From Candidatus Syntrophosphaera sp. (GTDB taxonomy: Bacteria; Cloacimonadota; Cloacimonadia; Cloacimonadales; Cloacimonadaceae), in contig JAHYIU010000003.1 in NCBI GenBank assembly GCA_019429425.1, positions 1 through 64,000 of the forward strand: 64,000 bases of DNA. The letters run 5' to 3'. The notes beneath the pieces are model-generated. The model saw only the letters and a program-made list of their open reading frames with translations, was not told the origin of the DNA and ran no database searches. Of the stretch, positions 1 through 64,000 are shown piece by piece. Position numbers and translations under genes: made by a program. Every line of letters begins with the position of its first letter. Within the stretch, counting starts at the first letter, position 1.

Positions 1-265
1 TGGGCGGCAGCTTGGTCTTGGGCACGTTCTGGCTGCCGTTGCGCTGGCTGTAGCTCTTGAGGTCGGCCTTGTAGTCCACCGAAGCCGCGGCGTAGAGCGT
101 GCTCAGATTCCTGGCGATGCTGCCCAGCAGCTCATTGTAAGCCGTCAGCCTCGGATAGACGTACTCGCGGCCGATGCAGAGCTTGCCGTCGCGGTAGCTG
201 CCATAGACCATCTGGTCGATGGTGCCCGAGTAGGTGCTGATCCCGTACTTGAAGATCACTTTCAT
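1..265 (-). CDS. Hypothetical protein, N-terminal 88 residues only
   Basis: The reading frame runs from an ATG at 265 off the left edge, so only the first 88 codons are visible. The protein begins MKVIFKYGISTYSGTIDQMV and is basic and tyrosine-rich, with no signal peptide and no motif I recognise. A strong Shine-Dalgarno (aaggaggt) lies just upstream of the ATG, which fixes the start. A gene start at 11286 on the opposite strand encodes a similar N-terminus (shared pattern MxxxFKxxIxxYxGT), and the same 23-bp sequence lies upstream of both. This looks like a duplicated gene family whose second copy is broken. Function unknown. Confidence 0.7.
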   Translation of the reverse strand, partial: MKVIFKYGISTYSGTIDQMVYGSYRDGKLCIGREYVYPRLTAYNELLGSIARNLSTLYAAASVDYKADLKSYSQRNGSQNVPKTKLPP

Positions 266-301
266 AGCTTTTACCTCCTTTTTTAGTAGTAGGGAACATA
301 T

Positions 302-324
302 CCCTCCATATATAGTGGGTTACG
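302..324 (+). repeat. Left arm of 23-bp inverted repeat (pair at 11012-11034)
   Basis: The 23 bases starting ccctccatatatagtggg are perfectly inverted at 11012-11034, 10.7 kb away. The copy lies 37 bp upstream of the ATG at 265. It could be the end of an integrated element, or a conserved promoter/leader shared by two paralogous outward-facing genes. Confidence 0.6.
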
Positions 325-663
325 TTTTTTTAATGAAGAATGAAAATTGAGTAATGAAGAGGGAAAAAGGGCAAAAGGGGAAAGGGGCAAAAGGGGAAGC
401 TGCGCCAGTGTTACACCCTTCCACGCTTTCACGTTTTCACGTTAATGGCTCCGCGTTCTGTTCATTCGTGTAATTCGTGGACACCTGTCTTTATCCGTTC
501 AATCCGTGAAATCCGTTGAATCCGTAGGGGAAAACCAGATGAATCTGGTGGACCGATCGAATGAATTCGGTGTTCCGGCCAATGCGCCAGCCCCTTTTCC
601 CCTCTTCCCCTTTTTCCCTTTTCCATCCAGCATTATAGCTCCTGATCCCCTATGAAATATATA

Positions 664-692
664 TTGACAAAAACCCGACTTGCAAATATGTT
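664..692 (+). promoter_or_regulatory. Sigma-70-type promoter for the 732 gene
   Basis: TTGACA at 664-669 and TATGTT at 687-692 are separated by 17 bp, in AT-rich DNA 40 bp before the start codon of the next gene. Confidence 0.6.
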
Positions 693-731
693 GTCCTCAT
701 TTAAAGGTATAATTTTACAAGGAGATAAATA

Positions 732-1283
732 ATGTACGAGCGCATTCAAAACAAGCGGTATCTTTACCGGGAACTGGAACAGTTCATGGACAAATACGCC
801 TCCATGAAGGGTGTCCGGGTGCTGCGGATCCTGCTCCGCGAGCCCAACACTCCCATCGACGTGATCGACCTGACCCTGCGGCTGAGGTTTGCCAATCCCC
901 GCCAGAAAGTGGTGGAGAAATTCAAGGCCGCCGCCTTTCCGGATATCCCCATGGCGGATGGAAAGGCCCTGGGACAGTACAAGAACAGGATGAACCAGCT
1001 CATCGCCCGGAAAGCCCGGCGCCTGGCGGAGGAGGAAGGCGCGGACTGCTCGGACCTGGATTGGGAGATCGGCTGGCTGAAGCGGGAACTGCGGAACATC
1101 ACCAAACCCAACGGCGATATCAAGAACATCAATCCGGATAAAAAGAAGGCCTACATGTCCTACCGGAACGCCATGGTCAGGCTGCTGAACAAGGCCCGCG
1201 AGGAGAATCCCGCGGTCTGGGATCTGGTCCGCCGGAGCCTGGTTTGCGGTAAAACCTTCATCTGGCTTGATAACCAGGGCTGA
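732..1283 (+). CDS. Hypothetical basic protein (183 aa)
   Basis: I do not recognise the family. The protein is helical, charged and lysine/arginine-rich (stretches such as LIARKARRLAEEE and NPDKKKAYMSYRNAMVRLL), with no signal peptide or membrane segment, so it is probably cytoplasmic and could bind nucleic acid. The start is well set by aaggagataaat before the ATG and by the promoter at 664-692. It lies 164 bp upstream of the Sel1-repeat gene on the same strand, inside the segment bracketed by the 23-bp inverted repeat, so it may belong to the same accessory element. Function not assigned. Confidence 0.7.
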   Translation: MYERIQNKRYLYRELEQFMDKYASMKGVRVLRILLREPNTPIDVIDLTLRLRFANPRQKVVEKFKAAAFPDIPMADGKALGQYKNRMNQLIARKARRLAEEEGADCSDLDWEIGWLKRELRNITKPNGDIKNINPDKKKAYMSYRNAMVRLLNKAREENPAVWDLVRRSLVCGKTFIWLDNQG

Positions 1284-1447
1284 TAAACCTCAAAATCCAG
1301 AACGGGAATCATTCCAATCCAGTAAATATAAGTTTTTCAGTCACATCCGCTGATAGCTAAAATAAGTATCGCTAAATGATAAAAAGCTGTTGACAGCAAA
1401 CCCGCCCACCGGAATTCTGACCCCAAGATTTTCAAGGAGGTACTACT
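1284..1447 (+). promoter_or_regulatory. Intergenic leader of the Sel1-repeat gene, weak promoter
   Basis: TTGACA at 1390-1395 is followed 17 bp later by a poor -10 (AATTCT). A strong aaggaggt Shine-Dalgarno precedes the GTG start at 1448. Nothing else is visible here. Confidence 0.3.
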
Positions 1448-2695
1448 GTGCGGGACGACCTGGAACAAGCGAAGAAAGCGACTTGGGAAGAGCAATGGCC
1501 GGAAGCGGCGGAGCTATGCGGAAGGGGCCTGGAGCGGCTGAAAGAACACGGAAACACCGATCCCGAGGGACTTGAGCTGCTCAAGAAAGCGGCCAGCCTT
1601 GGCTATCCCTGGGGCCACTACAAATACGCCATATCCTGTTTCTACCATCTGAACGAGCCCAAAACGGCCTTTCGCCACTTCAAAAAGTCCGCGGCGGCCG
1701 GTCACCTGGATTCCCTCTATCACCTCGGATTGCTGTATCAGAAAGGATTAGCGAGCCCTTCCCGCCTTTCCAAGGACCCCTCCGTGGCGGAGGTCCAGAT
1801 CCAAAGGGAGGCCGTCAGATGTTATCAGGAAGCCGCGGAAGGGGGCCACTGGACCGCCCAACTCAATCTGGGCCTGATGTACCTCAGCGGGATGGGGGTC
1901 GGACGCTTCTACAGAAAAGCCTTCAAGCTCATCTTCAGCTCCGCTTGCCAGAACTATCCTCCGGCGATGGCGCAGCTTGCACGGCTCTATCTGGATGAAT
2001 GCAAAGCCGGCTACAACCTGATCGAAGCCTATATCTGGGCGCTGCTGGAGGCAAACGGCGAGGGATGCAAAATAGCTGAGGAGATCGAGCCCAAACTCTC
2101 CCCAGCCCAGATCCACTCCGCCCAGGAGGAGGTTGACAGACGCCAGGATATCCTTTTGTCAAAAGGCTTCCTCAGCGAAGAAGATTTCGTGCCCTTCACC
2201 AAAAAGAAGGAAGAAAGCCCGGCCCCGCCTGAAACCGGGAAGCTAAAGACAAGCCATCAGAACGGAGGGACCGTCCCATCCGAATCCCCAAAAAGCGCCC
2301 ACCGCTCCGGGATCTGCCTGGCCGATTGGAACATCCAAAAACTCTCAGAGCTAAAACTGGTCTATTACCTAAAGGACAAGAATATCACCTTCTCATACCG
2401 GAAACACAAGGCCACCTTTCCCGCTCAAAAGCTCTTCCTCTCCAACTGTCTCACTCTCCTGCTCATGCACGACAAACACGTCAACTACGGGGAGCAGGAG
2501 GTCGGCTATTACGACACCACAATAGCGGATCAGCGCAGAAACTCAAAGCGCAATAACAGGGGTGTCGTTTCCGATTTCAACCTCGAATTCCGCAAACTCT
2601 TCGGCCTCGGAAAAGAGGCCAAGGCTTTTGAGTGGCTTCCCGCCGGCCCCAGCTACCAACTGAAGAGCAACTTCCACCTGGAAGTAAAATACTAA
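1448..2695 (+). CDS. Sel1-repeat (TPR-like) protein with unknown C-terminal domain
   Basis: Residues about 40-235 contain four to five Sel1-like repeats, seen as alternating helices with AASLGYPWGHYKYA, SAAAGHLDSLYHLGLLYQKG and AAEGGHWTAQLNLGLMYLSG. Such repeats make solenoids used for protein-protein interaction. A charged, proline-rich linker (about 245-285) leads to a C-terminal domain (about 290-415) that I cannot name. Its end (FNLEFRKLFGL...PAGPSYQLKSN) faintly resembles a winged-helix tail, which is only a guess. The start is GTG, chosen because aaggaggt lies 7 bases upstream. There is no signal peptide, so it is probably cytoplasmic. It ends about 160 bp from the convergent end of the NTPase gene. 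Confidence 0.7.
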   Translation: MRDDLEQAKKATWEEQWPEAAELCGRGLERLKEHGNTDPEGLELLKKAASLGYPWGHYKYAISCFYHLNEPKTAFRHFKKSAAAGHLDSLYHLGLLYQKGLASPSRLSKDPSVAEVQIQREAVRCYQEAAEGGHWTAQLNLGLMYLSGMGVGRFYRKAFKLIFSSACQNYPPAMAQLARLYLDECKAGYNLIEAYIWALLEANGEGCKIAEEIEPKLSPAQIHSAQEEVDRRQDILLSKGFLSEEDFVPFTKKKEESPAPPETGKLKTSHQNGGTVPSESPKSAHRSGICLADWNIQKLSELKLVYYLKDKNITFSYRKHKATFPAQKLFLSNCLTLLLMHDKHVNYGEQEVGYYDTTIADQRRNSKRNNRGVVSDFNLEFRKLFGLGKEAKAFEWLPAGPSYQLKSNFHLEVKY

Positions 2696-2856
2696 GTCCA
2701 AACATTGGTTGAGATTGATTTTATTCAACTGGCTTGACGGGGTTCTCGGATACAATGGAATAACCGCGTTGTTAACTGTACGAGAAATGTGTTGTATGTA
2801 ACGGCATTATTGAACTCAGCCAAAGGCCGTTTAATGAATCATAAAGACACAATCGG

Positions 2857-5800
2857 TTAATAGTTTATATATCTCTCTTCATATGTCATCTGCATTCTAT
2901 CGGCTTGTTTTTCGAGCATTGATATACTTGAATTAATCCAACTTCTATCCTTTATTGAGTTTTCTTCTTTCAATTTCTTCAGTAGCTCAATTTGGAGTCT
3001 AACATATGAGACCCCGGAACCGATTGTGAATGCTGAACCAAGATTAGAAAAGAGTGAGTTTCTGAAATCTTCACTCTGCCAATAATCTCTGATTAGGGAT
3101 ATCGCAAGAGACGTCCACTGTATGGATTCATTTTGTTTTTCATACAAGGGAATGATATTTATGACATGAGTAGCTCCCGAGAGACCTTTTTTCTTACACC
3201 ATGATAATATCTTATCTTCGTTAGTCATTCCAATCAGGTTACTTGAAATTCCCTCTCCTGCTGTCCAACCGAAACTATGTTTAAGACGCAATTGAAGTAA
3301 AGAGTCTTTTTTGACTAGTAATTTGGTAAACTCGTTCCAAAAATCGTCAAAGAAAGATTCATACAAGAGACTAAAAATTTCGTGACAAGAATCTATGGTC
3401 CTAACGTCTTTCTGATATAGTTCGATATATGCTTGAAAAACTAGCTTAGCTATCTTACTGCTATTTGAAGGAGAGTCTTTTAGATGAATGACCGCTAAGC
3501 TAGACCAGTCATACAACACATCTTCTATAAACGTGGTGTATTCCAAAAGTTCCTTATCAAGGAGTAGAGGTGTAATGAAATCACGATAACTCCTGTATAT
3601 TTTTTTGTTAACAAATATATCCATGTAACATATCATTAGAGTTATCTGTTTTCCGATAATACCATATGAACATAGCCTCTCATAGAATAACAACCTGTCG
3701 GGAATAGATAGGTGTTCCGTAGCCCTGCCGTACTTGAAGAAAACAAACTCTTTGATCATCTCAGGCTTAATGTCCACTATTGTGAATAATGAGTATATAT
3801 CATCCATTGATGCCTTAATTTTCGTTACAATCGTTAAAGCGTATTTATTTAAAGGGTCCTGTGAAACGAGATTTTCTATGAAATTAGTCTTGTCCTGATG
3901 CCCACACTCAGATAAAACTCCAATAACAAAACCGAGATTAACATTTGTATTTGTTTTGATAAACTCAAGTGAGGAATCCAGAACATCATGTACTTGGTAT
4001 TGCCTATTAGATAACATCCTACCAAAGTAATATGCTTCTCTTGCCATTGGATCAAAAAGAAGACCGAGATAGTTTGTAACTCGTATCTTATCTTTTATAA
4101 GATCATTAACCAAGCCTTCAATTTGTGATTCTGTAGTATTTGACTTGTCTTCAGTCTCATATTCTGGGGTCACTACAGTACACACGATTCTCATTTTGTA
4201 CTCATTATCATACAAAGACTCAACGTATCTAATAGCTGAATCACGATGTAGGGGATTCTTAAAATAATTGAACTTCATAGCAGTATTCAAAACAGATTGT
4301 AGCTTAATGATGTTATCGGAATTCCATTCCTGTTCCATAAAGACATTTAGGAAAGACTCCCAATAACCCGCACAGATTAAATTGCTAAGTCCATTAAGAA
4401 CTATATTGATTGCTTGCTCTTTGTACGCGTCTTTTGAAGTGATCATAACCTTTCTTAGAATAGAAAGACTGTTTGCTATGTAATCTTCTATCTCTTCCAA
4501 CGTTGTTGGACGGTAATCAATCTTAGATAATTGTCCTCCAATATATTCTGCACCGCATGATCGTGTAAAATAGCGTACTCTGATGCTCTCTTCAAGAATT
4601 TTCAGTATTAAGGGTAAGGTCGCATCATCGGCTTCTTCGTACCACTCAGATATTAGTCTCATTCTATCTTCTAGACTAGCTTCAGTACCAGGTAGGAAAA
4701 TATGAAACAAGTTTGCAAGTATCCCAGTTGCATTGTTGGCATAAGGTTCATTTTCCCCGAGTGCCAACTTGTAGAGGACTCGTATGGATTCATCAGAGAA
4801 CTCTCTTGAGAAAACAAGTTTTTCTAATGATAATACGATGTAACGTCTGATTGTATCCAATGATCTTATTTCTTCGTCTGACAATCTGCTAAATGTTTGA
4901 TTCATGACGTTTAAACATAATTGTGGGTGGACTTCACATATAGATAAGAATACTCTGGCTCCTCGTTCGGTTAAGAGGATATTGTCGGCCGAAAAAGGAG
5001 AAAACTTACTATTAACAAGCTTTTCAATAATAACTTCAATCTGGTTTAACCCAGCGAATAATTTTATCTGCTTACAAAAACTATCCATGAGTCCTACTTT
5101 TTCAATCTTTTCAAACAAACTATCTTGATCAGCAGGCTGTAATCTTGCTATGTAATCCTTTGCAAGGTACAAAGCCAAAGGTTTAGGTCTTAATGAAATA
5201 TATCTCCCTCTTACATCAAAAATGCCTTTCGCCAAACCTCTATTACATGTTTCCCAAAAAATCTGACTACGATCCGGTACATTCTCGTTGAAAATCACCA
5301 GGGTATTGGCAAGAAACTCTCTTTGTTCCTTAATCTCAGGTTGATTGCTGTCATCATAGAAACCAAAAAATGAGAACAGCGCACATACTTGTAAGACAAA
5401 TATTGCTCTTTCTAAGTCACTCCCATATATATTTTTCAGGATTTTTCGGGGGACATCTTCATCAATATCAAGTATATTGCCCCTGCTGCCAGACTTCCTC
5501 ATAGAAGAAATAGATTGCACTATTAACTGCGCAAAGAAGACAAAACCAGATGAATAATCCTCTATCCGAAACTTATCTGAAGCGCTCAATAAAGGGTTAT
5601 TATCAATATACATCTTGACTGCCTGAAGACAAACTTCCGGTCTAATATGTAACTTCAAACAACCTTTAAACTCATTATGGGTTGAATCCGCTTCTGATGA
5701 GATTATAATGATTTTATTATTACCACTTGTTTGGTCAGCTATCCTTTTAAGAGGGTAAGCTTCCTCTAAACCGCAGTTTTCAATAATGAAAACAAGGTGA

Positions 5801-6711
5801 TTATGCTTGCTTAACAATTTCTTAACTTCGTCAAAGGGAGTTATCGTTGATTGACGATTGATCCATATAATTCGCTTACCCTCTTTTCGTGATTGACTTG
5901 GATCTAGAGAAGACAAGTAACTATCAATTGCGTTAACAACAAAATGCGTTTTACCGATCCCCGATAATCCACTGATAACACATAGATTAGTAGTGTTATC
6001 ATCATTAAGAAATTTGATAATTTCATCTTTCCATTCAGAAAGGGTACCACACTCAATATAGCTGCTGGAGAGTAAACCAACATCTGATATAGATGTTCTC
6101 CAGATATTGTAGGGAAGTATGTCTGCAAAAAGAGATTTTCCCAAGACCCAGTTTACGTACTGTACCGCTAAAAAATCTTTATTCACCCATCTGCATACAG
6201 CATTTGCCTCAACCACCTTAATTCTATTCTTCGGGTATTTGCTGTTATAGTATTTCTTTATTACTTCATGAGTGGATTCAATAATCGAGCTTATAGTAGT
6301 TGATGGATACTCATACTTTATAACCCAGATAAAATGAGCACCATTATTCAGCAAATCGTTCAATCGCTTTTTCAACCCAAATTTATTCTCTTTTACACTT
6401 TTAAGATTCTCTTGTTCCGTCTTTGTGGGGAAGGGCCGCAGGCTTTTATTTACATTGGCGGGAGTATCAAATCTCCCTGCTTTAAACTGATAAACAGTAT
6501 GTGGACTTTTAATATGATCAGTCTGTTTCCCTGCATCAAGCACAAGAGCATCTATACCACCATCTTTTTTTGATGCAGAGCATAATTGTAGGTCGCTTAA
6601 CAGAATCTTGTTATTCGTCATTTCAAGAACAAGCAAAAACTCTATTAATTCAACAAACCCCTTACTATCGAACTCAGAGGCCATTATTTTCTCTGTTTTT
6701 ACCGAAAACAT
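2857..6711 (-). CDS. PD-(D/E)XK-like nuclease fused to a STAND-type NTPase with long helical C-terminus (Avs-like candidate)
   Basis: The 1284-aa protein starts at the ATG at 6711, which has GGAGG six bases upstream; the frame stays open 30 codons further 5' but without a ribosome site. Residues about 1-190 carry a GGID motif (D54) followed by YQFKAG (Q75, K77), the D...QxK pattern of Mrr/Cap4-type PD-(D/E)XK nucleases. A P-loop NTPase follows: Walker A GLSGIGKT at 248-255, Walker B-like LVFIIENCG at 306-314, sensor-1-like KIIIISSE at 333-340. Residues about 480-1284 are a long helical-repeat-like region without a clear motif, the usual place of the sensor in STAND proteins. Nuclease plus STAND plus repeats is the layout of single-gene Avs-type anti-phage proteins. 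The gene is strikingly AT-rich against its GC-rich neighbours, so recent transfer is likely. Its defence role is inference from architecture. Confidence 0.65.
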   Translation of the reverse strand: MFSVKTEKIMASEFDSKGFVELIEFLLVLEMTNNKILLSDLQLCSASKKDGGIDALVLDAGKQTDHIKSPHTVYQFKAGRFDTPANVNKSLRPFPTKTEQENLKSVKENKFGLKKRLNDLLNNGAHFIWVIKYEYPSTTISSIIESTHEVIKKYYNSKYPKNRIKVVEANAVCRWVNKDFLAVQYVNWVLGKSLFADILPYNIWRTSISDVGLLSSSYIECGTLSEWKDEIIKFLNDDNTTNLCVISGLSGIGKTHFVVNAIDSYLSSLDPSQSRKEGKRIIWINRQSTITPFDEVKKLLSKHNHLVFIIENCGLEEAYPLKRIADQTSGNNKIIIISSEADSTHNEFKGCLKLHIRPEVCLQAVKMYIDNNPLLSASDKFRIEDYSSGFVFFAQLIVQSISSMRKSGSRGNILDIDEDVPRKILKNIYGSDLERAIFVLQVCALFSFFGFYDDSNQPEIKEQREFLANTLVIFNENVPDRSQIFWETCNRGLAKGIFDVRGRYISLRPKPLALYLAKDYIARLQPADQDSLFEKIEKVGLMDSFCKQIKLFAGLNQIEVIIEKLVNSKFSPFSADNILLTERGARVFLSICEVHPQLCLNVMNQTFSRLSDEEIRSLDTIRRYIVLSLEKLVFSREFSDESIRVLYKLALGENEPYANNATGILANLFHIFLPGTEASLEDRMRLISEWYEEADDATLPLILKILEESIRVRYFTRSCGAEYIGGQLSKIDYRPTTLEEIEDYIANSLSILRKVMITSKDAYKEQAINIVLNGLSNLICAGYWESFLNVFMEQEWNSDNIIKLQSVLNTAMKFNYFKNPLHRDSAIRYVESLYDNEYKMRIVCTVVTPEYETEDKSNTTESQIEGLVNDLIKDKIRVTNYLGLLFDPMAREAYYFGRMLSNRQYQVHDVLDSSLEFIKTNTNVNLGFVIGVLSECGHQDKTNFIENLVSQDPLNKYALTIVTKIKASMDDIYSLFTIVDIKPEMIKEFVFFKYGRATEHLSIPDRLLFYERLCSYGIIGKQITLMICYMDIFVNKKIYRSYRDFITPLLLDKELLEYTTFIEDVLYDWSSLAVIHLKDSPSNSSKIAKLVFQAYIELYQKDVRTIDSCHEIFSLLYESFFDDFWNEFTKLLVKKDSLLQLRLKHSFGWTAGEGISSNLIGMTNEDKILSWCKKKGLSGATHVINIIPLYEKQNESIQWTSLAISLIRDYWQSEDFRNSLFSNLGSAFTIGSGVSYVRLQIELLKKLKEENSIKDRSWINSSISMLEKQADRMQMTYEERYINY

Positions 6712-7358
6712 ATATCCTCCTTCGGTACAGTAACAAATTATATTCCCAATTCTCACAATGATGGAGGTTGCCGTATTAGTCAAGCGAAAAACTGATGTCA
6801 CAAGAAATTTCAGATATATATCTGGATATATGAGTTTGAGATCAGAGAATCAATTCCACTTAAACCAATTTAATTATCCTTGTGCAAGCATCTCAAATAA
6901 TATCACAATCTGTCCAAGGTCATTTTTCAAGATTCTTTAATCAGAGAATCAAGGAACAAATCCTTTCCGAATCTAGTGTATTCTGAAGTGCAAGAATCAC
7001 GGACTTCGCCAGTCACATAGCACATGTACGTAATAGCCTCTAATTTCAAGCACTCTTTGTTTCAAACCAAATCATTCAAATCAATTCTGAACATTTCTTG
7101 GCTGTATCTCACGCTATACTGTATCTTTGGGTTATGATGGATATGTCCTGCTTTCTCAACCGTTCTCAACGCAAAGCTCTCAAAATTTCTCAATGAGAGA
7201 GATTGAGAATAGTTGAGAACTTTTTTGCCTCTCCAAGTCCCTAACTGTAAGCATATTATAGACTTTGCCCCCAGATATATCTCAATTTCAGCTCAATTGA
7301 GAACGTAGTAGTGTGGGTCCCGGTTTTCCGGGATACTACTGATCCAAGGAGGTACCCT
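6712..7358. promoter_or_regulatory. AT-rich divergent intergenic region between NTPase and primase
   Basis: No gene is visible in these 650 bases. The region separates two divergent genes and should hold both promoters. It contains a 13-bp direct repeat (atcagagaatcaa near 6841 and 6941) and, near the primase, a phased array of TTCTCAAC/GTTGAGAA boxes listed separately. Confidence 0.5.
7153..7303. promoter_or_regulatory. Phased TTCTCAAC / GTTGAGAA box array before the primase gene
   Basis: TTCTCAAC occurs at 7153 and 7163, with variants CTCTCAAA at 7177 and TTCTCAAT at 7187. Inverted boxes ATTGAGAA (7202) and GTTGAGAA (7212) follow. Neighbours are mostly 10 bp apart, one helical turn. Further ctcaatt and ctcaattgagaac copies lie at 7282-7303. 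Such arrays fit an operator or replication-initiator sites. Confidence 0.5.
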
Positions 7359-8651
7359 GTGTACCGAAATTACCATCCCACACTGCTGCTGGCAAAGGCT
7401 CCCGACCTCATCAGCGCCGGAAAAGCCCCTGCCGAACCCTTCGCCGATCTTGGCGAAGACCGCAATTCCGCCGTCAAGTATCCCGTAACTGTCGGCGCCA
7501 ACGTTTCTGATCCGTCCAGGATCTGCACCCGCGACATCGCCCACGTGATCTCCTGCGTCAAGCGGGGGATCGTGGAGGGTATTGACATCCGGGCCCAGAT
7601 CCTCACCATCCGCGAAATTCAAAACCAAACCCTGGCCAACGCCATGAAAAAACAGCTCCCCTGGTTCTGCGGCTCGCTCTGCGAAGGGCGGAGAAGCAAC
7701 AAGGCCGTGAAGCTGGCGCACTTCATCGTCTATGACCTCGACCACGTCCGGGATATCGAAGCCGTGAAGAGCGAGGCGATCGCCCGGCTGCCTTTCATCC
7801 GCTATGCCTTCCGCAGCGTGCGCGACGGGGTCAAGCTGATCGCCTGGCTGGACAAGCCCGTCACGAACGAAAAGGATTTCCGGCTGATCTGGGAATATCT
7901 GGCTTTGCAGATCGAGACCGTCCTCCGGCTCAAAGTGGACCGCACCAACGACTGGAGCCGGGCCTGTTTCTTCAGCTACGACCCGGACCTGATCGTCAGC
8001 CCCCAGTGCCTGCTGGTGAGCGTGGAATCCGTCCTCCGGGACGCCGGGTTTCTTTTGGAGATGGTCCGGGCGGGCAAAATGCGCGCCAGCCAGGTATTTG
8101 GATCTCAGGAACAGAGGGGAGAAGGCACGCTGGAGTCGAGCCCGCCCACGCTGGAGTCGAGCCCGCCCACGCTGGAGTCGAGCCCGCCGAAAGACAAGCT
8201 CGCTCCAATCAATCCCAGTCTGAGCGGCGGCGGGCATGGACTCCAGCAAGACCGATCAACTAAGACTGACAAAGGTCCTGGAGTCCATGCGAGCCGGAAT
8301 CAAAACCTGGCTGCTGAGCAGGAAAACCAACAGACCGGCCCGCTCGACTCCAGGGTTACCCACGCCGGCACGCTGGACTCCAGGGCAGACACCTTCGAGA
8401 AAGCCCGTATGATAGTCCAGAAGCTCGCCAAACTAAAGATCGAGTACATTGACTGGATCAGCATCGGAATGGCCCTGTACGCCGGATTTGGGGAAATGGG
8501 GCGCGAACTCTGGGACCTGTTCCAGGACAACCCCAATTACGCTGACGACCAGAGGCTGATGGACACCAAATGGCGCTCCTTCCGGCAGGTGCGCGAAATT
8601 GGCCTGGAAACCCTGTTCTTCCTGGGAGGCAAGTATGGCTGCCAGGTTTGA
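7359..8651 (+). CDS. VirE_N/BT4734-like primase with PriCT_2 C-terminal domain
   Basis: The N-terminal half (about 50-225) matches the VirE N-terminal/BT4734-like family, related to archaeo-eukaryotic primases: the acidic hhYDLD motif lies at 125-128, RDGVKLIAW near 155-163 and KVDRTNDWSRACFFSYDPD near 192-210. Residues about 349-430 look like a PriCT_2 primase C-terminal domain (IEYIDWISIGMAL ... DTKWRSF ... LETLFFLGGKYG). Expected role: making primers for replication of a mobile element. The GTG at 7359 is preferred because AAGGAGG lies just upstream. The linker (about 255-345) is low-complexity and carries three exact copies of a 21-bp repeat encoding TLESSPP. The next gene is a DUF3987 helicase-like ATPase 314 bp away, the usual partner. 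Confidence 0.7.
   Translation: MYRNYHPTLLLAKAPDLISAGKAPAEPFADLGEDRNSAVKYPVTVGANVSDPSRICTRDIAHVISCVKRGIVEGIDIRAQILTIREIQNQTLANAMKKQLPWFCGSLCEGRRSNKAVKLAHFIVYDLDHVRDIEAVKSEAIARLPFIRYAFRSVRDGVKLIAWLDKPVTNEKDFRLIWEYLALQIETVLRLKVDRTNDWSRACFFSYDPDLIVSPQCLLVSVESVLRDAGFLLEMVRAGKMRASQVFGSQEQRGEGTLESSPPTLESSPPTLESSPPKDKLAPINPSLSGGGHGLQQDRSTKTDKGPGVHASRNQNLAAEQENQQTGPLDSRVTHAGTLDSRADTFEKARMIVQKLAKLKIEYIDWISIGMALYAGFGEMGRELWDLFQDNPNYADDQRLMDTKWRSFRQVREIGLETLFFLGGKYGCQV
8126..8188 (+). repeat. Three tandem 21-bp repeats inside the primase linker
   Basis: Three exact head-to-tail copies of a 21-bp unit beginning cacgctggagtcgagcc keep the frame and encode TLESSPP three times. The core ctggagtc and its inverse gactccag recur through 8235-8385 and in intergenic DNA near 11900, 35343-35476 and 57775-57825. 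Confidence 0.8.
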
Positions 8652-8965
8652 AAAGACAGGCACGCAGATCACGCAGATCACGCAGATAAAAGAGAGCGCG
8701 GATAATGAGGAAAAGATGATGCTGAGGATAAACGGAGGAACGCGGAAAAGCGCTGAAATCGAACGGAAAAACACGGAAAAAAATGGGCGGGGAGGTGTAA
8801 TCATTATCCTGACCGGCATGAGCTCATTATCAATCCGCTCATTAATCCATTTTTTCCTGTGCCTCCTGCGCGTCCCCAATTTATTAAAAAATCTGCGGAA
8901 TCTGCGAAATCTGCGTGAGACCCCCTCTTTTTCCTCAAGATCTGCGTTCGCTTTCAGGAGGCTCC
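8652..8965. repeat. Spacer between primase and helicase genes with ATCTGCG-type repeats
   Basis: No gene is visible in these 314 bp. They hold a triple tandem acgcagatc (about 8660-8685) and a run of aatctgcg words (about 8888-8915), variants of the repeat seen in other spacers. An aggaggct ribosome site ends the gap. Confidence 0.55.
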
Positions 8966-10303
8966 ATGCGTAACGAACTCCTCTCCCTCTTCGGCAGGAA
9001 GCGCAGCGAGGTCCTGGACCAATCCCGCCTCCCGCTCTTCATGCGCGAATACCTGGACGCCGCCACCCGGAACACGGATTGCAATCCCGGCCTGCTGCTA
9101 ACGGCCTGGCTGCCCTTCATCGCGGTCAATATCGGCAACAGGGTCTACATGCTCTCCAATTCGCTGCGGATCTATCCCAACATCTGGAGCTGCCTGATCG
9201 GGCCCAGCAGCGTGAGCCGCAAATCCACGGCCATCACCTATGCCGGCTACACCCTCAAGCCCCACGACCGCGCCCTCGAGGACCTCCCCGTGGACGAATA
9301 TGAGGCCAAGACCCTGCTCCTCTCCAACGTCACCCTCGCCAAACTGCTGGTCTGCCTCGCGATCAATTCCACCCGCCTTTTCGTCCACCACGAGCTTTCC
9401 GCCTGGCTGGCCGAGATGGGCAAACACTTCAACGACGGCTACAAACAGACCATCACCGAGCTCTACGACGGGGTGGACAAAACCGTGCGCAACCTCACCC
9501 GGACCGACCGGATCAAGCGCCCCGCCTTCAGCATCGCCTCGTCCACCACGGAAGCCTGGATCTACAAGAACATCCGCGACAACTCCGACCAGATGGGCGG
9601 ATTCCTGCAAAGGTTCCTCTACTTCGTGATCCGCGACGTGAACCTGGACGAGATCGACCTCCTCACCCGAAGCGGCGAGGATTTGGAAGAATATCTGGGG
9701 GTCTACGACGCCTTCTACGAGATCTTCCGCTCCCTGCCCGGCCAATACCGGCTGCGCCTGGGCGAGGAGGCCGTCGGAGTGCGCGACGAGGTCTACGTGG
9801 CCAAATACCGCCACTGGTTCGCCAAAAACAACGATTCCCTGATGAGCTATTTCACCAGGATCTACGACGGATACTTCTATAAATTCTGCATCATCATCAC
9901 CGTCTTCGACGCCTGGGACCGGCTCAAATTCGCCATTCCCAAAGGAACCGTCGACAGCGTCATGGCCGAACTGGAAGTCTCCGCCGAAACCACCCGCCAG
10001 GCCCTCTACCTCTGCGATTTCTACTTCGCCAACACCATCCCCTTCCTGGAGATCGTGGACGAACAGGACAAACTCGCCGGGGAACGCAAACTGGTGGAGA
10101 TCCTGATCCAGAAATACAACGGCAAAGCCGGACACTCCGCCCTGCTCAACGCCTCCCACATGAAGAAACGCGATTTCAAAGAGTGCATCGAATCGCTCAT
10201 AGAAAGGGAAGCGATCAGCGTTGAGAGCTACAAATCAGTGCAGGGGAACAGCGGTAAAATGTATGTTCTGGCACGAGAATTGATGGATTCCTGGGGAAAG
10301 TAA
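8966..10303 (+). CDS. DUF3987-family helicase-like ATPase of a mobile element
   Basis: The 445-aa protein resembles the DUF3987 (YfjI-like) family, predicted P-loop ATPases found beside primases in plasmids, phages and integrative elements. A Walker A-like loop IGPSSVSRKST lies near residues 73-83 and a Walker B-like LFVHHE near 135-140. These are followed by the family-typical ASSTTEAW and GGFLQRFLYFVIRD stretches. The ATG at 8966 is chosen because aggagg lies six bases upstream. It probably unwinds or loads DNA for the upstream primase. A terminator lies 14 bp after the stop codon and then the symmetric iteron region at 10364-10730, so primase, helicase and putative origin are contiguous. 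Confidence 0.7.
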   Translation: MRNELLSLFGRKRSEVLDQSRLPLFMREYLDAATRNTDCNPGLLLTAWLPFIAVNIGNRVYMLSNSLRIYPNIWSCLIGPSSVSRKSTAITYAGYTLKPHDRALEDLPVDEYEAKTLLLSNVTLAKLLVCLAINSTRLFVHHELSAWLAEMGKHFNDGYKQTITELYDGVDKTVRNLTRTDRIKRPAFSIASSTTEAWIYKNIRDNSDQMGGFLQRFLYFVIRDVNLDEIDLLTRSGEDLEEYLGVYDAFYEIFRSLPGQYRLRLGEEAVGVRDEVYVAKYRHWFAKNNDSLMSYFTRIYDGYFYKFCIIITVFDAWDRLKFAIPKGTVDSVMAELEVSAETTRQALYLCDFYFANTIPFLEIVDEQDKLAGERKLVEILIQKYNGKAGHSALLNASHMKKRDFKECIESLIEREAISVESYKSVQGNSGKMYVLARELMDSWGK

Positions 10304-10316
10304 AAAACTGGTATCA

Positions 10317-10342
10317 AGCCGTCCTCCGGGGCGGCTTTTTTA
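10317..10342 (+). terminator. Rho-independent terminator after the helicase gene
   Basis: Stem AGCCGTCC / GGGCGGCT with a TCCG loop, followed by six T. It closes the primase-helicase transcription unit. Confidence 0.85.
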
Positions 10343-10363
10343 TACTCAGACGCATCTCACCTG

Positions 10364-10730
10364 TTCACCTATTCACAACCCCCAAAAACAGCTTGTGAAT
10401 AGGTTAAAGGATTATCCGGCAATTAAATAAGCTCACCTATTCACAAAAAACAGCCCTCAGCTTAAAAAGAAAACCGGAGGCCTGAGAGGGGAGGAAGTGC
10501 AGTTCTTTCTATCTTATATATACATATATATAAATATATTACTATATAATATCATATATAGTATATATATCTATATTGCATATAGTTACTAATGCACATA
10601 TACTACTCTTTGTTTCCAAATCTCCCAGATATACAGAGCCCTGTTTTTTGTGAATAGGTGGGCTTAACAACATCATTATCAATGCGTTAACCTATTCACA
10701 AACTACTTTTCACCCCTGTGAATAGGTGAA
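10364..10730. other. Candidate replication origin: mirror-symmetric iterons around an AT-rich core
   Basis: The 11-mer CCTATTCACAA occurs at 10368-10378, 10436-10446 and 10691-10701, and its inverse TTGTGAATAGG at 10393-10403, 10648-10658 and (one mismatch) 10716-10726. Start-to-start spacings are 25 and 43 on the left and 43 and 25 on the right, so the arrangement is a mirror image about position 10547. Similarity between the two roughly 88-bp arms extends past the boxes (ggttaa after the second box, caaaaaacag after the third). The centre, about 10508-10610, is almost pure A/T (tatatatacatatatataaa). Iterons plus an AT-rich unwinding zone beside primase and helicase genes suggest an origin. 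A replication-terminus, attachment or partition site is possible. Confidence 0.6.
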
Positions 10731-10767
10731 ATGGTCAAACGGGATCCGGTGCTTCTTGACATGCCCC

Positions 10768-10925
10768 TTCGTATAATTCGTGGAATTCGTGGACAATGAT
10801 CCCCTTAAATCCCCCTCCATCCTGTGCATCCCTGATCTATTCATTTATCCGTCAATCCGCTGAATCCGTCCAATCCGAATGAAAATCCCCTATAATTCGT
10901 GCAAATTCGTGGAATTCGTGGACAA
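10768..10925 (+). repeat. ATTCGTGG/ATCCGT dispersed repeat tract
   Basis: Tandem-like variants such as ataattcgtggaattcgtgg occur at both ends, with ccgtcaatccgctgaatcc in between. No gene is visible. It is the same family as 450-530, 11216-11270, 22858-23090, 38585-38710, 41630-41675 and 45650-45690. Confidence 0.6.
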
Positions 10926-11011
10926 TGATTCCTCGCCCATCCCCACCTTTTTCAAACTTTTTTTGCCCAAATCCAACTTTTTTCGCCAAAAACACCCCCA
11001 AAACGCCTAAG

Positions 11012-11034
11012 CGTAACCCACTATATATGGAGGG
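11012..11034 (-). repeat. Right arm of 23-bp inverted repeat (pair at 302-324)
   Basis: Perfect inverse of 302-324. The homology appears to continue loosely into the neighbouring gggaa/ttccc bases. It lies 252 bp upstream of a broken paralogue of the gene at the left edge, in the same relative orientation, which keeps open the shared-promoter explanation. Confidence 0.6.
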
Positions 11035-11170
11035 GAAGTTTCCCAAACGGCAACCGCCCGCCACCCGCTTACCACCCCTCCGGCAAACGCCCAGGCGGCG
11101 ATTGGTTAGCGGGTGGTGGACGTGAGGGAAATGAATGATGAAGAATGGAAATGTGGAATGTAGAATGAGG

Positions 11171-11270
11171 TGTTTTAGCGTTTTAGCGTTTTAGCGTTTT
11201 AGCGTTTTAGCGTGCCACCGGTCTCTTTATCCGTATAATCCGTATAATCCGTTGAATCCGTAGGAAAAAA
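11171..11270 (+). repeat. GTTTTAGCG tandem array and ATCCGT tract
   Basis: Five head-to-tail copies of a 9-bp unit (gttttagcg) are followed by atccgtataatccgtataa-type words. They separate the 23-bp repeat from the broken gene at 11286. Confidence 0.65.
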
Positions 11271-11285
11271 TAAAGGAGGAAAAAT

Positions 11286-11405
11286 ATGCGAGCCTATTTC
11301 AAAAACATGATCCAGGCCTACCGCGGCACCAGCCCCGGAGGGGCGATAAAACTTAGCCCAGGGTGGAAACCCTGGGTCAGTGAAAACCGGTTATTGTTTG
11401 GATAA
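11286..11405 (+). pseudogene. Broken paralogue of the left-edge gene, interrupted by a repeat
   Basis: A good Shine-Dalgarno (aaaggagga) precedes the ATG at 11286. The first 15 codons encode MRAYFKNMIQAYRGT, which follows the pattern of MKVIFKYGISTYSGT at 265-221 on the other strand. The frame then runs into a GCCCCGGAGGGGC/CCCAGGGT repeat unit at about 11328 and stops at 11405 after 39 codons. I read it as a gene cut short by insertion of, or recombination with, that repeat. Confidence 0.5.
11328..11378 (+). repeat. GCCCCGGAGGGGC + AGCCCAGGGTGG..CCCTGGG hairpin pair, copy 1
   Basis: Two consecutive short hairpins (gccccggaggggc and cccagggtggaaaccctggg) separated by an A/T-rich linker. Further copies lie at 11662-11712, 11830-11890 (inverted), 57452-57505 and 57618-57673 (inverted). 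Confidence 0.75.
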
Positions 11406-11418
11406 GCCCCGGAGGGGC

Positions 11419-11664
11419 ACAGCCTGCTGACAAACCCCGCCGCAGGTGGGGTGAAGGAATATAGGCGGCGGCTTTAGCCGTCGTATTAAAAGCGTGCGTA
11501 TTTTGTTTATTCTGGCCCCACCCCCACCCCAAACACAGATCAAATCTGTGTTTGAGGAGGGGTGGGGAATTAATCTTAGAAGCATATACCACACAAACAC
11601 CCAGGATAAATCCCGGGCCTATTGTCCTGCACCCCACCTGCGGCGGGGTTTGTCAACAGCCTGA
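11419..11664. mobile_element. MITE-like element, copy 1
   Basis: A unit of about 245 bp with terminal inverted repeats (left acaaaccccgccgcaggtgg, right its inverse ending at 11653, extended by cagcctg on both sides). It has an internal near-palindrome (aaacacagat / atctgtgttt) and a small ggcggcggctttagccgtcg hairpin. A second copy lies at 25714-25960. It has no open reading frame of its own, so any movement would need a transposase in trans. Confidence 0.65.
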
Positions 11665-11712
11665 GCCCCGGAGGGGCGACATATTTTAGCCCAGGGTGGC
11701 AACCCTGGGGTA
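11662..11712 (+). repeat. GCCCCGGAGGGGC + CCCAGGGT hairpin pair, copy 2
   Basis: Same two hairpins as 11328-11378 (gccccggaggggc, then agcccagggtggcaaccctg), abutting the right end of the MITE-like element. Confidence 0.75.
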
Positions 11713-11742
11713 TGAGGTGTTGAGATCAAATAGCTATCAAGG

Positions 11743-11800
11743 CCCCTCCCCACCCCTTTCCGCGGCTCCTCTGGAGTTCGCGGAAAGGAGTGGGGAGGGG
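11743..11800. repeat. Long GC-rich inverted repeat
   Basis: Arms of about 22 bp (left begins cccctccccacccctttcc at 11743, right ends ggagtggggagggg at 11800) enclose a 14-bp loop. A similar hairpin with another stem sequence lies at 57525-57592, in the same setting between CCCAGGGT hairpins. Confidence 0.7.
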
Positions 11801-11829
11801 GGATGTTCAATTGGCATAGGCTCGACCCC

Positions 11830-11890
11830 CAAACCCAGGGTTACCACCCCTGGGCTAAGTTTTACCGCCCCTCCGGGGTTTCACAGGCGG
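11830..11890 (-). repeat. GCCCCGGAGGGGC + CCCAGGGT hairpin pair, copy 3 (inverted)
   Basis: cccagggttaccacccctggg followed by cgcccctccggggt is copy 1 in the opposite orientation. With copy 2 it brackets the long hairpin at 11743-11800. A gactccagcgtgg word follows at about 11900. Confidence 0.7.
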
Positions 11891-11939
11891 GACGATTCGA
11901 CTCCAGCGTGGCGGGTTAACAGGTGAAGGGTGGAACAGT

Positions 11940-12018
11940 GTAGCCAGAGGATTCCGATCCTCCGCGTTATGCCCTGCCAACAGGGATGGATTCTTGCAGA
12001 GCTTTGGAAAGCACTGGC
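11940..12018. repeat. TGTAGCCAGAGGATTCCGATCCTC repeat region
   Basis: The hairpin gaggattccgatcctc, preceded by gtagcca, recurs inverted at about 43549-43575. ctggctaca at the right edge mirrors tgtagccag at the left, so the whole unit may be an inverted-repeat element of about 75 bp. No gene is visible between 11406 and 12174. Confidence 0.5.
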
Positions 12019-12115
12019 TACACACAGCCCCTATATCCGTTCGCTTTGAGCGCTTTTCCGGGTTAGTCCTACCCCCCAGAGTGGACATCCCTCCACAACC
12101 GGGGCTAAAAACATC

Positions 12116-12174
12116 TTGACAACTTTGGGCGATCGTTGAAGCATTGGCCAGCAAATCAGTTCAGGGAGGAACCC
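12116..12174 (+). promoter_or_regulatory. Promoter and leader of the beta-helix gene
   Basis: A TTGACA box lies at 12116-12121, 54 bp before the ATG. The -10 17 bp later (AAGCAT) is poor. Shine-Dalgarno agggagg precedes the start at 12175. Confidence 0.4.
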
Positions 12175-13218
12175 ATGAAAACCTTGATTTTTAGCCTCAT
12201 CGCCGCTCTCGCGGTGTTTTCCCTTTCCGCGGCCGTGCTCACGGTGGATAACAACATCCCCTCCAGCGGCATGTACACCACTTTCAACGCCGCCTACAAC
12301 GCCGCCGCCAACGGCGACATCATCATGATCTACCCCTCGACGATGAGTTATGGAGGCTATAGCATTGCCAAGCAACTCACGATCGTCGGCGCGGGGACAG
12401 ATCCAGCCAATCCAGACATGGTGACCACAAAGTTCGCCCCGTCAGTGAATAACGTCGAAGGCAGCGGCACCGTTTTCATCGGCCTGGATGTTTATATATC
12501 CACCAGTTCCAGTTATCCCGCAACCTGGCGCAACTGCGTTTTCAGCTCATCTCTTAGCATCTTGCGTGACGGAACTGCTTTAGAGGAGTGCCTTTTCAAA
12601 TCCAGCGTGACAATTGGAAATGGCACAATTGAAACACACGATACAACCATTAAGGGCTGCACTTTCGATAACGACAGTACCAAGCTGAACCTGAACAACC
12701 TGGCCTCCTGTGTGCTCTACAACTGCCTCTTTTACGGCAACTCTTACGCGGTGAACTGCGCGCAAAGCAACACCACCGCCGCCTTCAACCATTGCCTCTT
12801 CGTGAACCGGGACACCGGATCCCTCAGGCTGGCAACGGGGCAGACCTCCACAGGCAACCTGATCTTCATCAACAACATCTTTGAGACCATCACCTACATA
12901 CCCGCGAACTTCACCTATTTATACAACATCTGGGAGGGAAGCCCCACGGAGGTGACCGATCCATCCAACTATCTTGGCGTGAACCTGGCCAACGTGATGA
13001 TCGACGTCAATGGCGGGGATTACCACTACACCGCCTCATCCCTGGCCTACGGCAATGGCCAGTACGGCGCGGACATCGGCCTCTACGGCGGAGACACGCC
13101 CTACGACGACCTTTGGTACCTCACCTACCTGCCCTCGATAGTCGATTTTGACTGCCCGGCCATCATCAACCAGGCGGGGCAACTGGACGTCCATATCGAA
13201 GCCAAGGTCGGCAATTGA
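12175..13218 (+). CDS. Secreted right-handed beta-helix protein
   Basis: The 347-aa protein starts with a signal peptide (MKTLIFSLIAALAVFSLSAA). The opening segment (STFNAAYNAAANGDIIMIYP-like, then YSIAKQLTIVGAG) is the typical first turn of pectate-lyase-like parallel beta-helix proteins. Later strand-turn units (SILRDGTALEECLFKSSVTI, TIKGCTFDN, SCVLYNCLFYGNSY) fit that fold. Probably exported to the periplasm, surface or medium; no catalytic residues could be assigned and no T9SS domain is visible. The start at 12175 is set by gggagg. It is followed after 25 bp by another secreted protein gene, so the two are likely co-transcribed. Confidence 0.7.
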   Translation: MKTLIFSLIAALAVFSLSAAVLTVDNNIPSSGMYTTFNAAYNAAANGDIIMIYPSTMSYGGYSIAKQLTIVGAGTDPANPDMVTTKFAPSVNNVEGSGTVFIGLDVYISTSSSYPATWRNCVFSSSLSILRDGTALEECLFKSSVTIGNGTIETHDTTIKGCTFDNDSTKLNLNNLASCVLYNCLFYGNSYAVNCAQSNTTAAFNHCLFVNRDTGSLRLATGQTSTGNLIFINNIFETITYIPANFTYLYNIWEGSPTEVTDPSNYLGVNLANVMIDVNGGDYHYTASSLAYGNGQYGADIGLYGGDTPYDDLWYLTYLPSIVDFDCPAIINQAGQLDVHIEAKVGN

Positions 13219-13243
13219 AGCGCCCCCGCTTCAGGGAGCAGCC

Positions 13244-14443
13244 ATGCGATTTCCAACCTTGCTTTTCGCCATCCTGATCTGGGGCTTGGGAGCACTTTCC
13301 GCCGCCACGGTCACGGGCCTTGAATACTGGTTTGACACGGATCCGGGCCAGGGACTGGGATATCAGCTTTCCGTCACTCCGGGCCAGCAGGCCAGCCTCG
13401 ACCAACTGATCCCCGCCGCCCAGCTGCCGGCGGGATTCCACACCTTCCACGCGCGGGCCAAAAACGCCAGCAACCAGTGGGGGCTGCCCAACCGGGCCTC
13501 GTTCTACATCCCCCTGCCCACGCAGCCCGTCTTTCTGCCCTACGGGACGATCACCCAGGCGGAATACTGGTTCGACGCGGACCCCGGCCAGGGCCTTGGA
13601 TCTCCGCTTTCCGTCACTCCGGGCCAGCAGGCCAGCCTCGACCAACTGATCTCCACCGCCCAATTGCCCGCGGGTTTCCACACCTTCCACGCGCGGTTCA
13701 AGAACGACAGCGGCGAGTGGGGCCTGCCCAACCGCAGGTCCTTCTACATCCCGCTGCCCACACAAGCCAATCCGATCCCCTACGCCAACCTCGCGCAGAT
13801 CGAGTATTTCTTCGATTCCGACCCCGGACAGGGCCTGGGGACCCAGATCTGGACCCGGAACAGCGTTTCCCTCGACGAACTGATCGCCACCTCCCAATTG
13901 CCCGCGGGCTTCCACACCATTCACGTGCGGGCCCAGGATAGCGAAGGCGATTGGGGCCTGCCGCAGCGCAAATCCTTCTACATCCCCCTGCCAACAGAAC
14001 CCAGCCTGCCCAATCCGCTGGTGGCCCAACTGGAATACTACGTGGACGACGACCCCGGCTTCGGCCAGGGCCTGGTGATCTCCGTCACTCCCGGAACGCC
14101 GGTCTCGGTGGATATCGGGCTCAGCTTTCCCGGGCTGGAGCACGGCAACCACCTGCTCTGGGTGCGGGCCATGAACAGCGACGGACTCTGGAGCCTGCCC
14201 GTTTCCCGCATGTTCTCCGACGGCGTGCCCTCAAACCTGAACGCTACTTACGCGGATGGTTTTGTGACCATCACCTGGGACGGGGTCTACACCGTGGACA
14301 CCTACAAGGTCTATTCCAAGGCGGAGATGCCCGTGGCCTTCGCGGAGGACCTCACCGGCAGCTTCGGGACCAACACCTGGACGGCCCCGGTCGTTTCGCC
14401 CAAAAGGTTCTATTACGTGACCTCGATCTATGACGAGCCATAG
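13244..14443 (+). CDS. Secreted EYWFD-repeat protein with C-terminal fibronectin-like domain
   Basis: The 399-aa protein has a signal peptide (LLFAILIWGLGALSAA) and four repeats of about 80 residues. They begin LEYWFDTDPG, AEYWFDADPG, IEYFFDSDPG and LEYYVDDDPG, and the first three end near SFYIPLPTQ. Repeats 1 and 2 are nearly identical in DNA (13370-13412 against 13610-13652), so they arose by recent tandem duplication of 240 bp. The last 75 residues (SNLNATYADGFVTITWDGVY...FYYVTSI) form a fibronectin-III-like module that also ends other exported proteins here. Function unknown; probably an extracellular structural or adhesive protein. Start set by cagggagcagcc before the ATG; longer upstream frame rejected. 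Confidence 0.7.
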   Translation: MRFPTLLFAILIWGLGALSAATVTGLEYWFDTDPGQGLGYQLSVTPGQQASLDQLIPAAQLPAGFHTFHARAKNASNQWGLPNRASFYIPLPTQPVFLPYGTITQAEYWFDADPGQGLGSPLSVTPGQQASLDQLISTAQLPAGFHTFHARFKNDSGEWGLPNRRSFYIPLPTQANPIPYANLAQIEYFFDSDPGQGLGTQIWTRNSVSLDELIATSQLPAGFHTIHVRAQDSEGDWGLPQRKSFYIPLPTEPSLPNPLVAQLEYYVDDDPGFGQGLVISVTPGTPVSVDIGLSFPGLEHGNHLLWVRAMNSDGLWSLPVSRMFSDGVPSNLNATYADGFVTITWDGVYTVDTYKVYSKAEMPVAFAEDLTGSFGTNTWTAPVVSPKRFYYVTSIYDEP

Positions 14444-14449
14444 TTTGGA

Positions 14450-14525
14450 GAGTTAAGAGTTAAGAGTTAAGAGTTAAGGGTTAAGGGTTAAGGGTTAAGG
14501 GTTAAGGGTTAAGCGTTACGGGTTA
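14450..14525 (+). repeat. GAGTTAA/GGGTTAA 7-bp tandem array
   Basis: About ten to eleven head-to-tail 7-bp units change from gagttaa to gggttaa and then gcgttac. An inverted related array (gcttaacgcgtaacgctta) occupies 14774-14811, so the 360-bp spacer is bounded by inverted tandem repeats. Confidence 0.75.
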
Positions 14526-14637
14526 CGGGAAACGACCGCAGGCGCTTTCGGGACCAATGGCATTACCTGGAGGATTGGAGATCTGAAACACCTGTAGGGC
14601 TTTTTGGTGTTGGAAAACCCCGCCACTACCGATTTGG

Positions 14638-14732
14638 GCTGCCGAATTCCGGTTCGGCAGAGCGGACGCAGTCCGCTTCATTTCCTGAAGCGACCTCCGG
14701 CCGCTGTGGCAAAGCGGAATTTGCCACCCCGC
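14638..14732 (+). repeat. Multi-hairpin repeat unit, copy 1
   Basis: Four hairpins in a row: GCCGAA/TTCGGC, AGCGGAC/GTCCGCT, AGCGACC/GGCCGCT and GGCAAA/TTTGCC. Copies at 57358-57447 and (partial) 62320-62400 carry compensating base changes in the stems. Confidence 0.7.
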
Positions 14733-14773
14733 AGCCATCCCACCCCCACCGCCACGCAGCGGCGCAGCCATAC

Positions 14774-14811
14774 GCTTAACGCGTAACGCTTAACCCGTAA
14801 CGCTTAACTCC
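14774..14811 (-). repeat. Inverted GTTAAG/GTTACG array
   Basis: Short tandem words cttaacgcgtaacgcttaac form the inverse of the array at 14450-14525. They end directly at the stop codon of the neighbouring pseudogene. Confidence 0.6.
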
Positions 14812-15258
14812 CTATTCCACTCCCCCGCGGGCCTGTGGATCAAGCTCCGCGGTCACGATGTAGAAATAGCGGCCGGACCCGATCAGGTAGATGTTGGGGG
14901 TCAGCACCGCCGCCATGAAGGGATCGACGATGCTGGTGGGCTCAAGGCCTCCCGCCCCGTTCGTCAGGACTGTCACCCCCGCCTCGTTCTGAAAGCTGTA
15001 GGTGTTCTCATAGGCATAACTGCCAGCTGTGTAGACGGTGGTGATCTGGTCCCCGTGATTGACTGTGAAGGGATGGTAGGTGGGGCCGGTGCCGGAGGGC
15101 AGGGTGATGTTGGAAAGGACCGCCGTGCCGTTGACCAGCACGGCCAGCGTGCCGCCCTCTCAGCCGAGATAGGTGTCTGTCAACACCACGTACCAGGTGG
15201 CGGCGGACAGGGCGGAAAAGACGCAAAGCAAGATTACAAGGCAAAAGATCGTTTTCAT
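14812..15258 (-). pseudogene. Secreted protein gene with an internal TGA
   Basis: From the ATG at 15258 (aaggag eleven bases upstream) the frame encodes a signal peptide (MKTIFCLVILLCVFSALSAA), then TWYVVLTDTYLG, a TGA at codon 33 (15160-15162), then EGGTLAVLVNGTAVLSNITL to the end, about 148 codons in total. The first 110 residues align with the mature N-terminus of the 915-aa protein at 35523-38270, where the equivalent stretch reads FGDGWNGGTISVYVNG, so the TGA replaces a tryptophan codon (TGG). Either a nonsense mutation or a base-call error. Downstream HGDQITTVYTAGSYAYENTYSF is intact. A TTGACA box lies at 15318-15323, minus strand. Confidence 0.7.
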
Positions 15259-15424
15259 GGTCGAATCTCCTTAAGCTTAATCCAAACTTTTGCGTGTTTA
15301 CCCTGAGCAATGAATCTTGTCAAGCTTATTTTTAATGGTGCACAAGAATTATCCGCGCGCCAGAGATAGCCATCCGGGGCAAGTTTTGCCGAAGCAGAGT
15401 GGATCAGCCCCCTCTGGGCTTGGA

Positions 15425-16183
15425 TCAGGGGACGGTCCAGCCGCCGTCGATCACCAGCTCCGCCCCGGTGGTGTAGGAACTCTCATCGGAGGCGAGGAAC
15501 AGGACCGCGTTGGCGATCTCCAGCGGCCTGCCCATCCTGCCCAGGGGGATCAGCTTCAGAAAAGCTTCAACCTGCGCCTGCTTCTGCTCGCTGGGCTGGC
15601 CGGTGTCGATGCCGGTGTCCACTCCGCCGGGGAAGATCGTGTTCACCCGGATCTTGTAGGGGGCGAATTCCATCGCCGCGGTCTTGGAAAGCACGCGCAT
15701 GCCCCCTTTGGAGGCGTGGTAGGCGGCCGAAGTGCCGCTTCCGATCAGGCCATAGACGGAATTGATGTTCACGATCGAGCCTCCGCCGGCCTCGCGCATC
15801 AGCGGCACGATGTGTTTCATCCCCAGCCAGGTGCCGGTCTGGTTCACGGCGATGATCTTGTCCCAAACTTCCCTGGAGGTGGCTTCGATGCCTTCCATCT
15901 TCACTATGCCTGCGTTGTTCACCAGGATGTCCACCCGTCCGAAGGTTTGTTTCGCTTCCCGGGCGACCATTATCCAGTCCTCCTCGGAGGAAACGTCCTG
16001 CCTCAGGGCCAATACCTTTGTTCCAGATTCTGCCAGGTCTTTGGCGACCCGGTCGAGATTCTCTTTGTCTATGTCCGTGAGGATCAAAGCGGCGCCCTCA
16101 GAGGCAAACAGCCTCGCGTCGGCCTCGCCCATCCCTTTTGCCGCGCCCGTTATCAGGGCGATCTTGTTTTCCAATCTGTTCAT
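15425..16183 (-). CDS. Short-chain dehydrogenase/reductase, NAD-type
   Basis: The 252-aa protein is a classical SDR. It shows the cofactor motif TGAAKGMG at 12-19, NNAG at 89-92 and a catalytic triad-like S142, Y155, K159 (YHASK), and ends with the usual VIDGGWTVP. An acidic residue ends the second strand (LTDID, D37), which favours NAD(H) over NADP(H). It oxidises or reduces an alcohol/keto group in the cytoplasm; the substrate cannot be read. FabG-like or sugar/steroid-type dehydrogenases are all possible. The ATG at 16183 has AAGGAG six bases upstream; a TTG two codons earlier is also open. No operon partner is evident. Confidence 0.85.
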   Translation of the reverse strand: MNRLENKIALITGAAKGMGEADARLFASEGAALILTDIDKENLDRVAKDLAESGTKVLALRQDVSSEEDWIMVAREAKQTFGRVDILVNNAGIVKMEGIEATSREVWDKIIAVNQTGTWLGMKHIVPLMREAGGGSIVNINSVYGLIGSGTSAAYHASKGGMRVLSKTAAMEFAPYKIRVNTIFPGGVDTGIDTGQPSEQKQAQVEAFLKLIPLGRMGRPLEIANAVLFLASDESSYTTGAELVIDGGWTVP

Positions 16184-16570
16184 GATCAACTCCTTTGCAT
16201 ATCCTATTGATTTGGTATGCTATACTGATATTTTAAACGGAATCTTCGGATTGGCAAGTTCATTATCCGCCTGGAGCCAATTCAGGCCTGTACGCCAGAT
16301 TCCCCCTTTTCCCCTTTCTCTTCCTTCGCGTTTCCCGGTCTCTCTGCTCCTCTGTTTCATTGATTTTGGTTAGTTGAGTACATGCCCGTGGCTTGCCCGG
16401 CTTCAGCGGTTTGGGAGCACCGGGCGAGAGAAATTGCTTGACATATTCTGTGAATAACAATGTCTGGGAAATGTGTGGATATATGCCTAAAAAGACGCGG
16501 CGAGAACCGGTCCTGTTCCAGTATCTACCGCCAGGCCGGGGCCGCGCCAGTCATTTTCAAGGAGCTGATC

Positions 16571-16843
16571 ATGAAGCTGTATCTGACTTTGTTTTTGCTC
16601 ATCGGGCTGGGGGCCTGTCTGAGCGCCCAGGAAACCTTCGCCTGGGCGGTTTGCACGGACGCCTGGGGCCACTGCTATGTGACGGGTTTCTTCTATTCCA
16701 CGATCTCTTTCGGCTTCACCGAGCTGACGGCATACGGGTTGTACAATTACGAGGACATCTTCGTCGCCAGGCTGGACCCACAGCGGCGGCGCTTTGCTGC
16801 CCCGGGCCTTCTATTTGGTAAAGACGGTGCCCCGGGGGAATAG
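16571..16843 (+). pseudogene. Deleted remnant of an SBBP-repeat exported protein
   Basis: An aaggagct ribosome site precedes the ATG. The first 68 residues are a signal peptide (MKLYLTLFLLIGLGACLSAQ) plus one SBBP-like repeat (AWGHCYVTGFFYSTISFG ... EDIFVARLDP), as at the start of the proteins at 26284, 41775 and 60392. After LDP the frame becomes QRRRFAAPG and stops at codon 91. In the next frame the same DNA reads PRAFYLVKTV, similar to the C-terminal RRFYLVRSA of the giant protein. The simplest reading is an internal deletion that joined the two gene ends out of frame. Confidence 0.55.
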
Positions 16844-16903
16844 GAGCCCCCTATTCAGGGTGCGCCATCAGGAGAGTAAAAACATGAGAATTGAGGAGAA
16901 ACC

Positions 16904-17470
16904 ATGAAACCCAGGCCTGAATTTACCCATCCCATCCATGAACTGCTCCAAAAACGCTGGAGCCCGCGCGCCTTTTCCGACCGGATGCTGAAGGAGGAGC
17001 AGGCGCTGACCCTGTTTGAAGCCGCCCGCTGGGCTGCGTCCTGCAACAACGAACAGCCCTGGCGCTTCATCTGGTCGCTGCGGGACGGCTCGGAGAAGTA
17101 TGAAAAACTCTTTGACTGCCTGATGAAAGGCAACCAGGAATGGGCCGCTTCCGCGCCATTGCTGATCCTGGCCCTGATCCAGAACCACTTCAGCGACAGC
17201 GGAAAACCCAACCGCTGGGCCGCCCACGATCTGGGCCTGGCCATCGGCAACCTCACCACCCAGGCCACCCTGATGGATCTTTATGTGCACAACATGGCAG
17301 GTTTTTCCCGGGAAAAGGCGGCCGAACACTTCGAACTTCCCGAGGGGGTGGAACCCCTCACCATGTTCGTGGTGGGCTGGCTGGGCGATCCCGCCATGCT
17401 TTCGGAGTTCAATCAAAAGCGCGAAGCCCAGATCCAGGACAGGAAACCCCTGGCAGAACTTTTCCTCTAA
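16904..17470 (+). CDS. Nitroreductase-family flavoprotein
   Basis: The 188-aa protein has the nitroreductase-like signature: an RWSPRAFSDRML start (FMN-phosphate binding Arg/Ser), AARWAASCNNEQPWRFIW near 40-57, AAHDLGLAIGNLTTQATLMDL near 106-126 and a C-terminal VVGWLG. Such proteins bind FMN and use NAD(P)H to reduce nitro-compounds, quinones or related substrates in the cytoplasm; the natural substrate is not predictable. The length is typical of the short subfamily. Shine-Dalgarno gaggag before the ATG. It stands alone between the SBBP remnant and the DUF6448 gene. Confidence 0.85.
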   Translation: MKPRPEFTHPIHELLQKRWSPRAFSDRMLKEEQALTLFEAARWAASCNNEQPWRFIWSLRDGSEKYEKLFDCLMKGNQEWAASAPLLILALIQNHFSDSGKPNRWAAHDLGLAIGNLTTQATLMDLYVHNMAGFSREKAAEHFELPEGVEPLTMFVVGWLGDPAMLSEFNQKREAQIQDRKPLAELFL

Positions 17471-17584
17471 AGTGGATTTGAACCGCGCAAGCGTTTCTGA
17501 AATAAACCAGCGGCCGGACCGGCAAACCGGAACAGCCCGGAGAGTTCAGCCCGGCCTCGAAAACACCTGAACAGGGAGGTTGAG

Positions 17585-18208
17585 ATGCTTAAGCAAACCT
17601 TGGTCAAAGCGCTGCTGGTTTTGGCAGCCATGGCCTTGCTGCAGCTTGTTTCCGACGGCGATGTCCTGCCTTTTTTCATCCCCGTGCTGCTGGGGCATTG
17701 CGACACAGTCAAAGGACCGGTCGTGCAAGCCGCCGTCAAGGCCCTGGACACCGGGAACGTAGATCTGGTGCTGGTTTGGGTCCAGCCCCAGGACGAAGCC
17801 GCCATTCGTGAGGCTTTTCGTAAAACCCTCGATGTAAGGAAATTGGATCCCCAAGCCAAAGAGCTGGCCGACATGTATTTCTTTGAGACCCTGGTGCGCA
17901 TCCACAGGGCTGGCGAAGGCGCGCCCTATGAAGGGCTCAAGCCTGAAGACACGGAAGCCGAACCCGGAATCGAGGCGGCTGACGAAGCCGTGCGCACAGG
18001 CAGGATAGAGGAACTGGCCAAAGAGGTCTCCACCCATGTTGAACACGGCATCCTGGAAAAGTTCGCCGCGGTCCAGTCAACCCGCCAATACCCTCCGGAT
18101 GACGTGGGGGCCGGACGCAGGCATGTGCAGGCCTATGTGACCTTCATCCACTATGTGGAAGCGATCCACAAAGCCCTGCATGGCAGTGGCGAACACCACG
18201 GCCATTGA
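17585..18208 (+). CDS. DUF6448-family exported protein
   Basis: The 207-aa protein has a hydrophobic N-terminal signal or anchor, then the family hallmark GHCDTVKGPVVQAAVKALDTGN (about 37-58), VQPQDEAAIREAFRKTL, and LADMYFFETLVRIHRAGEGAPYEGLKP (about 94-120). These are the recognisable DUF6448 blocks. The C-terminus is histidine-rich (GSGEHHGH) and a His-Cys pair sits early, so metal binding is possible but unproven. Function is unknown for the family. Start at the ATG preceded by gggaggt. It is followed 80 bp later by the convergent end of the CsoR operon. Confidence 0.75.
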   Translation: MLKQTLVKALLVLAAMALLQLVSDGDVLPFFIPVLLGHCDTVKGPVVQAAVKALDTGNVDLVLVWVQPQDEAAIREAFRKTLDVRKLDPQAKELADMYFFETLVRIHRAGEGAPYEGLKPEDTEAEPGIEAADEAVRTGRIEELAKEVSTHVEHGILEKFAAVQSTRQYPPDDVGAGRRHVQAYVTFIHYVEAIHKALHGSGEHHGH

Positions 18209-18288
18209 GCCTGGCGTAATAGCTCTTTCGGATTCGCCGGGCCTGAGTTCCTGATTCCTGCCCCGGACAGGAACGGGCCCCGCTTCGC

Positions 18289-18963
18289 TCAGATCAGCTT
18301 TCCGTCGCGCAGTTCGATCATTCTCCCCGCCCGGGCGGCCACAGCCGGATTGTGGGTCACCAGGATGATCGAGATCCCTCTCGAGCGGTTCAGATCTGCC
18401 AGGATGTCCGCGATCTCGTCGCTGCGCTTGCTGTCCAGGTTGCCGGTGGGTTCGTCGGCCAGGATGATCTTGGGATCGCTGATCAGAGCCCGGGCGATGG
18501 CCACGCGCTGCATCTCCCCGCCGGAGATCTCCTTGGGCAGATGGTTCAGGCGCTGCTCCAAGCCCAGGCTGGAGGCGATCCCGGCAACTTCCGCGTTCCC
18601 GGTGCGGCCAGTCCTGAAGGCAAAGGGCAGCAGGATATTCTCTTTGACCGTGAGGGTGGGGATCAGATAGAATTTCTGGAAGATATAGCCAAAAGTGTCC
18701 CGGCGGATCCGGGTCAGTTCCCGTTCCGGCATGGCTTTTCCGTCTGTGAAGACGATCCTGCCGGCAACGCTCAGGTCTCCGCCGCTGGGATTGTCCAGGC
18801 AGCCCAGAAGGTGGAGCAGAGTGGTTTTACCGGATCCGGAGGGTCCCATGAAGGAAACGAATTCCCCGGCCTCGATCGCAATGTCCACCCCGTCCACGGC
18901 CCGGATCTCCTCCGCGCCGCGCAGGTAGGTCTTGCTCAGGTTGGTGGCGGTGATGATGCTCAT
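18289..18963 (-). CDS. ABC transporter ATP-binding protein (LolD/MacB type)
   Basis: The 224-aa ATPase has Walker A GPSGSGKT at 40-47, ABC signature ISGGEMQR, Walker B IILADEPT followed by the D-loop NLDS, and an H-loop VTHNP. Sequence and length place it with the MacB/LolD/FtsE-like ATPases that drive FtsX-fold permeases rather than classical importers. Its ATG overlaps the permease stop codon (ATGA at 18960-18963), so the two are translationally coupled. It is the last gene of the CsoR-led operon and probably powers release of a substrate or lipoprotein across the envelope, or metal efflux. Confidence 0.9.
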   Translation of the reverse strand: MSIITATNLSKTYLRGAEEIRAVDGVDIAIEAGEFVSFMGPSGSGKTTLLHLLGCLDNPSGGDLSVAGRIVFTDGKAMPERELTRIRRDTFGYIFQKFYLIPTLTVKENILLPFAFRTGRTGNAEVAGIASSLGLEQRLNHLPKEISGGEMQRVAIARALISDPKIILADEPTGNLDSKRSDEIADILADLNRSRGISIILVTHNPAVAARAGRMIELRDGKLI

Positions 18964-20156
18964 GAGTCCCCCTCGCTGCTGTGGATGGCCTCGATGGGCT
19001 TGATCCGCGCGGCTCTGAGGGCCGGATAGATCCCGCTGACGATGCCGATGCCCACGATGATGGCGATGGAACGCAGCACCAGGGGCAGATCGATCAGGAT
19101 CAGCGAGCCTTTGGGGGAGAAGGGCAGCAGATTGCGGATCAGGGTCTCGGTGAGCGCGGAAAGCCCCAAAGCCAGCAGGGTGCCGATGATCCCGCCCAGC
19201 AGGCAGAGGATCACCGTCTCGCTCCAGATCAGCCGGAAAATGTGACCGGCGGAGGCGCCCATGGACTTCATGATCCCGATCTCCTGATACCTTTCCAAAA
19301 CGGACATCAGGATGGTGTTCATCACCCCCACCATGGCGATCAGGATGGCGATCAGCGCGATGGACATCACCATCACCCGCGCCGTGGAAACCAGATTGGA
19401 GATGGTGTTTTTCACCTGCGCCATGGAGACCACCTGCACGTCCGGGAGGTCGTAGAGCTTTTCTTCAAAGGCGGCGATGTCGGTCTCCTTGTCCACCTTG
19501 ATCCCCACGCTGGTGAGCTGGCCTTCCAAGCCGAAAACCTTTTGCAGCGCCTTGTAGGGGACGAAGATGGTGCCGTCGTCCTGGGTCCCGCTGCGCTTGA
19601 GGATGCCCACGACCTGCAGTTCCACTTCCTGCTCCGGGATCAGGAGGATGTCCCCAACCTCACGCTGCTCCAGCTCCGCGGCTTCATAGCCGATCACCGC
19701 TTCCAGGGCTTCGGGATCGGTGAACCACCCACCCTGGGCGAATTCCAGATAGCTGCGCATCGCGGGGAAGGTGGCGGGATCGACTCCGTTGTAGGCCGCG
19801 ATGGCCCCGGTTTCTCCCACCGAGGGGTCGAACACCGCCTGCATCAGCATCGGGGTCAGGACCTGCACCTCCGGATGGGCCTGGAGGCTGTCCATCACGC
19901 TTTCCGGCATGTAGCGCAAACCGCTGCCGCCCTGCATCATCAGGGTCGCCGCTTCATAGGGGCAGCCTTTGGCGGTGAGCAGCACCTGGAAACCGAGGTT
20001 GTCGATGTCGGAATTCAGGGAGCGTTCATATCCTTTGTTAAAGCCCAGCAAACTGATCAGGACCCAGGTGGAGAGGGCGATCCCCAGCAGGGTCAAAACC
20101 GTCCGCGCCCGCTTGCGCTTCAGGTTCTTATAGGCGATGGTGCTTATCTTTGGCAT
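18960..20156 (-). CDS. FtsX/MacB-type ABC transporter permease
   Basis: The 398-aa protein has one N-terminal membrane segment (RTVLTLLGIALSTWVLISLLG), a periplasmic MacB_PCD-like domain of about 210 residues, and three C-terminal membrane segments (MVMSIALIAILIAMVGVMNTI, ILCLLGGIIGTLLALGLS, SIAIIVGIGIVSGIYPALRAA). This is the FtsX-fold layout of MacB/LolC permeases. The conserved ERYQEIGIMKSMGAS coupling stretch is present. The ATG at 20156 is chosen for the AAGGAAG upstream. It lies between the lipoprotein gene (19-bp gap) and the ATPase (4-bp overlap). Such permeases act by mechanotransmission on periplasmic partners; here the operon context suggests copper stress. Confidence 0.85.
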   Translation of the reverse strand: MPKISTIAYKNLKRKRARTVLTLLGIALSTWVLISLLGFNKGYERSLNSDIDNLGFQVLLTAKGCPYEAATLMMQGGSGLRYMPESVMDSLQAHPEVQVLTPMLMQAVFDPSVGETGAIAAYNGVDPATFPAMRSYLEFAQGGWFTDPEALEAVIGYEAAELEQREVGDILLIPEQEVELQVVGILKRSGTQDDGTIFVPYKALQKVFGLEGQLTSVGIKVDKETDIAAFEEKLYDLPDVQVVSMAQVKNTISNLVSTARVMVMSIALIAILIAMVGVMNTILMSVLERYQEIGIMKSMGASAGHIFRLIWSETVILCLLGGIIGTLLALGLSALTETLIRNLLPFSPKGSLILIDLPLVLRSIAIIVGIGIVSGIYPALRAARIKPIEAIHSSEGDS

Positions 20157-20175
20157 TTCAAACTTCCTTTTGGCC

Positions 20176-20775
20176 TCACCAGCCGGCAAAATGCCGCATG
20201 AGCGCCAGGTTTTTCTTCACGCCGCGCATGATCGCGGCAAAATCCGGGTCGCCGGGGGCGGGATTTTTGATCGCGAGGGTCTTTCCCTTTCCGCTCCCTT
20301 TCCCAACGTCCCAGGTGGCCAGGTCTTTTTGGTTCAGCCCCGTGAACTGCGCTGTGAAGGCTTCCGCCCGGAACAGTTTGGCATTCTTCGAGCTGATCTT
20401 TTGCAGGTACATGTTGGTGATCCTGCCGGTGTTGTCCAGGCTCAGGAAGATCTGCAGGCCGCCGTAGCGCCCTTTTTGGTTGACCCCGTGGATGTAGCCG
20501 ATCTTGCTTTCCCCTTTGTAGATCGTATAGAGGGTGTAGGGGATGTCGATCGTCTCGTAGAGGCCGCTGAATTTATCGCCCAGATCCGCCTCGACCTTCG
20601 CCAGGAGGGCTTTACCACCCTCCCTGCTCAGCGTGCGGTAGCTGGTCTTATAGCCCGTGGAACCGGGAAAAAGCCGGGCCACGTCTTTATCGGGGTCATT
20701 CAGGTCGCAGCCCACCGCCGCCCAGACAGGCAGCCAGAGGAGCGCGAACAGGATGAGTAAGGTGAATTTTTGCAT
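20176..20775 (-). CDS. Exported lipoprotein-like protein, possibly FMN-binding-like fold
   Basis: The 199-aa protein has a signal peptide ending AAVGC, an acceptable lipobox, so it may be lipid-anchored at Cys23. The central part (YTIYKGESKIGYIHGVNQKGRYGGLQIFLSLDNTGRITNMYLQKI) resembles the RnfG/NqrC-type FMN-binding domain pattern, but I cannot see the flavin-attachment SGAT motif, so the fold call is tentative. The gene is close to the barrel gene (8-bp gap) and the permease, and should belong to the same CsoR-controlled transcript. A role in redox or metal handling in the periplasm is inference. Confidence 0.6.
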   Translation of the reverse strand: MQKFTLLILFALLWLPVWAAVGCDLNDPDKDVARLFPGSTGYKTSYRTLSREGGKALLAKVEADLGDKFSGLYETIDIPYTLYTIYKGESKIGYIHGVNQKGRYGGLQIFLSLDNTGRITNMYLQKISSKNAKLFRAEAFTAQFTGLNQKDLATWDVGKGSGKGKTLAIKNPAPGDPDFAAIMRGVKKNLALMRHFAGW

Positions 20776-20783
20776 GGTCCCTC

Positions 20784-21824
20784 CTAAAAGGGCAGGGCTT
20801 TGTAGTAATAGAGTTGCAGGGCGATGGTGCCGCTTTCCGCCGGCTCCGAGTAGGTGAAGGCAGAGCGCAGGGCCAGGTCCGGGCTGAGCCGGTAGCCCGC
20901 GCCCAGCGAGTAATTCTGGACCGCCGCTCCCGCGAGTTCCTGAAACTGCCCTTGCAGCGTGATCTCCGCCCGGTCTTCCGGAAGCGGGAACCAGGTCAGG
21001 CGAGCCAGTGCGGCGTAGGCCGGGTTCTCGTGAAAGCTTCCGTAGAGCAGGTCGGAACGCAGTTCAAAGGCCGTGATCCGCCGGCTGAAATCGATCCCGC
21101 CCAGCAGGAGGCGGTGGGTCGCCAGGTCGTGCATGAAATGGTAGCCCATGGTTTTGAACACGGTTCCCGCTGCCAGGGATGCCCCCAGGGCGATGTTTTC
21201 CCGGGAATGTTCCCCCAGCCCGGCGCGCGCGGCCAGCAGCCAGCTTTCGTCGTAAGCAAGCGCCATGCCGCTTCCCGTGGTCAGGGAAACAGCCAGCTCG
21301 GGCCTGCCGCGGTTGAAATTCAGCCCCAGCCCCCAATCGCGGTCCATCACCAGCCCGCTCATGGTGTTGTCCATCAGGATCTGGGCGTGGTTGTCCAGGG
21401 TGAGGGACAGGCCGAGGGCGGGTTTATTGTGGCCGATCCAGGCGTCGAAGCCCGGGGCCTTGAAGTTCAGGAAGGCGTTGTAGAGCTGGGGTTCCAGGCG
21501 GGAAGGCCGGTTTTCGTCATAGGCCAGGCGGGCTTGGACCGCCAGATAGCCCCAGTCGCGCCCTTCCCCGCCCAGGCGCTGGACCAGGTCAAAGCCCAGC
21601 GAGGGCTTCTGCATCGCCTCATCAGGATGCATGGAGTAGGGGCGGAAGGAGTTGGACGGGCTCTCCCAGCTTCCCACGGCCTGGGCTTCGGCAAACAGGA
21701 GCCTCCCTTGGGCGTTCAGGGTTCCTCCGGCCAAGCTCAGCAGGGCCAGAATCGCCAGGGCCGCCCGGGGGCGGTTGATCATATTCCCCAAGCCCGCTCC
21801 AAGTTTGGTTTTCGGGCTGAACAT
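20784..21824 (-). CDS. Outer-membrane beta-barrel protein of the CsoR operon
   Basis: The 346-aa protein has a signal peptide (RAALAILALLSLAGGTLNAQ) and then alternating amphipathic strands rich in Tyr, Trp and Gly (YLAVQARLAYDENRPSRLEPQLYNAF, WGLGLNFNRGRPELAVSLTT, YSLGAGYRLSPDLALRSAFTY). It ends in an aromatic residue (YYYKALPF), the usual sign of an outer-membrane barrel. No named porin family recognised. Two starts are plausible: ATG at 21824 (AGGAAA upstream) or ATG at 21782 (ggagcgggc upstream), the latter giving a cleaner signal peptide. It sits 18 bp after the FixH-like gene. Confidence 0.7.
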   Translation of the reverse strand: MFSPKTKLGAGLGNMINRPRAALAILALLSLAGGTLNAQGRLLFAEAQAVGSWESPSNSFRPYSMHPDEAMQKPSLGFDLVQRLGGEGRDWGYLAVQARLAYDENRPSRLEPQLYNAFLNFKAPGFDAWIGHNKPALGLSLTLDNHAQILMDNTMSGLVMDRDWGLGLNFNRGRPELAVSLTTGSGMALAYDESWLLAARAGLGEHSRENIALGASLAAGTVFKTMGYHFMHDLATHRLLLGGIDFSRRITAFELRSDLLYGSFHENPAYAALARLTWFPLPEDRAEITLQGQFQELAGAAVQNYSLGAGYRLSPDLALRSAFTYSEPAESGTIALQLYYYKALPF

Positions 21825-21842
21825 GGGAATGTTTCCTGTTTC

Positions 21843-22304
21843 TTAAATCTCGAGTTTGACCAGCGCGGTGTTGCGCACCTTGCCGTCTTTGCTGAACTGC
21901 AGCTCGATCTCCCAGTCGCCGAGCATCATGAAATTGACCGGGATGGCGTATTGCTTCTGCTTGTTCATCCGCATCGCCTTGGGGCCTGTGTCGTGGGCTC
22001 CCCGCATCGAGGGCATGTAGGCGTTGGCGGTGATCGTGAAATCGTCCGAAGGCCTGTTCTTCTTGTCCCTGACGGTCACGTAGAGGATGTGGGTGCCGAT
22101 CTTGGGGGATTTGTCCCATTTATAGGTGACGCTCTTGTTGTCGTAGAGCGGCGTGGCTTTTTTGGTGGAAAGCACAGGCGCGTCGGAGGCGGTATAGGTT
22201 GATTTGGCCTCGGCTTGCAAGCCGGCGGGGCAACTTCCGCAATGCTGTGCCACCAGAGGCAGTAGCACCAGGCTGGCCAGGATTATCATCAATGCTTTGT
22301 TCAT
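21843..22304 (-). CDS. FixH/YtkA-like exported protein
   Basis: The 153-aa protein has a signal peptide (MNKALMIILASLVLLPLVAQ) and a single immunoglobulin-like domain of the FixH/YtkA type. This shows in ITANAYMPSMRGAHDTGPKAM followed by YAIPVNFMMLGDWEIELQF, where the methionine-rich MPSM and the GDW stretches are family marks. An early HCGSC pair of cysteines and several Met/His could bind copper. Members occur with cytochrome oxidase assembly and copper handling. It lies 20 bp after csoR, which supports a copper-related periplasmic role. Confidence 0.7.
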   Translation of the reverse strand: MNKALMIILASLVLLPLVAQHCGSCPAGLQAEAKSTYTASDAPVLSTKKATPLYDNKSVTYKWDKSPKIGTHILYVTVRDKKNRPSDDFTITANAYMPSMRGAHDTGPKAMRMNKQKQYAIPVNFMMLGDWEIELQFSKDGKVRNTALVKLEI

Positions 22305-22324
22305 TGTAGGCTCCTTGTAGGTCT

Positions 22325-22627
22325 TCAGGTTTTCGCCATCTTGGCGATGGTTTGTTTCAGCTCGTCCAGGATATTGGGGGAGCCGGAGCGGATCTGGTCC
22401 ACTATGCAGGAATTAAGATGGGCCTCGAACAGCTCCTGGGAAACGGAACCCAGGGCGCTGCGCACGGCGGAGATCTGGGTGAGCACGTCGTCGCAATAGA
22501 CGTCGTCCTGGATCATCTTCTGGATCCCGCGCACCTGGCCTTCGATCCGCTTCAGGCGGTTGGCCAGCTTCTTTTTCAGCTCCGCGCCGTGATGCGCTTT
22601 CCTCGTGTCTGGGCAGCATGTTTTCAT
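22325..22627 (-). CDS. csoR: CsoR-type copper-sensing repressor
   Basis: The 100-aa protein is of the CsoR/RcnR (DUF156) family: RLKRIEGQVRGIQKMIQDD at 24-42 and the ligand set C45, H70, C74, with the spacing (25 and 4) of copper-sensing CsoR and without the RcnR/FrmR pattern. It should be an all-helical oligomer that leaves its operator when it binds Cu(I). An extra CC pair lies at 4-5. Start ATG with AAGGAG upstream. It heads the leftward operon down to 18289 and has a CsoR-like operator 17 bp upstream, so it probably represses its own operon. Confidence 0.85.
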   Translation of the reverse strand: MKTCCPDTRKAHHGAELKKKLANRLKRIEGQVRGIQKMIQDDVYCDDVLTQISAVRSALGSVSQELFEAHLNSCIVDQIRSGSPNILDELKQTIAKMAKT

Positions 22628-22643
22628 ATCTCGGCTCCTTAAT

Positions 22644-22660
22644 ATACCCCATGGGGGTAT
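22644..22660 (-). promoter_or_regulatory. CsoR operator with TATAAAT -10
   Basis: ATACCCCATGGGGGTAT is a near-perfect GC-box palindrome of the CsoR type, 17 bp upstream of csoR. On the minus strand TATAAAT overlaps its upstream edge and could be the -10, so a bound repressor would block transcription start. Confidence 0.7.
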
Positions 22661-23075
22661 TTATAGGATAACCCGCTCCGCTACCCAGGCAAACTATATT
22701 TTTCGGGAGTTGGAAGGAGGGCGGAAAGAGAAGGAGGCAGGACAGCTTGGGTGGCGCGGAAAAGCGCGGAAACAGACGAAAAAAACGGAAAAAGGTGAGG
22801 GGATTTTATGGTTTTAGCGTTGTAACGTTTTGGCGTTATGGGTTAGGGCTGATGGGACCTGTCCACGAATTACACGAATTACACGAAGGGGCGCGGTGGC
22901 GTGGTGTCGTTTTGGCGTGGTCTGGCAGTGTTACGTGTTTCACATCTCTTTATCCGTTAATCCGTATCATCCGTTAAATCCGTATGAAACTCTCTTTAAA
23001 TCCGCGCGATCCGCTTTTTATCCGCGTGATCTGCGGGAAACTTCTTAATCCGTCCAATCCGTATGAAAATCCCTT
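22661..23075. repeat. Repeat-rich spacer (CACGAATTA, ATCCGT, ATCCGCG words)
   Basis: No gene is visible in 415 bp. A tandem cacgaattacacgaattaca lies near 22862. A tract of ttaatccgtatcatccgtta and related words lies at 22955-23070 and continues to the stop codon of the lipoprotein gene, whose last codons overlap it. Confidence 0.6.
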
Positions 23076-23816
23076 TTAATCCGCGGGCAACAACAAACCT
23101 CCACTCGCCTCGCGCGGTGTGCCGGCGTCTGTTCCGAAGGGCTCATTGACGCGTGGATCAAGGGCATTGGAACCAATCTCGCTGCTTGCTTCGCCCACCG
23201 TTTTGCCGGAGGCGTCCGATTTGAAGGTGTTGAGCAGCGTGACCGACTGGTTATTGGTCCAGGGGAAGTTAAAATGGACCTGGTGTTGCCAGTAGGTGTA
23301 GTCCGAGGGCATGTCCATCCAATTGGCCTGGACCCGGGTTCCGGCGTAGGCCCTGTAGTATCCGGTGTTGTAGGTGATCCCGTTGCCCGGGATGATGATG
23401 TCGTCGACCGTCTGGTCGGGAAAGCCGATGTTCACATGGAGGGGCCGCAGGTCGCGCCAGCCGGTGTTGCGCATTTTCAGGAAGAACAGGTCCGGAAAGG
23501 TGATCAGGTAGGTGTTGTAGGAATCGCCGTAGATCTCGTTGGTGCGCGACCAATCCACCACCAGGCCGATCGCCTCGCCATTGGCATCCTGGCCATGGGT
23601 GAAGGCTGAGTAGCTGTAGCATTGGTCTTGTCTCTCGATCCTGAAGGTGACGGTTTCACCCGGGGAGATCACCCGCGAGCCGTAGCCGTCAACCTGGATC
23701 CAAATATCCGTGTAGAGCATGTTGGTGAACCTGGCCAGAAAAGGCGGCCTGGCTTCGTGTACGATGCATGAGGCCAGCAGCAGCGCCGGCAGGCAAAGAA
23801 GCAGGATCTTGCGCAT
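23076..23816 (-). CDS. Putative lipoprotein, unknown family
   Basis: The 246-aa protein starts at the ATG at 23816 (AAGGAG upstream), giving MRKILLLCLPALLLASCIVH with a good lipobox (LLASC, Cys17). The mature part is beta-rich with many aromatic residues (MLYTDIWIQVDGYGSRVISPGETVTFRIER, TYWQHQVHFNFPWTNNQSVTLL) and shows no catalytic motif I recognise. Probably anchored to a membrane and facing the periplasm or surface. The 3' end lies inside an ATCCGCG-type repeat (GGLLLPAD at the C-terminus), so the natural end may have been changed by repeat insertion. Stands alone, divergent from the hydrolase gene. Confidence 0.65.
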   Translation of the reverse strand: MRKILLLCLPALLLASCIVHEARPPFLARFTNMLYTDIWIQVDGYGSRVISPGETVTFRIERQDQCYSYSAFTHGQDANGEAIGLVVDWSRTNEIYGDSYNTYLITFPDLFFLKMRNTGWRDLRPLHVNIGFPDQTVDDIIIPGNGITYNTGYYRAYAGTRVQANWMDMPSDYTYWQHQVHFNFPWTNNQSVTLLNTFKSDASGKTVGEASSEIGSNALDPRVNEPFGTDAGTPREASGGLLLPAD

Positions 23817-24037
23817 GTCTGATACTCCTTGGTGGCCGCAAAGTCCGCAGACTCCCGCCATTCGTTTTCCGCCGCCCCGGAATCTGAACTTTTCCAGGGG
23901 GGATCTTGTTCGTCATTGATTATACTCCCGCGTGGGGCAAAACCTTCACCCAAATGCCACCGATCCAGCGGCGGGGAAAAAAAGAAAGAGATCAGGGATA
24001 CGCGGGTTGTGCTCAGAGGCTGAACAAGCCTTTTAGC

Positions 24038-24108
24038 TTGACAAAAACCAGGAAGATGTAACATGTGATTCATATCGAACCACTGAATTTTTATCAGGGA
24101 GGAAGACA
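24038..24108 (+). promoter_or_regulatory. Promoter and leader of the alpha/beta hydrolase gene
   Basis: TTGACA at 24038-24043 with TAACAT 15 bp later, then a 40-bp leader and agggagga before the ATG. The rest of the 290-bp gap (23817-24108) shows nothing else clear. Confidence 0.4.
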
Positions 24109-25506
24109 ATGAAAGCAGTTTTATTGGCGCTGGCGCTGGCTTTGAGCCTGGGCTGCGCGTTTGGACAGGATATCACGGGCGACTGGCACGGCATGCTGGA
24201 TATTGAGGGCATGAAGCTGCGGATCGTGTTTCACATCACTTCCTCCGCAGAAGGCCTTACCGCCACTTTCGACAGCCCGGACCAGGGCGCTTTCGGCATT
24301 CAGGTCAGCAGGGTGGCCTTCACGGACCCAATCCTCATTTTGGAAATGGACACGCCTCCCATCATTTATACGGGAGAACTCAAAGACGAAGCCATCTCCG
24401 GAACCTTCAGCCAATCCGGATATGAACTGCCGCTGGATCTGCGGCGCGAAGCCATGGAAAAGCCTGTTTACATCCGGCCTCAGGAGCCTCAGGAGCCCTT
24501 CCCCTATGAGGTCGAGGAGCTTCAATTCACCAATCCTGAGGCGGGGATCAAACTGTCCGCGACCCTCACTCTGCCGGACAAAAAAGGCAAACACCCGGCC
24601 GTGATCCTGATCAGCGGAAGCGGGCCCCAGGATAGAAATGAAGAACTGATGGGGCACAAGCCTTTCCTGGTGATCGCCGACCACCTAACCCGCGCCGGGA
24701 TTGCCGTCCTGCGCTATGACGACCGCGGTTTCGCGGCTTCGGAAGGGGATTTCGCCTCCGCCACGACTCTGGATTTCGCCTCCGACGCGGCCAGCGCGGT
24801 CAGATACCTGCAAAGCCGCCCGGAGATAGGCAGGATCGGCCTGGCGGGCCATAGCGAAGGCGGATTGATCGCCCCGTTGGTCGCAGGCGAAATTCCGGAA
24901 CTGGATTTCATCGTCCTGCTGGCTGGGCCTGGCCTCCGGGGAGACAGGCTCCTGCTTCTGCAAGAAGAACTGATCTGGCGGGTCGACGAACCGGACGAGG
25001 CCAAGATCGAGAGATCCCTGAACATCAACCGCAACATCTTCGCCATGATCATGAAAGAACAGGATCCCGAGGCCCTGACCGCTCAGATCCGCGAATTCCT
25101 TGTCCAGAGCGTCGCGGATGGCCAGGTCGACATCCCCGAAGGCTATTCCGAAGAGGATGTCATCACCCAGTTCATCGCCCAGATGACAAATCCCTGGATG
25201 CTCTTCTTCATCCGCCACGATCCCGCGCCAATCCTGGAGAAAGTGCAGCAACCCGTCCTGGCCCTGATCGGCTCGAAGGACCTGCAGGTGCCGTCCAGAG
25301 TGAATCTGGAGGCCATCGGCGCGGCCCTGGACAAGGCGGGCAACAAAAACTACGAACTATTCGAGCTGGACGGGCTGAACCACCTCTTCCAGCAAGCCGA
25401 AACCGGACATCCAAACGAATATGCCAAGATCGAACAGACCATTGCGCCTCAGGCCCTGAATACCATGACCCGCTGGATCAAAGAGCAGCTCGGAATGGAG
25501 TTGTAG
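24109..25506 (+). CDS. Exported alpha/beta hydrolase (serine esterase/peptidase-like)
   Basis: The 465-aa protein has a signal peptide (MKAVLLALALALSLGCAFGQ), an N-terminal beta-sandwich-like domain (about 21-118, ITGDWHGMLDIEGMKLRIVF) and an alpha/beta hydrolase domain (about 135-465). The nucleophile is S249 in GHSEGG, with likely D391 (GSKDLQVPS) and H425 (LNHLFQ) completing the triad, and SGSGPQDRNEE near 169-179 as the oxyanion region. This is the architecture of secreted esterase/acyl-peptide hydrolase relatives that act outside the cytoplasm; the substrate is unknown. Length normal. Start set by agggagg. Stands alone. Confidence 0.85.
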   Translation: MKAVLLALALALSLGCAFGQDITGDWHGMLDIEGMKLRIVFHITSSAEGLTATFDSPDQGAFGIQVSRVAFTDPILILEMDTPPIIYTGELKDEAISGTFSQSGYELPLDLRREAMEKPVYIRPQEPQEPFPYEVEELQFTNPEAGIKLSATLTLPDKKGKHPAVILISGSGPQDRNEELMGHKPFLVIADHLTRAGIAVLRYDDRGFAASEGDFASATTLDFASDAASAVRYLQSRPEIGRIGLAGHSEGGLIAPLVAGEIPELDFIVLLAGPGLRGDRLLLLQEELIWRVDEPDEAKIERSLNINRNIFAMIMKEQDPEALTAQIREFLVQSVADGQVDIPEGYSEEDVITQFIAQMTNPWMLFFIRHDPAPILEKVQQPVLALIGSKDLQVPSRVNLEAIGAALDKAGNKNYELFELDGLNHLFQQAETGHPNEYAKIEQTIAPQALNTMTRWIKEQLGMEL

Positions 25507-25546
25507 CGTTGTAGCGTTTTAGGGTTTTAGCGTTTTAACGTGACGC

Positions 25547-25697
25547 GTTATGCGTTACGCGTTATGAGTTATGCGTTATGAGTTATGCGTTATGAGTTAT
25601 GCGTTATGAGTTATGCGTTATGAGTTATGCGTTATGAGTTATGCGTTATGAGTTATGCGTTATGAGTTATGCGTTATGAGTTATGCGTTATGAGTTG
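25547..25697 (+). repeat. 14-bp tandem array (GTTATGAGTTATGC)
   Basis: About ten nearly perfect head-to-tail copies of a 14-bp unit, flanked by the gttttag and gcgttacgcg words also seen at 11171 and 14510. No spacers, so not CRISPR. Confidence 0.9.
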
Positions 25698-25713
25698 TGG
25701 CGTATCAACCCGG

Positions 25714-25960
25714 CGCAGGCAGTTGAAAAAACCCCGCCGCAGGTGGGGTGCAGGAATATAGGCGGCGGCTTCAGCCGTCGTGTTTCAATATGCAGGCATC
25801 AATGTTTTATGACTCCACTCCCTCCTCAAACACAGATCACATCTGTGTTTGAGGAGGGAATGGGGAATTGACCATAGAGACATATCCCACACAGATACCC
25901 GGGATAAATCCCGGGCCTATTGTCCTTCACCCCACCTGCGGCGGGGTTTGTAAACAGCCT
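25714..25960. mobile_element. MITE-like element, copy 2
   Basis: Same layout as 11419-11664: left arm accccgccgcaggtggggtg, ggcggcggcttcagccgtcg hairpin, internal aaacacagat/atctgtgttt palindrome, gataaatcccgggcctattg and the right arm ending ggcggggtttgt at 25951. The centre differs, but the ends and palindrome are conserved, as expected for a non-autonomous mobile unit. Confidence 0.65.
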
Positions 25961-26145
25961 TGACCCTCCGGGGTCCATCATACGTCGGTTTTTCCTATCG
26001 GGGGGCTGCACTCCCTGCGGTCGTTCCGCACCACCGCTATGATCTGTCGCCTCTCCGGGGCTCCCATCACCAGCGATTCCTCAAAATGATGAAAACAATT
26101 GTCTGCCAATGACTTATCTTTCCGGCCTCTTTCCCACCCTCCTGA
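25961..26145. other. Spacer with CTCCGGGG and ACCGCTATGATCTGTC words
   Basis: No gene is visible. The word accgctatgatctgtc near 26033 recurs at about 45738, each time followed by a ctccgggg-like stretch, so another short dispersed repeat is present. Confidence 0.4.
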
Positions 26146-26226
26146 TCAATACGCTATCAATACGGACTCACTACGGACTTTGTCCGTAATGAGTCCGTAT
26201 TGACACCGTATTGATAAGGGGAGCCA
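26146..26226 (+). repeat. 81-bp palindromic repeat, copy A
   Basis: Inverted structure built from atacggactcac and its inverse around actttgt, with outer tcaatacgctatcaa and gacaccgtattgata arms, ending gataaggggagcca. Other copies: 43666-43747 (inverted), 57846-57926, 62725-62805. It lies between the MITE-like copy and the 3' end of the giant gene. Confidence 0.85.
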
Positions 26227-26283
26227 GAGGGTAAAAATGGGTGGGAAATGTATCCCACCCATCGGTATTGGTTTTTAGAAGTG

Positions 26284-29200
26284 CTATTTACGGATGCTTG
26301 AGGTGGCAGACCGCACAAGGTAGAAACGGCGGTTTTGGACGGGCTGGGAGCAGGTCCAGGAAACCCGTCCGGAGCCTGTTGTGAAGGATCCAGAGGAAGT
26401 GATGTCCGCGAAGTCCGCGTCCGGAATGTCGGAAGCGAAGACCTTGTAGAGCCCGGCGCCGGAGACCTCGTCCCAGCTCAGGATGAGCGAGCCAGCAACG
26501 ATCTGCAGGAGGATGTTTTGGGGTGTGCCCAGGTCCGCGGGGCCGATATGGAACTCGAAGGGCGCGAGCGGATCGCCCAGGACCTGGTTGTTCACGAAGG
26601 GCAGGGCCTCGGCGGCGGTGAAGATCTCATTCGTATCGGCCAGCCAGACCTTGTAGGAGAGGGTTTGGTTTTGCACGTTGGAATACTGGGTGAGGAAAAA
26701 CACCCATTTGTCCACCACCCAGACCGGAGCCGCGATTCCCCGGCATGCATCGCCGTAAAAGGCGCCCAGCAGGGCGTTGGAGGTATCCAGGGGCAGGCCG
26801 TTTTGCAGGACCACGCAGGTGATGTTTGAGGTGAATTCATAGGCGGCGGGATCGACCTGCCAGCCGCTTGGATCCCTGAGCCGCTGGAGTTCCCGGGCGT
26901 AGATATCGATCTGATCGCCCCGCGGGATCTCATAATCCGGATAGGTGAAACTCCCGCTGGAAGACGTCTTGAGCATGTATCCGGCCCCGGGTTCCAGGAA
27001 CAGCAGGGAGCCGTACCAGCCATAACCCGCGATGTATTGCGCGTAGCCGTTCTGGCCTTTGATGAGGTCGCCGGTGGCGGAATTGGCGAGGTTGGCCAAA
27101 GCCTCGTTCACACTGATGCTGACGTGGGGCAGGTAGCCGATCCAATTCCAACCGCTGGCATAATTTATCGGCGTGGCGGCCGGATCCTCCAGCAGTCCGA
27201 TCACGCTCAGTTCATCAGGCTGGGCCAGTTTGAGCTTCAGGCCCTGGGTGGTGGAGACCGATTGCAGATCGCCCACCCAGCCGAGTCCGGGAACGTATTG
27301 GGCGTAGGCGGTCTGGCTCTTGATAAGGTCGTTGGCGGAGGGCTGGAGGCTGGCCAGAACGTCGTCCAGGTCCATGGATGGGCTCTCCAGGTTCACGGAG
27401 AGCCAGTTCCAGCCGGCGGAGCAGGGCTTGGAAGAGTAGAGCTCCGGATTTACGTGGATGAGCACCGGGTCCAGGGGTGTGCCATAAACCGCTCCTGAAG
27501 AGAAGAAGAACTGCTCCTGGATGCCCCAATGCTCCTTGTTCTGGGAGGAATCCCAAACCCGGAAGAAGAGCTCTTCGCCGGAATCAAGATCGCTGTGGAC
27601 GGTGAGGTAGAATTGATACGAGCCTGGCAGCCAGGGAACGCTGATGAGGGACGCGAAGCCGCGGCAGACAAGGGTTTGGGAGGCCGGATCGAGGACAAAG
27701 GCGCCGATGACGTCGTTGGGATCGGCGGAAATCTCGCCTTCCAGGAAGAGTTGGCCGGTGATGGACAGGGAATGGTCGAAATTGCCCAGCGGCACGGAAG
27801 CCCAGGCGGGTGGATCGGCCAAAACGCTGATCTCAAAGGCCAGAGGCTCGCGTCCCAGGGCGGGAATATCCGCGTAGACAGTATCCCGGAAAACGCCATA
27901 GCCAAGCTGCTCGCTGATGTTGAAGGTGATGGACTGGGTCTCCAGAGGCAGCAGATTTCCGGAGCCTGGCACAGCCGTGAGCCACTGGGGCAGACCCGCG
28001 ATGCTGAAGCTGGAATACTGGCCTCCGGAGTTGTGGAGCTGGGCGCTCACACTCAGGGGTTCGCCCAGGGCCTTGATCAGTTCGATCTTGGGCTGGGTCC
28101 AGTACACTGGATTGGCGTTCACGAAAAACTCCCAGGAGACCGGCGCGGCGAGCGGATTGCCATGGAGGTCCGTCAAGCCCTGCACCGTGGCCTCCAGGGT
28201 CTCGTTCTCCAGCCAGTAATTGGCGATCAGGGGCACGATGGAAACCGCGTTGCCGCTGGCCTGGACGTTGATGTCGACCGGCAGACCGGTACGCGTGATG
28301 ATGAGTGAAACAGAGCCAGGCAGGACGGAATTGGGATCGATGGGCTCGGTGAAAGTGACCGAGATCAGGTCGCCCAGGCCCAGGATCCCGTCCGAGGGCT
28401 GAGGCAGGCCCCAGACCGCCGGGGAAGTCCGGTCCAGCGTACCGTTCAGGGAAGCCGTGTAATAGTTGGATTGGATGTTGTCCGTGGTACCGGCCCGGAT
28501 CTGCCAGGGCCCGTCGGAGAGGCTTGAAACGTCCCAAGCAACGATTATGTAGTTGGGATGGGCAAGCAGGCTGTCGCGCGGGATTTCCAGAGCAGGCAGC
28601 CAGTCTATCGCGGCCGGGCGCTTGTACTCAAGGAGCAGGGAGTTGAAATCCGGCTTGGAGAGGTCATAGCCGGTGAGCATCATCTCCAGGCTGTTGTTCG
28701 AGGCCTGGTTCACGATCCAGCCATCCTCCGGCCTGGCTATGCTGACGCGGCTGTAGGGCGGTTCCCAATACACGTTGAAGCCTCGCGTGACCCAGAAAGC
28801 GTGGCCTTCCGGGCCCTCATGCCCGCGGTCGCCTTCGGCAAAGAATTCCAGGGTGAGGCCCTCATATTCATAGGCGGCGGGGCCCTGAGCGACGGTCATC
28901 ACGGCCTGAACCTGCTGTCCGGGAGGCACATCAAAGGCCATTCTGTCCACCACGGGCAGTCCGTTGATCAGGATAGTGGCGCCGCCGGGATTGGTGGCGT
29001 GCAGGAGGGTGAGGAAATAGCGCCGGTGTTCGCCTGTTTGGGAAGTGTTGCCCAATTGGAGCAGGAAGGCGGCTGTTTCGCCGTCCTGGAGGCCGCTGGC
29101 GGTGTAGGTGTTGGCGGAGAAGCTGACCCCGTCACGGGGCAGGGTATTCCGCTCCCAGCGGTTGGAGGAAGCCCCAGCCAAGAGGTCAAAGACGGGGGTG

Positions 29201-32200
29201 CCATAGACGGGATCCTTTTTGATATCCACCGTGAAATAATCCGGCTGGAAGTTCAGGTGGCTGACCTCGTCGTCATCGGCCAATTCAAAGCTGACCGCGG
29301 TTTCGGTCGCGTAGGAGCCCGTCTGGGAAGATCCCAGGGTGAGGGCCGTTTCGAAGGTGAATCCAAGTGAGCCGCCCATTCCGTTGATCACCAGGCCGAT
29401 CTCCGTACCGAAGGATTCGCTCACGGTCTGTTCGAAAACAATGGTCTGGCTGGAACTCACGCTGGAGGTTTCTTCAAACAGGTAGCCCGCCCCGGCGTTG
29501 AAGGAAACGTTGGCTGGATGGTTGGGATTGGGAAGGGCGTTGGCGATGTTGGATGCATTCATGTCCACATAGCTTTGCCACATGGCGGCGGAGCTGGTGT
29601 CTCCGATGGCGATGAGGTTCGGGATCACGTTGTTCAGGATCTGGGCCTCGGTGTACATGTAGACGGTGTCGAAGCCGTCGGGCACCACCATGACGTTGTT
29701 CCGCAGGGTGACCTCTTGTGTGTCGTCATCCCAGAGCAATTCGCGGGTGAGGCCCCAGATCAGGTTCAGCGCGCCGCCGACGTAGAGGTCGGATTCGCGC
29801 CCGATCAGCAGGTCCTGGTCCGAGGTGCGGTATTCCTCGCTGGTGGTGAAGGTGTAGGAGACCTCGCTGGCGTTGGTTTGGACCGTCTGGCAGGAATAGC
29901 CGAAATCCAGGTCGAAGATGTAGTCCGTGGTGGATTGGACCGAGAAGAAGGAGGGACCCGCCGAGACGGAGATAGTCGGCCCCAGATGGACGCTGACCTG
30001 ATTGCCCTGCTCATAGGCGCTGCTGACGGAGACGCCCCAGGCGACGCTGCTGCTGCTGGACTCGCGGAAGGAGGAATAGCTGGAGTCTCCGGGGGGATCG
30101 TGCAGGATCAGGAACGGGATTTCCGGAGAGGTGGTGGCGTAGGTGCTTTCGGTGGGCCGGGCGCCCTGGGTTATCACCCAATCCGCGTGAGTGGCAAAGC
30201 GTTCCAGCGCGGTGTCGTGGATGGTTACCTCGAGCAGGTTCTGATAGGGGCGGGCCCCTCCGTCCAGGATGTTGGGCAGATAGGGCGCGAAGCGATAGGT
30301 GTAGCTCTGTTCGCCGGAGAAATTGGCTTCGGTGGAGCCGATGGCGCCCACATCGTCTGAAACCAGGATGTCGCAAGCGGTGAGGAAGGTCTTGCGTCCC
30401 GGGAAGGCGGGCAGGCTGTAATCCTCAAAGGCCCGGAGTTCCAGTTCCACCCACACGTTCTGGTCCAAAACGTAGAAGCCGTAGAGCTGCTCGCTGTCGT
30501 CCGCGAAGTATTTCAGTTCCAGTCCGTCCGGCCAGATCACCTCCGCCTGCAAAGGCGCGCGCCATTCATAGCGCAGTGTGTCCGGGTCCGCGTCCGCGTC
30601 CCGCAAATCAAGATGCTTCGTTTTGAGTGACTGGAACTGGTCATCCACAGCCAGGTTGAAGGGGTCGTCCCCGGCGGGATTTACGGTCACATTGAAATCC
30701 AGAGGCGGAATGGTGGAGACCAGGACCATGCCTGTGAACCAGTCCTGTCCGGTCACGACGCGGGTGTAGAGCCCGTCCACGGAGTTCAGAGCGACGTCGA
30801 AATCCCCCAGGGGCCAGTCATCAGAACCTCCCACCACCTGGACGAACAGCCCGGTGGTGAAGACATCCTGAAAATCGATATCGGTGCGGGGATAGGTGAC
30901 CTCGCCCAGGTCCCAGGTCCGGTCGAAAGTGTGGCCCTTGTATTCCACCGAGACCAGGCAAGCCGTTCCGTGCTCCACTTCCAGCACATAGTAGCCTTCG
31001 GTATTGGTCAGCACCAAAGGCACGGCCTGAGAGCCGTTCAGGTAGATCGTGGCGCCCACCACGGGGCAGACCGTGTCGTAGAAAATCACATGCCCGGAGA
31101 TGGGGATCAGGGAATTATCGGTGAAATCGACGTTGTTGGCGCTGATGTTGCTCTGGGAGAGGGTCACGAGGCGTTGTTCGGGCTGGAACATGTGCCCCGG
31201 CTTGCTGGGGGTGACGGTGAAGGTGGTGTAGTTGCCATAGGGGATCTGGGAGATCACGTATTCGCCCCAGTTGCCGGTGACGGCGCCGAGCAAAACGCCA
31301 GGTCCCGCGCTGCTCCAGGCGGCGTTGGTGCTGGCGATGTGGGCGTTGTTGGTGGCGTCAAAGACCTGGCTGCCCAGGCCTTCGTTCATGGCCCAGTAGC
31401 CGATCAGGCCCGGGGAATTCCAAGCCGGGATGAGGTTTCTCCAGCTCTGGATCTGGGCTTCCGTGCGGGCCAGATTCCAGAGCCGGATGTCGTCGATAAA
31501 TCCGGTGAAGGCGTCATCCTGTACATATAGCATGCCTCCGGGGGTATCGGAAAAGATCACTGAGGCATCCGCCACGCTGATCCCATCCAGATAGAGATAG
31601 CCCCTGCCCTGGCTGGCGTCGTAGGCTAAAGCCACGTGGTGCCAGGCGTTGTCGTTCACAGCGGGGGAATCGCCTGACTGGGCCAGGGTCGAGACTCCGT
31701 CGGTATAGAGCAGCCTGCCGGAGGCGTCGATCCGCAGCTCTTTGAGGTCGGTTTCCGCCTCGTCAAGTTTGGAGAGCAGGGCGATATCCGCGGAAGCCGT
31801 TTTGAACCAGGCTTCCAGGGTGAAGGCGGCGCTCAGGTCGGCGTTCGGGACTTCCACCTGGAAATAGGATCCGGGGCCGAATTCCAGGCAGTGGCCTTCC
31901 GATGGGTCAAGCGAGATCAACACCCCGGCCACGGGATTGTTGTTGGGGGTTTCCACCTTGCCGGTGATGATGCCGTTGGGCTTGATGTAGCCGGTGTCCG
32001 AGATCGGATTGGAGGTTTCCCCGCCCGCGTAGGCCAGCACGGTGTAGGCATGCTGCTGTCCCGGAATGGCGCTGTAATCGGCGTAGCTGGTGATGTGGGG
32101 ATAGAGGGTCACCAGCAGCGAGCCGTCGCGATAGATCTGGAAACCGTCGTTGGGCAGGTAGGCGCTGGAATAGCTCCAACTCAGATATACGTGCCCGGGA

Positions 32201-34794
32201 TAATCATTGTTGCCGTCGGTGGCGGAAAAGTCCGTGGGATCCAGGATCCCGGCGAATTCACAGGCGCCGATGTCCGGGCGGTTGTAGGCGCTTTGGGTGT
32301 GGGCATGGACGCGTGGATTGCCGATGATGTCGAAATCCGGCAACAGCGGATAGCTGGCGGGATCGGGGATCCCCCGGTTCAGACAGGAAGAGGTGGAACT
32401 GAGGGCATAATGGCCGGGGTAGTTGGGGTCGAAGCGCGGGTCCGAAGCGATATTGGTGGAGCCGGGCCAACCGCCCTGGACGTTGCTATACATCACCAGT
32501 ATGTCGCCGGAGAGAGGACTTTCTCCATTGTCCCAGATGTTGCAGCCGAAGATCCTGGCGCTGCCTGAGTTTTCTGCCAGAATGGCCCCCGGACCGGCCG
32601 TGGAAGCGTTGTCCGCGATGGTCAGATGGGCCAGCAGGGAGTTGGAGTTGTTCAGATAGACGGCCCCGCCACCGCTGGCGGCATTGTTGTGATGCAGCAC
32701 GCAGTTGTAGATTTCCGCGGAGGAATTAAGCAGGGCCAGGGCGCCGCCTTGATCGGCGGTTCCTTCATTCAGGACACAATTGACGAGGGTCAGAGCGTCA
32801 TAGCCGTCCACATGGACCAATCCGCCTTCGGGCAGGTCTCCGGGACCCGCCAGGCCGTGGCTGATCTGGCAATAAGCCAGATAAGAGCTGTCCGCAAGGG
32901 TGTTTTCGCCCAAAAAGGCCAGGCCGTCCCAGCCCAGGGCTTCATTCTGGGCGGTGAAAGTGATCCAGCCATCCTGCGTACCCGGGGCCTGGAGACTGCC
33001 ATGGACGTCAATTCCCGTGCCAGGCGCGAATTGCACCTGCGTCCCGGGTTCCACCTGCAGGATTATCCCGTGGGGAACGACGACGTTTTGGCTCACTACC
33101 ATGTTGCCAGACCAGAGGGGAAACTGCGCCACTCCGGAGAGGGCTATCTGCAGATCCGGCTGATTACCGGAGTTGTTTATAATATGCAGAATATCGTTAT
33201 GAATTCCTGCTTCCTGGGGATTGAAACGCACCATCAGGGTGGTGGAATCCCCGGGAGCCAATACCAAGCTGCCAGGGTTCTCTGCAAGCTCATAGTGTTG
33301 TGGATCTCCGTCGAAGTAAATCTCGCTGATAGTAATATTCGGGGTTCCCTCATTGCTTAAGGCCACGGCCTGCCATTCTGATTGCCCGCCGATGGTTAGG
33401 GAGCCAAAATCCATGGCAGGAGCCGATAACAGGCTGATCTCTCTAACGCTGAGTTTGGCGACGAAGGCGCGCGCGCCAGGATCCGAACTGGTAAGGGAGT
33501 ATGGGCCAAAATAAGCGGTGTTTCTGTATTCGCCAGTTAGATAAGCTTTTCCGCTGTTGTCCAAAACGATCCCCATACCCTCGTCCGTACTAGTTCCTCC
33601 GGCTTTGATGGCCTGGATCCAATTGCCCCCAGCATCCAATTTTGCGAAGAACAAATCCGATGATCCACTGCTATACAAGGTTTGGGAACCAAAACTAGCT
33701 GTCCCATTAAAGTTCCCCGTGATCATCGCGTTACCCTCCATATCAACTGCGATCCCATTGCCACTGTCATATCCGCCTCCGCCCGCCCGCTGTGCCCACA
33801 ACCAGTTCGAATTGCTGTCCATCCCGGCTATGTAAATATCTTCCAATCCGCTGCTGGTTAATGAGGTCGCGCCAAACTCAGCAGTCCCGTAAAACCACCC
33901 TGTGACCAGCAGGTTCCCGTTGCTGCCTACGGCAATGGCGTTGCCTGTTCCATTATACATTGCCGCCCTCTTTGCCCAGAGCCAGTTTCCATCACTGTCC
34001 ATCTTGGCAACAAAGCTGTTTGCATACGGGCCGCTGGCTACAAGGGTCGTGCTGCCAAATTGGGACGTTCCCCAGAAATTGCCTGTGAGATAGATCTTGC
34101 CACTGCTGTCGGCGGCGATTCCATGTCCCTCTTCGCCGGATGATCCTCCCGCTTGACTTGCCCAGAGCCAGTTTCCGGCTGAATCCAGCTTGGCCGTGAA
34201 AACGTCGGTGGATCCGCTGCTGATTAGGTTGGTTGTGCCAAAGCTGGCTGTTCCACGAAAATTGCCTGTGTAATAGACATTGCCGTCATCGTCGACACAC
34301 AGGCTGAAACCTTCGTCACTGCTGATCCCTCCGGACCTTTTCGCCCAGACCCAGTTGCCATTCGTATCCAACTTGGCGATGAAAGTATCCAGATCACCCG
34401 CGCTTGTCAATGAGGTAGTGCCAAAAACAGCAGTAGCATAGAAAGCCCCGGTGATGTAAACATTTCCGGAGTTATCAACGGCTATCCCATTGCTCCATTC
34501 AACGTCCGTTCCTCCGGCCCGGCTTGCCCAGAGCCAGTTTCCATCTTTGTCGAGCTTGGCGACGAACACATCCCAGGATCCGACACTGGTGATAGTTGAG
34601 GACCCAAAGTAGGCGGTGCCTTGGAAATCACCAGTGATATAAATGTTGTCCAAATTATCCCTGGCAATTGCATTGCCATGCGACACTCCTGGGTTGTTTC
34701 CGGTCACCCAAAGCCAATCATGTGATTGCGCTTTGAGGCAGGCAAAGAAAATAACCATAACGGCACATAGGGTTAAAATCTTGGTGTTCTTCAT
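26284..34794 (-). CDS. Giant multidomain exported SBBP-repeat protein (2836 aa)
   Basis: The ATG at 34794 (AAGGAG upstream) opens a signal peptide (MKNTKILTLCAVMVIFFACL). The mature protein then shows about nine SBBP beta-propeller repeats (units like GNVYITGAFYATAVFGTTSL...FIAKLD, about 25-450). Next come a choice-of-anchor/ASH-like module (FGSLTIGGQSEWQAVALSNEG), a parallel beta-helix (about 560-850), a fibronectin-like stretch and carboxypeptidase-like modules (GKVETPNNNPVAGVLISL; GHVIFYDTVCPVVGATIYL) around a LamG domain (FTLEAWFKTASADIALLSKL). After a long unassigned middle follow a Big_5-like module (DLISVTFTEPIDPNSV) and a C-terminal fibronectin-like end (RRFYLVRSA). There is no T9SS domain. 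Probably a surface or secreted giant; function unknown. Confidence 0.75.
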   Translation of the reverse strand: MKNTKILTLCAVMVIFFACLKAQSHDWLWVTGNNPGVSHGNAIARDNLDNIYITGDFQGTAYFGSSTITSVGSWDVFVAKLDKDGNWLWASRAGGTDVEWSNGIAVDNSGNVYITGAFYATAVFGTTSLTSAGDLDTFIAKLDTNGNWVWAKRSGGISSDEGFSLCVDDDGNVYYTGNFRGTASFGTTNLISSGSTDVFTAKLDSAGNWLWASQAGGSSGEEGHGIAADSSGKIYLTGNFWGTSQFGSTTLVASGPYANSFVAKMDSDGNWLWAKRAAMYNGTGNAIAVGSNGNLLVTGWFYGTAEFGATSLTSSGLEDIYIAGMDSNSNWLWAQRAGGGGYDSGNGIAVDMEGNAMITGNFNGTASFGSQTLYSSGSSDLFFAKLDAGGNWIQAIKAGGTSTDEGMGIVLDNSGKAYLTGEYRNTAYFGPYSLTSSDPGARAFVAKLSVREISLLSAPAMDFGSLTIGGQSEWQAVALSNEGTPNITISEIYFDGDPQHYELAENPGSLVLAPGDSTTLMVRFNPQEAGIHNDILHIINNSGNQPDLQIALSGVAQFPLWSGNMVVSQNVVVPHGIILQVEPGTQVQFAPGTGIDVHGSLQAPGTQDGWITFTAQNEALGWDGLAFLGENTLADSSYLAYCQISHGLAGPGDLPEGGLVHVDGYDALTLVNCVLNEGTADQGGALALLNSSAEIYNCVLHHNNAASGGGAVYLNNSNSLLAHLTIADNASTAGPGAILAENSGSARIFGCNIWDNGESPLSGDILVMYSNVQGGWPGSTNIASDPRFDPNYPGHYALSSTSSCLNRGIPDPASYPLLPDFDIIGNPRVHAHTQSAYNRPDIGACEFAGILDPTDFSATDGNNDYPGHVYLSWSYSSAYLPNDGFQIYRDGSLLVTLYPHITSYADYSAIPGQQHAYTVLAYAGGETSNPISDTGYIKPNGIITGKVETPNNNPVAGVLISLDPSEGHCLEFGPGSYFQVEVPNADLSAAFTLEAWFKTASADIALLSKLDEAETDLKELRIDASGRLLYTDGVSTLAQSGDSPAVNDNAWHHVALAYDASQGRGYLYLDGISVADASVIFSDTPGGMLYVQDDAFTGFIDDIRLWNLARTEAQIQSWRNLIPAWNSPGLIGYWAMNEGLGSQVFDATNNAHIASTNAAWSSAGPGVLLGAVTGNWGEYVISQIPYGNYTTFTVTPSKPGHMFQPEQRLVTLSQSNISANNVDFTDNSLIPISGHVIFYDTVCPVVGATIYLNGSQAVPLVLTNTEGYYVLEVEHGTACLVSVEYKGHTFDRTWDLGEVTYPRTDIDFQDVFTTGLFVQVVGGSDDWPLGDFDVALNSVDGLYTRVVTGQDWFTGMVLVSTIPPLDFNVTVNPAGDDPFNLAVDDQFQSLKTKHLDLRDADADPDTLRYEWRAPLQAEVIWPDGLELKYFADDSEQLYGFYVLDQNVWVELELRAFEDYSLPAFPGRKTFLTACDILVSDDVGAIGSTEANFSGEQSYTYRFAPYLPNILDGGARPYQNLLEVTIHDTALERFATHADWVITQGARPTESTYATTSPEIPFLILHDPPGDSSYSSFRESSSSSVAWGVSVSSAYEQGNQVSVHLGPTISVSAGPSFFSVQSTTDYIFDLDFGYSCQTVQTNASEVSYTFTTSEEYRTSDQDLLIGRESDLYVGGALNLIWGLTRELLWDDDTQEVTLRNNVMVVPDGFDTVYMYTEAQILNNVIPNLIAIGDTSSAAMWQSYVDMNASNIANALPNPNHPANVSFNAGAGYLFEETSSVSSSQTIVFEQTVSESFGTEIGLVINGMGGSLGFTFETALTLGSSQTGSYATETAVSFELADDDEVSHLNFQPDYFTVDIKKDPVYGTPVFDLLAGASSNRWERNTLPRDGVSFSANTYTASGLQDGETAAFLLQLGNTSQTGEHRRYFLTLLHATNPGGATILINGLPVVDRMAFDVPPGQQVQAVMTVAQGPAAYEYEGLTLEFFAEGDRGHEGPEGHAFWVTRGFNVYWEPPYSRVSIARPEDGWIVNQASNNSLEMMLTGYDLSKPDFNSLLLEYKRPAAIDWLPALEIPRDSLLAHPNYIIVAWDVSSLSDGPWQIRAGTTDNIQSNYYTASLNGTLDRTSPAVWGLPQPSDGILGLGDLISVTFTEPIDPNSVLPGSVSLIITRTGLPVDINVQASGNAVSIVPLIANYWLENETLEATVQGLTDLHGNPLAAPVSWEFFVNANPVYWTQPKIELIKALGEPLSVSAQLHNSGGQYSSFSIAGLPQWLTAVPGSGNLLPLETQSITFNISEQLGYGVFRDTVYADIPALGREPLAFEISVLADPPAWASVPLGNFDHSLSITGQLFLEGEISADPNDVIGAFVLDPASQTLVCRGFASLISVPWLPGSYQFYLTVHSDLDSGEELFFRVWDSSQNKEHWGIQEQFFFSSGAVYGTPLDPVLIHVNPELYSSKPCSAGWNWLSVNLESPSMDLDDVLASLQPSANDLIKSQTAYAQYVPGLGWVGDLQSVSTTQGLKLKLAQPDELSVIGLLEDPAATPINYASGWNWIGYLPHVSISVNEALANLANSATGDLIKGQNGYAQYIAGYGWYGSLLFLEPGAGYMLKTSSSGSFTYPDYEIPRGDQIDIYARELQRLRDPSGWQVDPAAYEFTSNITCVVLQNGLPLDTSNALLGAFYGDACRGIAAPVWVVDKWVFFLTQYSNVQNQTLSYKVWLADTNEIFTAAEALPFVNNQVLGDPLAPFEFHIGPADLGTPQNILLQIVAGSLILSWDEVSGAGLYKVFASDIPDADFADITSSGSFTTGSGRVSWTCSQPVQNRRFYLVRSATSSIRK

Positions 34795-35106
34795 CCTATT
34801 CTCCTTATGATGCTTGTTTGGATGATGTGATGTGGTGGGCGGAGGGCTGCTTCTGTGGTTCGCAGGTCCGGGAAAGCCTGCTGCTGCTGTCCGCGCTTGC
34901 TTTCCCCCGCCTTGTTTGAGGTCCCTCCCCTGAAATGGAAAACCTGCGTATCGAATATTGACATCGTTTCTCCACTGTGGATTTATATCCACGCCAGCAG
35001 GTATTTAAAATATCAAAGCTGTGCCGCGGGCTGGACGCCTGACCTTGGGGCCAGAAAAACTCGGGCTCCCGATCATCCTTGGTAGAGTGCATGCACAGGA
35101 TATTAA

Positions 35107-35135
35107 TATAAATGAGACAGCGCCCATAGTGTCAA
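35107..35135 (-). promoter_or_regulatory. Promoter of the giant gene
   Basis: On the minus strand TTGACA (35135-35130) and TTTATA (35112-35107) are 17 bp apart, about 310 bp before the ATG at 34794. The intervening leader (34795-35106) shows no other gene. Confidence 0.5.
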
Positions 35136-35522
35136 GCAGAAAATTATTTGTTCTTTACGAACGGTTATTATTTTAATTTTTACCGCGTACGCTCCAACAT
35201 CGGAATCCGGCTCATACCATCATTTTCCTTGCTTTTGCCTGACTCACCTATCACTAACTTGCCACCCGCCCACCACCCGCCCGGCTGGCGGGAACTCGGC
35301 GTGTGGCATACAGGAGGCAGGTGAGTCAGGGAAAAGGGGAGGAATGCTGGAGTCGAGAGAGGAACGAGCATGGACTCCAGCAAGCTCTGGAGCGGGGGTG
35401 ATTCTGGAGTCCATGCGGACCTGGGATACACCCGGAGTCTGAACGGACAGGCGCAGAACCGGTCCGCTCGACTCCAGGCTTATGCGGCTTACACTTAAAA
35501 CTGTTTCTGCCTCAAAGCTCCA
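35136..35522. repeat. Spacer with CTGGAGTC/GACTCCAG repeats
   Basis: No gene is visible. From 35343 to 35476 the words ctggagtc and gactccag occur about five times in both orientations (ctggagtcgag, catggactccagcaag, ctggagtccatgcgg, ctcgactccagg). They match the in-frame repeats of the primase linker at 8126-8385. Confidence 0.6.
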
Positions 35523-38270
35523 TCAGGGCGCCAGTCCCGCGGAGGGAGGGTCAGAGGGCCAGGCCGCCCGGTCGATAACAGCTTTGGGCAGAGGCGGTTG
35601 GGGATCCAGGAGTTCGCCGGTGAGCGGATCTTTGATATCCAGCCTCAGCACCGGTTCGCCGAAAGTTCCGTCCCGGGTGGAAGTGATGGCGGTCACCTTG
35701 TAGAAGCGTTTGGACTGGAGGCCGCCCGGTTCCAGCCAGGAGGTCGAAGGCGTGCTGCCCATATAGGTGAAAGTGGCGGCGTAGGGTGTATTGGAGCCGT
35801 AGATCTTGTATTCCGTGGCGCCGGGGATGGGGTCCCAGCTCAGGGTGCCGTTGGCAGATATGCTCACGTCCGGGATGCCTGCGTCGTAGGGGATGGCGAA
35901 ACCCACCATATGGGTATTCGTGGGAAAATCGCCGATCTTGAAGGCCTGTCCGGTGGCGGGCCGGATCCAATAGAGCATGGACCTGTAACCGCCATTGTAT
36001 CCGGCCAGGAAGAGATAGCCCTTGTCCCGGTCGAAGGCGAGGTCCTGACCGAAATTGATCGGAATTCCCAGGGACCCGATCTCGTTGGCAAGTCCTGTGG
36101 CAGTGTTGATCCAGTAGAGATTGTCGTTGACCAAATCAACTCCATAGAGGCGATTGATATTATGATCGAAAGCCAGGCCGATCATAAATACGCAGTTGAC
36201 GTGGGAGCCAACAAGAGTCGCTATTCCGGTATAGCGGTTCAGGGTGTAGAGATTGGCAAGATCGGTGCCATAGAGGATCTGGCCAATGGGATCCCAGGCA
36301 ATGCCATGAATGGGGACGCCATTATCGCCGAGGTAGGTCTGGGCCCCGCTGTTGTGGTCGATCCGCCAGTATCTGTCTGATTCCAGGGAACTGCTGCTCC
36401 ATTCCGTTCCGTACCAATGATTGCCGATCCAGTCAGCTCCGGCCATGAATAGCTCAGTTGCGGAGGGTGAACCCAAATGCGTGACCGTGCCCGGTGTTTT
36501 CAGGTTGAAGGTGGAGGGTCCTTCGAGGTTGGGATCCGAGTAATGATGAACGTCCACGTAAGCTTGGGTATCCAGGTCCAGGAACCACAGCAGCTGTTCC
36601 AGCCGGTCATTGCCGAAATTCATGTCATTGGCCAGATGGGTGGTCACCCGCATATGCCAGCCGTTGTCCAAGGTGGTGGCAAAAGGCGCGAAAGTGACCT
36701 GCTGGGTGGCCCCGGGAGCCAGGTTGTTTACCCATTGCGTGTTGGCATAATTACCGTTGCCGATGCTATAGGTCACCTGGAAGGTGGCGGGGCTGTCACC
36801 CTGGTTTTGGACCGTGGCCAGGGGAATGAGTGGCTCGAGGTCCACCACTTCTGGATTGTCGATGCTCACGACCCGGGCGTCGATATTGTCCCTGGAGATG
36901 ATCACATTGTCCACACACCAGAAATCGAACTGGAAATGATCTCCCTCCAGGGTCCAGGCGATATAGGTGATGTCCTGGAATGGCCCGGCCAAGCCGATGG
37001 TCGAATGCCCGGATTGGTTGCCTCCCCCGCTGGCCAGGCTCCAGCCCGCGTCCATCCAGTTGATCAGGTCGTGGCTGTATTGCAGCTTGGCAGTTAGTCC
37101 GGGGGCAAAATCGTCAAAGAAATGGTAAAAATCGATCTGGAGCATCGAAACTCCTGAGGTCGTGACCGGAGGCGAGATCAGGCGCGAAGTCCCTGTCCCG
37201 CTACGCCAATTCGCCCTCATTTCATTTGGTGAACCGCCCGCGCTGCTCGTATTGTAGAGCAACCAGAAATTGGATGTGAAGGGATTGGAGTAGCCCTGGG
37301 TCCAGGCCCGGGGGATGTTGGTCCGGCTGAAATCCTCCATTTTGGGGGGGTAGAGCAGCGGACTCAGGTCAAAGATGATGTTGGGTATCTGGTTTAGCCT
37401 TTGTAGAGCCGCCGGCGGTGATGCGGGATCGGGATTGGTTACGTCGCTGTAAGATGCCAGGCTGCGATAGTTGGCCACGGCAGTCTGGAAGAACCTTCCG
37501 TTGGAAGCGTCGTATCCGCGTGTATTCTCGTCCACCGCCACCACCAGGTTGCTGGTGCCGTCATATTCAAAAGGCCTGTCCAGGGTGATCTCGATCCATC
37601 CGGCCGTGGCCAGCAAAGACACATTCCCGCTGAACACCTGGGTCAGTTGGGAGAGTGGCACCCAGCTCGTGGTGTTGGCGAAACTTGCCAGGGTGGTATG
37701 CCCGATATAGACTGTCCAGGAAAGCGAATTGGTGGCGCTGGCCACTCCGTTCCAATGGTAGCGCAGTTTGGAGATGCGGTTGTAGCCGAGGGTGGAGGGT
37801 AGTTCCGAGCGCAAATAGATGCTCTGGGAATAGCTGTAGTAAAACCATGGATAGACGGGCAGGACTCCGATGTTTGTTTGCGTGCCCACCGGATGGCTGT
37901 AAATGTTCAGAACCTCCGCCAGGACGGGTGCGGTGAGGCTGCTGGGTGGAGTTTGATCTCCCTCCCCGCTCACATGCACCGTGACCATGTTTTGGTTGAT
38001 CAACCGGTATTCATTCTCATAAGACCAACTTCCAGGTGTGTACAAAGTGGTGACTTGATCGCCGTGCTGCACAATGAAGGGATGACTTTGCGGGCCGTAG
38101 CCCGAGGCCAGGGTAAGGGAGTTTAGCACGATCGTGCCATTCACATAAACGCTGATTGTGCCGCCGTTCCAGCCGTCCCCAAAACTGTCGAAGAGCACCA
38201 CAGACCAGGTTACGGATGTGAGGGCGGAAAACAATAAAAGCATGGCCGCGAGGCAGAGAATTGCTTTCAT
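35523..38270 (-). CDS. Exported beta-propeller protein (915 aa)
   Basis: The ATG at 38270 (AAGGAG upstream) gives a signal peptide (MKAILCLAAMLLLFSALTSV). Residues about 20-125 (WSVVLFDSFGDGWNGGTISV) form a module shared with the nonsense-mutated gene at 14812. Then come a jelly-roll/MAM-like region (MEDFSRTNIPRAWTQGYSNP ... FDFWCVDNVIIS), a CARDB-like region (DARVVSIDNPEVVDLEPLIP), a propeller-like region with repeated YGTDLANLYTLNRYTGIATL / YGVDLVNDNLYWINTATGLA units, and a fibronectin-like end (GTLSWDPIPGATEYKIYGSN ... KRFYKVTAI). Probably secreted or on the surface; no catalytic motif seen. The longer upstream frame lies in repeat DNA and was rejected. Confidence 0.75.
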   Translation of the reverse strand: MKAILCLAAMLLLFSALTSVTWSVVLFDSFGDGWNGGTISVYVNGTIVLNSLTLASGYGPQSHPFIVQHGDQVTTLYTPGSWSYENEYRLINQNMVTVHVSGEGDQTPPSSLTAPVLAEVLNIYSHPVGTQTNIGVLPVYPWFYYSYSQSIYLRSELPSTLGYNRISKLRYHWNGVASATNSLSWTVYIGHTTLASFANTTSWVPLSQLTQVFSGNVSLLATAGWIEITLDRPFEYDGTSNLVVAVDENTRGYDASNGRFFQTAVANYRSLASYSDVTNPDPASPPAALQRLNQIPNIIFDLSPLLYPPKMEDFSRTNIPRAWTQGYSNPFTSNFWLLYNTSSAGGSPNEMRANWRSGTGTSRLISPPVTTSGVSMLQIDFYHFFDDFAPGLTAKLQYSHDLINWMDAGWSLASGGGNQSGHSTIGLAGPFQDITYIAWTLEGDHFQFDFWCVDNVIISRDNIDARVVSIDNPEVVDLEPLIPLATVQNQGDSPATFQVTYSIGNGNYANTQWVNNLAPGATQQVTFAPFATTLDNGWHMRVTTHLANDMNFGNDRLEQLLWFLDLDTQAYVDVHHYSDPNLEGPSTFNLKTPGTVTHLGSPSATELFMAGADWIGNHWYGTEWSSSSLESDRYWRIDHNSGAQTYLGDNGVPIHGIAWDPIGQILYGTDLANLYTLNRYTGIATLVGSHVNCVFMIGLAFDHNINRLYGVDLVNDNLYWINTATGLANEIGSLGIPINFGQDLAFDRDKGYLFLAGYNGGYRSMLYWIRPATGQAFKIGDFPTNTHMVGFAIPYDAGIPDVSISANGTLSWDPIPGATEYKIYGSNTPYAATFTYMGSTPSTSWLEPGGLQSKRFYKVTAITSTRDGTFGEPVLRLDIKDPLTGELLDPQPPLPKAVIDRAAWPSDPPSAGLAP

Positions 38271-38876
38271 GAGAGATCTCCTTGAGTAAAAAATTATACT
38301 GATTCCAGCATTCCCTAAGTTGAAATATTTGTCAAGCTTTAAATGAACTCCCTTTGCTTGGAGTTTGTGGAATGATGAGGGGGAGAGTTTTCGTGAAAGG
38401 GTGAAACCACAGCTAAGAGTTGAGAGTTGAGAGTTAAGCTGCGCCGGAAGGAGGCAAAAGGGGAAGCTGCGCTGGGAACGGTTTGGCGGGGTGACGTGAT
38501 GAGGTGGTGAGGTGGTGTCATCCCGGCGTCCGGGGTTCTCGCGGAGGAGCAAAGCGAATTCGTGAGGTGGTTCTGCCGGGATCCAGTTGTTTATCCGTCC
38601 AATCCGTCTTAGCCGTTAAATCCGTAGAAAATGATCTTTCTGATCCGCGCGATCTGCCTTTTCATCCGCGTAAATCTGCGGGAAACTCTTTATCCGTCGA
38701 ATCCATTGGGAAAAGCCGGTTGACGCAAGTGTTACACTCTTTCACCTTGACACGATTCCACGCCTCACGCTTCACTCATAACCCCCATCCCGATTTATGT
38801 TGACAATTCCCCGCCGTGTCCGAAGCTGGGATTGGCAGGTTCAAACCGCCTGCCAGAAAGACAGATGGAGGAACTG
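38271..38876. repeat. Repeat-rich divergent spacer
   Basis: No gene is visible. TTGACA boxes face both genes (38330-38335 minus, 38800-38805 plus). A gttgagagttgagagttaag run lies at 38415-38435 and ATCCGT/ATCCGCG tracts at 38585-38705. Confidence 0.5.
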
Positions 38877-41600
38877 ATGCCACGCTTGTCTTTGCTTGTT
38901 TTGCTGCTCATATCAATCCCGCTGCTGCTTGCCGCGGGGGAACTGGCGCTTGATGTGGGTCTGGAGGGATTCGACCCCCGCTCCGAAGCACCAAGCCCCG
39001 GCTGGGGAACCCTCACCGCTCCAGGCCAGCCCCGCCTGCCCGTGAAGACCATCAACGTCATCCTGCCCCCCGGAGCCGCCAATCTGGAGTACTCCCACTT
39101 TTTCTCAGCCCCGGTTTCTTCCGCCGGCCCCGCTCCCCAGCTCAATCCGCCTTTCACTGATGGAGAGCGGTTTCTTGACGCCCCTCCCTTTTCGCCCTCC
39201 TTCCAGGCGGTGAACTTTTTGGGCCTGCACCACTGGGGCGACGTGCGCTACGCCAGCTTCCGGGTCCTCCCCGCAATCTGGGACGGCCAATCCTGGCACT
39301 GGCAGGAAAAGCTCAGGCTCAGCCTGGCCTGGGATGAATCGCGCCTGGCCGCCGACAACCGGATTCCGCCAGTCCTGGGCCTCAAGGATAGGTCCGGAGC
39401 CTCGCCCGCGGCGGGATTCTTCGCCAATCCTGAGGATCTTTCCCTCCACTACCGGGAATCGCAGGCCAGGAATTACGACTATCTGATCGTATCCACGCCA
39501 GCGCTTTACGCCGCGGTCTCAGACCTGGAAACCTATCGCCAGAGCCAGGGCCTGGTGACCGCCTTTGCAGATATCTCCGCCATCCTGGCAACCAGCCCGG
39601 GAGCCAATCCGGGAGCCAAACTGCGCAACTATCTGATCTCCGCCTATGCCGCCCAGCCCTTTACCTACCTGCTTTTGGTGGGCGATCACGACACCGTCCC
39701 GGTGATGCACCTGACCCCGGAGCCGGACGGAACGGAGCTTGTGGCCTCGGATTTCTTCTACGGCGACCTGAGCAGCGTGATCGACTCCGATGGGGACGGG
39801 ATCCTGGGCGAATATTCACCCGGCGAAGGGCTGCAGGACTGGCTCTGCGACTTCACCCCGGAGATCTTTGTGGGCCGCATCTCCACCAACAGCACGACCG
39901 TGGCGGCCCAGATCGCCGCCCGCACCGTGGCCTACGACCAATCCACCGCCCCCTGGAAACAAAGCGCCCTCCTGCCCGCGGCCTACCTCAATTACCAGGG
40001 CGAGCCGCTCTCCGTCTTCCTCCAGACCGACGGCGCCACCCTGATGGAATATGCCAAAGCCACAGTCCTCAGCGATTGGCAGACCACCACTTTGTATGAG
40101 CAGACGGGCTTCGTGCCTTCCTACCCCAGCGATCTGCCTCTGGACTATGCGAACCTGAAAAACCAGCTCAGCGCCAACAGCTATGGCATCCTGAACTGGA
40201 GTGCCCACGGCTCCGCCACCACCTCGGCCCGCAAGGTCTGGATCGACGATGCCAATGACAACGGCCTTCCGGACGCCACGGAGATGAGCTGGCAAAACAT
40301 GGTCAACAAAGCCACTTTCGACAACCTGGCCAATCCCGACGGACTGATCCTCTTCTGCGCCTCCTGCTACAACGGCCAGCTCGACTACTCCTATTCCAAC
40401 TCCTGCCTGGCGGAATACGCCCTGGAGAAAAAGGCCGTCAGCGTCCTCGCCGCCACGCGCACAGGCTGGTACAAGGTCGGCTGGGCCAATCCCGGCTGGG
40501 GCGGGCTTACCTCCTATAACCTCCACTGGCTGGAAAACCTGGCTGAGAATCAACTTTCCACCGGCGCCGCCACCGGCTTCACCAACCTCATCCACACCCA
40601 GTATTACCTTTTCGGCGATCCCGTGGACGATGGCGGGATCATCTGGCCGGAGCTGAAAAACGTCTATACCAACCTCCTCTTCGGCGATCCGGCCGTGCGC
40701 CACTCCGGAACCCAGAACCCGCCCCAGGCCGAGATCCTGGTCTATGAACCCTCCGGGGAAAGCGGACCCAGGATCGTGGACGCCATCAACGCCAACGGCC
40801 GCTTCAACGTGATCTACACGGACAAGCTGATCCCCGATTACGACTACATCAGCCGCTTCGCGGCGATATTCTGCCTCTTCGGATGGGGATTCCAGGCCCA
40901 CGTGCCTGATCCGGACTCGCTGGACCACGCTATGCTCGATAGTTACCTCGCAAATGGAGGCCGGATCTATCTGGAAGGCGATCTGCCCTGGGACCCGGGC
41001 GATTCTTTCCAGGCCAGATTTGGGACCATCGCCCCGCTGGATGTGGTGGTCAATATCGAACGCCTGGCCTGCCCTCTGGGCGATCCGGAACAGATCTGGG
41101 ACTACAGCCAGTCCGCTCCCGAAACCTATGCCGCCCTGCCTCTCGGACCCACTGCCCTCACCCTCTTCAGCACGGCCAACCTGATCCACGGGGACAATTC
41201 CGTGGGGGTCTACAACAGCGCGGAGGGCCACAAGACCATCGCCTCTTCCTTTGCCCTGGCGGATGTGAGCGACACCCAACCCGGCCTGGCCAGCCTTGTG
41301 GGCCTGATCCTGGGCTGCTTCGACGTGACCGCCAATCCTTATATCAAGCCCCTGGCCCCATCCGGCCTTGCGATCGCCATGCAGGGTGAGGATGCCATTC
41401 TGAACTGGGACCTCGTGACGCAGAACCTGCTTGGGCAGACCGTCGCAATTGGCCATTATGAGCTCAGTTTCAGCCTTGATGGGCCTGAGGGGGAATACAA
41501 CCCTCTGGGCAGTTCATCCACACCCCAATTCATCCACGTGGGCGCCGGAACGCTTTATCCAAGAGCGTTTTACAGGGTGAGCGCTGTTTTGGGAGAATGA
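38877..41600 (+). CDS. Gingipain-like C25 family cysteine peptidase
   Basis: The 907-aa protein starts with a signal peptide (PRLSLLVLLLISIPLLLAAG), then a propeptide-like region with the typical GWGTLTAPGQPRLPVKTINVILP stretch (about 38-60). The C25 catalytic domain follows (about 200-560). Likely catalytic H444 lies in NWSAHGSATTS and C497 in CASCYNGQLDYS, matching the HGS...CxNG pattern of gingipains; FYGDLSS...DLPDYSPGE-like acidic turns precede them. A flavodoxin-like stretch (IVDAINANGRFNVIYTDKLI) and a fibronectin-like tail (FYRVSAVLGE) follow. It should be an exported endopeptidase. No T9SS type-A domain is visible at the end. Start chosen for ggagg before the ATG at 38877. Confidence 0.85.
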   Translation: MPRLSLLVLLLISIPLLLAAGELALDVGLEGFDPRSEAPSPGWGTLTAPGQPRLPVKTINVILPPGAANLEYSHFFSAPVSSAGPAPQLNPPFTDGERFLDAPPFSPSFQAVNFLGLHHWGDVRYASFRVLPAIWDGQSWHWQEKLRLSLAWDESRLAADNRIPPVLGLKDRSGASPAAGFFANPEDLSLHYRESQARNYDYLIVSTPALYAAVSDLETYRQSQGLVTAFADISAILATSPGANPGAKLRNYLISAYAAQPFTYLLLVGDHDTVPVMHLTPEPDGTELVASDFFYGDLSSVIDSDGDGILGEYSPGEGLQDWLCDFTPEIFVGRISTNSTTVAAQIAARTVAYDQSTAPWKQSALLPAAYLNYQGEPLSVFLQTDGATLMEYAKATVLSDWQTTTLYEQTGFVPSYPSDLPLDYANLKNQLSANSYGILNWSAHGSATTSARKVWIDDANDNGLPDATEMSWQNMVNKATFDNLANPDGLILFCASCYNGQLDYSYSNSCLAEYALEKKAVSVLAATRTGWYKVGWANPGWGGLTSYNLHWLENLAENQLSTGAATGFTNLIHTQYYLFGDPVDDGGIIWPELKNVYTNLLFGDPAVRHSGTQNPPQAEILVYEPSGESGPRIVDAINANGRFNVIYTDKLIPDYDYISRFAAIFCLFGWGFQAHVPDPDSLDHAMLDSYLANGGRIYLEGDLPWDPGDSFQARFGTIAPLDVVVNIERLACPLGDPEQIWDYSQSAPETYAALPLGPTALTLFSTANLIHGDNSVGVYNSAEGHKTIASSFALADVSDTQPGLASLVGLILGCFDVTANPYIKPLAPSGLAIAMQGEDAILNWDLVTQNLLGQTVAIGHYELSFSLDGPEGEYNPLGSSSTPQFIHVGAGTLYPRAFYRVSAVLGE

Positions 41601-41627
41601 AGGCCTCACCCAGATCAAAAGAGATCA

Positions 41628-41722
41628 TTTCACACGGATTAGACGGATTCCACGGATTGGACGGATAAAAAGCTCCAAGCAGATTGGCGCAGCTTTTCCT
41701 TTTGCCCTTTTTCCCCTATTGC
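41628..41722. repeat. ACGGATT and GGCAAAAGG tract between convergent genes
   Basis: Words cacggattagacggattcca and ggacggataaa are followed by agctttt/cccttttgcc tracts. Same families as the 266-731 spacer, inverted. Confidence 0.6.
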
Positions 41723-41774
41723 CCTTTTCCCCTCTAACTGCGCGTTACATCTCTTAACTCCAAATGCTCCGGAG

Positions 41775-43349
41775 CTAATATTTCCAAGCGCTCACCCGAT
41801 AGAAGACCCGCGGTTCGGCCGCCGCCACGAACATATGGGTGAAACTGGTCCCGCTGGTCCTGCCCACCTCGGTGTAGGGACCAAGGATCTCATCATCGGC
41901 GGTGTAATAGATGATGTATTCGTCTGGGGTCACGGTTTGGCCATAAACTGTGAGGGTGACGGGATCCCAGTTCAGGATGGCGTTGCTGCCGCTGATGGAG
42001 ATGTTCAGGTTGTCGGGTTCCTTGGGTATCAAGTCGCCGATCTTGAGCAAAAAGGCGTTGGTCAAATCGGTATCCGGGCTCTGATTGGGATCGGGCAGGA
42101 CCAGACTGCCGAACTGAGCTTCATTTGAATACCAGCCGCCAAGCCTCAGTCCGCCGGAACCGTCCAGAGCGAGCGCGGGACACATGTCCATTCCGCTGGA
42201 ACCAGCCCCCATTGCCCAAAGCCAGTTTCCTTCGGAGTTCAGCTTGCTTACAAAGACGTCTGCCAAACCATGACTGGTGAGCTCGTGGGAGCCAAAATTG
42301 GCAGTGCCCACAAAAGCCCCGCTCACATAAATGGCGGAGGGGCTTTCCACGGCGATGGACAATCCCACGTCGCCTTCTGTTCCTCCGGCCCGCATCGCTC
42401 CCAGCCAGGCTCCGGCGCTGCCGAGTTTGGTGACAAAAATATCGCTAACGCCCGCGCTGCTTAGGTTCAAAGGGCCAAAATCCGCTGTCTCTCTGAATGC
42501 TCCGGTAACATACACCGCGTCCGTGGAGTCAATGGCCAGGGAAATTGCCTGGTCATTGCCCTCACCTCCGGCCCGTCTGGCCCATTCGACAACTCCGGCC
42601 GGAGTGAGCTTGATCACAAAGATGTCATCCCCGCCAGCGCTGGTGAGCAGGTGGCCGCCAAAATCCACCGAGCCGGAGAAGGACCCGGCCACCAAGGCTT
42701 TGCCAGCCGAATCAACAGCGACCGTGAGACCTGTGCTAAGGCCATAATCCGGAAAAAAAACTCCACCCACGGGAACCCCCGTGCTCGACCATACAGCGAT
42801 ATACACATATCCGCTGGTACTACCGGTCACAATGACATTGGCAAAGCCATCCAAAGCGAGTCCATTGGCATAGTCTATCCCCACATCCCCGATCCGCCTG
42901 GCCCAAAGCCAGTTTCCCAAGGGCCCCAGCTTTGCCGCGAACACATCCCAATTGCCGGCGCTGCTCAGGTTTGTGCTGCCAAAACTCACCGCTCCCCGGA
43001 AGTTTCCGGTGATGTAGGAATTGCCCGCCGCGTCAACCGCGATCGAGTTGACCTCAATTTCCTCCGCGTTCCCGGAATGCTGCAGCCACAGCCAATTTCC
43101 CTCCGCGTCTGCTTTAACCACGCAGATGTAATCGGATCCGGTGTGGGAAAAGGTGCCGAATTGACTGGATCCCTGGCATCCGACTGCGGCCCAGGTATTG
43201 CCGCTGGAGTCTGTGGTGATGCTGGTGATAACCTGCGATCCACCTCCGCTGCTGCTATTGATCCAGTTCCAGTCCAGCGTTTGCCCTGATATAAGCGTCC
43301 AGGTCAACGCAATAGCCAGGATCAAAAACCAAGATCTTGCTTTTGGCAT
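41775..43349 (-). CDS. Exported SBBP-repeat protein (524 aa)
   Basis: Signal peptide SWFLILAIALTWTLISGQ, then about seven to eight SBBP repeats, each with a GNSYITGNFRGAVSFGSTNL...DVFAAKLGPLGNWLWARR layout (about 30-435). A fibronectin-like C-terminal domain follows (NLNISISGSNAILNWDPVTL ... FYRVSAWKY). SBBP repeats form propeller-like beta structures in exported proteins of the FCB group. Unlike the 60392 protein it has no T9SS sorting domain. The ATG has GGAGG six bases upstream. TTGACA (43404-43399) and TATAAT lie upstream. Function unknown; a structural or binding surface protein is likely. Confidence 0.75.
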   Translation of the reverse strand: MPKARSWFLILAIALTWTLISGQTLDWNWINSSSGGGSQVITSITTDSSGNTWAAVGCQGSSQFGTFSHTGSDYICVVKADAEGNWLWLQHSGNAEEIEVNSIAVDAAGNSYITGNFRGAVSFGSTNLSSAGNWDVFAAKLGPLGNWLWARRIGDVGIDYANGLALDGFANVIVTGSTSGYVYIAVWSSTGVPVGGVFFPDYGLSTGLTVAVDSAGKALVAGSFSGSVDFGGHLLTSAGGDDIFVIKLTPAGVVEWARRAGGEGNDQAISLAIDSTDAVYVTGAFRETADFGPLNLSSAGVSDIFVTKLGSAGAWLGAMRAGGTEGDVGLSIAVESPSAIYVSGAFVGTANFGSHELTSHGLADVFVSKLNSEGNWLWAMGAGSSGMDMCPALALDGSGGLRLGGWYSNEAQFGSLVLPDPNQSPDTDLTNAFLLKIGDLIPKEPDNLNISISGSNAILNWDPVTLTVYGQTVTPDEYIIYYTADDEILGPYTEVGRTSGTSFTHMFVAAAEPRVFYRVSAWKY

Positions 43350-43665
43350 GTTTCCTCCCCATGATTGTTTATTATACTAGAATTAATTACCCTTTTTTTG
43401 TCAATGATTTTATGGGCGTGCAGGTTGAATAGCAATTGTGTTAAGCCTCTCTTTCAAACCAAGTAGTTCCAGTTGTCAGCCGCGGCTTGAGGTGGTGGCA
43501 AATTCCCCTCGGCCACAGCGGCATTGGCCTGATGCCCCAAGTTCTCAGAGGATCGGAATCCTCTAGCTACAATCACTGTTGTGGCGTTTACCTGATTCCT
43601 CCGGATTTCACCCACTTTTCCAACCTACTTTTCCACCCTATATCCGGCAATTTTCTGGGGTCGCC
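43350..43665. other. Spacer with promoter boxes and dispersed repeats
   Basis: A TTGACA box (43399-43404, minus) serves the SBBP gene. ggtggcaaattcc near 43495 resembles the last hairpin of the multi-hairpin repeat, and gaggatcggaatcctc with gctaca at 43549-43575 matches 11943-11968 inverted. No gene is visible. Confidence 0.5.
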
Positions 43666-43747
43666 CCCCTTATCAATACGGTGTCAATACGGACTCATTA
43701 CGGACAAAGTCCGTAATGAGTCCGTATTGATAGCGTAATGATAATGA
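43666..43747 (-). repeat. 81-bp palindromic repeat, copy B (inverted)
   Basis: Reverse orientation of the family: ccccttatcaatacggtgtc, then atacggactcattacggac, aaa, its inverse, and gatagcgtaatgataa. Here the central stem is fully paired. Confidence 0.85.
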
Positions 43748-43910
43748 GGGCGATGGCTCAAGATGGGTGGGTCTCTCTTTCCAACTGAGTGTTTCAGCCC
43801 CCTTGGTGCCGTCCATTCCTTATCCGGTCTCTTTGCCCGTCCTTTCGATCCCCATTGAATGACCTGGTGGCTGGGATCTGCTCGCCTTTTTCGTGCCGAT
43901 CTGCGTGAAA

Positions 43911-43946
43911 GCAAAAAAACGGGCCGGCCGCTTTGGCCAACCCGCT
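43911..43946 (-). terminator. Rho-independent terminator of the 48-aa gene
   Basis: Read on the minus strand: stem CGGGTTGGCC / GGCCGGCCCG (10 pairs, two G-T) with loop AAAGC and seven T. It begins about 30 bp after the stop codon at 43970. Confidence 0.75.
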
Positions 43947-43969
43947 TTATGGAGGGCTATTGGTATGCT

Positions 43970-44116
43970 TGTTCAAGACTGGCGGATCCGGGTCGTAAGC
44001 AATCCCTGGCGGCTGTTCCTCCAGATCTTGAGGATATTTATCTCAGGCACCTGGACGGGCGTGGGATTTGCTCCGTTGCCCTGGGTTTGGTTGGGGCTGC
44101 GTTTGATGCTGTTCAT
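43970..44116 (-). CDS. Small hypothetical protein (48 aa)
   Basis: The ATG at 44116 has a strong AAGGAG seven bases upstream, and the frame of 48 codons (MNSIKRSPNQTQGNGANPTP then VQVPEINILKIWRNS...) ends in TGA, followed by a good terminator on the same strand. The peptide is basic and polar at first and ends amphipathic; there is no signal peptide. No family recognised. A plus-strand frame (43965-44153) covers the same DNA, but it has a weaker ribosome site and would run against the terminator. The codon content cannot settle the matter at this length. Confidence 0.5.
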
Positions 44117-44293
44117 TTTGGGCTCCTTTAAATTTGAATTTCTAACCATCTAACGAACGGGGGCGGCAAAGTGTTGAAAAAAAATTCTTGACAGGCGGAG
44201 AGCCAGCCCTCAGATAGGCGGAGAGGATGATACGATGGAAAAAACGGAAGCGCGGGAGGATTGCCGGAGGCTCGGGCCAGGGGGCGGAGCAGT

Positions 44294-45628
44294 GTGAAAA
44301 AGCTCTTGCTGCTGGCCCTGCTGGCCCTGCCCCTGTGGCTCGCGGCCCAGGACCTGCCCTTCACGGTGCGGGCCAAAACCAAATACAGCGCCTCCGGCAT
44401 GATCGGCTACGAAACTGTCGATTCCCTTCGCTATTACCAGCTCCGCCTGATCCACGAATTCTGCTATCGCAAGTTCGGCCTGGGCCTGGACCTGGATTTC
44501 CTCTTCGACAAGCACCTCAACCTACGCAAGGCCGATTGGGACGACCTCCAGGACGCCCTGGACAAGATCTACTACTTCAAATACGCCAGCCCGGGTGATC
44601 CCTTCTACTTCCATCTGGGCGGATTTCCCGGCCTGACCATCGGCAACGGGCTGATCATGCAAAACTATTCCAGCATGAAGCTCTATCCGGAGCTGCGCAA
44701 TGCCGGCCTGATGCTGGGCGGATGCCCCCGCTGGACGGGAGATCCCGGCTTCGAGGTCTTCAGCTCGGACATCCGCAAAAACCAGATCCTGGCCTTCTCT
44801 GCCCGGGCCCGCCCTTTGCCTGACTCCACCCATAAATTCCTCAGCGGCCTGGTTCTCGGGATATCGGCTGTGGCGGACCGGGACCAGTATGGCAACCTCA
44901 AGCGCCTCGTCGATCCGGATTTTCAATGCGACGTCGAGTCCCTGGAGAGCGATCCAGTCGCGGAGTTCGGGATAGCCTACAGCCTGCCCCTCTTCCGAAA
45001 CGACAAGCTGGAGTTCGGCCAATACGCCGAGTTCGCCCACATTCTGGACAACGGAAGTGGCGCCATCCTGCCCGGGATCTGGTTCGACCTCGACGTGTTC
45101 AGGCTGAACCTGGAATACAGGTTCTACGGCAGCCGCTTCACCCCGGCCTTCTTCGATTCCGATTATGAGGAGGACCGGGCCTTTCAGCCGGACGCGGAGT
45201 GTTCGGAATTCAGCACCAAAGAGGAACTCCTGCAAGGCTACAAGCCAGCCCAGGGCTTCAACGGCAGGGTCGAGGCCTTCTTGTTTCAGAAAGTCAAGGC
45301 CAGCTTCGCCTGGCAAAACCTCATCGGACGGGACCTGGACACCGGAAAATCCCTCTGGATGAGGATCTTGGTCGATACCCGCCATAAGAGCCTGGAAAAC
45401 TTCTCCCTGGCCTACAATAAGACCAAGACCGCCAGTCTGGGCATCGACAAATTCGTTGAGCCGAACGCCGAGATCAAGGCCACGGCGATGTTCCGGGTCT
45501 ATAAGAACCGCTGGTTCCTGATTGCCAAATACTCCGAAAGCTACAAGGACCGCGACGGTAACGGCGTGATCACCTGGGACAAGGAAACCAAGCGGAGCGG
45601 GGGTTTGGGGGCCAAATACCTGTATTGA
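44294..45628 (+). CDS. Outer-membrane beta-barrel protein (444 aa)
   Basis: The GTG at 44294 (ggag upstream) opens a signal peptide (KKLLLLALLALPLWLAAQ), followed by about 420 residues of alternating strands with many aromatics and turns (LRYYQLRLIHEFCYRKFGLG, FRLNLEYRFYGSRFTPAFF, GRVEAFLFQKVKASFAWQNL). It ends LGAKYLY, aromatic like a barrel. The segment FHLGGFPGLTIGNGLIMQNY resembles other FCB barrel proteins with a helix-hairpin-type pore entrance, but no named family is certain. A TTGACA box lies at 44188-44193. A TTG at 44261 could also start the frame; the signal peptide favours 44294. Confidence 0.65.
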   Translation: MKKLLLLALLALPLWLAAQDLPFTVRAKTKYSASGMIGYETVDSLRYYQLRLIHEFCYRKFGLGLDLDFLFDKHLNLRKADWDDLQDALDKIYYFKYASPGDPFYFHLGGFPGLTIGNGLIMQNYSSMKLYPELRNAGLMLGGCPRWTGDPGFEVFSSDIRKNQILAFSARARPLPDSTHKFLSGLVLGISAVADRDQYGNLKRLVDPDFQCDVESLESDPVAEFGIAYSLPLFRNDKLEFGQYAEFAHILDNGSGAILPGIWFDLDVFRLNLEYRFYGSRFTPAFFDSDYEEDRAFQPDAECSEFSTKEELLQGYKPAQGFNGRVEAFLFQKVKASFAWQNLIGRDLDTGKSLWMRILVDTRHKSLENFSLAYNKTKTASLGIDKFVEPNAEIKATAMFRVYKNRWFLIAKYSESYKDRDGNGVITWDKETKRSGGLGAKYLY

Positions 45629-45815
45629 TCTTCCTGCGGTGGAAATTTGAGTTTCATACGGATTGAACGGATGGAACGGATTTACGGATAAAGATATCGA
45701 CCAACCGGAACACTGCCTTCAGGCGGTCTCTTTGCACCCACCGCTATGATCTGTCACCCTCCGGGCTGCTTTTACTTGATAAGCCTTAACTGACCCATTC
45801 GATTTGAAAGAGAGC
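45629..45815. repeat. ATGGAACGGATT tract and GGCTCTCTTTCAAATCG word
   Basis: Contains catacggattgaacggatgg-like words (45657-45690), accgctatgatctgtc (about 45738, also at 26033), and gatttgaaagagagcc (45801-45816), which recurs inverted near 62257 and as a variant near 62422. No gene is visible. Confidence 0.5.
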
Positions 45816-45847
45816 CAAAAAAAAGCCCGGGAGCTGATACCGGGCTT
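45816..45847 (-). terminator. Terminator of the rpoD transcript
   Basis: On the minus strand: stem AGCCCGG / CCGGGCT with a 9-base loop and eight T, about 55 bp after the rpoD stop codon. Confidence 0.8.
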
Positions 45848-45900
45848 GATCTATACTTAATGCCAGGTATGGGTAGGACCGGCATCCCACCCCACGGGGG

Positions 45901-47640
<1,740 letters not shown>

Positions 47641-47667
47641 TAATGCTCCTTGCGGGTTGGCAAGCCC

Positions 47668-49398
47668 TCAATACAATATTTTTTGGACGACCTTGCGGGT
47701 CATCCGGCGGTAAATTTGGGAAAGTTCTTTCTTCTCCCGGAGCAGGTCCCTGTTTCCGGGATCGGCGATTATCCTCCGGTCCAGCTCGCCCAGGTCCTTC
47801 TGCAGCTTGCGCAGCTTGACCTGCGTGAGGATGGCGTCAAAGCTCATATCCGGCAATTCTGCGAAAAAAAATTCGGCCAAAAGGTCCCTTAGCTCCTTGT
47901 TGTCCAAGTTGTCGAGCAGTTTGGCGGGTTCTTCGATGTCCTCTGCGGAAGCGCTGGCCATCAGATGTTTATAGAGTTCCCGATACGCTCTGTTATTAAA
48001 ATAATCGGGAGAGAGGCTTTCGGCAAGTAAATTGAACGAAGCGGCGTCCTTGAGGGCCAGGATCAGCAGATAGCGCTCCTCGGAATATTCTTCCAAGCTG
48101 GGCAGGGAAGGCGGCACGGCCTGGCTTTGGGGGCTTTGGTAGCTGCCTGAGGTGCGCCGCAGCTTGGAGAACAGGGCGCTGGAAGAAATCCCGAAAGACT
48201 CGGCGGTTTCCTTGACGATCAGTTCGCGCCGGACGGGGTCGCGCAGGCCGCGGATGGCGTCCAGGACCTGGTCGATGCGCTCACCCTCTGGCGTTTTGCC
48301 GGGCATCGCGGCCAGGAAGGGGATCACGCCCTTGGCGGCTTCGATCCGCTCCCGCAGGGCGTCCGGGCCCTCTGTCAGGAGGAAGGAATCGGGGTCGTGC
48401 TTGTTCGGAAGCTCGATGATCAGGGCTTCCAGTCCCTTGGAAAGGCACATCAGGGCCCCGCGCAAGGCGCTCGCGATCCCGGCGCTGTCGCCGTCGTAAA
48501 GCATGTAAACCTTTTTGGCATAGCGGGATAGCAGATAGATCTGGTCTTCCGTGAGCGCGGTGCCCAGCGAGGCCACGGAATTGAGGAAGCCGCCCTCATA
48601 GAGCCGCAGAAAGTCGAAATAGCCTTCGCAGACCAGGGCGCTTCCGGCCTTGGAGATCTCATACTTGGTCTTGAAGAGGCCGTAGAGTTCCTTGCCCTTG
48701 GTGTAAAGTTCAGTTCCGGAAGAATTTACGTATTTTCCGAGCTTGCTTTCGGGATCGAGGATCCGGCCGCCGAAGGCGATCACCTCGCCGATGTTGTTGT
48801 GGATGGGGAACATCAGGCGGTTGCGGAAGAAATCCACCAAATTGCCGGAGTAGTTGCCAAAGAGGCCGGATTCTTTGAGCAGAGAGACGGAATGGCCTTC
48901 CTTGAGCAGGTGGTTGAGCAGAGCCTTTTCGCCATTCAGGGCGTATCCGAGTTCCAGGGTTTTGGCGGTTTCGGGGCTGAGCGAGCGCTCATTTAGGTAA
49001 TCCAGCACCTGTTTCCCGTGCTCGAAGAGGTTGGCGGCAAAGAAATCCCGCGCCGTGACGTAGATCTGCAAAAGCTGGTCCCGCTTGGTGGAGACCGTTT
49101 TGGTACGGTCACTGTCCGGAATCGTGATCCCAACCCTTTGGGCGAGTTTTTTGAGGGCTTCGAAAAAAGTGATCTTCTCGTAATCCTGGACGAAGGAAAA
49201 AACGTTTCCGGCCTTGCCGCAGGCGAAGCATTTGTAGATCTGCTTGGACTGGCTGACATTGAGGGAGGGGTTGGTGTCGTTATGGAAAGGACAGATCCCG
49301 CGCCAGTTCGCGCCGACGTGCTTGAGCGGCAGGTATTCCTGCACGACGTCCACGATGTCGTTGCTGTGCCGAACTTGCTCGATCAGATTCTTGTCCAT
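47668..49398 (-). CDS. dnaG: DNA primase DnaG
   Basis: The 576-aa protein has a CHC2 zinc finger (C36, H39, C57, C60; GICPFHNDTNPSL ... YKCFACGKAG), the primase core and a TOPRIM domain with the acidic motif VCEGYFDF (about 257-264) and YMLYDGDSAG (about 307-316). A C-terminal helicase-interacting region (about 440-576) follows. It makes RNA primers at the replication fork. The normal length and complete motifs show a functional enzyme, distinct from the mobile-element primase at 7359. It starts directly after the mutS2 stop (adjacent bases 49399/49398), so it is co-transcribed. Confidence 0.95.
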   Translation of the reverse strand: MDKNLIEQVRHSNDIVDVVQEYLPLKHVGANWRGICPFHNDTNPSLNVSQSKQIYKCFACGKAGNVFSFVQDYEKITFFEALKKLAQRVGITIPDSDRTKTVSTKRDQLLQIYVTARDFFAANLFEHGKQVLDYLNERSLSPETAKTLELGYALNGEKALLNHLLKEGHSVSLLKESGLFGNYSGNLVDFFRNRLMFPIHNNIGEVIAFGGRILDPESKLGKYVNSSGTELYTKGKELYGLFKTKYEISKAGSALVCEGYFDFLRLYEGGFLNSVASLGTALTEDQIYLLSRYAKKVYMLYDGDSAGIASALRGALMCLSKGLEALIIELPNKHDPDSFLLTEGPDALRERIEAAKGVIPFLAAMPGKTPEGERIDQVLDAIRGLRDPVRRELIVKETAESFGISSSALFSKLRRTSGSYQSPQSQAVPPSLPSLEEYSEERYLLILALKDAASFNLLAESLSPDYFNNRAYRELYKHLMASASAEDIEEPAKLLDNLDNKELRDLLAEFFFAELPDMSFDAILTQVKLRKLQKDLGELDRRIIADPGNRDLLREKKELSQIYRRMTRKVVQKILY

Positions 49399-51747
49399 CT
49401 ATATCTTCACCAGGGTCACTCCGCTGCCCCCCTCGGCCTGGACCGGGGTTTCCAGCGAGATTACCGCTTTTTTCCTTTGCAAATAGTCGCGCACCTTGCT
49501 GCGCAGGGCGCCGGTCCCCTTGCCATGCACGATGCGCAGGGTGTGCAAGCCCGCCAGCACGGCGTCGTCCAGAAATTCGTCGATCAGGGGCTGCGCCTCG
49601 TCAAAGGTGAGGCCCAGCAGCTTCAGTTCGAACCGCGCCTTGGGCAGGGCGCCGGTCCTGGCCACGATCACGCTTTCCCTTTCCGGAGCGGAACTTTTAG
49701 CCTCATAGAGGCTCTCCAGCGGCGTCTTGAAACTTATCCCGTTCATGTCCACGGTGGCGCTTTTGTCCCGGATCTCCAGCACCGTGGCCTCGGCGTCGAA
49801 ATTGGCCAGCCAGACCCGATCGCCGGGTTGGGGGGCGAAAACCTTTTTGCGCGAGCCGGCGCCGGTCTCCGCGAGTTCTGCGCGGATGTCTTGCAGCCTG
49901 CCTGATATTTCATGCAATTTTCTTTCCGAAAGTGACTTACGTTCCTGCCTGTCCAGTTTTTTCAGGCTGTCCTGCTCTTGTTGGTAAAGCTTTTGCTGGG
50001 AGATCAGTTCGTCTTGCAACTCTCTGATGAACTTACGCTTGCGCTCCCGCAGTTCCTCTTCCAGCCTGTCTTCCTTGCCTTCCAGTTCCTGCAGTTTGGC
50101 CTCCAGGTTGCGCGTCTTGAGCTGGAATTCGTAGGAAGCGCGGCCCAGGGCTTTCTTTTCGGCCTGCATCTTTTTCAGCAGTTCGGTGAATTCCACGTTC
50201 TGGGAGCCGCTGAGGGAGCGGGCGCGTTCGATCAGGCCGGGCTCCAAACCCAGCGAGGAGGCGACCTCAATGGCAAAACTGTCTCCGGGGATGCCCGGTG
50301 AAAAGCGGAAAGTGGGGGTCAGGCTCCCCAGGTCAAATTGCATCGCGGCGTTCAGGCAGTCGGGATGGCTCTCGGCAAAGATCTTCAGTGCCGTGTAATG
50401 GGTGGTGACCACAGCCTTGCAGCCAAGCTCCGTAAAGCGTTCCAGGATCGCCTGGGCCAGAGCGGAGCCCTGTTGGGGATCCGTGGCGGCGCCGATCTCG
50501 TCGATCAGCACCAGGCTGCGTTCGTCCGCCCCGGCCAGCATCCTTTGGATCTTCTGGACGTGGGAGGAAAAAGTGGAAAGGGCGTTCTCGATCGACTGGT
50601 CGTCCCCGATGTCCGCAAAAACCTGGCTGAACAGGCCGATCTCGCTGTCCTCGTCCGCGGGGATGGGCAGCCCGGAAAGCGCCATCAGGCAAAGCAATCC
50701 CACCGCTTTCATCAGCACCGTCTTGCCGCCTGTATTGGGGCCGCTGAGAAGGATGACGCGGGCTCCCCGGCCCAGGGATAGTTCGAAGGGCACCACCAGC
50801 GCGGGTTTGCCCAGGCTGAGGATCAAAAGCGGATGGCGCGCCGAAACCAGCTTCAAAACAGGCTCCGAAACCATGCGGGGGACGCTGGCCCCCAACTGGC
50901 GGCACAAACGGCCGCAGGCAAAGCGAAAATCCAGTTCGGACATGGCGTCCTGGTTCGCCAGCAGGCTCCCTTTCCGCTCCCGGATCAGGGCGGTGAAAGC
51001 GCTGAAGATGTTGAATATCTCGCGCTTTTCCTCCTGTTTGAGCAGTTGGAGCTCGTTGTTCAGCGGCACCACGCTTTGCGGTTCGATGAACAGGGTGGCC
51101 TTGCTTCCGGACTGGCTTTGCACGATCCCGGGCACGTAGGCGGCGGCGTTTTCCTTGATGGGGAGCACATAGCGCTCATCACGCCGGGTGATGAATTTAT
51201 CCTGGATGAAGCTTTCGTAGCGGGGATCGCTGAGCATGCCCTGCATCGTCTTCATGATGTTGCGCTGCAAGGAGTTGCTGCGCTTGCGGAGGCGCGCCAG
51301 TTCCGGTGAGGCGCTGTCCAGGACCTCGCCCTCGGGATCGAAGATCTCTTCAAAGCGGCGGCAGATCTCCGGCAGGGCTTTCACTTTCTTCCAAAGCCTC
51401 CCCAGCGCGGGAAAATCCCGGATGTCCTCTTCCCTGGCGGCTATGATCAGTGCCAGGCGGGCGTTCAGATCAACTGTCCGGAATTCCTCGAAGCCGAACA
51501 GGGCGTATTCGGCCTCGCTGAACAGGGGGAAGATATCCGTAAGATCAGTGAAATCCAGGTCCAGTCCGCGTTCCAGGCATTCCTGCAATTCCGAGACCAG
51601 CCTCAGGCTGCCCTCGATGGCTGTTCTATCCTGCAGTGGCTTAAGGCCGGCTGCCCGCGTTCGCCCCAGGTCGCTGTGGCAGCGCTGTTGGACCTGGTCG
51701 CAGAGCCTGCCGTACTCCAGGTCGGCAAAGAGCTCCCGGCTATTCAT
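49399..51747 (-). CDS. mutS2: MutS2 endonuclease/ATPase
   Basis: The 782-aa protein has the MutS-type core and ATPase (Walker A GPNTGGKTVLMK, about 331-342; Walker B LVLIDEIGAATDPQQGSALA, about 408-427), a long coiled coil (about 515-640; KALGRASYEFQLKTRNLEAK and following) and a C-terminal Smr domain (LKLLGLTFDEAQPLIDEFL ... LRIVHGKGTGALR). MutS2 acts on branched DNA and suppresses recombination, and in some bacteria acts in ribosome rescue. The Smr motif HGKGTG is present. Its start overlaps the cvpA stop by the ATGA pattern, so translation is coupled. Confidence 0.95.
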   Translation of the reverse strand: MNSRELFADLEYGRLCDQVQQRCHSDLGRTRAAGLKPLQDRTAIEGSLRLVSELQECLERGLDLDFTDLTDIFPLFSEAEYALFGFEEFRTVDLNARLALIIAAREEDIRDFPALGRLWKKVKALPEICRRFEEIFDPEGEVLDSASPELARLRKRSNSLQRNIMKTMQGMLSDPRYESFIQDKFITRRDERYVLPIKENAAAYVPGIVQSQSGSKATLFIEPQSVVPLNNELQLLKQEEKREIFNIFSAFTALIRERKGSLLANQDAMSELDFRFACGRLCRQLGASVPRMVSEPVLKLVSARHPLLILSLGKPALVVPFELSLGRGARVILLSGPNTGGKTVLMKAVGLLCLMALSGLPIPADEDSEIGLFSQVFADIGDDQSIENALSTFSSHVQKIQRMLAGADERSLVLIDEIGAATDPQQGSALAQAILERFTELGCKAVVTTHYTALKIFAESHPDCLNAAMQFDLGSLTPTFRFSPGIPGDSFAIEVASSLGLEPGLIERARSLSGSQNVEFTELLKKMQAEKKALGRASYEFQLKTRNLEAKLQELEGKEDRLEEELRERKRKFIRELQDELISQQKLYQQEQDSLKKLDRQERKSLSERKLHEISGRLQDIRAELAETGAGSRKKVFAPQPGDRVWLANFDAEATVLEIRDKSATVDMNGISFKTPLESLYEAKSSAPERESVIVARTGALPKARFELKLLGLTFDEAQPLIDEFLDDAVLAGLHTLRIVHGKGTGALRSKVRDYLQRKKAVISLETPVQAEGGSGVTLVKI

Positions 51748-52289
51748 GAGTTGTCGTTTTCAGCTTCCTTTTCCAGCCTGAGCTTTTCCAGGATCTCGTG
51801 GTATTTTTCGTGTTCCGTGAGTTTCAGCTTCTCCAGGAGGTCGGTCTTGAGGGTGTCCACAGCCACGTAGACCCGGTGTTTGGAACCGTCTTTCAGCGGT
51901 GTGGTGAGAGAGGGAAAATAGTCCAGGACGATCATCACCACCATCACGGCCAGGAGTCCGTTGAGCAGGCCGAAAAGAAAGCCCAGCAGCTTGTTCAGCC
52001 CGGTAAGATTGACCGCCTTGATCAGCCGGTTGATCAGCCAGATCACGATGTGGATGACCACCGTCACCACGACCACGATCAGCACCACGGCGATAATGGT
52101 GGCCAAAAGGTTGTTCAGCTTGAAATTGATGACCAGGCTGTTGCGCACCAGCGGATAGAAATGCCCGGCCAGAAAGAAGGTCGCGATTGTCCCGCAGATC
52201 TGCAGGATGGCGCCCACCAGGCCGCGGCGGAATCCCAGGGCGGCGGTGAAAAGCAGGGCTGCCAGGATTATCCAGTCGATCACTCCCAT
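51744..52289 (-). CDS. cvpA: CvpA-family membrane protein
   Basis: The 181-aa protein has four membrane segments, including IDWIILAALLFTAALGFRRG (about 4-23) with the conserved GFRRGLV turn, IIAVVLIVVVVTVVIHIVIW (about 64-83) and LGFLFGLLNGLLAVMVVMI (about 102-120). A charged cytoplasmic tail (about 130-181) follows. The family is linked to colicin V production and envelope or cell-division functions; its exact role is unknown. It lies between the rpsU terminator and mutS2, with a 4-bp overlap with mutS2. RBS aaagggag before the ATG. Confidence 0.85.
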   Translation of the reverse strand: MGVIDWIILAALLFTAALGFRRGLVGAILQICGTIATFFLAGHFYPLVRNSLVINFKLNNLLATIIAVVLIVVVVTVVIHIVIWLINRLIKAVNLTGLNKLLGFLFGLLNGLLAVMVVMIVLDYFPSLTTPLKDGSKHRVYVAVDTLKTDLLEKLKLTEHEKYHEILEKLRLEKEAENDNS

Positions 52290-52310
52290 GTTTTTCTCCC
52301 TTTATCGCTA

Positions 52311-52341
52311 TAAAAAAAACGGACAGGGACGGATCCCTGTC
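52311..52341 (-). terminator. Terminator/attenuator between rpsU and cvpA
   Basis: On the minus strand: stem GACAGGGA / TCCCTGTC with a TCCG loop, then CG and eight T. It lies between the rpsU stop and the cvpA start, which suggests rpsU is made in excess over the downstream genes. Confidence 0.8.
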
Positions 52342-52374
52342 GCATGCTTTAACAAATTTGAGGGATTCGCCCGG

Positions 52375-52581
52375 TTATCTCATGTAACGCTGCATCCGGC
52401 GCTGGACTTTGAGCATCTTGCGCGCTGAGGCGTTGGCTTCGCGTTTTTTTCTCACGCTTGGCTTTTCAAAGGCTTGTCTCTTCTTTATTTCGGAAAGAAT
52501 CGCGGCTTTTTCGCATTTCTTCTTGAATCTTTTCAGCAGGTAATCGAAGGACTCATTGTCTTTGGCTACTACTGTCGGCAA
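52375..52581 (-). CDS. rpsU: Ribosomal protein bS21
   Basis: The 68-aa protein reads MPTVVAKDNESFDYLLKRFK, then KCEKAAILSEIKKRQAFEKP and a basic tail. This matches bS21, a small-subunit protein with few acidic and many basic residues that helps mRNA selection at initiation. The start is probably a TTG at 52581: it gives the family-typical MPT N-terminus and has aggtggtg upstream. A GTG four codons earlier is possible. Heads the rpsU-cvpA-mutS2-dnaG-rpoD cluster. Confidence 0.85.
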   Translation of the reverse strand: MPTVVAKDNESFDYLLKRFKKKCEKAAILSEIKKRQAFEKPSVRKKREANASARKMLKVQRRMQRYMR

Positions 52582-52640
52582 ACAAATCACCACCTTTTTT
52601 CTTTGATTGGGATGTGCACGTTTTTTCGGGCTGGGTTTAT

Positions 52641-52646
52641 TGTCAA
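52641..52646 (-). promoter_or_regulatory. -35 box of rpsU
   Basis: TTGACA on the minus strand, 60 bp before the rpsU start. The -10 17 bp later is poor (AAACGT), so the exact start is uncertain. Confidence 0.4.
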
Positions 52647-52691
52647 GTGGAAATTGAAAGAGAAGAGACCTGGCCCACCAACGCCAGGATC

Positions 52692-52753
52692 AAAAAAAAT
52701 CCCCGCTCCGGTCAGCTGAACTGGGTCGAGTTCGGCATGGCCAAGGCGCGGGG
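52692..52753 (-). terminator. Structured terminator with a 5S-rRNA-like stem
   Basis: On the minus strand: outer stem CCCCGC/GCGGGG, an inner stem containing CCATGCCGAACT paired with AGTTCAGCTG (8 plus 5 pairs with one bulge), then ATTTTTTTT. It lies just after the barrel gene at 52775, so it is probably its terminator, but the folded part is larger than needed. CCATGCCGAACTC matches a conserved 5S rRNA segment. Confidence 0.6.
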
Positions 52754-52774
52754 ATCCAATGTAACAGGTTGGGG

Positions 52775-53275
52775 CTATAGTTTTAGGGATATTCCCAGTT
52801 TTCCGCCGGAGAACGCGTTACCGCCGCCAAATTCCAAGTTTACACCTAATTTGTCGGTGAAGTAATAGCGTCCGCCGATCTGGCCGGCGATACCCAATTG
52901 CGACTTGTAACTTCCGGGATAGCTGCTGGGAGAGTTGAAAACATAATACCCGAGATTGAGCCCGGCATAAAAATCCCAGGGTTCGGGGATGTTCAGAATA
53001 TGGTTGAAGTGGTAGTTCACATTTCCGGAGATCCCCAGCACGGAGTGATCCCAGTAAACTTGGGCGATCTTCTGCCGGTAGGACCGAAACGACACTTCAG
53101 CGCCGATAGACACATCCCGGGAGAGGCCGTAATCCAGGCCGGCATAAACCGGAACTCCCCAGGCGGACAGGCCGACACCGGCATTGAGCTGGGTTTGGCC
53201 TGTGGAAATGGGACTTTGGGCGAAGGCAACCGCCAGGGCGGCCATCATAACGATGAGTATGATTGTTCTTTTCAT
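52775..53275 (-). CDS. Small outer-membrane beta-barrel protein
   Basis: The 166-aa protein starts at the ATG at 53275 (AGGAAA upstream), with a signal peptide (MKRTIILIVMMAALAVAFAQ) and eight-strand-like repeats of alternating residues (LNAGVGLSAWGVPVYAGLDY, RDVSIGAEVSFRSYRQKIAQ, WDFYAGLNLGYYVFNSPSSY, GGRYYFTDKLGVNLEFGGG). It ends in a hydrophobic strand. It resembles the OmpW/OmpX-like small barrels, without a closer assignment. The longer upstream frame lacks a ribosome site. Function unknown; the transcript ends at the structured terminator. Confidence 0.65.
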   Translation of the reverse strand: MKRTIILIVMMAALAVAFAQSPISTGQTQLNAGVGLSAWGVPVYAGLDYGLSRDVSIGAEVSFRSYRQKIAQVYWDHSVLGISGNVNYHFNHILNIPEPWDFYAGLNLGYYVFNSPSSYPGSYKSQLGIAGQIGGRYYFTDKLGVNLEFGGGNAFSGGKLGISLKL

Positions 53276-53358
53276 TTTTCCTACTTGTTGGGTTTGAGGT
53301 TTGTTTCCGCCAGACGCGGTGTCCGGAGACACAGAGCCTCCGGACGTTACTGCGGGCC

Positions 53359-53508
53359 TTAAAGTATCTTATTGCCGCGGATGATCCGCACCAGGATAAC
53401 TATGACGGCGATCACCAGAAGAATGTGGATGAATCCGCCCAGCGTGTACGAAGTTAACAATCCCAACAGCCACAGGGCGACCAGGACAACTGCGATAATC
53501 CATAACAT
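53359..53508 (-). CDS. lmo0937-like micro-membrane protein (49 aa)
   Basis: The ATG at 53508 has AAGGAG seven bases upstream. The peptide MLWIIAVVLVALWLLGLLTS, then YTLGGFIHILLVIAVIVILVRIIRGNKIL, matches the two-helix lmo0937-family pattern (LW..GL.TSYT.GGFIHILLVIA). The family is widespread, small, membrane-bound and often stress-induced; its role is unknown. It lies just after the TetR gene (10-bp gap) on the same strand, so it may be co-transcribed with it. Confidence 0.8.
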   Translation of the reverse strand: MLWIIAVVLVALWLLGLLTSYTLGGFIHILLVIAVIVILVRIIRGNKIL

Positions 53509-53518
53509 GGTATACTCC

Positions 53519-54274
53519 TTAATTTAGAGGTGATGGGGCTGGCTGGACCGTGGTCAGCAAGCCCCGCTTCAGGATGGTGCTCAGGGTTAGTTTCCATTCT
53601 TCCCACACGGTCTCGTCATGGAAATCCCGTTCATTGATCATCGAGATCAACGGAGCCAGATAAATGGCGCTATAACCTATTGCCAACAGGCATTCGCGGA
53701 CCGCCTCGACAGGCAGCTTCACCGCTTTGCCGGTGTTCACCGCGGTATGGTAAGCGTCGTAAAAATGAAGGTTCGCGCCCAGGGGGCCATGTTCGGACAC
53801 GTCACGCAGGGCGTTGCGCAGATGCACCGCGCCGTCTGCGATCTCCCGCCTGAGCAGAGAAGCCCATTGCGGATTGTCGTGCATAACGGTCATCAGCCGG
53901 ATCGGGGTGTCGATCAGCATTTCCTCGGGCGACTTGTCTTGGGGGTCAGAGCCGAAAATCACTGCCAGCATGGTCATCCCCTCATGTTTGAGGATCGCTT
54001 CGTATAGCAGTTCCTTGGTGCCGAAGTAGTAATTCACCATCACCTGTTTCACCCTGGCTGCTTTGGCGATAGCGCGGGTGCTCGCTTCGTTGTAGCCCAG
54101 TTCGGAAAAAAGCCGGGTGGCGGCCTCAAAGATCCTGCCCCGGGGCGTTTCCGGATCGGGGACAGGTTCAATGGCCATGATCTTGTAGGGATGCATGGGT
54201 AAAGAAGGCATATCTTCCGTGCTCTTCTCGACCAGTTTTTCCGCTGGCTCGCCTGGTACTGTCAATGTTATCAT
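53519..54274 (-). CDS. TetR-family transcriptional regulator
   Basis: The 251-aa protein has a TetR_N helix-turn-helix (about 43-90: RGRIFEAATRLFSELGYNEA, STRAIAKAARVKQVMVNYYF) preceded by an unusually long N-terminal extension of about 40 residues. A helical ligand-binding domain follows (about 100-251, LLRREIADGAVHLRNALRD). It should be a dimer repressor released by a small molecule, which cannot be predicted. Operator-like AATGTC/GACATT boxes lie upstream and near the divergent PorT-like gene. Start ATG with a moderate AGGAAAGGA upstream; an internal start at about residue 22 or 27 would remove the extension. Confidence 0.85.
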   Translation of the reverse strand: MITLTVPGEPAEKLVEKSTEDMPSLPMHPYKIMAIEPVPDPETPRGRIFEAATRLFSELGYNEASTRAIAKAARVKQVMVNYYFGTKELLYEAILKHEGMTMLAVIFGSDPQDKSPEEMLIDTPIRLMTVMHDNPQWASLLRREIADGAVHLRNALRDVSEHGPLGANLHFYDAYHTAVNTGKAVKLPVEAVRECLLAIGYSAIYLAPLISMINERDFHDETVWEEWKLTLSTILKRGLLTTVQPAPSPLN

Positions 54275-54311
54275 TATAGTGTCCTTTCCTTATTGGCTTT
54301 TATATTCAGAT

Positions 54312-54362
54312 AATGTCCCAGACATTTGTATATCTGACTTTGTCAAATGACATTGTCTGATG
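54312..54362. promoter_or_regulatory. AATGTC/GACATT palindrome and half-sites near tetR
   Basis: Perfect inverted repeat AATGTC-CCA-GACATT at 54312-54326 and a second GACATTGTCTGA at 54350-54361. Probably TetR operator sites controlling its own gene. Confidence 0.55.
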
Positions 54363-54595
54363 AAAATTATAACTGACTAATTCGAACAAGCAAGTTTTTT
54401 TTTCCCGTAACGGCAATATAATAAAAAAATTACATTAGAAATGAGTCCTTGAAAAGTCCACAAGACAAGCCCGGCATGGATTTGAGGGTTCAATGAGGCT
54501 GCCAAGATCAGCGATAGAATCTAAAAAATTGAATTTAAATGACTTAATATGAATTTAAAATTTGCTTTTTCACATTCTTGATTTATACTTTCATG

Positions 54596-54650
54596 TGATA
54601 GTGTCATTTGATAATGTCTGCCGATAATGTCTGCTGATAATGTCAGATGA
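54596..54650. promoter_or_regulatory. Four 13-bp (T/C)GATAATGTC repeats
   Basis: TGATAGTGTCAT at 54596, TGATAATGTCTGC at 54609, CGATAATGTCTGC at 54622 and TGATAATGTCAGA at 54635 form a 13-bp-period array sharing the AATGTC half-site found near tetR. It may be a cooperative operator for the 54816 operon. The 540 bp between the genes show no open frame. Confidence 0.6.
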
Positions 54651-54815
54651 ACGCTTAACATAGAGTGTGCAATGCGATCCCCCGGATCCAGGGGGATGAG
54701 AATTAAAACGTAGCGAAGGTTCCCCGCCCGTAAAATCCAGGGGCTGGGACAATTGTTCTTTTAAACAACCGGGTTCCGCCGCAGAGGCGGTAACCTCCAA
54801 AACAAGGAGAATATC

Positions 54816-55466
54816 ATGAGAATCATGATTCTAACACTACTCGTCCTAACCATGACCTTCGGGCTGATCCATGCCGAGTCAAAGTTCGGCCCCTCAGTAT
54901 TCGGCATCAAGGCCGGAATGAACATCTCGCGTGTCACCGGTGACGATTCACCAGTATCGGCTGACTCCCATCTGGGCTATCACGCCGGCATATTGATGCG
55001 CCTGTATATCTCTGAATCCCTGATCCTGCAGCCGGAACTTCTCTACACCCAGAAAGGCTACAATTACAAATACACGGACACTCAGGCCGAAGTCGATCAC
55101 CGGATCAGAGACAGCTTCGACTATGTCGAAGTGCCTGTATTGGTCAAGCTCAATGTCAACGCCGGGGATGTGGGGCTCCAACCCTATGCCGGTCTCGCGG
55201 TTTCCTACCTGGTCAACGCCAAATCCAAGGAAACCATTAGCAATGACAACGTCAGCATCACCTACAACAACGATGTGAAGGAAGAAGTCAACGCGCTCGG
55301 CTTTGGCTTTCTCGTTGGCGCGGACGTCGTGATCATGCAAAAGTACCTGGTGGGCGGCAGATACAATTTCGGCCTGTCCAACATCTGGAAAGATGGATAT
55401 GAGGGCGGCAGCGACGTCCAGAACGGCGTTTTGATGCTCAGCCTGGGTTATCTGTTCAACAACTGA
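54816..55466 (+). CDS. PorT-like outer-membrane beta-barrel protein
   Basis: The 216-aa protein has a signal peptide (MRIMILTLLVLTMTFGLIHA) and barrel strands of the PorT-type (outer membrane protein beta-barrel domain) layout: FGIKAGMNISRVTGDD, GYHAGILMRLYISESLILQPELLYTQKGY, FDYVEVPVLVKLNV, GLQPYAGLAVSYLVNAK, YLVGGRYNFGLSNIW. The aromatic ending YLFNN is typical. These proteins sit in the outer membrane; PorT itself serves type IX secretion, but most members are unassigned. RBS aaggag before the ATG. It heads a probable operon with the small membrane protein and OmpA-like gene. Confidence 0.75.
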   Translation: MRIMILTLLVLTMTFGLIHAESKFGPSVFGIKAGMNISRVTGDDSPVSADSHLGYHAGILMRLYISESLILQPELLYTQKGYNYKYTDTQAEVDHRIRDSFDYVEVPVLVKLNVNAGDVGLQPYAGLAVSYLVNAKSKETISNDNVSITYNNDVKEEVNALGFGFLVGADVVIMQKYLVGGRYNFGLSNIWKDGYEGGSDVQNGVLMLSLGYLFNN

Positions 55467-55480
55467 GACGGAGGCCCCCC

Positions 55481-55597
55481 ATGAAATTCCCACTCAGCAA
55501 GATCCTGTTTATCGTGGCACTGATATCAGCAATTATACCAGTGCTGTTGAAGTCATCACTAATTAAAGAAAGAACCAAAGAAAAAGAGGAAAAATGA
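55481..55597 (+). CDS. Small membrane protein (38 aa)
   Basis: Good GGAGG seven bases before the ATG. MKFPLSKILFIVALISAIIP gives one membrane helix, followed by a highly charged tail (ERTKEKEEK). The stop overlaps the OmpA-like start (ATGA), a sign of translational coupling. No family recognised; it might be a leader peptide that aids translation of the next gene, or a real membrane peptide. Confidence 0.5.
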   Translation: MKFPLSKILFIVALISAIIPVLLKSSLIKERTKEKEEK

Positions 55598-57231
55598 AAA
55601 CAACACTGTTACAAATTCTGTTCATTGCTGCGTTGATGCTGGCCATCATTCCGGCGGTGAACGCATTCCAAAGTACCCTGACCCTGCAGGGTGGAACAGC
55701 CTATGGCATATCAGACATGGAATTGAACCGGACCCTTTATGGTGCATTCGGTTTGTCCTATGAAGCCTGGTTGAGCCAAAACCTGGCCCTGGGTTTGAAT
55801 CCCTATGTTTCCAGGACGCAGAGCGCGGACGCGACCAACAGTTTCAAATCCGATAACTACGGAGCCGATCTCTACCTGAAGCTTCGCCCCACAAAATTCA
55901 TGGCCCTGAATTTCCCCGACAAAGCCGTCATCAACCGTATCTCGCCGTTTATCGCGGCAGGCGTGGGCTTTGCCCTTTATGACAGCAAGGGCGGCACGGA
56001 CGAAGACAATAATCCCGGAACCCCCTCCGTCGCATTCGAAAATGACGGATTTGTGGCAGTGCTGCCGCACGCGGCGGCGGGGATTTCCTTCCTCACCAAA
56101 TGGAACGTCAACCTTGATCTGGGCATCAAACTCAATTACACCACCACCGACGAGATCGACAACAAGATCGCCGGCGACTGGAAAGACGGATCATACACGC
56201 CCTACATCGGCATCGGCTTCAATTTCGGCGGCAAAAAAACGCCGGTTATCCTGACCAGCGGAAACCTGAACAAGTTTTCCGCCGTCAAGGGGACTGCCTC
56301 GGCCGCGCAAAGCTACAGCCTTTCCGGGACTGACATCAGGGAAGATATCGTGATCACAGCCCCCGAGGGATATGAGATCTCCACCAATGGCGGGACCACC
56401 TGGGTCAAGATCGCGAACGTCGACCGCGATTTCGCTGGCACCATCCGGGTGCGCATGACCGGCGTCCAAACCGGAGAATTCAAAGGCAACGTGGTTCACT
56501 CCAGCAAAGGCGCCGCAAACGTCAATCTGCCTGTTTCGGGCACGGTCATAGAATACGTTCCCAAACCTGAGATCAGGATCACCGGAACCCTGGGCAACTT
56601 TGCCACGGATAAAGGAATACCTTCAGCCACGCAGAGTTACACCATAACAGGGACCGACCTCACAAACCAGATCGAGATCACAGCCCCCGCGGGATATGAG
56701 ATATCTGTTGATGGCGGAACCACCTGGGTCAAGTCCGCGAAAGTGGACCCCGACTTCTACGGAGTCGTCCGGGCGCGCCTGATCGGTGCCCAGAGCGGCA
56801 GCTATGACGGCAACATCGTCCATTCCAGTTCCGGAGCCCCCAATGCCAATGTGGCAGTGAAAGGTGTCGTGTCTGAAACCATCGCGGAGATAGACATCAA
56901 ACTTATCCAGACCGTGGTGCACTTTGACACCAACTACTACGTCCTGTCAGCTCCGGACAAGCTCAAACTGGATGCCCTGGCCGCTGGCTTGAAGCAATTC
57001 CCGGATGTGAAGCTGCTTGTGCAGGGCCACACCGACAACACGGGCAACGACGCGATCAACACCCCCCTGGGCGAAAATCGCGCCAAAGTCGTGAAAGAAT
57101 ATCTGGTTGGCAAGGGTGTCAACGGCTCCCGCCTCGATGTGAAGGGCTTTGGACCCACCAAGCCTGTCGATACCAACGAAACTGTGGAAGGACGCGCCCA
57201 CAACCGCCGCACGGACTTCATCATTAAATAA
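55594..57231 (+). CDS. OmpA-family protein with two inserted repeat domains
   Basis: The 545-aa protein has a signal peptide (LLQILFIAALMLAIIPAVNA) and an N-terminal eight-strand barrel (about 25-210, LTLQGGTAYGISDMELNRTL to YIGIGFNFGG). Two beta-sandwich repeats of about 100 residues follow (ITAPEGYEISTNGGTTWVKI and ITAPAGYEISVDGGTTWVKS), then an OmpA C-terminal peptidoglycan-binding domain (VQGHTDNTGNDA ... NRAKVVKEYLVGKGV ... GRAHNRRTDFII). It should link the outer membrane to the cell wall. The two repeats resemble domains of secreted FCB proteins and are unusual inside an OmpA. A terminator follows at 57254. Confidence 0.85.
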   Translation: MKTTLLQILFIAALMLAIIPAVNAFQSTLTLQGGTAYGISDMELNRTLYGAFGLSYEAWLSQNLALGLNPYVSRTQSADATNSFKSDNYGADLYLKLRPTKFMALNFPDKAVINRISPFIAAGVGFALYDSKGGTDEDNNPGTPSVAFENDGFVAVLPHAAAGISFLTKWNVNLDLGIKLNYTTTDEIDNKIAGDWKDGSYTPYIGIGFNFGGKKTPVILTSGNLNKFSAVKGTASAAQSYSLSGTDIREDIVITAPEGYEISTNGGTTWVKIANVDRDFAGTIRVRMTGVQTGEFKGNVVHSSKGAANVNLPVSGTVIEYVPKPEIRITGTLGNFATDKGIPSATQSYTITGTDLTNQIEITAPAGYEISVDGGTTWVKSAKVDPDFYGVVRARLIGAQSGSYDGNIVHSSSGAPNANVAVKGVVSETIAEIDIKLIQTVVHFDTNYYVLSAPDKLKLDALAAGLKQFPDVKLLVQGHTDNTGNDAINTPLGENRAKVVKEYLVGKGVNGSRLDVKGFGPTKPVDTNETVEGRAHNRRTDFIIK

Positions 57232-57253
57232 ACTACCATGTGAACCTCTCCAG

Positions 57254-57280
57254 AGCCCGGTTTAGCCGGGCTTTTTTTTT
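57254..57280 (+). terminator. Terminator after the OmpA-like gene
   Basis: Stem AGCCCGG / CCGGGCT with a TTTAG loop and nine T, close to the stop codon at 57231. Confidence 0.85.
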
Positions 57281-57357
57281 CAGGCGGAAGTTTGGGCAAG
57301 AGGGAAAAAGGGCAAAAGGGGAAGCTGCGCCACTACGATTACCACATGGATACGGGA
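57281..57357. repeat. GGGAAAAAGGGCAAAAGG tract
   Basis: Same family as the left spacer at 358-400, followed by gaagctgcgcc. No gene is visible. Confidence 0.5.
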
Positions 57358-57447
57358 AGCCGAATTCCGATTCGGCAATCGGACGGAGTCCGATTCATAA
57401 ACCGAAGCGACCTGTGGTCGCTATGGCAAATCGGAATTTGCCACCCC
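57358..57447 (+). repeat. Multi-hairpin repeat unit, copy 2
   Basis: Same four hairpins as 14638-14732 with compensating changes: ATCGGAC/GTCCGAT replaces AGCGGAC/GTCCGCT, and AGCGACC/GGTCGCT is fully paired here. Confidence 0.7.
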
Positions 57448-57451
57448 AAAA

Positions 57452-57505
57452 TCACAGCCCCGGAGGGGCGTCAAAACTTAGCCCAGGGTGCAACCCTGGG
57501 AAAGG
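57452..57505 (+). repeat. GCCCCGGAGGGGC + CCCAGGGT hairpin pair, copy 4
   Basis: gccccggaggggc followed by cccagggtgcaaccctggg, the two-hairpin family of 11328-11378. Confidence 0.75.
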
Positions 57506-57524
57506 AAGGATTACGGGCCCCATC

Positions 57525-57592
57525 ACGGATTCCCCATCCCGCCTTTGTCCGTTGCTCGATTAGAGCCACGGACAAAGGTGGGGTGGGGCCTT
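57525..57592. repeat. Long hairpin with a CCTTTGTCCG stem
   Basis: Arms cgcctttgtccgt and acggacaaaggtgg flank a 15-bp loop. It sits between CCCAGGGT hairpins in the same arrangement as 11743-11800, but with a different stem sequence. Confidence 0.6.
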
Positions 57593-57617
57593 GACGAATA
57601 TTTAGAATCCTCATTCC

Positions 57618-57673
57618 ATACCCCCAGGGTTGCACCCTGGGCAAAAATCTATCGCCCCTCCGGGGCTGAAAAG
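57618..57673 (-). repeat. GCCCCGGAGGGGC + CCCAGGGT hairpin pair, copy 5 (inverted)
   Basis: cccagggttgcaccctggg then cgcccctccggggc, inverted relative to copy 4. Copies 4 and 5 bracket the hairpin at 57525-57592, as copies 2 and 3 bracket 11743-11800. A ctggagtcc word follows at about 57776. Confidence 0.7.
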
Positions 57674-57845
57674 AGCTGGCTGAAAGGACGCAAAGGCGTT
57701 ATTTGGGGCGGAACGGCGTCCGCCCATACGTAATGTCGCACGCCGTTGCGACAACTTGGTGGTCTTGGGGTTTGCTGGAGTCCATGATCGTACCTTGCTC
57801 GATTCCAGCGAGGCGGACTCGACTACAGACCGGTCCGCCCTCCTG

Positions 57846-57926
57846 ATCACTACGCTATCAATACGGACTCATTACGGACTTTGTCCGTATTGAGTCCGTA
57901 ATGACACCGTAATGATAAGGGGAGCC
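57846..57926 (+). repeat. 81-bp palindromic repeat, copy C
   Basis: Same layout as copy A with variant arms (actacgctatcaatacgg ... tgacaccgtaatgataagg), ending ggagcca. It lies downstream of the Omp28-like gene end. Confidence 0.85.
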
Positions 57927-58058
57927 ATAGGGGAGGCTATCCTTTATCTACAAGTCAGGCAAGCATTTGGACCGGTAAGGCGAACCTGGAGCTAAAACAG
58001 GCTATTTCTTGATCCTGAGGCCGCTCTGAAAACGTTTCCAGATCCGGGTAAGCGGCGA

Positions 58059-60026
58059 TTAATTTCCGCTGACGGCGGTCACCCGGTAGAAAGACCTTGC
58101 GGAGGGAAACTGCGGATCGGTCCAGCCAAGGGCGCTGGTGCTTCCAACGAAGCTAAACTCCCCGTCCGGGCTGGCGGCCTGGTAGATGTTATAGCTGCCG
58201 GCGCCGTCCACGGCCTGCCAACTGAGGGATCCGGAACTGGAAAGCACCACGACGGGCTGCTCCAGCGCGGTGCCGGACGGCGTCCAGGTGTAGGTCGTGC
58301 CCGAGGCCGGGTACAAGGTGCTGGAGAGGTCCATGTAGGCTGTGTTGATGGTGCCGATGTCCGGATTTGACCAGCCCGTGGAGGAACTTAGGTTTTTGAA
58401 ATTGCTGGCGGGGTCGACGGGCAGGCTGCGCAAGCCCACCTCCATGCGGACCGTGTTTGTGTTGCCAAAGGCAAAACCACCATACACGGCCTGGATCTTG
58501 TTGCCGTTTTCCTGGAGGCGGATCTGGAAGTTGAAGCTGTCTCCGGTGATGTTCGTCCTCCGGAAATTGGTCCACTGGACCACGCATTCGCGGTTGGGCG
58601 CGGTGCCGATGGTGGCCAGGCGCAGTTCTGAACCGGCCTGGCCCTGAAGATACCTGGCCAATCCGGCGATGCGGCTGACAAGGCGGGGCGGCTCGATCCC
58701 GACCGTCGAACCGATCGGCGTGCCATAGTTGGCAGAGCTGAGATCCACCCCGGGATCCAGGCTGGACTGGCCCAGGCTGATCCAGCCGTTGGAATGGATC
58801 GCCAGGCGGTCGAAGGCCATGCCCAGAAAGTTGAAATCAAAGCCGATGGGGAATCCCGGCCCGGTGAAGATGGAGGAAGATCCCAAAGGAAAATCCGGAT
58901 CGACGATCGCGGCGTTGCGGGTCGATTCATTGCCCAGGACAATCCCCTCTGTGACAGGAACATAGGTTCCCAGGGACGGGGCAAAGCCATATTCCGCCAG
59001 CAAAGCATAGCCCACACCGGTCAGAGGTATCTCCAGCAGGGGATAATTCCAGAGATCACCGCTGATAATCAGGTTTGCCTCGTAATCCCGGGATTCTGTC
59101 GGCGCGAAGGTTATCTCGAAGGTCATGGTCCCGAAAGCAGGCAGGCTGAAAACTCCGGCGTCGGAACTGAAGTCCGGATCGTCAAAGGCGATGGTGCCGC
59201 TCACCGCGGTGTTGGCAAAATTGGTTATGGTGACTGGCGTGGCCGCGGATTCTCCGAGGGGCAGGAGGGAAAAATCGTGTTCGGTCAGGCTCAGGGGATA
59301 ACCGCCCGCAAGTTCGGTCAGCGGGTATTTCGCCCCCTGCAGGATCTCCTTGCTGGTCATGTTTTGCAGGAAGAGCACCAGTTCGCAGTTGCTGGGAACC
59401 CAGGCGGGATTGAGGTCGAAGGCCAGATTCACGGTCGTCTGGCCGCCCGTATCCAGCGCAATGGCAGTCCCGTTCTGGTCCGGTATCATCAGGCGGTTGA
59501 CTTGTTCCACGGTGGTCTGGTTGAACCAGATCTGGGGGATGTTGGATTCAGTGATAACCGCGTGCAGCTTGACGTTGGTGTTCGAATCCGCCTCCGGCTT
59601 GCTGATCACGACCTCCACCTGATACTGGTTATCGACGTTGCTGCCAGTCGCGTTCACGGTGTAATGGGAAGCCACGGCCAGACGTGTGTTGACCAATGGC
59701 AGATAGGTGGTGTACATCGAAGTGGTACCGCTTCCTCCCACCGATGATACGACTCCGTCAAAAAAGGCGGTGGGGTAACCCGGTATTCCGTAAAAGCTGT
59801 TCCGGGCATTGGAATAGACGTTGGCATAGCTGTCGCCATTATGGTTTTTAACTATGGCAACCGGGTGTCCGTTGGTGAGCAGGTCGTGGCAGCCCATGGC
59901 CGCGCCGGGACAGTATTGGCACCAGGTGCCTGTGGCGACCTCGACGACCACCAGGTTGCGCGGCAATCCGCTCAAGGCGGCCAGCGCGGCAAATAAGGCC
60001 AGAAAGATCAAAGCTGTTGTTTTCAT
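58059..60026 (-). CDS. Omp28-like exported thioredoxin-fold protein
   Basis: The 655-aa protein has a signal peptide (TTALIFLALFAALAALSG), then an Omp28-type thioredoxin-like domain with a CxxC motif (GTWCQYCPGAAMGCHDLL, about 33-50) and GIPGYPTAFFDG. A choice-of-anchor D-like module (FSLLPLGESAATPVTITNFA) and a lectin-like module (FGFAPSLGTYVPVTEG ... WISLGQSSLDPGVD) follow, ending in a fibronectin-like tail (SGSLSWQAVDGAGSYNIYQA ... RSFYRVTAV). Probably surface-exposed, with possible disulfide chemistry. The ATG at 60026 (aggag upstream) is preferred over the ATG two codons earlier. TTGACA at 60217-60222 (minus). Confidence 0.75.
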   Translation of the reverse strand: MKTTALIFLALFAALAALSGLPRNLVVVEVATGTWCQYCPGAAMGCHDLLTNGHPVAIVKNHNGDSYANVYSNARNSFYGIPGYPTAFFDGVVSSVGGSGTTSMYTTYLPLVNTRLAVASHYTVNATGSNVDNQYQVEVVISKPEADSNTNVKLHAVITESNIPQIWFNQTTVEQVNRLMIPDQNGTAIALDTGGQTTVNLAFDLNPAWVPSNCELVLFLQNMTSKEILQGAKYPLTELAGGYPLSLTEHDFSLLPLGESAATPVTITNFANTAVSGTIAFDDPDFSSDAGVFSLPAFGTMTFEITFAPTESRDYEANLIISGDLWNYPLLEIPLTGVGYALLAEYGFAPSLGTYVPVTEGIVLGNESTRNAAIVDPDFPLGSSSIFTGPGFPIGFDFNFLGMAFDRLAIHSNGWISLGQSSLDPGVDLSSANYGTPIGSTVGIEPPRLVSRIAGLARYLQGQAGSELRLATIGTAPNRECVVQWTNFRRTNITGDSFNFQIRLQENGNKIQAVYGGFAFGNTNTVRMEVGLRSLPVDPASNFKNLSSSTGWSNPDIGTINTAYMDLSSTLYPASGTTYTWTPSGTALEQPVVVLSSSGSLSWQAVDGAGSYNIYQAASPDGEFSFVGSTSALGWTDPQFPSARSFYRVTAVSGN

Positions 60027-60391
60027 GTTCATCTCCTGTGATGCGATGTGCTTTATCTATCGAAAACCCGGCCCGTCGCTAAGTTCAGGGAGTCCCGGGA
60101 ATTCGCGGGACAGATGAAGGTCTTGCTGGGTCGGATCTCTTTGTCTCAGTGGGTTTCGCGCGGAATTATGGTATCTTGGCTTGAATTTGTCTTGAACAGG
60201 TGGAACTGGCGCATTTTGTCAAGCGAATAATTCTCCCGGGCCATTATCTGCATGGTTCAGAACAAGTTGGCCGGTCTGATGGCTATGCTCTTTTTTACTC
60301 ACATAACAGGACAGGCACGGGAAATCCCGGCCGCTGCAGTTCACTCTGTTTCCGTTAGCGGATCACAGGCAGGCCTGGACGAGGTCGCGGA
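60027..60391. promoter_or_regulatory. Spacer upstream of the Omp28-like gene
   Basis: TTGACA on the minus strand at 60222-60217, 190 bp before the start. No gene and no clear repeat is visible in the rest. Confidence 0.35.
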
Positions 60392-62038
60392 TTACTTTAG
60401 CAGCACTAGCTTCTTGGCGCTGTCCGTGTTTTGTGTCCTGAGGCGATAGAAATAGACGCCGGCGGGAAGCTTGGAACCGTCCAGGCTGAATTGGTGGGTC
60501 CCCGGGCCGATCTTCCAACTGGAGATCAGTTGCCCGCGCAGGTTGTGGACGCTCAGGGTGCCGGATTCGCCTTCCGCAACGCTGGCTTTGACCAGGGCAA
60601 CCTGCGAGCCGCTGAAAGGATTGGGCCAGGCGTTGTGCAGAAAAGAGGTCCCCGCGGGTGAAGGAAGGGTCTCCTCCCAGGTCCAGACATCACCGGAAGA
60701 GACTTTGGCGATAAAGGCATCGGAGTTGCCCAGGGCGGTCAGGACATGGCTCCCAAAGCTGATCGTGTTGTTGAAATATCCTGTCAGATAGGCGTTTCCG
60801 GAGTCGTCCGCGGTGATGTGCCAGCCCGTGGCCCAATTGGGGCAGGAGGCCGGGATCGCCCACAGCCAGTTGCCATCGGCGCTGAGTTTGGCTGCGAAGA
60901 CGTCGGAAGATCCCATGCTCTCGAGGGTATGGGGCCCGAACACCGCGGTCAGCGCGAATTCACCGGTCAGGTAGATCGCTCCACCGCTGTCGCGAAAGAT
61001 CCCATAAGTGTAAACATCCCCCGAACCGCTGATGCGCTCCACGCCCAGCCAGTTTCCGTCCGCGTCCAGCCTGGCCACGAAAGAATCGGAGATGCCCTCG
61101 CAGGGCAGGTTGTAGGGCCCAAAAACCGCGTCCGCGGCGTAATAGCCAGTGAAATAGACGTTCCCGGCGCTGTCGGTGACGAGATCCCAACCCTCGTCAT
61201 AGTGGGTGCCTCCGGCCTGAACCACCCACAGCCAGTTGCCGGCGAGATCCAGCTTGGCGACGAAGATGTCAGTAAAACCAATGCAGATGAGAGTGGTTGA
61301 GCCAAAATCCGCGTTGGTTCTGAAACTTCCTGTGATCAGCGCGTTTCCGTCCGGATCAACGGTCACAGCCTGGGCATTGTCACCGCCGGAACCTCCGGCT
61401 CGTCTGGCCCAGAGCCAGTTTCCGCCCGCGTCCAGCTTGGCGACGAAAATATCCCTGCCGCCCGCGCTGTCCAATACTGTCCCACCAAAGTCAGCGCCGC
61501 TGGAAAAAGCGCCGGAGATGTAGCAGTTTCCATTTGCGTCGGCGGCAATGCTTTCGGCAAATTCAAAGTCCGCGCTGCCCGCTCTTTTTGCCCACAGCCA
61601 GTTGCCGCCAGCATCCAGCTTGGCGACGAAGATGTCTTCCTGGCCCTGGCTGACCAGGGTCGTGGAGCCAAAGACCGCGGTGGCCCTGAAAGAGCCGATC
61701 ACCAGCACATTGCCGGCGGGATCGGCAATGATCCCGTTTCCGTGATCCTGATCAGATCCGCCGGCGCGAATTGTCCACAGCCAGTTTCCCTCGGGATCGA
61801 GTTTGGATATGAATACGTCGTATCCGCCCTGGCTGGTCAGGATATCCGGTCCGAAATTGGCCGTATCGGTGAAACTCCCGATCACATAAAGGTTTCCTTC
61901 CGCGTCCCGGCAGATGTCCTGGCCCAGTTCATATCCGGTTCCCCCGGCTTGGAGGGCCCAGACCCATTCAGGCGTTGATTGAGCTGCCAGCAGTACGGCC
62001 AGTATGCATAGTGTTAAGGTCAAAAGCGTCAATTTCAT
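60392..62038 (-). CDS. Exported SBBP-repeat protein with T9SS type-A sorting domain
   Basis: Signal peptide MKLTLLTLTLCILAVLLAAQ (ATG at 62038, GGGAGA upstream). Then about eight SBBP repeats (units like GNLYVIGSFTDTANFGPDIL ... VFISKLDPEGNWLWTIR, about 30-455), and a C-terminal type IX sorting domain (about 470-548: NAWPNPFSGSQVALVKASV ... LSVHNLRGQLISSWKIGPG ... LPAGVYFYRLRT). The sorting domain indicates export by type IX secretion and surface attachment or release. It is the only one of the four SBBP proteins here with this signal. Function unknown. Confidence 0.85.
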   Translation of the reverse strand: MKLTLLTLTLCILAVLLAAQSTPEWVWALQAGGTGYELGQDICRDAEGNLYVIGSFTDTANFGPDILTSQGGYDVFISKLDPEGNWLWTIRAGGSDQDHGNGIIADPAGNVLVIGSFRATAVFGSTTLVSQGQEDIFVAKLDAGGNWLWAKRAGSADFEFAESIAADANGNCYISGAFSSGADFGGTVLDSAGGRDIFVAKLDAGGNWLWARRAGGSGGDNAQAVTVDPDGNALITGSFRTNADFGSTTLICIGFTDIFVAKLDLAGNWLWVVQAGGTHYDEGWDLVTDSAGNVYFTGYYAADAVFGPYNLPCEGISDSFVARLDADGNWLGVERISGSGDVYTYGIFRDSGGAIYLTGEFALTAVFGPHTLESMGSSDVFAAKLSADGNWLWAIPASCPNWATGWHITADDSGNAYLTGYFNNTISFGSHVLTALGNSDAFIAKVSSGDVWTWEETLPSPAGTSFLHNAWPNPFSGSQVALVKASVAEGESGTLSVHNLRGQLISSWKIGPGTHQFSLDGSKLPAGVYFYRLRTQNTDSAKKLVLLK

Positions 62039-62211
62039 GCGTTCTCCCATGTTTATTGGGTAAATGTGAAATCACCAGAGTTGACTCATGTCAACCAAAT
62101 CCAAGCCTGAATCACAGGCTGGCCGGCTTTGCGATCCTGTCAAGCAAAAAAGGTTTTTCCAAACTGAATGAGGGTGAATGGTTTCGCCTTGCCAGGCTCT
62201 TCAGGCAGAGA
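62039..62211 (-). promoter_or_regulatory. Upstream region of the T9SS SBBP gene
   Basis: TTGACA on the minus strand at 62143-62138, 100 bp before the start. The -10 is unclear. Confidence 0.35.
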
Positions 62212-62213
62212 AA

Positions 62214-62241
62214 ACCGGCCAGGTTTTTGGCCTGGCCGGGA
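62214..62241. terminator. Strong hairpin with T-run on the minus strand
   Basis: Perfect nine-pair stem CCGGCCAGG / CCTGGCCGG with a TTTTTGG loop (plus strand). On the minus strand GGTTTTC follows, so it may end a leftward transcript, but no gene immediately precedes it. Confidence 0.45.
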
Positions 62242-62255
62242 GATGCTTTGTTTTG

Positions 62256-62450
62256 GCTCTTTCAAATCGAGTGGGTGATTGGCGCGTCAAATCCGGATTG
62301 AACAAGCAGCGGGTTGCCGATCTTGAGAATCGGCAAAGGTAGCACGGCTGCCTTCAGAAGCGGTCAGCAGACCGCTGTGGCAAATCGGAATTTGCCACCC
62401 CTTCTTGCCCCTGATGAAAACCTGACCCACTCAGTTTGAAAGTGAGCCTT
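62256..62450. repeat. CTTTCAAATCGAGTGGGT words and multi-hairpin repeat, copy 3 (partial)
   Basis: ctctttcaaatcgagtgggt near 62259 is the inverse of 45790-45816, and a variant lies near 62412-62440 (gacccactcagtttgaaagt). Between them, 62320-62400 is a partial copy of the multi-hairpin unit with AGCGGTC/GACCGCT and GGCAAA/TTTGCC stems. Confidence 0.5.
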
Positions 62451-62724
62451 TTTTTATATGATTTGCTTATGTTTTCAACAGACAGGGTGGGAATCATCCA
62501 CATGTATGGAAGTTCCCGTGACAAAGCAATGGATTACGTGGGGAAAGGGATTGTGGGCCAACAATGGGTGAAAAACGGAAGCGCGCCCATGAATTATACG
62601 GTGAAGACCGTGGCCAGCCAATCTGCAGCCCCCTTTCGCATACTGCTTTGGTAGAGGTTCAGAAAGCGTTCACAGGGTGTTCAGCCAGATTTTTTCCCAG
62701 CCCGCGATCAGACCGCCTCCATTA
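62451..62724. other. Spacer without a supported gene
   Basis: Short frames exist, but none has a credible ribosome site with coding-like composition. I see nothing else here. Confidence 0.4.
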
Positions 62725-62805
62725 TCAATACGCTATCAATACGGACTCATTACGGACTTTGTCCGTATTGAGTCCGTATTGATAGCGTAATGATAAGGGG
62801 AGCCA
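62725..62805 (+). repeat. 81-bp palindromic repeat, copy D
   Basis: tcaatacgctatcaatacgg, actcattacggac, ttt, gtccgtattgagt, then the other arm ending gataaggggagcca. Nearly identical to copies A and C. Confidence 0.85.
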
Positions 62806-62874
62806 TGGGGTTATGGATGCCGGCAGTCCCGGGGGTGATGCCCTTTGAACATTGATCAGGCCTGGCGAAAAGCC

Positions 62875-64000
62875 CTATTTCAACACCGTGAAGCGGAGCA
62901 GCGCGCCAGCTCCGGCCAAAGTGTTGATCTGGGCAAAATAGATGCCTGAAGCTTTGCCCGCGAAGGGGAGGGCAAACTGGTTCTGGGGGGCGGAGAAGAG
63001 TTGGGAGCACACCTTCTGCCCGCGCAGGTTGAAGATTTCCAGACGCAGGGGTTCCAGAGGCAAGCCGTCGCTTTGCCTCAGGAGCAGGCTGCCCTCCCGG
63101 AAGCTGATCTGATAGGGAACTTGGGGCAGGGGGGTGTCGGTATCCCTGCTCACCCAAAGGCTCTGGCTGGCCCCGGCGGCCAAGAGCGGCAGAATGGCCC
63201 GGCGTCCGGGCAGTTCCAGACCCAGGTCATTGATATCGCGGTCTGCTCCGTTGTGCAGGGTGACCATCAGAAAGCGGGGATCGCCGGCCGGTTGGACAGA
63301 TTCCACCCGCACCCGCTCGAGGGCCAGGAGGCGATCGAAAACGTCCTCCGGGGTGGCGATCCAAAGCCCGCGCTGCCGGCGGTATAAATCCAGCGTCACC
63401 AGCAGCTCGTCCACCTCGTCCCGCACCTCGAGATCACCGTTGGGGGCGATCTGGTGAAAACCAAGCTGGGTGGGCAGATTGGGCGCGCAGAGGATGACGT
63501 TGCCGATCATAAGGCCCCGTTTGGAGATCAGGTCGTCCAGATTGTCCGGGGTCAGCAGATACTTCATTCCGAGCATGGGGGTGGAACTCAGATACTCCCA
63601 AACCGGCATCCGGGTGGGGCCGAACCACCAGACGGGACGGGAGAGGGCCGGCGTTTCGTAGACCAGGTGGGGCAGGCGCCAGGGCTCGGCGTAAGCATTG
63701 AAAGGATTGGAGGCGGGGAAATCCCCGTTCCAGAGGTAATCTATCCCGCCCTGGTCGATGACATCGCCGAGATAGTGCTGGCTGTCGGGGTCCAGGCCCG
63801 CGTGGGCCAGGGCTTCCGGGTTGGTGGGAGCGGCGTTTTCGGTCCAGAGCCGGATCCCGTAGGGCACGAGGTCCTCCAAAATGGCTTGCTGTGTGGCTCC
63901 GGGAGGGTCTCCACCCGGGGCGAAAGTGTGGTAGCCGATCGTGTTGCCGTGATCGAGAAGGGTTTGCCACATCTGGCCGAGGCTGGGCTGGTCGCAGCCA
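62875..64000 (-). CDS. Deacetylase-like exported protein with T9SS sorting domain, 5' end missing
   Basis: The frame is open to the right edge, so the N-terminus is missing; 374 codons are seen. The visible start (LLDHGNTIGYHTFAPGGDPP) resembles a polysaccharide-deacetylase (NodB) segment with its G.HT motif. The middle (GGIDYLWNGDFPASNPFNAY, YLSSTPMLGMKYLLTPDNL) is unassigned. The C-terminus (about the last 80 residues: LRLEIFNLRGQKVCSQLFSA ... GKASGIYFAQINTLAG ... LRFTVLK) is a type IX sorting domain. Probably exported by type IX secretion and may act on carbohydrate; the enzymatic reading is tentative because the catalytic part lies partly outside the window. Confidence 0.6.
   Translation of the reverse strand, partial: GCDQPSLGQMWQTLLDHGNTIGYHTFAPGGDPPGATQQAILEDLVPYGIRLWTENAAPTNPEALAHAGLDPDSQHYLGDVIDQGGIDYLWNGDFPASNPFNAYAEPWRLPHLVYETPALSRPVWWFGPTRMPVWEYLSSTPMLGMKYLLTPDNLDDLISKRGLMIGNVILCAPNLPTQLGFHQIAPNGDLEVRDEVDELLVTLDLYRRQRGLWIATPEDVFDRLLALERVRVESVQPAGDPRFLMVTLHNGADRDINDLGLELPGRRAILPLLAAGASQSLWVSRDTDTPLPQVPYQISFREGSLLLRQSDGLPLEPLRLEIFNLRGQKVCSQLFSAPQNQFALPFAGKASGIYFAQINTLAGAGALLRFTVLK

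Follow-up and report, generated by a model that had tools for sequence, protein, structure and literature searches.

A mirror-symmetric two-armed site behind a DUF3987 helicase gene as a probable replication origin of a multi-copy element family in Candidatus Syntrophosphaera

In a stretch of 64,000 nucleotides of Candidatus Syntrophosphaera DNA (hereafter, the window), a primase gene and a gene of the DUF3987 helicase family are followed by a site of six short boxes arranged around an AT-rich core (Table 1). The two neighbours named in the initial annotation, which was based on the sequence alone, were confirmed by profile searches, one protein matching PF08800 and PF08707 and the other PF13148 (DUF3987). 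The primase contains the sequence IVYDLDH, which resembles the hhhDhD motif, and three 21-bp repeats at positions 8129–8190 of its gene encode repeated TLESSPP units between the two domains. The stop codon of the helicase gene is separated from the left arm of the site by 56 bp. The only Pfam domain detected in the helicase was DUF3987, with no DUF927-type domain such as that of the SaPI Rep family, and both the profile match and the primase association used to recognize DUF3987 helicases of mobile elements were found. Its Walker A-like region (GPSSVSRKST; positions 9200–9229, residues 79–88) is divergent, most members strictly retaining GPSS[VI]SRK[ST]T rather than the canonical GxxxxGK[ST], and the acidic pair normally found in Walker B is missing from the corresponding region (FVHHELS). 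Given the divergence of the Walker A region, helicase activity of the DUF3987 protein is not assured.

Table 1. Features of the primase–helicase locus and of the two-armed site (window coordinates)
Feature	Position	Strand	Details and basis
183-aa protein without known family	732–1283	+	relatives at three other loci (L063, L065, L020)
Sel1-repeat protein	1448–2695	+	Pfam; homologues L062:1321–2568, L063:7693–9591
Probable cargo, 1314-aa protein resembling PD-Lambda-4 defence protein A	2857–6801	−	PADLOC PDLC03991 1.1e-18; composition
BT4734-like/PriCT-2 primase	7311–8651	+	446 aa from GTG 7311 (alternative GTG 7359); PF08707 1.3e-9, PF08800 5.6e-9
DUF3987 putative initiator helicase	8966–10303	+	445 aa from ATG 8966; PF13148 3.5e-13 and family alignments
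C-terminal winged-helix domain, proposed box reader	10061–10285 (residues ~366–440)	+	AlphaFold2; Foldseek; identity switch
Terminator-like hairpin and T run (CCGTCCTCCGGGGCGGCTTTTTT) between helicase stop and putative origin	10318–10345	+	seen in sequence; function inferred
Left arm of inverted repeat	10359–10458	+	boxes 10368–10378 (+), 10393–10403 (−), 10436–10446 (+)
AT-rich core, proposed melting region	10498–10594		~97 bp
Right arm	10636–10735	−	boxes 10648–10658 (−), 10691–10701 (+), 10716–10726 (−, one mismatch)

The gene for the 1314-aa protein has a G+C content of about 36%, compared with about 57% in its surroundings, and the match to PD-Lambda-4 protein A covers part of the profile, the N-terminal part of the protein remaining without a match. 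At another locus, L020:8656–11763 (G000 C8), a type ISP/type IIG restriction–modification gene starts about 80 bp behind the corresponding site, so at least two elements carry defence genes. Relatives of the Sel1-repeat protein adjoin the primase–helicase genes of contigs C13 and C20 of the genome G003. A family of proteins of about 150 aa (M-K/R-x-x-F-K-N-M-L-x-x-Y-x-G-x-x-D-G-L-V-Y-Y), with no Pfam or PHROG match, is represented at positions 50–265 (−) and 11286–11330 (+) of the window; the copy at 11286 is interrupted some 15 codons in, and tandem GTTTTAGC octamers lie shortly ahead of it (11175–11214). This family often lies beside two-armed loci and has 1 to 24 copies in each of the 15 Cloacimonadota genomes searched; its inclusion in the element was not supported, since it also occurs in genomes without a complete helicase, with 24 copies in G034. 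A promoter-like motif (GTTACCCACTATATATAGGGG/CGTAACCCACTATATATGGAGGG) at positions 302 (−) and 11014 (+) recurs ahead of several locus genes, often with a variable imperfect palindrome of about 90 bp following it. We considered TAACCCACTATATATGGAGGG at these two positions as terminal inverted repeats and discarded this assignment, because it also precedes the helicases of L021 and L023 and FKNMLLGY-type genes; being found ahead of several genes, it looks like a promoter.

Scanning of the window located five exact copies of the box CCTATTCACAA and a sixth copy, at 10716, with one mismatch (CCTATTCACAG), all at the places initially reported. The box starts are spaced by 25 and 43 bp on the left and by 43 and 25 bp on the right, and the positions of all three mirrored pairs, which have opposite orientations, sum to 21094, giving an exact mirror at 10547. 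When six boxes were placed and oriented at random, an exact mirror arose in about 6 per million trials, in keeping with the earlier remark that the exact symmetry is unlikely by chance. In shuffled versions of the window, sequences with no more than one mismatch to the 11-mer had a mean of 0.7 matches and never reached six; the exact 11-mer is present at this single locus in the whole 2.38-Mb genome. The middle of the site, initially described as nearly pure A/T, has 60-bp windows that reach 92% A+T, the sole such stretch across the 64-kb window. The two arms also share sequence outside the boxes, as had been noticed: aligned as an inverted repeat, they score 92 along 100 bp, compared with 21.7 ± 3.3 for shuffled sequences, none of 300 of which reached the observed value (21 s.d. 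above).

The initial annotation suggested a search of related genomes for the 11-mer in the same geometry, but only one of the 60 relatives searched (G012) shares it and nearly every locus has its own boxes, so the 11-mer was rejected as the conserved unit; the architecture is kept instead. In the congener G012, contig C89, which could derive from another species, has the same six boxes with the 25/43 spacing and an exact mirror, but the sequence between the boxes differs and the core is shorter by 21 bp. The box words of all other loci (for example GCGTAATTGA, CAAATAAGC, AGGTCTTC, GCAAAAAAGC and AGTTGGTATAA) differ. A common arm motif (TTGTGGCACA) was dropped as it was found in some loci only, and the idea of a helical phasing in the core lengths was discarded as numerology. 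What the loci have in common is an AT core of some 65–115 bp (typically ~95 bp) between inverted arms, with a DUF3987 gene adjacent. In the host genome, a two-armed site was found at all five complete DUF3987 loci (C3, C8, C19, C34 and C62), that of C34 lying 0.75 kb downstream, beyond a second helicase fragment. Across the genus, long inverted arms and an AT core lie behind 14 of the 18 complete helicase genes, the other four comprising a half origin at L063 and three loci (L052, L053 and L056) at which the contig ends within ~1.2 kb. The arm score was unmatched by any of 300 shuffles at each of the 35 sites tested, and 34 of these sites follow a DUF3987 gene, or a 3' fragment of one, at a distance of no more than ~0.8 kb. 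The genomes used for the family are fragmented assemblies, except for one from another genus, and contigs often break at two-armed sites.

The C-terminal region of the helicase was predicted by AlphaFold2 to form a winged helix (element order H-E-H-H-E-E; pLDDT about 75–85), in a model that was weak overall (mean pLDDT 50, four sequences), and the top Foldseek matches of this domain were PadR/MarR/TFE winged helices, with E-values above 0.1. Three helicases of G003 have bodies that are 92% identical in protein and ~94% in DNA, diverge abruptly from codon ~385–415 and are followed by unlike sites. Comparison of the window helicase with a fragment copy of the same genome (L106) revealed ~97% identity up to position 10136 (codon ~390) and ~63% beyond it, and the boxes of the two loci differ. 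Over 26 loci, the similarity of the winged helix was correlated with that of the two-armed site (Mantel r 0.57, p 0.0005); the partial correlation controlling for the helicase body, calculated for the 13 complete helicases only, was r 0.25 (p 0.025). Since the domain and the downstream site change together in near-identical helicases, the winged helix probably reads the boxes.

Searches with the window helicase identified 33 C-terminal-only fragments, as opposed to two N-terminal-only fragments. The starts of these fragments are scattered at residues 186–395 (often 334–345), mostly without a start codon, and directly abut unrelated DNA. An intact two-armed site lies behind 20 of the 30 fragment loci that were fetched; of the remaining ten, six are interrupted by the end of a contig, and two more, L114 and L134, have cores that are below the detection threshold yet align with others. 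The host genome contains at least 14 two-armed sites (5 with a complete helicase, 3 with a C-terminal fragment and 6 alone) and G003 contains at least 21 (6, 8 and 7, respectively). Some of these sites were found genome-wide with a model of the AT core, the inverted arms being tested afterwards, and the copy numbers are lower bounds because the detectors rest on A+T content and arm scores. Complete copies within one genome have mutually unlike arms (scores of 18–51, with one pair at 106). Several sites without a helicase closely match one complete copy (C5–C36, 356; C11–C19, 289; C21–C62, 197; C54–C8, 195; C22–C27, 159), the nearest match of the window site is a solo site on C18 (score 61), and other sites, among them C38, C29 and C10b in G003, match no resident helicase. 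The existence of many intact sites with no helicase nearby means that a model of bare origins needs action in trans or recent loss. A multi-copy family with many members devoid of a helicase suggests a selfish element spreading as little more than its own origin.

Some of these loci have further peculiarities. Three two-armed sites with similar boxes lie in tandem within 700 bp, without a helicase gene, at L149:646–1344 (G003 C1). At L018, L055 and L133 (G012 and G008), the site lies just behind a glutamate dehydrogenase gene and the helicase is complete, degraded or absent, a pattern suggesting that the site has long stayed in one place while the helicase was lost step by step. Matches to the Rfam family RF01687 (Acido-Lenti-1 RNA) at L130:2199–2314, L131:2136–2559, L111:2341–2385 and L113:899–1179 recur within arrays of GC-rich palindromes that immediately follow the putative origins of one group.

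Two insertions are absent from relatives. The fragment copy L106 (contig C4 of the host genome) adjoins a tRNA-Lys gene, and the orthologous place in G001, G004 and G009 has ~0.2–0.4 kb instead of ~2 kb, with no AT core. The copy L131 of G010 has no counterpart at the orthologous position of G003, which has a 93%-identical copy of L131 elsewhere with an identical internal deletion. Loss in the relatives may account for these absences case by case, but the L131 pair is difficult to account for unless a copy that was already defective has moved. No linked integrase was found at any locus, the two tyrosine recombinases of the host genome lying on C85 and C1, away from the five contigs with DUF3987 loci; no serine recombinase was found in this genome, and no target-site duplication was seen. 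One copy family has a fixed 3' end at an imperfect palindrome of ~100 bp, and another (L057/L110) has no such shared end.

The initial annotation linked the site to origins of plasmids and mobile elements. In classic plasmid origins, the iterons lie on one side as direct repeats and are recognized by a Rep protein, with no helicase. The site described here shares with such origins the repeated putative binding sites and the AT-rich region proposed to melt, but it is chromosomal and mirrored, and its proposed reader is part of a helicase. A plasmid was rejected, since C8, C19, C62 and C34 are flanked by housekeeping-like genes and the helicase gave no tblastn match in 72,556 plasmids; the window copy lies close to the left end of its contig. 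A sequence search of the PDB gave no match; no relatives of the helicase were found in viral contigs, in which five pattern hits were close to our chance expectation. A phage search yielded three remote matches (21–26% identity), and a scan of named genomes yielded only four Cloacimonadota contigs, none of them new to the analysis, and one remote match in Scalindua. The origin reading itself was strengthened by the recurrence of the architecture behind DUF3987 helicases and by the joint change of the boxes and the predicted DNA-binding domain, but it has to be recast, as the site is not a plasmid origin and is one of at least 14 chromosomal sites.

The two-armed plan, first taken to be unusual, is itself known: in every PICI origin, an AT-rich region lies between two sets of iterons (PMC6092414). 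In PICIs (SaPI and EcCI), as here, a primase and an initiator helicase are followed by a two-armed site immediately 3', and the iterons differ by element (PMC6092414, PMC7581432). However, the helicase is of the DUF3987 type here and of the DUF927 type in SaPI Rep, and the sites described here have long, nearly exact inverted arms and at least 14–21 copies per genome, many without a helicase. A primase and putative initiator followed by a two-armed site were found, an integrase and attachment site of the element were not, and the scan of window proteins near the element detected neither a terminase nor a capsid gene, no packaging or phage genes being seen. By analogy, the site may work like a PICI replication module, yet PICI membership fails on the integrase, the attachment site and the helicase family. 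The C-terminal domains of SaPI Rep and SCCmec Cch2 bind the origin directly downstream of their own genes, Rep apparently as two hexamers (PMC7581432). SCCmec elements of pattern 2 (Cch2, CCPol-MP) pair a primase with a self-specific helicase whose C-terminal domain recognizes repeats just downstream of its own gene (PMC7581432), an arrangement that the window locus, with its predicted winged helix, may share, but they have an unrelated primase-polymerase, integration by Ccr recombinases and three short direct repeats rather than mirrored arms. DUF3987 has been described as a predicted helicase of mobile genetic elements (PMC5862659) and as a primase marker or replication protein of PICMIs (PMC10803314). 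These satellites of Vibrionaceae share with our locus a DUF3987-type replication protein (PMC10803314), recognized here by the PF13148 match, but are also defined by an integrase, AlpA and Fis, and no linked integrase was found here, in another host phylum. In the PLE of Vibrio cholerae, the DNA-binding domain of RepA covaries with the origin, and a phage nuclease mimicking the initiator is held to drive the exchange (PMC8263062); PLE differs in having a RepA_N initiator without helicase or primase and phage-dependent replication. In the open-licence literature searched, we found no description of an origin for a DUF3987 helicase, or of a chromosome in which at least 14 origin-like sites with two arms are dispersed with no linked recombinase and, for the most part, no complete helicase.

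An origin beside a primase/helicase pair is the best-supported reading of the site, with replication activity inferred, and we consider it probable, as the best explanation of the whole, that 10359–10735 is the origin used by the upstream DUF3987 helicase and part of a family of multi-copy selfish elements. The C-terminal winged helix would bind the three 11-bp boxes of each arm, and two helicase assemblies in opposite orientations, probably with a single ring on each arm, would stand face to face with the AT core between them; loading of two rings in this way would require mirror symmetry. The core would then melt and the helicases would load head-to-head, one per strand, leading to bidirectional unwinding, with the BT4734/PriCT-2 primase making primers and a host polymerase copying the DNA. 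The family would comprise primase–helicase–origin units with defence cargo, a helicase with its origin, a 5'-truncated helicase with its origin, and the origin alone, lone origins probably being maintained or moved in trans. We also considered a more specific scenario of recombinase-less, origin-driven selfish elements, which we hold to be possible but doubtful: origin firing in place would over-amplify the surroundings; broken, 5'-truncated copies holding the origin would be re-inserted by the host; helicase-less origins would be non-autonomous and served in trans by one matching resident helicase; and each autonomous copy would be driven to its own box specificity by a joint swap of the winged helix and origin.

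It is unlikely, in our opinion, that the sites are remnants, that is, once-replicating origins that are now inert or dying chromosomal repeats, the window copy included. The many copies without primase and helicase, the ragged 5' truncation points, the half origin at L063 and the frameshifts or internal deletion of some fragments would fit such decay. However, the arms are complementary at all 35 sites tested, near-perfect in several solo or fragment copies (scores of 190 for L199 and 180 for L135), the window genes are open and intact, and the C-terminal, origin-bearing ends are retained over N-terminal ends by 33 to 2. The boxes could also be operators, through which the winged helix would autoregulate neighbouring genes, the symmetric AT core being a structure that serves regulation or the termination of transcription. 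The PadR/MarR class of winged helices consists of regulators, and promoter-like TAACCCACTATATATGGAGGG at 11014 and the terminator-like hairpin at ~10320 are consistent with this, but three boxes per arm of ~110 bp around ~95 bp of nearly pure A/T, located 3' of a gene and not at a promoter, are not the layout of an operator; the motif at 11014 is 280 bp from the arms, and at many sites there is no helicase gene that could be regulated. This explanation appears improbable.

We give still less weight to a small MITE-like transposon, moved by an unlinked transposase and with the arms as its terminal inverted repeats, which would account for dispersed, multi-copy units of 350–420 bp with internal symmetry and for insertions missing in relatives. 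The arms are not at the ends of the element, as related copies share several hundred bp past both arms and variable parts of the helicase on one side; they also change together with the winged helix of the helicase, and target-site duplications were not seen. The resemblance of CTATTCACA to a DnaA box might point to a chromosomal origin or a DnaA-dependent site, but the single dnaA gene is on C27, with five perfect TTATCCACA boxes 150–310 bp behind it. As dnaA and these boxes are on another contig, the window site, one of many with other sequences and with boxes that differ from the TTATCCACA consensus at two positions, is very improbable as a chromosomal origin, the least likely of these alternatives and one that we rejected.

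If the reading of the site as an origin used by the DUF3987 helicase is correct, the helicase–origin module of staphylococcal and enterobacterial satellites would also exist in an uncultured phylum and with a helicase from another family. The natural series of matched winged helices and boxes could allow the specificity of helicases for their origins to be decoded. With 14–21 origin-like sites per chromosome, many without an initiator gene, it would be of interest to determine whether these sites fire and how the host tolerates or controls them. Elements consisting of an origin only would represent a simple kind of selfish DNA.
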